A stretch of DNA of 35,050 nt from the NCBI GenBank assembly GCA_025965175.1, contig JAOPXL010000027.1:1-35050 (forward strand), read 5' to 3'. This stretch comes from Aeromicrobium sp. (GTDB taxonomy: Bacteria; Actinomycetota; Actinomycetes; Propionibacteriales; Nocardioidaceae). This document shows, piece by piece, positions 1-35,050 of the stretch. Below the pieces are notes generated by a model. The model made no database searches and had not been told where the DNA came from. It saw only the letters and a program-made list of their open reading frames with translations. Position numbers and translations under genes: made by a program. Positions within the stretch are counted from its first letter, which is position 1, and each line of letters opens with the position of its first letter.

Positions 1-308
1 CGGAGCTTGTCCGCGATGGGGTCCATCCGCCGGGCCGCGAACATCGCGTACCAGATCGCGATGCCGAACGTCGTGACGAACTGCAGGAGGCCGAACACCA
101 GGGCGACGTTGATGTTGCCGAACAGGACGTGGCCCATGAAGCCGCCCGCATAGATCGAGAGCAGGACGTAGAGCAGGTACCAGGCCATGAAGGCGATGGT
201 CAGCGGGACGACGAATCGCAGGTAGGAGCGCTTGAGCTCGGCGAAGTCGTCCGACGCATGGATGCGTTGATAGGCCTCGTGTGCTTGGGGCGTGATCTTC
301 TCCACCAC
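1..308 (-). CDS. DUF485-family small membrane protein (3' end runs off the window)
   Basis: Manual minus-strand translation from GTG at 308: VVEKITPQAHEAYQRIHASDDFAELKRSYLRFVVPLTIAFMAWYLLYVLLSIYAGGFMGHVLFGNINVALVFGLLQFVTTFGIAIWYAMFAARRMDPIADKL; DUF485-like, lies next to a symporter gene. Confidence 0.85.
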   Translation of the reverse strand, partial: MVEKITPQAHEAYQRIHASDDFAELKRSYLRFVVPLTIAFMAWYLLYVLLSIYAGGFMGHVLFGNINVALVFGLLQFVTTFGIAIWYAMFAARRMDPIADKL

Positions 309-485
309 CGTGGGTCACCTCATTCGTGAGAAGGGCGGACGGCGCGGATCGCGCCACGGCTCGACGGTAGGAGCGCGAAGGGGTGTGAGCCAGATCACCG
401 GGCCACGCCTGCGGTGGAGGACGTACGCGCTGCGGCGTGCGGTCGACGGCGTACGACAAACGGTCGGTCAGGCGCGACGAACGGC

Positions 486-1976
486 TCAGTAGCGGCGGTC
501 GACCTCGAGGCGCTCGGGCGTGTGCAGCCGGACCATGGTGCGCGAGACGTTGGCCGGGACACTCTTGTGGGTCAGCAGCGAGACCCCGATCATCAGGCCG
601 AGGCCGATCGGAACCGTCCAGGCGGCGGGTTGGCTCATCAGCGCGCCGAACCAGCCGCCGGGGCTCGCGGTGATCGTCACGACGGTGGCCGTGGCGGCAC
701 AGACTCCGCCGCCGACCAGGCCGGCGATCGCGCCGTGGGCGGTCAGGCCGCGCCACCAGATGCCCAGCACCAGCAGCGGGCAGAACGTCGACGCCGCGAG
801 GGCGAAGGCGAACGTCACGGAGTTGGCCACCGCGATCCGTTCAGCGGCCAGCGCCAGCCCCAACGGGATCACGACACACCCGGCCGCCGCCAGGCGCAGC
901 GCCGTGACGGTCGTCAGCCGCCCGCGCGCCAGCCCCTGGCCGACGACGCCCGCGATCGACATCGTCAGGCCCGACGACGTCGACAGGAAGGCCGCGAACG
1001 CGCCGGCGGTCAGCAGCGCTGCGAGCAGCTCGCCGGTCGTGCCGCCGACCATCCGGGACGGCAGCTCCAGCACGACGGTGTCGGTGCGACCCGACACCAG
1101 GAGGTCCCGGGCGTAGATCCGGCCCAGCACCCCGTAGACCGTCGGCAGCAGGTAGAAGACGCCGAGCAGGGCCAGGACGAACAGCGTCGTGCGGCGGGCG
1201 GCGTGCCCGTCCGGGTTGGTGTAGAACCGGACGACGACGTGCGGCAACCCCATCGTGCCGAGGAACGTCGCGACCATGACCGAGTACGTCAGATAGAGGC
1301 CGGGACCGTCGGCCTGGCTGAACGGGCGGAACCACTCCGCCGGGGCGACGGGGGAGGGCCGGTCGTCACCGGCCCACGCGTGGACCAGGAAGAACAGTGG
1401 GACGAGCAGGGCCGTGAGCTTGAGCCAGTACTGGAATGCCTGCACCAACGTGATGCTCCGCATCCCGCCGGAGACGACGTTGACCACGACGATGACCGCG
1501 ACCACGACGGTCCCGACCCACGTCGGTGCCCCGGTCACGGTCCGCAGCGTCAGCCCGGCGCCCTGGAACTGCGGCATCAGGTAGAGCCAGCCCACCGCGA
1601 CGACCAGCACGCTGGCGACGCGGCGCACCCCGAGGGACTGCAGACGTACCTGGGCGAAGTCCGGGATAGTGTAGGCACCCGACCGGCGCAGCGGGGCCGC
1701 GACGAACACCAGCAGGAGCAGGTAGCCGGTCGTCCAGCCGATGGGATACCAGAGCATGTCCGCGCCGTACGCCAGGACGAGCCCGGCGACGCCGAGGAAC
1801 GAGGCGGCCGAGAGGTACTCCCCGCCGATCGCCGAGCTGTTGAGGACGGGGCTGACCGAGCGGGAGGCGACGTAGAAGTCGCTCGTCGTGCGGCTCATAC
1901 GCAGCCCGAACGCGCCGATGCCCAGCGTCGCGACAGCCACCAGGGCGACCGCGACCATGCCGTAGGTCGTGTTCAT
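486..1976 (-). CDS. Sodium:solute symporter (SSS family, cation/acetate or monocarboxylate symporter-like)
   Basis: MNTTYGMVAVALVAVATLGIGAFGLRMSRTTSDFYVASRSVSPVLNSSAIGGEYLSAASFLG...; multi-TM SSS motifs; ATG at 1976. Confidence 0.9.
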   Translation of the reverse strand: MNTTYGMVAVALVAVATLGIGAFGLRMSRTTSDFYVASRSVSPVLNSSAIGGEYLSAASFLGVAGLVLAYGADMLWYPIGWTTGYLLLLVFVAAPLRRSGAYTIPDFAQVRLQSLGVRRVASVLVVAVGWLYLMPQFQGAGLTLRTVTGAPTWVGTVVVAVIVVVNVVSGGMRSITLVQAFQYWLKLTALLVPLFFLVHAWAGDDRPSPVAPAEWFRPFSQADGPGLYLTYSVMVATFLGTMGLPHVVVRFYTNPDGHAARRTTLFVLALLGVFYLLPTVYGVLGRIYARDLLVSGRTDTVVLELPSRMVGGTTGELLAALLTAGAFAAFLSTSSGLTMSIAGVVGQGLARGRLTTVTALRLAAAGCVVIPLGLALAAERIAVANSVTFAFALAASTFCPLLVLGIWWRGLTAHGAIAGLVGGGVCAATATVVTITASPGGWFGALMSQPAAWTVPIGLGLMIGVSLLTHKSVPANVSRTMVRLHTPERLEVDRRY

Positions 1977-2371
1977 GGGCTGTCGGGGCGGTGCGGCTCG
2001 ACGAGCTCGGTGAAGTCCCGCTCGGCGCGCTCGACCTGGCGGATGTAGAGCCACCCGAGCACGAACAGCCCGGGATAGACCAGCACACCCAGGATCAGCC
2101 ACGGCAGCGGCACGCCCAGCACGTGCATCTCGGTGACGCTGTCGAACGCCAGGAACAGCAGCGGCAGCGCCCCGATCGAGAGCACGAGGGTTGCGGCGAC
2201 GGTGAGGGCCGCGCGGAGCTGGGCGCGGATCAGCGAGCGCATGTAGACCTCGCCGATGCCGGTCGACTCGTCGATCTCCTGGCGGACGCTGCGGCGCACG
2301 TGTGCCGGGGCCGACGTCAGGGGGCTGGTGATGCGGACCCGTCCGGTGGGCTCGCCGGGCTCCTCGGTCAC
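1973..2371 (-). CDS. Small two-TM membrane protein encoded with the SSS symporter
   Basis: GTG start at 2371 overlapping the end of the response regulator; VTEEPGEPTGRVRITSPL...LPLLFLAFDSVTEMHVLGVPLPWLILGVLVYPGLFVLGWLYIRQVERAERDFTELVEP; 4-bp overlap with symporter start. Confidence 0.75.
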   Translation of the reverse strand: MTEEPGEPTGRVRITSPLTSAPAHVRRSVRQEIDESTGIGEVYMRSLIRAQLRAALTVAATLVLSIGALPLLFLAFDSVTEMHVLGVPLPWLILGVLVYPGLFVLGWLYIRQVERAERDFTELVEPHRPDSP

Positions 2372-3105
2372 AGTGCCCGCTCGTGGATCAGCTCGCGGAG
2401 TGCACGCGCGTGCCGGCGGGCGACCTGGATCTCGACGAGCTCGTCGCCGGCCGGCACCAGCACGCTGAGCCGACCGGCCTGCACCCGCAGCTCGCGGACG
2501 TGGACGAGGTTGACGACGTGGCTGCGGTGCACGCGGGCGAACCCGGCGTCGGCCCAGTCGTCGGCCAACGTCGTCAGCGGCGTACGGATCAGGTGGTTCC
2601 CGCCGTCGACGACGTGCAGACGGACGTAGTCGCCCTGAGCCTCGACGTACGACACCGAGGCCCGGGTCACGAACCGGGTGACGCCGCCGAGCTCGACCGC
2701 GATCCGGTCGTCCGTCGGTGCGGGAGCGACCTCGACGTCGGCGCACGCGCGGCGGACGCTCTCGCGCAGGCGCTCCTCCCGGACGGGCTTGAGCAGGTAG
2801 TCGACGGCGTTCATCTCGAACGCCTCGACGGCGTGCGCGTCGTGGGCCGTGACGAACACGATCCGCGGCGGCGTGCGGAACCTGCCCAGGAGGCGCGCGA
2901 TCTCCAGCCCGCTCAGCCCCGGCATCGCGACGTCGAGGAAGACCAGGTCGATGTCGCCCTCGTCCAGCACCCGCAGCGCCTCGGCCCCGGAGCGGGCAGC
3001 CCGGACCGAGTCGATCCGGTCGTCCCGGCCCAGCATCCAGACCAGCTCGTCGAGGACGGGCTGCTCGTCGTCGACGACGAGGGTCCGCAACGCCGGTGGG
3101 CTCAT
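2368..3105 (-). CDS. LytTR-family response regulator
   Basis: REC domain (VVDDEQPVLDEL, DLVFLDVAMPGLSG) plus LytTR domain (YVEAQGDYVRLHV...FARVHRSHVVNL). Confidence 0.93.
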   Translation of the reverse strand: MSPPALRTLVVDDEQPVLDELVWMLGRDDRIDSVRAARSGAEALRVLDEGDIDLVFLDVAMPGLSGLEIARLLGRFRTPPRIVFVTAHDAHAVEAFEMNAVDYLLKPVREERLRESVRRACADVEVAPAPTDDRIAVELGGVTRFVTRASVSYVEAQGDYVRLHVVDGGNHLIRTPLTTLADDWADAGFARVHRSHVVNLVHVRELRVQAGRLSVLVPAGDELVEIQVARRHARALRELIHERAL

Positions 3106-3126
3106 GCAGCCGATCATGCCTCAAAT

Positions 3127-3189
3127 CGCTGGGAGTGACGTTTGGGCCCCCGAACGGCCCGATCCGGGGCTCAAACGTCACCCCCAGCG
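3127..3189. repeat. Intercistronic long inverted repeat between histidine kinase and response regulator (24-nt arms, 15-nt loop)
   Basis: cgctgggagtgacgtttgggcccc (3127-3150) vs ggggctcaaacgtcacccccagcg (3166-3189): 22/24 complementary. Confidence 0.85.
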
Positions 3190-3190
3190 G

Positions 3191-4324
3191 TCAGGGAGGG
3201 CCGTCGAGGCCGCCGGGGTGGAACTTGGGGACGCGGACCGTGACCTTGGTGCCGTGCCCCGGGGCGGTCTCGACGACGATCCCGTGCTCGTCGCCGTACA
3301 CGGTCCGCAGCCGTTCATCGACGTTCGCGAGGCCGACCGACGCGCTGGTCGTACGCCCTGACAATGCGTCGCGGACCGTATCGGGATCCACGCCGACCCC
3401 GTCGTCCTCGATCGTGATGACGCACTCGAGGCCCTCGTCGAGCGCAACGACCGTGACGGTGCCGGCGCCGGGCTTCGCCTCGAGGCCGTGGCGGACGGCG
3501 TTCTCGACCAGCGGTTGCACCGCGAGGAACGGCAGCCGGACGCTCAGGACCTCCGGGGCGACCCGGATGACGACCCGGAGCCGGTCGCCGAAGCGGGCCT
3601 TCTCCAGCACGAGATAGCGCTCGATCGACCGCAGCTCCTCCGCGAGGGTCGTGAACTCCCCGTGCTCGCGGAACGAGTAGCGGGTGAAGTCGGCGAACTC
3701 CAGCAGCAGGTCCCGGGCCCGCTCGGGGTCGGTACGCACGAAGGACGCGATCGCCCCCAGCGAGTTGTAGATGAAGTGCGGCGAGATCTGCGCCCGCAGC
3801 GCCCGCAGCTCGGCTTCCATCAGTGCCGTCCGGGACTCCGCCAGCTCGGCGAGCTCGAGCTGGCTCGACATCCACCGGGCGACCTCGGTCGTCGCCCGCG
3901 CCAGCCCAGCGGAGGCCTCGTCGCTGGCCACGACGATGCTGCCGACCAGGCGCCCGTCGACCGACAGCGGCGCCACGATCGCGTGCGCCGACGCCTGGGT
4001 CGTGCCGCTGGCGAGCGCGTGGGCGGTCAGCTCCTGCACGTCGGGCAGGCCGTCGCCGGCAAGCGTGCGATGCAGGTCGGTGATCGCCACCGCCGGTCGC
4101 CCGAGGAGGCGGCGCACGTGGGGCAGGGCCAGGGTCGCGCTCTCGGCGTCCAGCCCGCGGCGCAGCGCCGGGGCGGCGAGCGACGCGGTGTGCAGGGTCT
4201 CGTACGTCGCACGGCCCGCCGGTGAGCCCAGGACCCGACGGTGCGTCAGCAGCCGCCACCGGATGAACGTGGCCGACGCGACGAGCGCGACGATCGCCGC
4301 CGCGGCGGTCCTGATGTTGTCCAT
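3191..4324 (-). CDS. LytS/YehU-type sensor histidine kinase (GAF-like region + His_kinase)
   Basis: LRAQISPHFIYNSLGAIASFVRTDPERARDLLLEFADFTRYSF; LPFLAVQPLVENAVRHGLE; N-terminal TM segment. Confidence 0.92.
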   Translation of the reverse strand: MDNIRTAAAAIVALVASATFIRWRLLTHRRVLGSPAGRATYETLHTASLAAPALRRGLDAESATLALPHVRRLLGRPAVAITDLHRTLAGDGLPDVQELTAHALASGTTQASAHAIVAPLSVDGRLVGSIVVASDEASAGLARATTEVARWMSSQLELAELAESRTALMEAELRALRAQISPHFIYNSLGAIASFVRTDPERARDLLLEFADFTRYSFREHGEFTTLAEELRSIERYLVLEKARFGDRLRVVIRVAPEVLSVRLPFLAVQPLVENAVRHGLEAKPGAGTVTVVALDEGLECVITIEDDGVGVDPDTVRDALSGRTTSASVGLANVDERLRTVYGDEHGIVVETAPGHGTKVTVRVPKFHPGGLDGPP

Positions 4325-4350
4325 CGGGCGACGCTACCGCGACCACCACC

Positions 4351-4397
4351 CCCGCGAGTGGCCCCGCGAGTGGCCCCGCGAGTGGCCCGCGAGTGGC
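4351..4397. repeat. Tandem ~12-bp direct repeats (gcgagtggcccc)
   Basis: gcgagtg at 4354, 4366, 4378 and 4389, period 12/12/11; the last unit merges into the inverted repeat at 4389-4448. Confidence 0.85.
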
Positions 4398-4448
4398 GCA
4401 CAGTGGCTGGATCTGGGGGCTCGAATCCAGCCACACTGCGCCACTCGC
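4389..4448. repeat. Long inverted repeat / probable terminator hairpin between bioN and histidine kinase gene
   Basis: gcgagtggcgcacagtggctggat (4389-4412) vs atccagccacactgcgccactcgc (4425-4448): 22/24 complementary, 12-nt loop. Confidence 0.85.
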
Positions 4449-4463
4449 AGGGAAGGGGGCGGG

Positions 4464-5075
4464 TCAGTCGTCGCCGATGCCCCGGGCGTGCAGGGCGGCG
4501 CCGGTCTCGTACGCCTGGGCGACCGTCCGGATCGCCATCGGGACCAGCAGGGCCCGCGGACTGCGCTCGAGGCCCCGGGCCTTCGCCGCAGCGCGGGTCT
4601 CCTGCGCGATCTCCAGGATCCCGGGGATCGCGCGCAGGACGAGGGAGAACGCCAGGGCGAAGCGCTCGGGATTGACCCCGAACCGGCGGAACGGCCCGAG
4701 CCCGGTCGTGATCGCGTCGAGCATCGCGTCGATCGCGGTGGTCGCGGTGAAGACCAGGGCCGCGAGGACCGACGCGAGCAGCCCGGCGACGACGTGGATC
4801 GCGGTCGGCCAGCCCTGCTGCCAGACCTGGAAAGCCGTGACGACCACGACGACCAGCAGCAGCGGGCGCAGCGCCCGCACGGTGCTGCGCAACGGCATCC
4901 GCACCCACAGCGCCAAGGCGATCGCGACCCCGAGCAGGCCGACCGCCGGCCACGCGCCTGGCACCGCGACGGTCGCGACGCCGAACACCGCGAGCAGCCC
5001 GAGCTTGGGGCCCGCGGGGAGGCGGTGCAGCAGCGTCGTGCCGGGTCGGTACGCCCCGACGAGCAAGTTGCTCAT
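4464..5075 (-). CDS. bioN: Energy-coupling factor transporter transmembrane protein EcfT (BioN-type)
   Basis: MSNLLVGAYRPGTTLLHRLPAGPKLGLLAVFGVATVAV...; AAxARG motif (RAAAKARGLERS); in bioY-ATPase-EcfT order. Confidence 0.88.
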   Translation of the reverse strand: MSNLLVGAYRPGTTLLHRLPAGPKLGLLAVFGVATVAVPGAWPAVGLLGVAIALALWVRMPLRSTVRALRPLLLVVVVVTAFQVWQQGWPTAIHVVAGLLASVLAALVFTATTAIDAMLDAITTGLGPFRRFGVNPERFALAFSLVLRAIPGILEIAQETRAAAKARGLERSPRALLVPMAIRTVAQAYETGAALHARGIGDD

Positions 5076-5770
5076 GCCCGCGCCAGGGTGCGATACGTCG
5101 AGACCGCCGCTTGGGGATCGCCGTCGAAGACGACCCGGGCGTCGTCGATCACCAGGGCCCGGTCGCAGCGGACGGCGAGGTCGAGGTCGTGGGTCACCAG
5201 GACCAGCTGCTGGGGGAGGGCGAACAGTCGATCGGCGACGATCTGGGTGTTGCGAAGGTCCAGCAGGGTTGTCGGCTCGTCCGCGACCAGGACCGCGGGG
5301 TCGGTGGCGAGGACTCCCGCGAGGGCCAGCATCTGCTTCTGCCCACCCGACAGGGCGTGCACCGTCGTGTCGGCCTTGTCACCCAGGCCGATCTCCTCGA
5401 GGATCGCCCGCGCCCGGGCCTGACGGGTCCTCTTGTCCTTGACGGTGCGTCGCAGGGACAGCGCGACGTCCTCGAGACAGGTCGGCATCACGAGCTGCGC
5501 GTCCGGGTTGGTGAAGACGAAGCCGACCTTGCGGCGTACGGCCGGGCCGTCGTGGACCGTGTCGAGTCCGTCGACCGTCACGGTGCCGCGGGTGGGCTCG
5601 ACCAGCCCGTTCAGCAGGCGGGCGAACGTCGACTTGCCGGAGCCGTTGCTGCCGACCAGGGCGATTCGGTGCTCGGTCAGGTGGACGCTGGTGGGGTGCA
5701 GCAGCGCGAGGTCGCCGCTCGGTGTGGGGACCGAGACGGCGACCTCGTCGAGCCGGATCGCGGGTGGCAC
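5072..5770 (-). CDS. bioM: ECF transporter ATP-binding protein (BioM-type)
   Basis: Walker A GSNGSGKST, signature LSGGQKQ, Walker B VLVADEP; GTG at 5770. Confidence 0.9.
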   Translation of the reverse strand: MPPAIRLDEVAVSVPTPSGDLALLHPTSVHLTEHRIALVGSNGSGKSTFARLLNGLVEPTRGTVTVDGLDTVHDGPAVRRKVGFVFTNPDAQLVMPTCLEDVALSLRRTVKDKRTRQARARAILEEIGLGDKADTTVHALSGGQKQMLALAGVLATDPAVLVADEPTTLLDLRNTQIVADRLFALPQQLVLVTHDLDLAVRCDRALVIDDARVVFDGDPQAAVSTYRTLARA

Positions 5771-5772
5771 GC

Positions 5773-6363
5773 TCAGCGCTTGGCGGTCAGCTGGGGGAAC
5801 GCCCGGTGGACCGCGGCGGCCACGATCGCCGCGATGACGCCCTTGAAGATGTCGGCGACGAAGAAGGGGGTCGCGTAGCCCCAGGCGGCGCCGATGCTGA
5901 CGTCGAGCTTGATCGACATGCCGATCGCACCGAGGACGCCGACGACGGCCACCGTGACGATCGCCGCGGCAACCGAGACCACGACCGTGAACGCCGCGGG
6001 GTTGGTCCGCGCTACCCGGGTCGCGACGAGGCCCACGAGGAAGGCGGCAATCGGGAACGCGAGCAGGTAGCCGCCCGTGGCACCGGTCCATGTCGCTGGC
6101 CCGCCGTGGCCGCCGGAGAACACGGGGACACCGGCCGTCCCCACCGCGAGGTAGAGCAGGACCGCGAGGGCGCCGCGCCTGGCTCCGAGGACCGCGGCGG
6201 CGAGGAAGATCGCGAACATCTGCAGCGTGAACGGCACGCCGACCCCCGTGACGCTGAACGCCGGGAGGATCGCGCACACCGCGATGAAGGCCGCGAAGGT
6301 CGCGACGAGCGCGAGGTCGGTCGTGTTGAGCCGGCTGCGGCGGGGCGCGCTGGTCGTGGTCAT
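5773..6363 (-). CDS. bioY: Biotin transporter substrate-binding subunit BioY
   Basis: LALVATFAAFIAVCAILPAF...GVPFTLQMFAIFLAAAVLGARRGALAVLLYLAVGTAGVPVFSGGHGGPA.W.GATGGYLLAFPIAAFLVG. Confidence 0.95.
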   Translation of the reverse strand: MTTTSAPRRSRLNTTDLALVATFAAFIAVCAILPAFSVTGVGVPFTLQMFAIFLAAAVLGARRGALAVLLYLAVGTAGVPVFSGGHGGPATWTGATGGYLLAFPIAAFLVGLVATRVARTNPAAFTVVVSVAAAIVTVAVVGVLGAIGMSIKLDVSIGAAWGYATPFFVADIFKGVIAAIVAAAVHRAFPQLTAKR

Positions 6364-6394
6364 GGGTGCTCCTGAAGAATGGGGAAAGGCCTCC

Positions 6395-6422
6395 TGAACG
6401 GTGCTCAGGTGAACGGCGTTCA
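6395..6422. promoter_or_regulatory. Putative BioQ-type operator sites upstream of bioY and the divergent TetR gene
   Basis: tgaacggtgctca (6395-6407) and the perfect palindrome TGAAC-GGC-GTTCA (6410-6422), followed by aggttaacct; bioY-strand TTGACA (6452-6447) upstream. Confidence 0.7.
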
Positions 6423-6473
6423 GGTTAACCTATAGGCTGATCGCGCTGTCAATGTGACGTACTCGGAGGACCC

Positions 6474-7049
6474 ATGCGCTATCGCCGTGCCGACATCGTC
6501 GAGCGTGCCGTCGGCATCCTCGACCAGTACGGCCTGCCGGATCTGTCGATGCGTCGGATCGCGGGCGAGCTGGGCCTCCAGCCCTCGGCGCTCTACCACC
6601 ACTTCGCCAACAAGCAGGAGCTGCTGGCGGTCGTCGCGGATGAGCTCCTCGAGCGCGGAGCGCGGCCCGCCGCCGAGACCGTGAGCTGGGACCAGCAGGT
6701 CGTCGCCCTGAGCCATGAGCTGCGTGAGGCGATGCTGGCCTACCGCGACGGCGCCGAGCTCATCGCGACGGTGCACGCCTTCGGGCTGGGCGTCCACGCT
6801 CCGTCACGCCGGCTGACCGAGGCCGTGCGGAGGGCCGGCTTCGACGAGGTTTTCGCCCGGGCCGCCGCGATGACGGTCCTGCACTTCGTGTTTGGCCACG
6901 TGTCGGACGAGCAGACCCACCTGCAGGCCAACAGCGTCGGCGCGATCGACGACGCACCGCTGGACCGCGCCGGCGCGGGGTCGTTCGACCTGGGGTTGTC
7001 CCTGATCCTCGACGGGATTCGGCAGCGGCAGACCCAGGCCGCGGTCTGA
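6474..7049 (+). CDS. TetR-family regulator, BioQ-like by context
   Basis: MRYRRADIVERAVGILDQYGLPDLSMRRIAGELGLQPSALYHHFANKQELLAVVADELL: TetR HTH; upstream RBS ggagg; divergent from bioYMN. Confidence 0.88.
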   Translation: MRYRRADIVERAVGILDQYGLPDLSMRRIAGELGLQPSALYHHFANKQELLAVVADELLERGARPAAETVSWDQQVVALSHELREAMLAYRDGAELIATVHAFGLGVHAPSRRLTEAVRRAGFDEVFARAAAMTVLHFVFGHVSDEQTHLQANSVGAIDDAPLDRAGAGSFDLGLSLILDGIRQRQTQAAV

Positions 7050-7061
7050 GAGTGAGCGAGG

Positions 7062-7223
7062 TCAGGCGCTCCGGCTGAGCTGTTCGAGCTCGGGGTCGTC
7101 GACCGTGAAGGCGATGCCGCAGTGTCGGCACTGGGCCGTCGTGCTGCCGCCGTGCAGGTCGATCTCGCCCTCACAGATGTCACAGACCAGCAGGATGTCG
7201 ATGCGGCGCAGCGTGGTGCTCAT
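7062..7223 (-). CDS. Small (53 aa) zinc-ribbon-like protein
   Basis: MSTTLRRIDILLVCDICEGEIDLHGGSTTAQCRHCGIAFTVDDPELEQLSRSA: two CxxC knuckles; TACTGT-N6-ATG upstream. Confidence 0.65.
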   Translation of the reverse strand: MSTTLRRIDILLVCDICEGEIDLHGGSTTAQCRHCGIAFTVDDPELEQLSRSA

Positions 7224-7251
7224 GCCTCCACAGTAGGAGCCGGTCCGGACA

Positions 7252-7269
7252 GATCCGTGGCAACGGATC
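7252..7269. repeat. Perfect short inverted repeat (GATCCGT-GGCA-ACGGATC)
   Basis: 7-bp perfect arms, 4-nt loop, downstream of the methyltransferase stop and upstream of the zinc-ribbon gene. Confidence 0.6.
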
Positions 7270-7275
7270 GGCGCG

Positions 7276-8100
7276 TCAGTCCGGTTGTGCCGCGGTGCGG
7301 GACCGGGCCACCAGGCAGAAGTCGCTCGCCAGCCCGGCCCGGGCGAGCAGCCGCTGGAAGATCGGCGCCTGCGTCGACCAGTAGGTGATGAGCTCGACGT
7401 CGGCGTACCACCGCCGCAGCTCCCTCTCCAGCGCAAGCTCATCGACCCCGTCGCGCATGACGTGATATTCGACCAGGTCGGAGGGCTCGGTGTCCGACCA
7501 CTCGCCGCGGAACCGGCGCAGGTGCGTGGCCAGACCACGCCGCATGTTGCCCTGCCCGACGCGCCACGCGAAGTACGTCCCTCGGCTCGCCAGGTGGGTC
7601 GCCCGGGAGCGGCGGGGGTAGTAGGTCGGATCCTGTGCCGAATAGAACCAGCCGTCGGGTGCCAGCAGGCCCGCCAGACGGCGGACGAACGTCACGTAGT
7701 CGGGAACGTGATGCAGCAGGGATGCGCAGACGACCGCGTCGAACCGGGTCGGCGTCGTGAAGATGTCCTCGCCGGTCCGGTCGTAGAACACGTTGACGGA
7801 GTCGTGGTCCGCGTAGCGAGCGGTCAGGTGGGCGGCGCTCGCCTCGCTCGCCTCGGTCACCGTGACGGACGCACCGGCCTGGATCAGGAAGTCGGTGAAC
7901 GTGCCGTGCCCCGCACCGACCTCCAGCACGTGGCACGCACCCTGACGCCTCACGGTCTCCTGCACGAGCTCGCGCAGCCGGTCGGCGATCATCGAGCGCA
8001 GCGTCTCGTGGCGCAGGTGGGGGGACCCCTTGACGTAGTCGTGGCCCTCGCCGTGCGACTCGTTCTGCGAGGCGACGACAGGTGATGGTTCGTGGGTCAC
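7276..8100 (-). CDS. Class I SAM-dependent methyltransferase
   Basis: CHVLEVGAGHGTFTDFLIQAGASVTVTEAS...FDAVVCASLLHHVPDYVTFVRRLAGLLAPDGWFYSAQDP; GTG at 8100. Confidence 0.85.
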   Translation of the reverse strand: MTHEPSPVVASQNESHGEGHDYVKGSPHLRHETLRSMIADRLRELVQETVRRQGACHVLEVGAGHGTFTDFLIQAGASVTVTEASEASAAHLTARYADHDSVNVFYDRTGEDIFTTPTRFDAVVCASLLHHVPDYVTFVRRLAGLLAPDGWFYSAQDPTYYPRRSRATHLASRGTYFAWRVGQGNMRRGLATHLRRFRGEWSDTEPSDLVEYHVMRDGVDELALERELRRWYADVELITYWSTQAPIFQRLLARAGLASDFCLVARSRTAAQPD

Positions 8101-8221
8101 GACAGGTCCTTCCACGCAGGGGGTCCGCGGCGAGGCCCTGCGGTACTGTGCTGGCCAGCCTGCCAGAAATATCGTCCGTCGCACTGCGACGGCGGCACAT
8201 ACTCCCAGGGACGATCCGCTC

Positions 8222-9283
8222 TTGCTGCTAGTCATCGATGCCATGGGCACGGAGTTCGGTGGCGTGCGCACGTACGCCGACCACCTGCTGGCCGCGTGGG
8301 CCACGTCCTTCCCCGAGGACGTGCTGCACGTCGTGGTCCCGGCCGGGTCGACCATCCCCACCGGCACGCACGTGCGCCACGAGATCGCGGTGCCACGCCC
8401 CGGCGTGCTCGGTCGCCCGGTCGCGCAGACCCGTCACGTCGACCGCATCATCGGCCAGCTGCAGCCCGACGCCGTCCTGGCCCTGATCCCGTCCACGACG
8501 CTGCGGCGGCCGTCCCGGCCCATGGCGGTCGTCGTGCACGACCTGCGCCACCAGCTGCGGCCCGAGCAGTTCACCCGGACGCGTCGCGTGATCCGGTTCG
8601 TGGCGTACGGGCGGGCGTATGCCCTGGCGTCGGGCTTCGTCGCTGTGTCCGACCGGACGCTGGCCGACCTGCACGCGCTGCAGCCCGCCACCCGTGAGCG
8701 TCCCGCCGCGGTCGTGCACCACGGCGCGGACCACGTCCTGGACTGGCCGGAGCCATCCCGTGACGGTGAGGCGGTGGCGTTCGCGCTCCACACCAACAAG
8801 AACCCGGGGTTGATCCTGCAGGCCTGGGCATTGCTCGCCGAGCAGGCGCCGCCTCCACCACTTGTCCTCGTGGGCGTGCGCAGCGAGGCCCGCGAGGGTC
8901 TTCAGCGCGAGATCGACCGGCTCGGGCTGGGCGGGTCGGTGCGGCTGTCGGCCTTCCTGCCCGAGGACGAGTTCCGGCGCACCGTGGCCAGGGCGTCGAT
9001 GATCGTGTTCCCCTCGGACTTCGAGGGATTCGGGCTGCCGGTCGTGGAGGGCATGAGCCTCGGCAAGCCCGTCGTGGTCGGACCGGACCCGGCCGTGCTC
9101 GAGGTCGCGGCGGGTCACGCAGCCGTCATGGCGGACTGGACACCCCGCGCGCTCGCCGACGCGGTGGCGTCGGTCGGCTCGCTGGACCTCGAGGCGGCCC
9201 GGTCCCGGGGCCGCACCTTCACGTGGGACCGGGCCGTGCGCCAGACGCGCGAGCTGCTGCAGGCCATCGCCCGACAGGGCTGA
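8222..9283 (+). CDS. GT4-family glycosyltransferase
   Basis: LLVIDAMGTEFGGVRTYADHLLAAW...IVFPSDFEGFGLPVVEGMSLGKPVVVG. Confidence 0.88.
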   Translation: MLLVIDAMGTEFGGVRTYADHLLAAWATSFPEDVLHVVVPAGSTIPTGTHVRHEIAVPRPGVLGRPVAQTRHVDRIIGQLQPDAVLALIPSTTLRRPSRPMAVVVHDLRHQLRPEQFTRTRRVIRFVAYGRAYALASGFVAVSDRTLADLHALQPATRERPAAVVHHGADHVLDWPEPSRDGEAVAFALHTNKNPGLILQAWALLAEQAPPPPLVLVGVRSEAREGLQREIDRLGLGGSVRLSAFLPEDEFRRTVARASMIVFPSDFEGFGLPVVEGMSLGKPVVVGPDPAVLEVAAGHAAVMADWTPRALADAVASVGSLDLEAARSRGRTFTWDRAVRQTRELLQAIARQG

Positions 9284-9286
9284 GGA

Positions 9287-10747
<1,461 letters not shown>

Positions 10748-10783
10748 TCAACCCTACGTGGGGACGGCGACCACGTGCCGGTC

Positions 10784-11857
10784 TCAGAGGTCCTGTCGGA
10801 CCATGGCGAGGCGCCACTGGAGCTGCTCGTGGACGTTCTGCGCCCAGCCGGTCGAGCTGGTCCGTCGGCCCAGCGCGCGGCTGACATCGGACATGTGCGC
10901 GAGCCGCTCAGGGCCGATGTCGCTCATCCGCGCCATCGCCCCAGCGAGGGCGTCGGCGTCGTCGCTCGGCACGATCCAGCCGTTCTGCCCGTCCTGGACG
11001 TAGACGGGGCCGGCACCGACCAGGTCCGTCGAGACGATCGGCAGGCCGCTGACGACGCCCTCGTGCACGACGACCCCGAACGGGTCGATGCGCGACGGGA
11101 CGACCAGCGCCGAGGCCGTACGCATGAGGTCGGCGACCTCGTGCGGCTGACGGAAGCCGAGCAGCTCGATCCCGTCGATGCCCTCGAGCTCGGCGGCCAT
11201 CTCGCCCAGCCCCACGACCTGCAGGTCCCACGGGTCGTCGACCAGCGTGCGGTAGCGCCGGTAGGCCTCGGCGAGGACGTCAGCGCCCTTGTGGTGCACG
11301 AGTCGCAGCCCGGCCAGAAAGCGGCGGCGGGACGCCAGCTCCTCGCCCGTACGGGCCGGTGACCCGAACAGGGTCGTGTCGGCCGACAGGGACCCACGGA
11401 TGACGTCCGCCCCGTCGAAGCCGAGCCGGCGGGCGAAGAACTCGGTCCGGTCGCTCGGCACCATGACGGCGTCGAACAACGGCTTGACCCACAGCGGGGC
11501 GACGGCTCGCCCGACCCATTGGCGGACGGTGCTGCGCCACAGGTTGTCCATCCACAGGACCCGCAGGGTCCCGGCGGGCAGGGACTTGATCGCGGCCCGG
11601 TACGGCTTGTAGTGCCACGAGTGCATCAGGACCGCGTCGGGCCGGAACCGGGCCAGCGCGTCGTCGACCTCCCCGGGAGCAGGTTCGCCGTGCCACACGT
11701 GCTCGGTGGCGTACTGGGCCAGAGTGTGTGTCGCGTAGGCGGTGTCACGGTCCGCGGGCTCGTGGACGACGAGGATCTCGACCCCCCGCTCGGCGAGCAT
11801 CCGGCAGGCGGCGTCGTTGTAGCCGGTCCAGCCGACCGTGAGGATCGCGATGCGCAT
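10784..11857 (-). CDS. GT4-family glycosyltransferase
   Basis: MRIAILTVGWTGYNDAACRMLAERGVEILVV...LVVPSRIDPFGVVVHEGVVSGLPIVSTDLVGAG; ATG at 11857. Confidence 0.87.
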   Translation of the reverse strand: MRIAILTVGWTGYNDAACRMLAERGVEILVVHEPADRDTAYATHTLAQYATEHVWHGEPAPGEVDDALARFRPDAVLMHSWHYKPYRAAIKSLPAGTLRVLWMDNLWRSTVRQWVGRAVAPLWVKPLFDAVMVPSDRTEFFARRLGFDGADVIRGSLSADTTLFGSPARTGEELASRRRFLAGLRLVHHKGADVLAEAYRRYRTLVDDPWDLQVVGLGEMAAELEGIDGIELLGFRQPHEVADLMRTASALVVPSRIDPFGVVVHEGVVSGLPIVSTDLVGAGPVYVQDGQNGWIVPSDDADALAGAMARMSDIGPERLAHMSDVSRALGRRTSSTGWAQNVHEQLQWRLAMVRQDL

Positions 11858-11865
11858 GGGTCTGC

Positions 11866-12519
11866 TCAGCGGGTCGCCTCGACGGCGAGCTGCACGCCGC
11901 CCTCGTCGGCCCGCTGGTCGAGGCCCGCCAGCTCGGGGTGGTCGCTGTGCCCGTGGGTCGAGTGAACGACGTTGGTGAACCCGGCCCGGACGAGCTCGGA
12001 CGCGAGCGTGTCGAAGTCGAACAGGTAGCCCGTGTGGTGGCCGAACGACGCGATCGGGATGCGTACCCAGTCGATCGGGTGGTCGACCGTCAGACCCATC
12101 TGCTCGTAGACCTTGGCCCCCGGGTCGCCCTTGGGGGCGGACCCGGCCAGGTACTTGTCGACATGTGCCCTCAGGTCGGGGGTCACCAGACGGATCACGC
12201 CGCCGGGCTGCAGGCAGCGGTGGGCCTCGGCCAGCAGGGTCCGTGTCCCCTCCAGCGAGATGTGCTCGATGACATTGTCGGAGTAGACGTGGGAGATGGT
12301 CGCGTCCGGGATCGGCCACGGGGTCGTGACGTCGAGGTAGTTGCGGGTCACGGCGTTGACGTTCGTCACGACCCATCCCTCGCGGGCCACCAGGCCGCCG
12401 ATCTCGAGCTTGAACGGACGGGGGGCCGACGCCACGGCACGACGGGTGCGACGGCGGGCGAGGGGAGTGTTCACCGCGAGGACCGGAGGTCGGACGAGGG
12501 CACGCACGAGGGAGTTCAC
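11866..12519 (-). CDS. SAM-dependent methyltransferase (methyltransferase-11-like)
   Basis: KLEIGGLVAREGWVVTNVNAVTRNYLDVTTPWPIPDATISHVYSDNVIEHISLEGTRTLLAEAHRCLQPGGVIRLVTPDL. Confidence 0.82.
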   Translation of the reverse strand: MNSLVRALVRPPVLAVNTPLARRRTRRAVASAPRPFKLEIGGLVAREGWVVTNVNAVTRNYLDVTTPWPIPDATISHVYSDNVIEHISLEGTRTLLAEAHRCLQPGGVIRLVTPDLRAHVDKYLAGSAPKGDPGAKVYEQMGLTVDHPIDWVRIPIASFGHHTGYLFDFDTLASELVRAGFTNVVHSTHGHSDHPELAGLDQRADEGGVQLAVEATR

Positions 12520-12662
12520 GGGAGCACCCTAGCGTCCGCCCGCACCGTGCGGGTGCCTTGCGAAAAGGTCGTTCTCGTCCGTGCCCTCGGCACCTCTCGC
12601 TCGTTGGTAGGGTGCCGGCGCATCCCGTGCGGGTGCCGAAAACGGAGGGTCCTGGAGCGCGC

Positions 12663-13799
12663 ATGACGAACCCCCGCACCACGACCCTGCTCGTGGAGCC
12701 CGACCCCACCGGGCACCACTTCCAAGCGGTCTCCGCCGTGACCCGGGTCGCCAGCGAGTCGGGCCCCGTCATCCTCCTGACGCTCCGTGGAGCGTCGGCC
12801 GAGCCGTCCTTCGAGGTCTACCTCTCCGACGACGTGCGGTCCGGGCGGCTCGTGGTCCAGGAGGTCTTCGAGGGCAAGGTGCCGCCGACCGCCGAGATGG
12901 CACGCGTCGCCGCCGAGTGGTGCGCGCGGGCCGACGTACCGGTCGGCACGGTGATGCTGATGGACGGCGACCAGGCGCTCAAGCGGTGGTGGTACGTCGC
13001 CCGCCCGCTGCTCCGGGGCCTCGCGCACCGGCCACGGGTCATCTTCATGCTGACCCGCTACCCGGCCCGCCTCGCGCTGACCGACCTGACGGGCTGGCGC
13101 CTGCGCGCTCCGAAGGCGGCGCTGGTCGTCGCGGCCCGGCTGACCGGCACGCTGCACCGGGCCGTCGGGTTCTCCGGACGTGAGGACACCGCGGCGGGCT
13201 GGCTCGTCAAGCGGGTGCGGGACCCGCACTACTCATCGGCGCACTCCCGCGACCGGGCCACGTGGCGCGCCGAGCTCGACCTGCCCGCCGACCGTCACCT
13301 GGTGGGTGTGTTCGGCGCCCTCAGCGAGCGCAAGAACGCGCCGTTGATCCTCGACGCGATCAAGACGGCCGGGTTGGACGCCGACCTGGTGCTGGCGGGG
13401 GGCTTCGAGCCTGAGGTCCGCGCCTGGGTCGACGGGCTCGACGACGCTGACCGGGCCCGGGTCATCGCGCGCGACGGCTTCCTCAGCAACGAGGAGCTTG
13501 ACCGGTTCGTGGCGGCGGTCGACGTCGTCCCGCTGGCGCTGACCAACAACGGCCCCAGCGGCATCATGGGCAACGCCGAGGCGGCCGGGGTCCCGGTCGT
13601 GACCACGGGGTCGACCGTGCGGGCCCGCGAGGTGCGGGCCACCGGTGCCGGGCTGGCCTGCGACTTCACGGCCCAGAGCATCGGCGCCGCGATGCGGCGG
13701 GTGTTGCACGGCCCGTTCACGATGCCCATCGCCATCGCGGGTGGCGTGGTGACCGGCGACGAGTTCGGCCGGGTCCTGCTGGGCGTGGCCCCGCGATGA
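12663..13799 (+). CDS. Glycosyltransferase (GT-B, group 1-like)
   Basis: MTNPRTTTLLVEPDPTGHHFQAVSAVTRVAS...HLVGVFGALSERKNAPLILDAIKTAGLDADLVLAGGFEPEVRAW... Confidence 0.78.
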   Translation: MTNPRTTTLLVEPDPTGHHFQAVSAVTRVASESGPVILLTLRGASAEPSFEVYLSDDVRSGRLVVQEVFEGKVPPTAEMARVAAEWCARADVPVGTVMLMDGDQALKRWWYVARPLLRGLAHRPRVIFMLTRYPARLALTDLTGWRLRAPKAALVVAARLTGTLHRAVGFSGREDTAAGWLVKRVRDPHYSSAHSRDRATWRAELDLPADRHLVGVFGALSERKNAPLILDAIKTAGLDADLVLAGGFEPEVRAWVDGLDDADRARVIARDGFLSNEELDRFVAAVDVVPLALTNNGPSGIMGNAEAAGVPVVTTGSTVRAREVRATGAGLACDFTAQSIGAAMRRVLHGPFTMPIAIAGGVVTGDEFGRVLLGVAPR

Positions 13800-13812
13800 A
13801 GGAGCGTTGCGC

Positions 13813-14538
13813 ATGAGCGCACGACTGAAGGTCGTCCACACCGTGCTGGACAGGCTGGGGCGTCGGGGCTTCGAGGTCCGCCGGCACTCCGCGACGCGCC
13901 GCCAGGCGGTGCTGTCCCGGCACGGCGTGGACCTCGTGCTCGATGTCGGCGCCGCGGACGGCGGCTACGGCACGTCGCTGCGAACATTCGGCTACACCGG
14001 GGCGATCGTGTCCTTCGAGCCGCAGGCCGCGGCGTTCGGCCGGCTCGGCGAGACGATCGCCGGCGACCCGCGCTGGACCGCCCGGCACCTGGCCCTCGGC
14101 CCCGAGGCCGGTGAGGTCGAGATGAACATCGCGTCCAACAGCACCAGCAGCTCGATCCTGCCGATGCTCGACTCGCACATCGAGGCGGCCCCGTCGGTCC
14201 GCTACGTCGGCACCGAGACCGTGACGGTGTCGCGCCTGGACGACGAGTCCGCCCCACTGCTCGACGCGTACGCGCACCCGTTCCTCAAGATCGACACGCA
14301 GGGCTTCGAGCGGGAGGTGCTCGCGGGCGGCGCCGACACCGTCGCGGCCTGCGTCGGCCTGCAGCTCGAGCTGTCCCTCGTCCCGCTGTACGACGGCGGG
14401 ATGCTGATCGACGAGGCGATCGGCTGGGCGTACGACCACGGCTTCCAGATGGTGGGCCTCGAGCAGGGGTACGCGGCGCCGACCGGGGAGATCCTGCAGA
14501 TCGACGGCGTCTTTGTCCGAGACGCCGTGACGGCATGA
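13813..14538 (+). CDS. FkbM-family methyltransferase
   Basis: VLDVGAADGGYGTSLRTFGYTGAIVSFEPQAAAFGRL...PFLKIDTQGFEREVLAGG. Confidence 0.9.
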   Translation: MSARLKVVHTVLDRLGRRGFEVRRHSATRRQAVLSRHGVDLVLDVGAADGGYGTSLRTFGYTGAIVSFEPQAAAFGRLGETIAGDPRWTARHLALGPEAGEVEMNIASNSTSSSILPMLDSHIEAAPSVRYVGTETVTVSRLDDESAPLLDAYAHPFLKIDTQGFEREVLAGGADTVAACVGLQLELSLVPLYDGGMLIDEAIGWAYDHGFQMVGLEQGYAAPTGEILQIDGVFVRDAVTA

Positions 14539-14561
14539 GCCGCCGTAGTAGCGTTCGTCCG

Positions 14562-15137
14562 GTGTCGACTGCGCCCGCCTCGGACCAGCTCAGCTTCAGC
14601 CAGCTCGTGTTCTCCGACCTCGACCGCTACCGACCCGGCAGCAGGCAGAGCTGGTTCCGCGTCCTGGTGCGCGTCCCGAGCATCCCGGGCCTGCTCGCCT
14701 CGATCATCCTGCGGGCCCAGCAGTGCCTGTTCCGCTCCGGCCGCATGACCCTGGCCCAGTCGCTCCGCACGCTCGGCAACGTCCTCGTCGGGGCCGACTT
14801 CGGCGCCGGGATGCAGATCGGCCGCGGCTTCATGATGGCCCACCCCGTGGGCGTCACGATCGGCTTCGGGCTCGTGATCGGGGACGACGTGACGTTCGCC
14901 GGCGGCGTCACCGCGGCAGCCCGCCACTACGAGGCCCGGCCCGGCGAGGAGCAGGAGTTCGCGACGATCTGCGACGGTGCCGTGATCGGCGCCAACGCGG
15001 TCCTGGTCGGCGGCGTGCGGATCGGCCGCCACGCGATGGTCGGCGCCAACTCGGTCGTGCTCAAGGACGTCGCCGACGGCGCCGTCGTCATGGGCTCGCC
15101 CGCCCGTCAGGTCGGCACCAGGGAGGTCCCCGCATGA
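14562..15137 (+). CDS. Left-handed beta-helix (serine acetyltransferase/CysE-like) acyltransferase
   Basis: IGRGFMMAHPVGVTIGFGLVIGDDVTFAGGVTAA...ICDGAVIGANAVLVGGVRIGRHAMVGANSVVLKDV hexapeptide repeats; ORF also open from ATG 14535, but TAGCGT-N7-GTG supports 14562. Confidence 0.85.
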   Translation: MSTAPASDQLSFSQLVFSDLDRYRPGSRQSWFRVLVRVPSIPGLLASIILRAQQCLFRSGRMTLAQSLRTLGNVLVGADFGAGMQIGRGFMMAHPVGVTIGFGLVIGDDVTFAGGVTAAARHYEARPGEEQEFATICDGAVIGANAVLVGGVRIGRHAMVGANSVVLKDVADGAVVMGSPARQVGTREVPA

Positions 15138-15991
15138 GTCACGACACCGCCGCGTACGACCCGGCACCCCACTACGACCGCATCACGGCCGCCTGGCAGC
15201 TGCTGCTGGGCGACGAGCTGCACTACGGCGTCTTCGCGACCGGCGACGAGCCGCTGGACGTGGCCACCCGCGCCCTGACGACCCGCATGATGGACGGCGG
15301 CCGGCTGGCCGAGCCCGGCACCGACGGCGCCCCCCTGCGGGTCCTCGACGTGGGCTGCGGATCCGGCGCACCGGCGTGCGACCTGGCCACCGAGACCGGT
15401 GTCGAGGTCGTCGGCATCACGACGAGCGCTGTCGGTGTCGACACGGCCCGGGCCCGCGCGGCCGCGCTCGGGCTGACAGGCGTGACGTTCGAGCAGCGCG
15501 ACGGGACCGACAACCGTTTCGCCGACGCCGAGTTCGACCGCGCCTGGGTGCTGGAGTCCTCGCACCTGATGCGGGACAAGGACGCGCTGGTGTCCGAGTG
15601 CGCCCGGGTGCTGCGACCCGGCGGGCGGCTCGTCCTGTGTGATCTGGTCCGCTGGCGGGAGATCCCGTTCAGCGAGGTCCGCGAGCGGCGGGTCGACTTC
15701 GCGGTGCTGCGCGAGGCCTTCGGCGACGCCCACTTCCAGTCCCTCGACGACTACGCCGCTCTCGCCGCGGCGCACGGGCTCGTCGTCGACCGCAGCGACG
15801 ACCTGACCGCCGCGACCCTGCCGACGTTCGACCGCTGGCGGGCCAACGCCGCGACCCACCACGACGAGGTCGTCGAGCTGATCGGCGTGCAGGGACACGA
15901 GGCGTTCGTGCGATCGTGCGACATCCTCGAGGCGTTCTGGCGCGACGGCACGTTCGGCTACGGGCTCATCTCGGCCACCAAGGCGTCGTGA
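15134..15991 (+). CDS. SAM-dependent methyltransferase (natural-product/UbiE-like small-molecule O-methyltransferase type)
   Basis: HYDRITAAWQLLLGDELHYGVFATGDEPL...LRVLDVGCGSGAPACDLATETGVEVVGITTSAVGVDTARARAAALGL. Confidence 0.85.
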   Translation: MSHDTAAYDPAPHYDRITAAWQLLLGDELHYGVFATGDEPLDVATRALTTRMMDGGRLAEPGTDGAPLRVLDVGCGSGAPACDLATETGVEVVGITTSAVGVDTARARAAALGLTGVTFEQRDGTDNRFADAEFDRAWVLESSHLMRDKDALVSECARVLRPGGRLVLCDLVRWREIPFSEVRERRVDFAVLREAFGDAHFQSLDDYAALAAAHGLVVDRSDDLTAATLPTFDRWRANAATHHDEVVELIGVQGHEAFVRSCDILEAFWRDGTFGYGLISATKAS

Positions 15992-16063
15992 CAAGTTGCC
16001 GCCCCCGTCGTTGATCAAGCGATGGGGCAGCCCGCCCCGGACCCCAAGGAGACACAGCGTCAC

Positions 16064-16315
16064 ATGAGCACCTCGCCCGCAGCAGTCCAGCAGACCGTGG
16101 TCGACTTCCTGACCCTGACGGCGAAGATGCGCGACGACTTCACCCCCGACATGCCGTTGTACGCCGGGGGCGTGGGACTGGACTCGCTGGAGACCGCCGA
16201 GCTGTCCGCGACCCTCGAGGACGAGCACGGCAGCGATCCGTACTCGACGGGCGAGATGCCGCAGACGCTCAACGAGATCCTCGCGTTCTACGCCGCGGCT
16301 CCCGCCGAGGCCTGA
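16064..16315 (+). CDS. Acyl carrier protein
   Basis: 83 aa with phosphopantetheine motif GGVGLDSLETAELSATLEDEHG (Ser41); RBS aaggaga upstream. Confidence 0.88.
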   Translation: MSTSPAAVQQTVVDFLTLTAKMRDDFTPDMPLYAGGVGLDSLETAELSATLEDEHGSDPYSTGEMPQTLNEILAFYAAAPAEA

Positions 16316-16322
16316 GCGCGCC

Positions 16323-17678
16323 TTGTTCGAGCTCCTGCACCGGGTCGCCCAGGAGGAGCCCGGGCGCGTCGCGGTCCTGACCCACACGGGCTCGCGGACG
16401 TACGCCGACCTGGCCGCGGACGCCCGTCGCGTCGCCGTCGCCCTCCGGCGAGAGGACATCAGCCGGTTCGCCGTCGTCGACCATGAGGCACCGGTCGTCG
16501 TGCCGCTCGTGGCCGGTGCCGCCCTGGCCGGGGTCGAGATCTGCCAGTACCCGCCGGTCGACGCGTCCGAGGTCGCGGACCTGCTCGCCCGGTTCGACCA
16601 CGACGTGCTCGTGACCGACCGCTCGGACCTCGCCGGCCTCGGAGCCCGGGTCCTGTCCTCGTCGGCGTTGATCGGGGGCCGGGAAGGAGAGGTGCCGGAG
16701 GCTCCCGTCTCCCGACCGCACCTGGTCCTCACGACCGGCACGACCGGCGCGCCCCGCGGTGTCCGGCACGACTGGAGCCGGCTGCTGCGCAGCTCCGAAC
16801 GGGTCAAGCCGGCTGCGGGGGAGCGGTGGCTACTGGCGTACGGGCTGCACCAGTTCGCCGGGCTGCAGATCCTGCTCCACGTCTTCGCCGCGGGCGCGAC
16901 CCTCGTGGCACCGGCCCCGCGCCGGCCCCGTGAGGGCCTCGCCGCGATGCGTGCCCTCGGGGTGACCCACGCGAGCGCCACGCCGACCTACTGGCGGTTC
17001 CTCCTCGCTGAGATGCGGTCCGATCGCGAGGGGGTGCCCCCGCTGCGGCAGGTCACACTGGGCGGCGAGGCGATCCCGGGGCCGCTGCTCGGCGACCTGC
17101 AGCAGGCCTTCCCGGACGCCGCGATCTCGCAGGTCTACGCGGCGTCCGAGTTCGGCTCGACGGGATCGGTGCGCGACGCCCGTCCGGGGCTGTCGACCGC
17201 GGTCCTGGACCGCGGCGACGACGCCGACGTCGACATGCGGATCGTCGACGGCGAGCTGTGGATCCGCTCCCGCACCGGCATGCTCGGCTACCACGGCGAG
17301 CCCGCGGTCGACGCCGACGGCTGGCGCGCGACCGGCGACCGGGTCGAGGTCGAGGGCGACCGCATCCGGTTCCGTGGCCGGACATCGGAGATCATCAACG
17401 TCGGCGGCGTCAAGGTGCACCCACTCCCGATCGAGGAGCGCGTTTCGGCGATTCCCGGGGTCGACATGGCCCGCGTCTTCGGTCGCCCCAGCGCCATGAC
17501 CGGCGCGATCGTCGCGCTCGAGGTCGTGGCCGCCCCCGACGCCGACCCGGCCGCGCTCAAGGCCGCGATCCGGGCCGCCTGTGCCGACCTCGCCCCAGCC
17601 GCCCAGCCCCGCAGCATCCGCTTCGTCGACGACATCGTCACGGCGGGCAGCAAGATCGTCAGGAGAGACATTCAGTGA
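16323..17678 (+). CDS. AMP-dependent acyl-CoA/acyl-ACP synthetase (ANL superfamily)
   Basis: LTTGTTGAPRGVRHDW (P-loop), YAASEFGSTGSV, TGDRVEVEGDRIRFRGRTSEIINVGGVKVHP, C-terminal AGSKIVRRD; TTG start. Confidence 0.88.
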   Translation: MFELLHRVAQEEPGRVAVLTHTGSRTYADLAADARRVAVALRREDISRFAVVDHEAPVVVPLVAGAALAGVEICQYPPVDASEVADLLARFDHDVLVTDRSDLAGLGARVLSSSALIGGREGEVPEAPVSRPHLVLTTGTTGAPRGVRHDWSRLLRSSERVKPAAGERWLLAYGLHQFAGLQILLHVFAAGATLVAPAPRRPREGLAAMRALGVTHASATPTYWRFLLAEMRSDREGVPPLRQVTLGGEAIPGPLLGDLQQAFPDAAISQVYAASEFGSTGSVRDARPGLSTAVLDRGDDADVDMRIVDGELWIRSRTGMLGYHGEPAVDADGWRATGDRVEVEGDRIRFRGRTSEIINVGGVKVHPLPIEERVSAIPGVDMARVFGRPSAMTGAIVALEVVAAPDADPAALKAAIRAACADLAPAAQPRSIRFVDDIVTAGSKIVRRDIQ

Positions 17679-18409
17679 GCAGTGAACCGCGCGTCGTCAT
17701 CGTCACCGGCGGGAGCCGGGGACTCGGGGCCGGCATCGTCGAGTCCTATCTCGCCTCCGGCGACCGGGTCGCGGCCTGCGCCCGCTCCGTCACGCCCGAG
17801 GTCGAGGCGTGGCGGCAGAGCCATCCCGACCACTTCCTGTTCCTGACCGCCGACCTGTCGAGCTCGACTGACGCCAAGACGTTCGTCGACGAGGTCATCG
17901 CCCGCTGGGACCACGTCGACGTCCTGATCAACAATGCCGGCGTGGCGCGGGACGGGATCCTGGCGATGGCGTCCGACGAGGACATCGACGTCGTCGTCGA
18001 CCTCAACATCAAGGGCACCCTCTACATGTCCCGGCTCGTCAGCCGGCGCATGCTGGCGCGGCGGTCAGGGTCGATCGTCAACATCTCCTCGATCGTCGGC
18101 CGGTCGGGCTACCGCGGTCTCGGCGTCTACAGCGCGACGAAGGCCGCGCTCGACGGGCTCACCCGGTCGATGTCGCGCGAGCTCGGCTCACGGGGTATCA
18201 CGGTCAACGGGATCGCCCCGGGCTACCTCAAGACCGAGATGAGCCACGGCCTCGACGAGGCGCAGATGGGTCAGATCGTCCGCCGGACGCCGGCCGGCCG
18301 GCTGGGGGATCCCGACGACATCGCGCGGGTGTGCCAGTTCCTGACCGATCCGCGCAACGACTACCTGACCGGTCAGGTCATCGTCGTGGACGGCGGTCTC
18401 ACGAGCTGA
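17675..18409 (+). CDS. Short-chain dehydrogenase (FabG/3-oxoacyl-ACP reductase-like)
   Basis: VIVTGGSRGLGAGIVE, NNAGVARDG, YSATKAALDGLTRSMSRELGSRGITVNGIAPGYLKTEM; 4-bp overlap with the ligase. Confidence 0.9.
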   Translation: MSSEPRVVIVTGGSRGLGAGIVESYLASGDRVAACARSVTPEVEAWRQSHPDHFLFLTADLSSSTDAKTFVDEVIARWDHVDVLINNAGVARDGILAMASDEDIDVVVDLNIKGTLYMSRLVSRRMLARRSGSIVNISSIVGRSGYRGLGVYSATKAALDGLTRSMSRELGSRGITVNGIAPGYLKTEMSHGLDEAQMGQIVRRTPAGRLGDPDDIARVCQFLTDPRNDYLTGQVIVVDGGLTS

Positions 18410-19679
18410 CGCTGACGGTCGGCCGTGGTCCGCGCTGGATCACGGCCCCCAGGCCCAGGCAGCTGAGCAGGCCCGCGACGACCAGGCTGGCTCCCACGCC
18501 CTCGAGGCTGTCCTGGTGGGCCGCGGCGACGATGCCGACCAGCAGGACCGGCAGCACCGCGAGCTCGATCCAGGAGGCTATCGCGCCCCTCCCCTGCCCC
18601 TGCAGCACCGCGATCAGGACGCTGCGCAGCGCCAGCAGGCCGTCGGCGACGATCAGCCAGCGGGCGCAGTCCACCGCGCCGACGAACTCCTCACCGAACG
18701 CCAGGCGGATGACGGGCTCCACGACGACCTCGAGCCCACCGACGATGACGACGACGAGCCCGGTCGTGATGCCGACCCACCGACGGACGACAGCGCGCTG
18801 GGCCTCCGGATCAGCCTGGTGCATCGCGACCCGGGGCAGGACGATGACCCGCACCGCGTTGCTGACCAGCCGGCACAGGTTGGACACCGCGAGCGCCGTC
18901 GCGAACAGGCCCAGGGAGACCGTGCCGAGCAGCCCGCCGACAAGGATGCGGTCGAGCCCAAGCCCGTCGAGTGGCCGGACGCTGCTGACGTAGTTGCGCC
19001 GGGCCTCCGACCACATCGCGGGCTCCGGGATCTCCTCCACGCCGCCCCGGGCCGGCAACAGCTGGGTCCAGGAGAACACGACGCCGAGCAGTCCCGTCAC
19101 GACGTAGGCGGCCAGGACGTCGTACGCGCTCCAGCTCCAGCTGGCGGCCGCGACGACGACCAGGACGATCGTGAACGCGCCCTGCGGGACCAGCGCGACC
19201 CATGCCATTCGGACGAACCGCCCCTCGCCCTGCAGGCAGCCGGCGAGGACCTGGAACACCAGGGTCTGGAACGTCACGACGAAGACGATGACCGCCGTCG
19301 CCAGCACCTCGCCGCCGTCGGCGTCCTGCAGGACCGGCACGAACGCCGCCGCGACGGCGCAGGGCGCCAGGACGAGCCACGCCCGCCGGCGGGCGGTGCC
19401 CCCGAGACCGTCGCGGGCGGTGACCTGCCGCTCGGCCACGAGCTTGGTCAGCGCCGCCGGCAGGCTCCCGCCGAACGTCAGCTGCGAGGCGAACAGGCCG
19501 ATCGCGACGACGAGTGCGACCAGGCCGCGGCCCTCGACGCCGAGCAGGCGGGCCATGACGACGCCGGTCACGAGGGTCAGGAGCTGCAGCCCGAACGTCG
19601 CGAACACGATCAGGACGAACGCGAACCGGTCACGCATCTGCGGACGGACGGCGCTGGCCTCGCTGAGCTCCTCCGACAC
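18399..19679 (-). CDS. Polysaccharide flippase (Wzx/MATE-like membrane protein)
   Basis: RFAFVLIVFATFGLQLLTLVTGVVMARLLGVEGRGLVALVVAIGLFASQLTFGGSLPAALTKLVAE, ~12 TM; GTG start. Confidence 0.85.
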   Translation of the reverse strand: MSEELSEASAVRPQMRDRFAFVLIVFATFGLQLLTLVTGVVMARLLGVEGRGLVALVVAIGLFASQLTFGGSLPAALTKLVAERQVTARDGLGGTARRRAWLVLAPCAVAAAFVPVLQDADGGEVLATAVIVFVVTFQTLVFQVLAGCLQGEGRFVRMAWVALVPQGAFTIVLVVVAAASWSWSAYDVLAAYVVTGLLGVVFSWTQLLPARGGVEEIPEPAMWSEARRNYVSSVRPLDGLGLDRILVGGLLGTVSLGLFATALAVSNLCRLVSNAVRVIVLPRVAMHQADPEAQRAVVRRWVGITTGLVVVIVGGLEVVVEPVIRLAFGEEFVGAVDCARWLIVADGLLALRSVLIAVLQGQGRGAIASWIELAVLPVLLVGIVAAAHQDSLEGVGASLVVAGLLSCLGLGAVIQRGPRPTVSVSS

Positions 19680-19757
19680 CCGTAGAGCATACTGTCCCCG
19701 ATCGCCCGACCGCGGCAGAAGACTGCCGTGATGACGCCGAGCTTCGGGAGCCCGTGA

Positions 19758-20576
19758 ATGCCGACACCCCTACCGCTTCCGCTCCGCGTCCTCGTCAAGG
19801 GCGCCTCGACCGTCAACTGGGTCTCGTGGATGGGTGGACCGCGTGAGGACTTCATCTTCCCGCGGGTGATTCAGGAGCAGCTCCTCGCCGGTGGTCGGCC
19901 CACCGAGGTCCAGACCATCACCATGACGTCTGAACGGACCTCGTCGATCCTGCGCACCTGGCAGGCCGAGGTGCTGGGCTACTCGCCCGACGTCGTCGTG
20001 CTGGTCTACGGCCACTACGAGACGATCCACCTGTTCATCCCCCGCTGGCTCGAGGTGCACGCCAACAGCCTGCGGTGGGCGCCCCGGCGCCTCCAGTCGG
20101 CCTACCGCCGACTCGTCCTGCGGCCGGTGTGGAAGGCGCTCGCACGGGCGCAGGCCAAGATCGACTCGATCCTGCCGCCGACCCTGCGCCGCGGCCGTCC
20201 CCGTCAGGTCGCCGCGGACCTCGAGCGCTACATCTCGCACGTGCAGAGCGTCGGCAGCCCCCTCGTCCTCGTGTTCGAGCTGCTGCCTCCCGGCAGCCGC
20301 TACCGGACCTGGTTCCCGGGCATGGCGCGACGCATCGAGGTCATGAACGACACCCTCCGGACAATGGTCGACGGCATCGGCCGGGACAACGTCCGCTGGT
20401 TCCCGGTCGCCCCGCTGGTCGAGGAGCACGTCGCCGGTGACATCGACCTGGCGATCCCGGACGGGTTCCACTACTCGCCCCAGATGCACCGGCACATCGG
20501 CACGGCGCTGGCCCGGGAGATCGATGCGTGGGCCGCGACGCAGAATCATCTGACCAAGGGCCAAGAAGTGCTCTGA
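19758..20576 (+). CDS. Divergent SGNH/GDSL-type hydrolase or O-acyltransferase
   Basis: LVKGASTVNWVSWMGG (block I-like), VVVLVYGHYE (block III-like), IPDGFHYSPQMHRHIG (DxxH block V). Confidence 0.65.
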   Translation: MPTPLPLPLRVLVKGASTVNWVSWMGGPREDFIFPRVIQEQLLAGGRPTEVQTITMTSERTSSILRTWQAEVLGYSPDVVVLVYGHYETIHLFIPRWLEVHANSLRWAPRRLQSAYRRLVLRPVWKALARAQAKIDSILPPTLRRGRPRQVAADLERYISHVQSVGSPLVLVFELLPPGSRYRTWFPGMARRIEVMNDTLRTMVDGIGRDNVRWFPVAPLVEEHVAGDIDLAIPDGFHYSPQMHRHIGTALAREIDAWAATQNHLTKGQEVL

Positions 20577-20606
20577 GGACGGCCCGGATTCCGTACTATC
20601 GTCCCC

Positions 20607-21605
20607 ATGCCCACTCCCACCTCCGCCCCGCAGTCAGCCAAGCAGCGGGTCGCCCGGTACCTCCCGGGTCACGTTGTCGAGTCGCTCGACAAGGTGGTGT
20701 TCGGGTTCCGCAGGCTGCGCATCCGCACCGCCCAGCGCTTCTTCGGGCTGCTCGGCTTCAACATCGTCAAGAAGGACGACTACTACTCGACGCTGCCGGT
20801 GCTCGCGGAGATCGAGCAGACCCGCGCACGCTGGGACCGCCCCAGCGAGCTCGTCGGCATCGACATCGACGTGCCGACGATGATCACGACCCTCGAGGGC
20901 CTCGCCGAGCGGTGGGAGGAGGAGTTCGCGACGGTGACGGGCGACTACCTCACCAACACGACCCGCGGCTTCGGCCCCGGCTACCCGCAACTCGACGCCC
21001 GGACGCTCTACTACACGCTGCGCGAGCACAAGCCGGCCCGCTACCTCGAGATCGGCTCGGGACTGTCGACGTACTACGCCTCGCTCGCTGCTGAGCGCAA
21101 CGCCGCTGAGGGATCACCGCTACAGATCACCTGCATCGAGCCCTACCCGTTCGAGGCGCTGCGCACGATCGACAACTTTGAGCTCGTCGAGGGCTTCGTG
21201 CAGGACGTCCCGCTGTCGACGTTCGAGGCACTCGAGGACGGGGACGTGCTGTTCATCGACTCGTCCCACGCGCTCAAGATCGACAGCGACGTCGCGTTCC
21301 TCTTCCTCGAGGTGCTGCCGCGGCTCAAGCCCGGCGTCATCGTGCACATCCACGACGTGCACTTCCCGTTCAACGGGCCGTTCCCGGCCGACACGTGGCT
21401 CTTCGGGGAGCGGTGGCCGGTCTACTGGAACGAGGCGATGGTCGTCCAGATCTTCCTGGCGCACAACACGGCGTACCGCGTCCTGCTCTCCACGCCCATG
21501 ATCCGCCACGAGGACGAGGGTGTCCTCAAGAGCCTGTTCGACGACTACACACCCCTGGCGGCCGACGCGAACCCGTCCTCGTCCCTCTGGCTCCGCCGGG
21601 TCTGA
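20607..21605 (+). CDS. Class I SAM-dependent methyltransferase (Methyltransf_24-like)
   Basis: ARYLEIGSGLSTYYASLAAERN...ITCIEPYPFEALRTI...VLFIDSSHALKIDSDVAFLFLEVLPRLKPGVIVHIHDVHFPF. Confidence 0.85.
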   Translation: MPTPTSAPQSAKQRVARYLPGHVVESLDKVVFGFRRLRIRTAQRFFGLLGFNIVKKDDYYSTLPVLAEIEQTRARWDRPSELVGIDIDVPTMITTLEGLAERWEEEFATVTGDYLTNTTRGFGPGYPQLDARTLYYTLREHKPARYLEIGSGLSTYYASLAAERNAAEGSPLQITCIEPYPFEALRTIDNFELVEGFVQDVPLSTFEALEDGDVLFIDSSHALKIDSDVAFLFLEVLPRLKPGVIVHIHDVHFPFNGPFPADTWLFGERWPVYWNEAMVVQIFLAHNTAYRVLLSTPMIRHEDEGVLKSLFDDYTPLAADANPSSSLWLRRV

Positions 21606-21608
21606 CTG

Positions 21609-21706
21609 CCCACCTCGGGGTGGGCGGTGCACCGGTCGCCCTACCGAGCCGGGTAGGGCGACGGGTGCACCCCCCTTGACCGAGTAGGGCGACCGGTGCA
21701 CCGCCC
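21609..21706. terminator. Compound palindromic element between convergent genes (bidirectional terminator candidate with alternative stems)
   Basis: Arm A 21622-21644 gggcggtgcaccggtcgccctac is an exact 23-nt inverted repeat of arm C 21684-21706 and 21/23 complementary to arm B 21653-21675; preceded by cccacctcggggtggg (21609-21624). Confidence 0.8.
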
Positions 21707-21715
21707 CCGGCGGGG

Positions 21716-22681
21716 TCAGGCGCGCTTGGCGAGGATGTCGTAGATCCAGGCGTACGTCTTCTCGAGCCCGTCACGCAGCGAGATCGAGGGCTCCCAGCCG
21801 TACGTCTCGTGGAACATCGTGTTGTCGCTGTTGCGGCCACGGACGCCCTGCGGTGCCGTGAGGTCGTGGTTCTTGGTGACCGTGATGCCGGCGATGTCCT
21901 CGAGGATCCCGATCATCTGGTTGATCGTCACGAGCTCGGACGAGCCGAGGTTGACCGGCTCGACGTTGTCGCCGTTGAGGATCGTCTGGGTCCCCTTGAC
22001 GCAGTCGTCGATGTACATGAACGACCGGCTCTGCTCGCCGTCTCCCCACACGTCGATCGTGTGGTCGCCGCTGAGCTTGGCCTGGGCGATCTTGCGTGAG
22101 AGCGCGGCGGGGGCCTTCTCGCGGCCGCCCTCGAACGTGCCCTCGGGGCCGTAGACGTTGTGATAGCGCGCGATCCGGGTCTTGAGGCCGAAGTCCTCCC
22201 GGAAGTGGCGGGCCATGCGCTCGCTGAACAGCTTCTCCCAGCCGTAGCCGTCCTCAGGATCGGCGGGATAGGCGTCGGACTCCTTGAGCGCGGTCACGTC
22301 GGGATCGGTCTGCTTGTCGCCGGCGTAGACGCAGGCCGAGCTGCTGTAGAAGAAGCTCTCGGTCCCGGAGTCCTTCGCGGCGACCAGCATGTTGGTGCTC
22401 GTCAGGACCGACAGCATGCACTCGGCCTTGTTGTTCTCGATGAAGCCCATGCCGCCCATGTCGGCCGCGAGGTTGTAGATCGTCTCGGTGCCGATCGCCA
22501 TCTTGTGGGCGTCGACCGGGTCGGCGCAGTCGGCGACGACGTTGTCGACGCCGTCGTGCACTTGGTACCACTCCTCGAGCGGCTTGACGTCGACCGAGCG
22601 GACGTCCTTGCCCTGCTTCACCAGGTCGGCCACGAGGTGTCCGCCGATGAATCCGCCGCCACCAGTCACGAGTACGGTCAT
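21716..22681 (-). CDS. NAD-dependent epimerase, GDP-mannose 3,5-epimerase-like
   Basis: TGGGGFIGGHLV, NLAADMGGMGFI, YSSSACVYAG, YGWEK, RYHNVYGPEGTFEGGREKAPAAL, VRGRNSDN: hallmark blocks of plant-type GME. Confidence 0.85.
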   Translation of the reverse strand: MTVLVTGGGGFIGGHLVADLVKQGKDVRSVDVKPLEEWYQVHDGVDNVVADCADPVDAHKMAIGTETIYNLAADMGGMGFIENNKAECMLSVLTSTNMLVAAKDSGTESFFYSSSACVYAGDKQTDPDVTALKESDAYPADPEDGYGWEKLFSERMARHFREDFGLKTRIARYHNVYGPEGTFEGGREKAPAALSRKIAQAKLSGDHTIDVWGDGEQSRSFMYIDDCVKGTQTILNGDNVEPVNLGSSELVTINQMIGILEDIAGITVTKNHDLTAPQGVRGRNSDNTMFHETYGWEPSISLRDGLEKTYAWIYDILAKRA

Positions 22682-22783
22682 GTCCCTTGCCTCTTCTCAC
22701 GAGTGCGATCGCGAAGTCCCTCGTGCGGCATGGCGGACGGGTCCCTGGCTGCAGGGTGACTTCACGTAACACAACGGGGCACA

Positions 22784-22802
22784 CACGCGTTGGTTACGCG
22801 TG
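22784..22802. promoter_or_regulatory. Perfect inverted repeat CACGCGT-TGGTT-ACGCGTG in the divergent intergenic region
   Basis: 7-bp perfect arms, 5-nt spacer, between GME-like (minus) and BY-kinase (plus). Confidence 0.45.
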
Positions 22803-22912
22803 AGGGTCTCGCCGGAAGCGGCGTGCCGCTCGCTGTACGGGTCGGGCGCACGCTCGCATACACTCCGTCTGACACCCAGCAGATTCGTCTGTACTTTCCT
22901 GAAGGGGACCAC

Positions 22913-24343
22913 GTGGACCTGCGTCAATTCCTTGGCATCCTGCGCGTTCGCGTGAAGTTCATCCTCTCGACCTTCATCCTCGGTGCCATCGCCACGGTCC
23001 TGCTCGTCCTGAGCATGTCTCCGGTCTACGGGTCCAGCACGAAGCTGTTTATCACCACGCCCGTCGGCCAGCAGGCCACGGACACGACGGCCGCGTTCTT
23101 CGCCGCGCAGCGCCTCGCGTCGTACGCCGACCTGGCCCGCGAGCCCACGCTCCTGCAGGACGTCATCGACAAGCTCAACCTGACCGACATGACCCGCGAC
23201 GAGCTTGCCGACATGGTCACCGCCCAGGTCATCACCGCGACGCAGACCCTGCAGATCGACGTCCGGGCCTCGACGCCCACGCTGGCGCAGGACATCGCTG
23301 AGGCCGAGGCGCAGGGTCTGGTCAGCCTGGTCGCGAGACTCGAGAAGCCGTCGACCGGCGACGGCGTCCCAGCGTTCGTCGCGCGCGTCGTCGGGCCGGC
23401 CAGCATCAGCCAGTCGCCCGTCTCGCCCAACGTCCCGCTCAACATCGTGGTCGGCCTGATGCTGAGCCTGTTCATCGGCATCGCCGGCGCCGTCCTGCGG
23501 GACCTGCTGGACCGCACCGTCAAGACCCGCCAGGACGCCGAGGAGATCACGGCCACCGCGGTCCTCGCGACGCTCCCGTTCGACCGGCAGGTCAAGAGGC
23601 AGGCCCTCAGCAACGAAGGTCACGGCGCGCTCGCCGAGGCGTTCCGCGTGCTGCGCACCAACCTGCAGTTCGCCAACCTGGACTCGAAGGTCGAGCTGTT
23701 GCTCGTCTCGAGCGCCGTGCCGAACGAGGGCAAGACGCTCGTCGCGACCAACTTGGCGATGTCGATGGCGCAGTCGGGCCGCAGCGTCCTGCTGATCGAC
23801 GCCGACATGCGCAACCCCAACGTCGCCGAGCTGCTCGGCCTGGAGAACTCGGTCGGGCTCATGACGGTCCTGATCGGCCGGGCGTCGCTCGACGAGGCGA
23901 TCCAGTCCCACGCCAGCGGCATCAGCTTCCTCGGCACCGGCCCACGCCCGCCCAACCCGGCCGAGGTGCTCGACACGCAGGCCATGAAGGACCTGCTCGC
24001 CGGCGCGCGTGGCCTCTACGACGTCGTGATCATCGACGCCCCGCCGATGCTGCCGGTCGCGGACGCCTCGATCCTGATGCGCGAAGTCGACGGCGCCCTC
24101 ATGCTGATCCGCTACGGCTCGACGACGCGTGAGCAGCTGAGGCTCGCGGTCGCCCGCATCGAGACGGTCGGCGGGCGCCTGTTCGGCACGATCCTCAACC
24201 GGACGCCGCGGCGCTCGGGCGATGCATACGGCTACGGGTACGGCTACGGCTACGGCTACGGCGAGCCGGTGGAGCCGGCCCGCAAGAGCATGTTCACCCG
24301 GACCGAGAAGCGACCGGTCCCGAGCCGTCGATCCGTCGGCTAG
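22913..24343 (+). CDS. Wzz-like chain-length determinant fused to BY-kinase (polysaccharide tyrosine autokinase)
   Basis: VDLRQFLGILRVRVKFILSTFILGAIATVLLV (Wzz), SSAVPNEGKTLVATNLAMSMAQSGRSVLLIDADMRNP (Walker A/A'), VVIIDAPPMLPVADA; C-term YGYGYGYGYGYG. Confidence 0.93.
   Translation: MDLRQFLGILRVRVKFILSTFILGAIATVLLVLSMSPVYGSSTKLFITTPVGQQATDTTAAFFAAQRLASYADLAREPTLLQDVIDKLNLTDMTRDELADMVTAQVITATQTLQIDVRASTPTLAQDIAEAEAQGLVSLVARLEKPSTGDGVPAFVARVVGPASISQSPVSPNVPLNIVVGLMLSLFIGIAGAVLRDLLDRTVKTRQDAEEITATAVLATLPFDRQVKRQALSNEGHGALAEAFRVLRTNLQFANLDSKVELLLVSSAVPNEGKTLVATNLAMSMAQSGRSVLLIDADMRNPNVAELLGLENSVGLMTVLIGRASLDEAIQSHASGISFLGTGPRPPNPAEVLDTQAMKDLLAGARGLYDVVIIDAPPMLPVADASILMREVDGALMLIRYGSTTREQLRLAVARIETVGGRLFGTILNRTPRRSGDAYGYGYGYGYGYGEPVEPARKSMFTRTEKRPVPSRRSVG
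24227..24262 (+). repeat. 6 x 6-bp coding microsatellite (TACGGC/TACGGG) encoding (YG)6
   Basis: Direct reading: tacggc tacggg tacggc tacggc tacggc tacggc. Confidence 0.95.
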
Positions 24344-24350
24344 GCACGAC

Positions 24351-25706
24351 GTGGCGGTCAAGGCCCGGCGGGCCCGTGCAGGGGCGCGGCCCGCGATGTC
24401 CGAGGTGCGGCGTCGGCTGGCACGGGCCGTCGACGGCGCGACGCCGGCGCTGCTCGTCGTGGTCCTGCTGGCCCTGCTGATCCCCATCGCGACGGGGTCG
24501 GTGATCGGTGCCGCCGCCGCGCTGGGTCTGACTGTGCTGCTCATCGTCCTGGTGACCGTCGGCATCGAGCAGACCGCGACCGCCCTGCTCCTGGTCGCGG
24601 TCGCCATGGCGCCGATGAACAACGTCAAGCCCGTCGCGGCGATCAGCTTCGTGACGATGTCGGACGTGTTCTTCTTCCTGGGCGTGGGGCTGCTCCTCCC
24701 GATCCTCATGACGAAGGGGTTCCAGCGTCAGGCCCCGTTCCTGATCGGCGTGGCCGGGATCTTCGTCGTCGGGCTGGTCAGCTCCGCCGCCAGCGCGGAC
24801 CCGGTCGCGAGCCTCAACGGGCTGCTGCGCCTCGTGGTCGGCGCCCTGCTGCTGCCGATCGTGTTCATGCTGTGGCGTCCGGGTCAGCGGGTCCTGGTGG
24901 CGTTCGCGGGGGCGTACGTCCTGGGCACCGCGATCAGCGTCGCGAAGGGCCGCATCAGCGGGGTCACCTCGACCGACGGCCGCTTCGGCGGTCTCACCGA
25001 GCACCCCAACATCCTCGGCCTCACCGGCATGCTCGCGGTCACCCTGGTGCCGTTCCTGTTCGCCGCGCTCCCGGGCGCGTACCGCTGGGCGGCGTTGGCC
25101 GCGGGCGCGGTGTGCGCCTACGGCATCTGGATCAGCGGGAGCCGAGCCGCGCTGGTGGGCACCGTCGTGGTCGCTGTGGTCTACCTGCTGCTGTCGCGCC
25201 GGGTCGAGCACGCGCTGGTGTTCTTCGGGCTCAGCATCATCCCGGTCTACGTCGTGGGTCAGACGCTCGCGTCGGGAGTCGTGGACTCCAGCCCGCTGGG
25301 TCGCCTGCAGGGCGGTGGGTCGGCGACGCTCTCGGACGTCGACCGGCAGAACCTCGCCCGGGTCGCGTGGGACAACTTCGTCTCCCACCCGATCATCGGC
25401 ACGGGGTTCGGCGACGCGTCGATCGCGCACAACATCTACCTGCAGGTCGCGGCGGCCGGCGGCGTCCTCGCGCTGGTCTGCTATCTCGGGATCCTGTTCG
25501 CCACAGCGCGTCAGCCGTTGCTGCTCGGCGCGCCCTACTCCCTGCTGGCGCTGCCGGCGATGGGCTACGCCCTGGTCGGTCCGCTGACGCCGCTGCTGTG
25601 GGACCGCTACATCTGGTGCGTGCTGGCCCTGCCGTTCCTCCTCGATCGCCCCGGGCCGCAGGAGGTCCCGTCCGCGGCCGGGACGACCCCGGAGGTCCGC
25701 CGATGA
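24351..25706 (+). CDS. O-antigen ligase/polymerase-like membrane protein (Wzy/WaaL family)
   Basis: Multi-TM; GRFGGLTEHPNILGLTGMLAVTLVP, GIWISGSRAALVGTVVV, HPIIGTGFGDASIAHNIYLQVAAAGGVLALVCY. Confidence 0.88.
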   Translation: MAVKARRARAGARPAMSEVRRRLARAVDGATPALLVVVLLALLIPIATGSVIGAAAALGLTVLLIVLVTVGIEQTATALLLVAVAMAPMNNVKPVAAISFVTMSDVFFFLGVGLLLPILMTKGFQRQAPFLIGVAGIFVVGLVSSAASADPVASLNGLLRLVVGALLLPIVFMLWRPGQRVLVAFAGAYVLGTAISVAKGRISGVTSTDGRFGGLTEHPNILGLTGMLAVTLVPFLFAALPGAYRWAALAAGAVCAYGIWISGSRAALVGTVVVAVVYLLLSRRVEHALVFFGLSIIPVYVVGQTLASGVVDSSPLGRLQGGGSATLSDVDRQNLARVAWDNFVSHPIIGTGFGDASIAHNIYLQVAAAGGVLALVCYLGILFATARQPLLLGAPYSLLALPAMGYALVGPLTPLLWDRYIWCVLALPFLLDRPGPQEVPSAAGTTPEVRR

Positions 25707-26725
25707 GTGCCGGCCTCGACCTGCGCCCCACCGCCCTGATCACCGGCGTCTCGGGCCAGGACGGGATGTACCTCGCGCGCCACCTCCTGTCGCAGGGCTG
25801 GCGGGTCGTCGGCACGGTCCGGCCCGGCATCTCCTCGATCGCGCGCACGGCGCCCTACCTCACGGGCGTCGAGATCGTCGAGCACGACCTCGTAGACACC
25901 GCCGGGTTCGGCGAGCTGCTGAGCCGCGTCGTCCCCCGAGCGGTCTTCAACCTCGCCGCGTTCAGCGCCGTCGGTCGCAGCTGGAACGAGCCGGGACTGG
26001 CCTCGCGCACCAACATGGTCGCGGTCGTCGAGATGCTCCAGTGCCTGCTGCGGCACCGGGACAAGAACGCCCAGGACGTGCGCTTCTTCCAGGCCTCGAC
26101 CGCGGAGATCTTCGGCAGCGACGTCGACGGCGCCCTCGACGAGGCGACGCCACACCGGCCGCGGACGCCCTACGCGATCGCGAAGAGCGCGGCGCACCAC
26201 GCGGTCATCAGCTATCGCGAGCGCTACGGCCTGTTCGCGTGCAACGGCGTCCTGTTCAACCACGAGAGCCCGTTCCGTGGCCAGCAGTTCGTGGCCGGCA
26301 AGATCTCCCACGCCGCGGCCGCGGCCGCCTCCGGGCGCCACCTGACCGTCTCGCTGGGCGACCTCGACGTCGAGCGGGACTGGGGCTCGGCGGCCAACTA
26401 CGTCGTCGCGATGGCCGCCGTGCTGGCCCACGACGTGCCCGGCGACTACGTCATCGGCACCGGCACGACCCACACCCTGCGCGACATGCTGCGCTCGGCG
26501 TTCGCCGCGGTGGGCCGCGACGACTTCGAGGACCACGTCGAGCTGCTGCCGCACCTGTGGAGCGCCACCCAGGCCAAGGCCCTGCTGGCCGATCCGGGTA
26601 AGGCGCGACGGGAGCTGGGCTGGGCGGCCACGACGACGTTCGACGAGCTGATCGCCGAGATGGTCGCGATCGACGTGGAGCGCATCCGGACCGGCGTCGC
26701 GGAGTCGGAGACCTACCTGCGGTGA
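25703..26725 (+). CDS. GDP-mannose 4,6-dehydratase-like NAD-dependent epimerase/dehydratase
   Basis: ALITGVSGQDGMYLARHLL, QASTAEIFGSDVDG, YAIAKSAAHHAVISYRERYGLFACNGVLFNHESPFRGQQFVAGKI. Confidence 0.82.
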   Translation: MSAGLDLRPTALITGVSGQDGMYLARHLLSQGWRVVGTVRPGISSIARTAPYLTGVEIVEHDLVDTAGFGELLSRVVPRAVFNLAAFSAVGRSWNEPGLASRTNMVAVVEMLQCLLRHRDKNAQDVRFFQASTAEIFGSDVDGALDEATPHRPRTPYAIAKSAAHHAVISYRERYGLFACNGVLFNHESPFRGQQFVAGKISHAAAAAASGRHLTVSLGDLDVERDWGSAANYVVAMAAVLAHDVPGDYVIGTGTTHTLRDMLRSAFAAVGRDDFEDHVELLPHLWSATQAKALLADPGKARRELGWAATTTFDELIAEMVAIDVERIRTGVAESETYLR

Positions 26726-26793
26726 CTTGTGGGGCTCCGTCTCGTTGTCACTGCCAGACGGGTCCTGCCGTCGAGGATCGAGAGGCACACAGC

Positions 26794-27609
26794 ATGATGC
26801 GCAGCATCCCCTGGGCGGCCCGGCGGGTCGGTCAGACCGTCGGACACTTCGACAACGGCGGTCGCCTGCTGGTCGACCTGGCTCGCCAGTCCGTGACCGG
26901 CCGGCCCGAGGAGATCACCTTCCGGATGCGGAGCGGGGCCGTCGTGACGATCCCCAACCGCCCCGGTGCCCGGGTGCCGATCTACGAGATCTTCGTCGAG
27001 GACGAGTACCGTCTGGGCTGGTTCACCGACGACCTCGGTGAGTCTCCGGTCGCCCTCGACATCGGCGCGCACGTCGGCTGCTTCTCGGTCGCGTTCGCCG
27101 AGCGCCACCCCGGAGCCCGGGTCGACGCCTACGAGGCGTCCCCCTCGACCGCGACCTATCTGCAGCGCAACGTCACCGACAACGGCATGCAGGCCCGCGT
27201 GCACAGCAACAACCTCGCCGTGCAGGCCGTCGCCGGCGAGCTGACGCTGGCGGACAACGGTGCCGCGAGCGGCCACAACGGCGTCCTGCACCTGACCGCG
27301 GACAGTCGCAACGTCACGGTGCCCAGCATCGCGATGCTCGAGGCGCTGACGATCAGCGGCCGGTCCGCCGACCTCGTCAAGATCGACACCGAGGGCGGTG
27401 AGTACGACATGGTGCTCGGCTCCCGGCCCGAGGACTGGGGCGGCGTCCGCCGGGTCGTGCTGGAGTATCACGACCTGCCGGGTCACTCGTGGGAGGAGCT
27501 CGAGACGTTCTTCGCCGCGGCAGGCCTCAGCCTGGTCCACCGGGAGAAGTTCGCCGAGCGCCTCGGCATGGCGTGGCTGTCCCGGGACCCGCTGGCCCCG
27601 CCGGCCTGA
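26794..27609 (+). CDS. FkbM-family methyltransferase
   Basis: VALDIGAHVGCFSVAFAERHPGARVDAYEASPSTATYLQRNV...DLVKIDTEGGEYDMVLG. Confidence 0.9.
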   Translation: MMRSIPWAARRVGQTVGHFDNGGRLLVDLARQSVTGRPEEITFRMRSGAVVTIPNRPGARVPIYEIFVEDEYRLGWFTDDLGESPVALDIGAHVGCFSVAFAERHPGARVDAYEASPSTATYLQRNVTDNGMQARVHSNNLAVQAVAGELTLADNGAASGHNGVLHLTADSRNVTVPSIAMLEALTISGRSADLVKIDTEGGEYDMVLGSRPEDWGGVRRVVLEYHDLPGHSWEELETFFAAAGLSLVHREKFAERLGMAWLSRDPLAPPA

Positions 27610-27619
27610 GCGACCGCAC

Positions 27620-28837
27620 GTGACCCGACTTCCGTCGCGCCTGCAACCGTTGTGGCCCCTCGTCAAGCGGCTGCACCGCGCGGCCTCGCTCTGGTCGGGG
27701 TTCGTCGGCCGCGGCACCCGGTGGCTGCAGGGCGACCGGGCGCTGCCGCGCCGTGGGACGTACTCGGTGGACCGGACGCAGGCGCTCGAGCCCGACGCCG
27801 TGACGATCGTCCGCGCGCCCGCGGGCGAGACGATCCGGCGACCCGTCGCGACGGGCGCACCGGCCGAGCACTGGGTGTTCGCGGCGAAGCGGTCGTTCGA
27901 CGTGCCGGCCCGCTCGATGATGGACATCGCCTCGGGGACTGTGGTCGGGCACTACGGGGCGGTCGTGACCCCCGGCGGCACCCTCGACTTCGAGACCAGC
28001 GACTACTTCGGCGTCGACACCTGGCGTGAGCACCCGATGTACCTGCGCCGCCGCCTGCCCGAGATCCAGGACGTCGACGGCACGGTGCTGGTGCTGGCGA
28101 CGCGGGGCGGGCACAACAATTACTACCACTTCCTGCTCGACGTGCTGCCGCGCTTCGGCGTGCTGGAGGAGACGATGCCGGGCCGCGAGGTGGATGCGCT
28201 CTACGTGCCGACCGCCACGGCCTGGCAGAAGACCCTTCTGGGGCTCGCTGGCCTGGACGGCATCCCCGCGATCAATGCCGGGGCGGACGCGGCGGTCCGC
28301 GCCACCCGGCTGCTCGTCCCCTCCCTGCCCAACCCGCAGGAGGTCGCCCCGCCGGCCGCGGTGTCCTGGCTGCGGGCGCGGCTGCGACCCAGCCCGGACG
28401 CCGGGAAGACACCGCGGCGGGTCTACGTCACGCGCGGACAGCGGCCCAACTCCCGGCGGCTCGTGCGCGAGGAGGAGACCCTGGCGCTGCTGGAGCGGCA
28501 GGGCTTCGTGTGCGTCGAGCCCGGGGGGCTGTCACCCCAGGAGCAGATCGACCTGTTCTCGGGTGCGGAGGTCGTGGTGGCGCCGCATGGGGCCGCGATG
28601 ACCAACCTGCTGTTCGTCCCGCCGGGCACGCGCGTCCTCGAGCTGTTCGACCCGAGCTACGTCAACCAGGCGTTCTGGGCGATCACCCAGGCGATCCCGG
28701 ACACCCGCTACCGCTACCTCGTCGCCGACGGCGCCGAGCGGCACGGACCGGGTGACCCGATGAACAAGATCCTGGTGGACATCGACATCCCCCCGGCCGC
28801 CGTGGCCGACGCGGTGGACGCCCTGCTGACGGACTGA
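27620..28837 (+). CDS. GT61-family (DUF563) glycosyltransferase
   Basis: HNNYYHFLLDVLPRFGVLEE, RRVYVTRGQRPNSRRLVREEETLALLERQGF, VVVAPHGAAMTNLLFVPPGTRVLELFDPSYVN. Confidence 0.9.
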   Translation: MTRLPSRLQPLWPLVKRLHRAASLWSGFVGRGTRWLQGDRALPRRGTYSVDRTQALEPDAVTIVRAPAGETIRRPVATGAPAEHWVFAAKRSFDVPARSMMDIASGTVVGHYGAVVTPGGTLDFETSDYFGVDTWREHPMYLRRRLPEIQDVDGTVLVLATRGGHNNYYHFLLDVLPRFGVLEETMPGREVDALYVPTATAWQKTLLGLAGLDGIPAINAGADAAVRATRLLVPSLPNPQEVAPPAAVSWLRARLRPSPDAGKTPRRVYVTRGQRPNSRRLVREEETLALLERQGFVCVEPGGLSPQEQIDLFSGAEVVVAPHGAAMTNLLFVPPGTRVLELFDPSYVNQAFWAITQAIPDTRYRYLVADGAERHGPGDPMNKILVDIDIPPAAVADAVDALLTD

Positions 28838-28855
28838 GCCGCGGTCCGCCGGGGC

Positions 28856-29632
28856 TCAGGCCTCGACGGCCGGGCGGTCGACGACGGGGAAGACCTGCTG
28901 GACCAGGCCGCCCGTGAGCTGGGGCGCGGAGGTGCTGATCGTCAGGTCGACCGGCGGTGCCTGGACGATCGAGCCGGAGGTGTGACGGTCGATCAGGGCC
29001 AGCACGTCCTGACAGCTCAGGCTGGGCCGCAGGTGCAGCACGATGAGGATCGTCAGGGCGATGATCTTGATGTCGAGCAGGACGGAGTAGGAGCGCAGGC
29101 AGCCGCGGCTGTAGGCGCCCTCGAGATCGAGCCGCTCGCGGTCGGAGAGCACCTGGCGACCCACGAGCTGGGCGGGGCCGGTCAGGCCGGCCGGGGTCAG
29201 GAAGCGGTCGCCCGCGTTGCCGTGCTCCTCCGCGAGGCAGTCCATCACGTTCTGGGGAAGGGGACGGTTGCCGACCATGCTCATCTCGCCGCGCAGGATG
29301 TGCAGGAACTGGGGCAGCTCCGTGACGCCGAAGCGTTCCAGGAGGCGACCGGGCCGGGTGTAGAGCGGTGAGTCCGGCGGGATGTTGAGGAAACGGACGT
29401 TGTCGTCGCACGGCACGGTGTCGCGGTTGACGAGCTCGGCGGCGTTGCGGACCATCGTGCGGAACTTGATGATCCGGATCGGCTCGGCCGTCGTGACCTT
29501 GCGCATCGAGGCGTAGAAGATGGGTCGGCCCGACATCAGCAGGACCAGCAGGGCGCCGAGCAGGACCGTCGGAACCCACACGAGCCCGCCGGCGATGCAC
29601 AGGGCGAGGTCGAAGAACCGTTTGCTCCTCAT
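28856..29632 (-). CDS. Bacterial sugar transferase (polyprenyl-phosphate glycosyl-1-phosphate transferase, WcaJ/ExoY-like)
   Basis: KRFFDLALCIAGGLVWVPTVLLGALLVLLMSGRPIFYASMRK...IIKFRTM, LPQFLHILRGEMSMVGNRPL, LTGPAQL. Confidence 0.9.
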   Translation of the reverse strand: MRSKRFFDLALCIAGGLVWVPTVLLGALLVLLMSGRPIFYASMRKVTTAEPIRIIKFRTMVRNAAELVNRDTVPCDDNVRFLNIPPDSPLYTRPGRLLERFGVTELPQFLHILRGEMSMVGNRPLPQNVMDCLAEEHGNAGDRFLTPAGLTGPAQLVGRQVLSDRERLDLEGAYSRGCLRSYSVLLDIKIIALTILIVLHLRPSLSCQDVLALIDRHTSGSIVQAPPVDLTISTSAPQLTGGLVQQVFPVVDRPAVEA

Positions 29633-30354
29633 GGGGTGATCTCCTCACTGGTGGTGCGCGGGTCGCCCAGCTGTGTGCCAGCTGCCGACGGGGCGCCGGC
29701 GGAGCCGGTGACCGAGCCGAGCGCGACGCTGATCCCCCGAAGCACGAGCCACATCCGCGCGTCGAGCCCGACGACGCGGGAGCGCGGCGCCGCGGCGGCC
29801 GACTCCACGAGTCGGACCAGGCGGGTGTACCGGGTGTAGAGCCGGTGCCACGGGCGGGTCACGGACACGTCCGCCACGAGCCGTCCGGGATAGAGCACCG
29901 AGACCTCGGCGCGGTGACGGGCGGCCACCTCGCGGAGGGCGCGCTCGACGACGTTCTTCCAGCCACCGTAGTAGCGGCGGTCCGGACCGGGCGCGAGCGC
30001 GATGACGGTCGAGACCAGCACGACGGCGGCGGTCGGGGCGGCCGCGAGGAGGCGGTCCACGATCGCCAGGTCGCGGTCGACGGCCGACGTGTCGGCGATG
30101 GGGTCGACCGGCGTGCCGGGATCGGTCGGGTGCACCGGGCCGAGTGCGCAGACCAGGATGCGTACGGGGCGACCGTGCGGCTCGACGTGGTCGGCTGCCA
30201 GCACGATCTCGGCTCCCGAGCCGGTGAGCGCGATCGCGTCGGCCTCGTGCCGGGCCACGGCGATGACGGACTCGCCGCGCTGGACCGCCGCCGTCACCAG
30301 TGCGTGGCCCAGCCGGGTGCGTGGTCCGACGACGATCGTCACGACATCGCTCAT
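29629..30354 (-). CDS. NAD(P)-dependent epimerase/SDR-like protein
   Basis: VVGPRTRLGHALVTAAVQRGESVIAVAR; VVLVSTVIALAPGPDRRYYGGWKNVVERALREVAARH (YGGWK = YxxxK); ATG at 30354. Confidence 0.7.
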   Translation of the reverse strand: MSDVVTIVVGPRTRLGHALVTAAVQRGESVIAVARHEADAIALTGSGAEIVLAADHVEPHGRPVRILVCALGPVHPTDPGTPVDPIADTSAVDRDLAIVDRLLAAAPTAAVVLVSTVIALAPGPDRRYYGGWKNVVERALREVAARHRAEVSVLYPGRLVADVSVTRPWHRLYTRYTRLVRLVESAAAAPRSRVVGLDARMWLVLRGISVALGSVTGSAGAPSAAGTQLGDPRTTSEEITP

Positions 30355-31586
30355 CGCGCGGCCCCCTGCAGGATGCGCTCGAAGGAGTCCGCCAGCTCGG
30401 GCAGGCCGAACTCCTCCTCGGCGAGGGCGCGCGAGGCGGCGCCCAGCGTCTGCAGCCGTCCGGGATCGCCCAGCAGCTCGGCGGCCCAGGCCGCGGCCTC
30501 GGGCACTGCGTCGGCCCGCGGCGCCCACACACCGCCGCCGGCGCGCTCGATGAGCTCGGCGGCGAGGTTCTCGGCGGGCATCAGGCCCAGCACCGGCCGG
30601 CCGGAGCTCAGGTAGGACAGCGTCTTGGACGGGACGGAGAACGCACCCGCGTCCTGCTCGAGCAGGACGACCAGCAGGTCGCCGGACGACAGGACCTCGG
30701 AGAGCCGCTCGTAGGGCTGGTAGGGCAGCAGGGTCAGCGGGACGTCGAGCCGGGCCGACTCGGTGCGCAGGAGGTCGGCTGCCGGGCCGTCGTTGACGAC
30801 GACCAGCCGGACGTCACGACCGGCGTCGATCACGCCGCGGGCGAGCCGCACGAGCAGGGCGGGGTCGTGCTTGAGGCCCAGGTTGCCCGAATAGAGCAGA
30901 GTCAGGGTGTCGTCGAGCCGGTGCTCGACGGACCAGTCGTTCTTCCGCTCGACCGGGACGATCTCGTCGAGCGGGGCCCAGTTGGGGATCACGGTCGTCT
31001 TGTGGCCCGTGCCCCACTGCTCGTGGACCTCGGCGACCGAGGCCGAGATCGCCACGACCGCTCGCGCGCGCCGCGAGGACCAGCGCTCGCTGACCTCGAT
31101 CGCCTCGGCGACGACGCGGTAGCCCTTCGACAGCTTGGCGCCGGCGAACGAGCGCACCGCGACGCAGTAGACGTCCTGGTGCCACAGCACCCACGGGATG
31201 CGGGAGACCATCATGGCCAGCGCGAACACCGCCAGCGTTGCGACCTGCACGTTCGACATCAGTGCCACGTCGGGGCGCTCACGACGTACGTGCCGGGCCA
31301 GCTCGACACCCGCGCGCAGCTCCTGCAGGAGGCGGACGGCGAACCGCTTGTCCACGACGACGCCGCGGCTGATCGAGTCGAAGCGCAGCGTCTCGCCCGC
31401 GACGGCCTCCAGGTTGCCCTTGCCCGAGACGTACGCCTCGGAGTAGGAGTGCGTCACGTCGTGACCGCGGCGGGCGAGCTCGCGGCTCAGCTCAACCTGG
31501 AACGGGTGCCCGCTGTAGTCGTGCACCAGCAGGCGCAGCCGATTGCGACCGCGGCGGGAGGGGCCGAGGGGGTCGACTTCGCTCAT
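30351..31586 (-). CDS. GT4-family glycosyltransferase
   Basis: LRLLVHDYSGHPFQVELSRELARRGHDVTHSYSEAYVSGKGNLE...LTLLYSGNLGLKHDPALLVRLARGV; ATG at 31586. Confidence 0.88.
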   Translation of the reverse strand: MSEVDPLGPSRRGRNRLRLLVHDYSGHPFQVELSRELARRGHDVTHSYSEAYVSGKGNLEAVAGETLRFDSISRGVVVDKRFAVRLLQELRAGVELARHVRRERPDVALMSNVQVATLAVFALAMMVSRIPWVLWHQDVYCVAVRSFAGAKLSKGYRVVAEAIEVSERWSSRRARAVVAISASVAEVHEQWGTGHKTTVIPNWAPLDEIVPVERKNDWSVEHRLDDTLTLLYSGNLGLKHDPALLVRLARGVIDAGRDVRLVVVNDGPAADLLRTESARLDVPLTLLPYQPYERLSEVLSSGDLLVVLLEQDAGAFSVPSKTLSYLSSGRPVLGLMPAENLAAELIERAGGGVWAPRADAVPEAAAWAAELLGDPGRLQTLGAASRALAEEEFGLPELADSFERILQGAAR

Positions 31587-31726
31587 CTGCACTCTCCGGG
31601 GTCTGCGGACCCTGGGGGGTGGGGACGCTCGACGCATGGTCAAACGAGGTCAGGTGACGAAGGTTACGAAGATGTCAGGACCGTCCCGGACGTTTTGAGA
31701 CCGATCATGCGGGGAAACGGATCGGG

Positions 31727-32407
31727 TCAGCGGAAGTCGAGCAACATCGTGTCGGGCGGCTCGACCTCGTGGCTGAGCCCCGACTTGTCGACCCGGGCGC
31801 GGGCGCACATCGTCTCGTGCCGCAGCCGCAGGAACCCGGTCTGGGCGCCGTAAGCCATGAAGAGGTCGCGGACCTGGGCCAGCGCCGCCTCGCCGACCGT
31901 CGGGTGCTTGGTCTCCTGCGCGAACCGCAGCAGGCCCGGGAGGTCGAGCTTCTCCCACGTGCCGACCTCGTGGGTCTCGACCTCGTGGAACAGGCCGGAC
32001 GCGCCGAACGTGTCGACCGGCGTGGCGCCGGGGTCGCGGACCCCGGTGATCTCGCGGAGCTTGCGCATCCATGGGATCGAGTCGTCGTGCCGCTGCGAGA
32101 TCGTGGACAGCAGGCCGTCGGGGCGCAGTACGCGGGCGTACTCCGCGAGCGCCGACGGGGACTCCCGCAGTTCCGGGCAGATCACGACGTCGAACGCGTC
32201 GCCGAGGAACGGCAGCCGCTCGCCGGCCGAGCGGACGTACTGGATGTCGGGGTGGCGGCTAGCCGTGACGTCGTCACCCGCGATCACGACCTCGTGCCCC
32301 TGCTCGGCGAGCTGATAGGCCAGCGAGCCGTCACCGAGGTGCAGGACACAGGCCAGACGGTCCCCGACCAGCCACTTTGCCGTGCGATCTTCGGGGGAGT
32401 CGTTCAT
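31727..32407 (-). CDS. Class I SAM-dependent methyltransferase
   Basis: ACVLHLGDGSLAYQLAEQGHEVVIAGDDVTASRHPDIQYVRSAGERLPFLGDAFDVVICPELRESPSALAEYARVLRPDGLLSTIS; ATG at 32407. Confidence 0.8.
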   Translation of the reverse strand: MNDSPEDRTAKWLVGDRLACVLHLGDGSLAYQLAEQGHEVVIAGDDVTASRHPDIQYVRSAGERLPFLGDAFDVVICPELRESPSALAEYARVLRPDGLLSTISQRHDDSIPWMRKLREITGVRDPGATPVDTFGASGLFHEVETHEVGTWEKLDLPGLLRFAQETKHPTVGEAALAQVRDLFMAYGAQTGFLRLRHETMCARARVDKSGLSHEVEPPDTMLLDFR

Positions 32408-32456
32408 TGTTCGAAGGCTACCGGGCTGCGTGACAGGCTGCCGGTACGCTTCGGGC

Positions 32457-33173
32457 GTGTCCGATCCCTTCATCTCGGCGGCCCAGCTCGAGGGCATCCC
32501 GTCGACGTACGCCGGCACCCGCGACGGCATCGACGCGATCCTGCGCGACCGTGGCCTGCGACGCAGCACGCCGGAGGACACCGCCCGGTCATTGCTGCTG
32601 GGTGCCGCGGCGACGGCGTCCCTCGAGGGCAGCACGTACGACGCCGAGACCCTTGCCGCCGGCGGCGGAGACGAGGTCGCGCGAGGTGCCGTGCGGCTGT
32701 CGACCGAGCTGCTCGGCCTGCTCCCGGTCTGGAGCCGCTCGCCCGTCCAGGCCCTGGCCCGCATCCACGCCCTCGCGGCCGCCGGGACGACCGACGACGC
32801 CGACCTGGGCCGCCCGGTCAACCCCGCGGGTGTCGAGCGGCTGACCGAGCTTGCCTGGATGCTCGGACAGCCCACCGAGGCCCCGGGTCTGGTCGTGGCC
32901 GCGCTGGTCAACGCCGAGATCACGGCCGCCGGGGCGTTCGCCAGCCACAACGGCATCGTGGGGCGCGCCGCCGAACGGCTCGTGATGGTAGCCAAGGGCG
33001 TCGACCCCGCGTCGGTGCTGGTGCCCGAGGCCGGCCACGCGGCCGAGCCCGACGGCTACCGCTCCGCCCTGGCGGCGTACTCCAGTGGCACGCCGACCGG
33101 CGTGCACCAGTGGCTGATGTACGCCTCGCAGGCCTTCACGCGGGCTGCCGAGGCCTCGCCGCTCGCGCGCTGA
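32457..33173 (+). CDS. Conserved actinobacterial protein, degenerate Fic-like fold (tentative)
   Basis: SPVQALARIHALAA and AGAFASHNGIVGRAAERLVM resemble Fic helices/active loop but lack HPFxxGNGR; GTG at 32457. Confidence 0.55.
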   Translation: MSDPFISAAQLEGIPSTYAGTRDGIDAILRDRGLRRSTPEDTARSLLLGAAATASLEGSTYDAETLAAGGGDEVARGAVRLSTELLGLLPVWSRSPVQALARIHALAAAGTTDDADLGRPVNPAGVERLTELAWMLGQPTEAPGLVVAALVNAEITAAGAFASHNGIVGRAAERLVMVAKGVDPASVLVPEAGHAAEPDGYRSALAAYSSGTPTGVHQWLMYASQAFTRAAEASPLAR

Positions 33174-33201
33174 AACGAGCCGACCCGGCCCCACACAAAG
33201 T

Positions 33202-33234
33202 GGCGGCGCCGAGTCTCGAGGGATCGGCGCCGCC
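33202..33234. terminator. Perfect GC-rich hairpin, probable terminator
   Basis: ggcggcgccga (33202-33212) / tcggcgccgcc (33224-33234), 11-bp perfect arms, 11-nt loop; T-richer tail on the minus strand (actttgtgt). Confidence 0.75.
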
Positions 33235-33501
33235 TGGCCAGCGATCCTCGGCTACCAAGCGTGCTGATGCAGAATCGTCGAGGCTCCGATGAATCCCTGA
33301 GTGGTCCGGAGTCCGTCGAGCGACTGTCCCATTGAGATGGGTGATCGCCGCGTGGGTACCGAGGTGCTTGCCGCTGTGGAGTTGTCATGTGGTCTGCTTC
33401 CTTGTGTACGCCTGTCGGTCGTCGCGCGGTAGACCTACCGGCGCGTAACCTTGCGCGCCTCGTTTCACAAGCGCCGGTTGGCGCTGTCTAGGATCGGTGC
33501 C

Positions 33502-34377
33502 ATGCCCTGTCGCACCGCGAGCCTCGTCGCGCTCCTCGCTGCCGGTCTGCTGGTGCTCACCGGGTGCCGCAGCGAGCCCGGGATCCCGGCCGAGCCGGTG
33601 GCGACCGGCGCCTACGTCGCGCTCGGCGACTCATACGTCTCGGGACCGCTGATCGACACCCAGGACCCGACCAGCCCCGCGTGCCTGCGCTCGGAGGACC
33701 GCAACTACCCGAGCCTCGTGGCGAAGGCACTGGGGGAGTCGAGCTTCGTCGACGTCAGCTGTGGTGGTGAGACCACCGCGATGCTCAAGGACGGCCGGAC
33801 GTTCGACGACGGGACGGTGCTGGGTCCGCAGCTCGACGCCGTGACGTCACGGACGCGACTCGTGACCCTGGGCATCGGCGGCAACGACGGCGACGCGTCC
33901 GCCGGCCTGTTCAACTACTGCCTCATCCCGGCCTCGGCCGACGACAAGAGCTGCGACACGTTCATCTCCGACTACATGCCGAAGGTCTACAACCAGACCC
34001 GCGACGACGTCACGTCGATCGTCGAGCAGATCCGGAAGCGTGCCCCGCGGGCCGAGGTCGTCATGACGGGCTACCTGCGGATCGCGCCCGAGCAGGGTGA
34101 CTGCAAGGCGCTGCCGCTGTCGTCGATCCGGCGCCGGGCCACGCTGGCGTGGGAGGCGGGCATCAACGACACGCTGCGCGACGTCGCCAAGGAGACCAAG
34201 GTCCGGTTCGTCGACGTGCAGGGGATCTCCCGCGGTCACGACGCGTGCGCCGGGAAGGACGCCTGGGTCAACGGCGTCGAGAACTCGCCGGACGGGGACG
34301 GTGCGTTCCTGCACCCCACCGCGGCAGGCATGGAGCAGGTCGCGCGGCTCGTCGTGAAGGCCGTCCGCGCGGGCTGA
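33502..34377 (+). CDS. SGNH/GDSL-type hydrolase, lipoprotein
   Basis: MPCRTASLVALLAAGLLVLTGC lipobox; YVALGDSYVSGPLID (GDS), LGIGGNDGD (GxND), LHPTAAGMEQVA (block V). Confidence 0.88.
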   Translation: MPCRTASLVALLAAGLLVLTGCRSEPGIPAEPVATGAYVALGDSYVSGPLIDTQDPTSPACLRSEDRNYPSLVAKALGESSFVDVSCGGETTAMLKDGRTFDDGTVLGPQLDAVTSRTRLVTLGIGGNDGDASAGLFNYCLIPASADDKSCDTFISDYMPKVYNQTRDDVTSIVEQIRKRAPRAEVVMTGYLRIAPEQGDCKALPLSSIRRRATLAWEAGINDTLRDVAKETKVRFVDVQGISRGHDACAGKDAWVNGVENSPDGDGAFLHPTAAGMEQVARLVVKAVRAG

Positions 34378-34382
34378 GTGGT

Positions 34383-35050
34383 TCAGGCGACGCGCTTGCG
34401 CCGGGTCACGACCGACAACGCGACGGCGCCGACCGCCCCCGCGACGACCGCCATCGCGGCCGCCTTGCCGACCTTGCTGTCCAGCCCGAGCCGGCGACGC
34501 AGGGCGACGGGACGGGCGAACACCAGCACGGGCCAGTCGTTGTCCTCGGCGAGCCGGCGGAGCGCCTTGTCGGGGTTGACCGCGAACGGGTGGCCGACCG
34601 CCTCGAGCATCGGCACGTCGGTCTCGGAGTCGGAGTAGGCGAACGACGCCGCGAGGTCGTAGCCGCGCTCGTCGGCGAGGTCGCGCATCGCCTCGGCCTT
34701 GTGGGGTCCGTACGCGTAGAACTCGACGTCACCGGTGTAGCGACCCTCCGAGGCCACCAGCGTCGTCGCGATGACGTGGTCGACGCCCAGCATCGCCCCG
34801 ATCGGCTCGACGACCTCCGAGCCCGACGCCGACACGATCACGACGTCGCGACCGGCGGCCTGGTGCATCTCGATCAGGTCGACGGCCTCCTCGAACACGA
34901 TCGGGTCGATGATCGAGTGCAGCGTCTCGGCGACCGACTGCCGCACGACCTCGACGTCCCAGCCCGTGACCATCTGGGTCAGGTAGGCCCGCATCTTCTC
35001 GAGCTGGTCGTGGTCGGCGCCGCTGATCGAGAACATGAAGTTGGCGTAGG
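34383..35050 (-). CDS. HAD-IB family hydrolase (5' end beyond window)
   Basis: AAGRDVVIVSASGSEVVEPIGAMLGVDHVIATTLVASEGRYTGDV...FAYSDSETDVPMLEAVGHPFAVNPDKALRRLA. Confidence 0.9.
   Translation of the reverse strand, partial: YANFMFSISGADHDQLEKMRAYLTQMVTGWDVEVVRQSVAETLHSIIDPIVFEEAVDLIEMHQAAGRDVVIVSASGSEVVEPIGAMLGVDHVIATTLVASEGRYTGDVEFYAYGPHKAEAMRDLADERGYDLAASFAYSDSETDVPMLEAVGHPFAVNPDKALRRLAEDNDWPVLVFARPVALRRRLGLDSKVGKAAAMAVVAGAVGAVALSVVTRRKRVA

Follow-up and report, generated by a model that had tools for sequence, protein, structure and literature searches.

What could a five-gene cassette with its own ACP contribute to a bacterial surface polysaccharide? The cassette occupies positions 14535–18409 of the window, the 35,050-nucleotide stretch of DNA that we analysed, and is surrounded by a Wzx/Wzy surface-polysaccharide locus of an Aeromicrobium MAG. 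All five genes lie on the + strand, in the order LbH acyltransferase (CysE/EpsC-like, Pfam Hexapep; 14535 (ATG) or 14562 (GTG) to 15137), SAM-dependent methyltransferase (MT; RebM/AtM1-like, Pfam Methyltransf_11/25; 15134–15991), stand-alone ACP of 83 aa (PF00550 PP-binding; 16064–16315), ANL-superfamily acyl-AMP ligase of 451 aa (AMP-binding, AMP-binding_C; 16323 (TTG) to 17678) and FabG-like SDR (adh_short/FabG-like; 17675 (GTG) to 18409). A gene for a Wzx-type flippase (Polysacc_synt_3; 18399–19679, − strand), convergent with the SDR gene, marks the glycan context. The LbH and MT genes overlap by 4 bp, as do the ligase and SDR genes, and the ACP gene is flanked by gaps of 72 bp and 7 bp. 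The preliminary description had reported five consecutive same-strand genes with short gaps or 4-bp overlaps, and all were found where it had placed them; Pfam and NCBIfam confirmed the five family calls. Its reading that ketosynthase and AT are absent was also borne out, as Pfam scans of the called genes revealed neither in the window and a blastp search found no KAS III match among all window ORFs.

The ACP, ligase and SDR have intact family-defining residues, which we count in favour of the mechanism set out below. The phosphopantetheine Ser41 of the ACP sits in GLDSLE, and D40 and S41 are invariant in 37 aligned sequences; the PF00550 match (E 9e-4) falls just under the family cut-off, and a sequence search of the PDB gave weak generic ACP matches only. 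The ligase motif TTGTTG and the catalytic Lys444 are conserved in 20 aligned sequences. An AF2 model of the ligase (pLDDT 84.7) matched many ANL enzymes at similar Foldseek scores (CytC1, MenE, CBL, DltA, MatB), so that the acid is not identified by the model; we propose from sequence that the ligase loads an acid onto the dedicated ACP. In the SDR, the catalytic residues S139, Y152 and K156 are invariant and the GYRGL stretch (145–149) is conserved across 22 aligned sequences from several phyla. The protein scores 228 bits against the FabG equivalog TIGR01830, under the cut-off of 298, and we propose that it could act as a 3-oxoacyl-ACP (or 2-oxoacyl-ACP) reductase. We considered the two ACP-docking arginines of FabG as proof of an ACP substrate and rejected this argument because one alone is conserved among the SDR relatives: the R172 equivalent is kept and the R129 equivalent is variable.

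Across 397 genomes of the order, the ACP was present in all 34 that carry the ligase and in 4 of the 363 that do not (Fisher 4e-45, with relatedness ignored). A scan with the ligase alone as query returned 58 ligase loci, nearly all of them adjoined by both ACP and SDR, and the cassette genes were found together in dozens of other genomes. Given this recurrence and the almost perfect linkage of ACP and ligase, the arrangement can hardly be a product of chance. Together these data support a conserved ACP-ligase-SDR core that probably forms one functional unit. The four genomes with the ACP and no nearby ligase were considered as a clue to a substitute loader such as FkbH or a KS; their neighbours were ordinary, and they contain distant ligase-like matches elsewhere, nothing closer.

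We found the triad again in Actinomycetota, Halieaceae, Phycisphaerales, Chloroflexota and on alphaproteobacterial plasmids, for the most part within glycan loci. Co-occurrence had been put forward as a check on the original proposal, and the outcome agrees with it for the ACP, ligase and SDR. Because this core recurs in several phyla, we regard it as a real portable module and not a chance neighbourhood. In Chloroflexota L118 the order is ACP-ligase-SDR-LbH-FdtA-FdtA-DegT-flippase, which amounts to a gene set for an acylated 3-amino-3,6-dideoxyhexose. Haematobacter and Qingshengfaniella have the order acyltransferase-ACP-ligase-SDR, and in Halieaceae the order ACP-ligase-SDR-MT is accompanied by an MBOAT O-acyltransferase. 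An acyltransferase, LbH here and MBOAT elsewhere, is thus supported as a companion of the triad. A KAS III gene adjoins the triad in L122 and another lies within the L115 locus; 3-oxoacyl chemistry is therefore indicated for the SDR. The product of the triad might also be a lipid or small natural product that has nothing to do with the glycan, the triad simply being housed in the locus, as could be argued from a Bradyrhizobium plasmid on which a related ligase-SDR-ACP set lies upstream of a type I PKS. However, in most annotated relatives across phyla the triad is flanked by glycan genes, and we consider this explanation highly improbable.

We hypothesize instead that the cassette prepares a tailored acyl group, bound to its dedicated ACP, and attaches it to one of the sugars in the repeat-unit polysaccharide of the locus, a reading that we think is reasonably probable. 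To judge by its family and linkage, the ANL ligase would adenylate a small carboxylic acid and load it onto the ACP phosphopantetheine, and the FabG-like SDR would then convert a keto group in the acyl carried by the ACP into a hydroxyl. The keto acyl could derive straight from a keto acid, acetoacetate for example, or be provided by a housekeeping ketosynthase, the second source being suggested by relatives that have a KAS III of their own in the locus. The RebM-like MT would methylate the hydroxyl made by the SDR, a step suggested by its replacement in related loci by a PapA-type enzyme. Finally, ahead of Wzx flipping and Wzy polymerisation of the unit, the LbH protein would transfer the acyl group to a cytoplasmic sugar, either NDP-bound or lipid-linked, on a hydroxyl or, with lower probability, on an amine. 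Against this scheme count the lack of a ketosynthase in the window, the SDR score under the FabG equivalog cut-off and the retention among relatives of a single one of the two FabG ACP-docking arginines.

Ligase and carrier also invite comparison with Dlt D-alanylation, in which DltA is the ligase, DltC the carrier and DltB an MBOAT, and in which an ANL ligase and a stand-alone carrier, both present here, provide a polymer of the cell surface with an acyl group. In a pathway of this type the ligase would load an unmodified amino or hydroxy acid onto the ACP, a wall or surface polymer would be esterified with it directly, and the SDR would do no more than supply the hydroxy acid or act on a sugar. 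DltA is indeed among the many equally good ANL matches of the ligase model in Foldseek, and the Halieaceae relatives have an MBOAT, as Dlt systems do. However, neither an MBOAT (DltB) nor DltD was found by Pfam among the called window genes, the MBOAT being confined to those relatives, and the window has an SDR and an MT, with transfer probably cytoplasmic. The SDR is furthermore tied to the triad as tightly as the ACP is, and KAS III stands alongside the triad in some lineages. We therefore think a Dlt-like pathway improbable.

The assignments of the MT and LbH proteins carry more doubt. The closest solved structures to the MT are 3bus and 6uv6, and RebM and AtM1, its closest solved relatives, methylate sugars, which we count against methylation of the acyl group. 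The LbH protein gives NCBIfam EpsC and CysE matches below the equivalog cut-offs, and its nearest PDB entries are the serine acetyltransferases 6wye and 4n69; a CysE-like enzyme could simply take acetyl-CoA, which counts against transfer from acyl-ACP. These likenesses to sugar O-methyltransferases and to serine/EPS acetyltransferases favour a division of labour in which the triad makes a hydroxyacyl-ACP, the MT O-methylates a sugar, the LbH protein O-acetylates a sugar from acetyl-CoA, and the acyl group is moved by another enzyme. The GDSL/SGNH protein peripheral to the cassette (Lipase_GDSL_2; 19758–20576, + strand) could be such an enzyme, as it is kept beside the cassette, following the SDR in many related loci, and weakly matches diglucosylglycerate octanoyltransferase; its possible activities include acyl transfer and acyl hydrolysis. 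The absence of the MT from some triad loci points the same way. On the other hand, an MT of the same family stands beside the triad in Halieaceae even though the locus is otherwise different (the family is coherent beside the triad in Actinomycetota and Gammaproteobacteria, at 43–85% identity), and in unrelated phyla, too, the triad has an LbH or other acyltransferase as its neighbour. The exchange of MT and PapA in one slot likewise argues against separate decorations, and overall we judge them unlikely, though less so than the other alternatives.

This exchange is evident within 4.5 kb of 59 ligases, where the MT (30 loci) and the PapA-type acyltransferase (12 loci) never occur together, in a statistic that ignores relatedness. 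At least six switches between the two were placed on the ligase tree, a quick tree with one row (L072) mis-called, and the slot itself is shared, with the MT in L084 and L095 versus PapA in L087, L090 and L096; L095 of N. pelophilus and L090 of N. stalactiti form a close pair of this kind. Thus the MT appears exchangeable with the PapA acyltransferase beside the triad. Strict mutual exclusion of LbH31 and the MT was also considered and rejected, both being present in some loci. The LbH partners of relatives, which adjoin the triad in related loci, belong to several different LbH subfamilies. Of the five genes originally proposed as a unit, the ACP-ligase-SDR core is conserved, but the MT swaps with PapA and the LbH subfamily varies. 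The suggested mini-pathway for an ACP-tethered hydroxy- or O-methyl-acyl group destined for a sugar is partly supported: the triad as a unit, its glycan loci and its accompanying acyltransferase all fit it, whereas the five genes together are not the natural unit. Within our preferred reading, O-methylation of the SDR-made hydroxyl and terminal transfer of the acyl group to sugar by LbH are the roles we propose for these two enzymes.

More tentatively, the triad may be a portable acyl-tailoring module shared across phyla, in which a hydroxyacyl thioester would receive interchangeable caps (O-methyl from the MT, O-acyl from PapA) and be handed to interchangeable transferases, LbH delivering inside the cell and MBOAT at the membrane. 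Such a module would create a combinatorial set of non-sugar substituents on surface glycans, so far not described as a single system. Phage binding and immune recognition are influenced by unusual acyl groups on the glycans of bacteria, and most genes responsible for these groups are unassigned; if the reading is right, one gene triad would predict them in many phyla, flagellin islands included, with the capping chemistry readable from the MT/PapA exchange and the delivery route from the LbH/MBOAT exchange.

Acyl-sugar tailoring of a similar style is already known from V. cholerae O1 tetronate. There, the tetronate genes of the O-antigen locus include wbeL, and the reductases are of other families. 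A stand-alone ligase of that locus is needed for an acyl group carried by each repeat-unit sugar; the window has a ligase as well, for which an acylation role would be our proposal. The V. cholerae acceptor, however, is the amino sugar perosamine, and the window has no aminotransferase. WbeL itself, of 471 aa, is predicted to function in tetronate synthesis (PMC3441752).

Parallels are also found in flagellin-glycosylation islands. ACP, FabG-like SDR and AMP ligase have been noted in islands of the Aeromonas group II type (PMC7874193), and similar Acp/CaiC/FabG/LuxE/LuxC sets in Enterobacteriaceae (PMC4875605); the function of the triad there was inferred only, as a 'liposugar' component with presumed fatty-acid synthesis (PMC7874193, PMC4875605). 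Three gene types in a glycan locus are common to these islands and the cassette, the likeness to Aeromonas being by gene type. In contrast, the islands contain LuxE and LuxC in addition and serve the modification of flagellin, whereas the window cassette has an MT and an LbH protein in a Wzx/Wzy polysaccharide locus, and Pfam matched neither LuxE acyl-protein synthetase nor LuxC acyl-CoA reductase among the called genes of the window. In Azospirillum (L131, L132), a triad with KAS III lies beside pseI and flagellin; its ACP, ligase and SDR are homologous to those of the window (ligase 275–283, SDR 252–263 and ACP 37 bits) and in identical order. These pse islands differ in their local KAS III and alpha/beta hydrolase, and their likely acceptor is pseudaminic acid. 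The original idea holds for the most part, but the triad gene types had already been noted in flagellin islands. Our literature searches yielded nothing useful on known acyl structures of glycans from Nocardioides or Aeromicrobium, or on enzymes for the kansosamine N-acyl group.

We also considered which sugar of the locus might be the acceptor. An amino sugar is unsupported in the window because the locus has no aminotransferase; DegT had no match in the window contig, and a single strong DegT is encoded elsewhere in the MAG, on a different contig. The host, Aeromicrobium, is a soil-type actinobacterium. An FkbM-family methyltransferase (TIGR01444, PF05050; 13807–14538, + strand) overlaps the LbH gene by 4 bp in the same gene run, and in most loci of the Aeromicrobium type it immediately precedes LbH; it probably O-methylates a sugar and possibly shares an operon with the cassette. 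Finally, a GDP-mannose 4,6-dehydratase-like enzyme (GDP_Man_Dehyd E 2e-90; 25703–26725, + strand), which scores 255 bits against TIGR01472, below the cut-off, could supply a deoxysugar and thus a possible acceptor.

The cassette occupies the + strand of the window (G000:C130:1-35050; source genome of 2.96 Mb in 241 contigs) and, from Pfam and NCBIfam assignments, encodes an LbH acyltransferase (14535-15137), a RebM-like methyltransferase (MT; 15134-15991), a stand-alone ACP (16064-16315), an ANL ligase (16323-17678) and a FabG-like SDR (17675-18409). The preliminary description of five consecutive genes with short gaps or 4-bp overlaps is borne out by these coordinates and families. An FkbM methyltransferase gene (13807-14538) overlaps the LbH gene by 4 bp, and the surrounding Wzx/Wzy-type locus holds a flippase (18399-19679), a fucose-synthase-like epimerase (21716-22681), a Wzz/tyrosine-kinase (22913-24343), a Wzy-like protein (24396-25706), a GDP-mannose-dehydratase-like enzyme (25703-26725), an initiating sugar-phosphate transferase (28856-29632) and several glycosyltransferases. 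As originally remarked, the window has no ketosynthase or AT that could be found by Pfam analysis of the called genes and a KAS III search of window ORFs. A GDSL protein (19758-20576, +), weakly matching diglucosylglycerate octanoyltransferase, is followed by a Methyltransf_24 protein (20607-21605, +); this pair comes after the cassette in most Aeromicrobium-type loci, which suggests a second conserved block. An IMP-dehydrogenase-domain protein with CBS domains (9287-10744, -) is encoded at the margin of the glycan locus, and its cluster has members in seven compared loci, the window included.

The core of the cassette is ACP-ligase-SDR. Among the 397 genomes of the Propionibacteriales, a ligase search found 34 positive genomes, confined to two genera of the family, and a separate ACP search found 38, namely all 34 of these and 4 of the 363 without the ligase (Fisher 4e-45, relatedness ignored). 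In 31 of 33 ligase loci the ACP adjoins the ligase or lies close to it (30 by gene calls and L058 by ACP search), and in 30 the SDR does so. Both are missing from two loci, L043 and L048, whose genomes hold additional copies at other sites (L127, carrying ACP-SDR-MT, and L063). Querying a species-genome collection with only the ligase retrieved 58 loci, the nearest ligase (93% identity) being that of an Aeromicrobium MAG (L065), and these span Nocardioidaceae, Smaragdicoccus, Acidimicrobiales, Paraconexibacter, Phycisphaerales, Halieaceae and Chloroflexota. The triad recurs in them, with the SDR in 57 loci and the ACP in at least 54, the exceptions including truncated contigs. Homologous triads also occur on plasmids from Azospirillum, Haematobacter, Qingshengfaniella and Bradyrhizobium. 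Two genomes belonging to a third genus (G352, locus L123; G155, locus L126) have adjacent ACP and SDR genes in a glycan locus with no adjoining ligase, and elsewhere only distant ligase-like matches. The triad also occurs on a contig of 30% GC assigned to a Heimdallarchaeota bin (L119), which may reflect binning contamination or transfer.

Judged by conserved residues, the cassette genes look functional. The phosphopantetheine-site Asp-Ser is kept, within a distinctive motif, in all 37 aligned ACPs, and 20 aligned ligases conserve a TTGTTG motif, a hinge region reading GR.SE.INVGGVKVHP and, at the C-terminal end, the catalytic Lys444. In an alignment of 22 SDRs from different phyla, Ser139, Tyr152, Lys156 and the stretch GYRGL are conserved; the closest relatives of MT are RebM and AtM1, and LbH can be aligned to serine acetyltransferases through the catalytic region. 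In a structure search, the AF2 model of the ligase (pLDDT 84.7) matched ANL enzymes of widely differing substrates about equally, and thus the fold does not reveal which acid is used.

What the data show directly is the identity of the genes, the conservation of catalytic residues, the close linkage of the genes, their glycan setting and the exchange of MT with PapA. We propose that the ligase would load an acid onto the ACP; this might be acetoacetate or a different keto acid, or one lengthened by a housekeeping ketosynthase. Reduction would give a hydroxyacyl-ACP that could then be O-methylated, and LbH would pass the acyl group to a deoxysugar hydroxyl in the repeat unit. Within 4.5 kb of 59 ligases (the window and the 58 loci), MT is found at 30 and a PapA-type acyltransferase (PF16911) at 12, and none has both (chance of zero overlap with margins fixed, 5e-5, relatedness ignored). 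The PapA HHxxxD motif is present in nine of ten members checked. At least six MT/PapA changes fall on the ligase tree, and PapA takes the place of MT when LbH-ACP-SDR-MT-ligase (L084, L095) is set beside LbH-ACP-SDR-PapA-ligase (L087, L090, L096). Methyltransferases of this type and PapA-type acyltransferases both act on hydroxyls, and because a hydroxyl is the expected SDR product, we infer that this product is capped by either enzyme. Alternatively, the two might share one sugar hydroxyl as their target.

Systems of this kind are already known, as an ACP, an AMP ligase and a FabG-like reductase of putative function are listed, accompanied by LuxE and LuxC, in Aeromonas group II (PMC7874193) and enterobacterial (PMC4875605) flagellin islands, and the 471-aa WbeL of V. 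cholerae O1 has a predicted role in tetronate synthesis for the perosamine O-antigen (PMC3441752). However, neither LuxE/LuxC, nor a DegT or other aminotransferase, nor an MBOAT was found among the called genes of the window by Pfam, and therefore we do not place the cassette in the Aeromonas, wbe or Dlt systems, which have these respectively. As far as our literature searches show, there is no earlier description of the triad combined with exchangeable MT/PapA caps and LbH or MBOAT transferases in polysaccharide loci of actinobacteria or other organisms.

Several unrelated contexts of the triad appear, from their gene content, to share one theme, in which an acyl group built on the carrier protein is passed to a surface sugar. 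Downstream of the triad in Chloroflexota locus L118 lie genes for an LbH protein, a pair of FdtA-like proteins, a DegT aminotransferase and a flippase, which together form a predicted set for an N-acylated 3-amino-3,6-dideoxyhexose. The Azospirillum triad is flanked by pseI and flagellin with KAS III directly downstream, and the ACP-ligase-SDR genes of Haematobacter and Qingshengfaniella are immediately preceded by a gene for an acyltransferase. KAS III also adjoins the triad in L122 and occurs within the L115 locus. The order in Halieaceae is ACP-ligase-SDR-MT, and all five loci (L110, L112-L115) have a nearby, mostly convergent MBOAT O-acyltransferase; L112-L115 also encode a protein family of roughly 300-390 aa that has no Pfam match and is possibly the partner of the MBOAT. 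On Bradyrhizobium elkanii plasmid pS05J (L135), a related ligase-SDR-ACP set sits downstream of an IS3-type element and directly upstream of a type I polyketide synthase. Finally, a sulfotransferase occurs in triad loci of Nocardioides and Pimelobacter (L045, L052-L056, L060-L062), most of which also have a PapA-type acyltransferase, L045 having MT instead.
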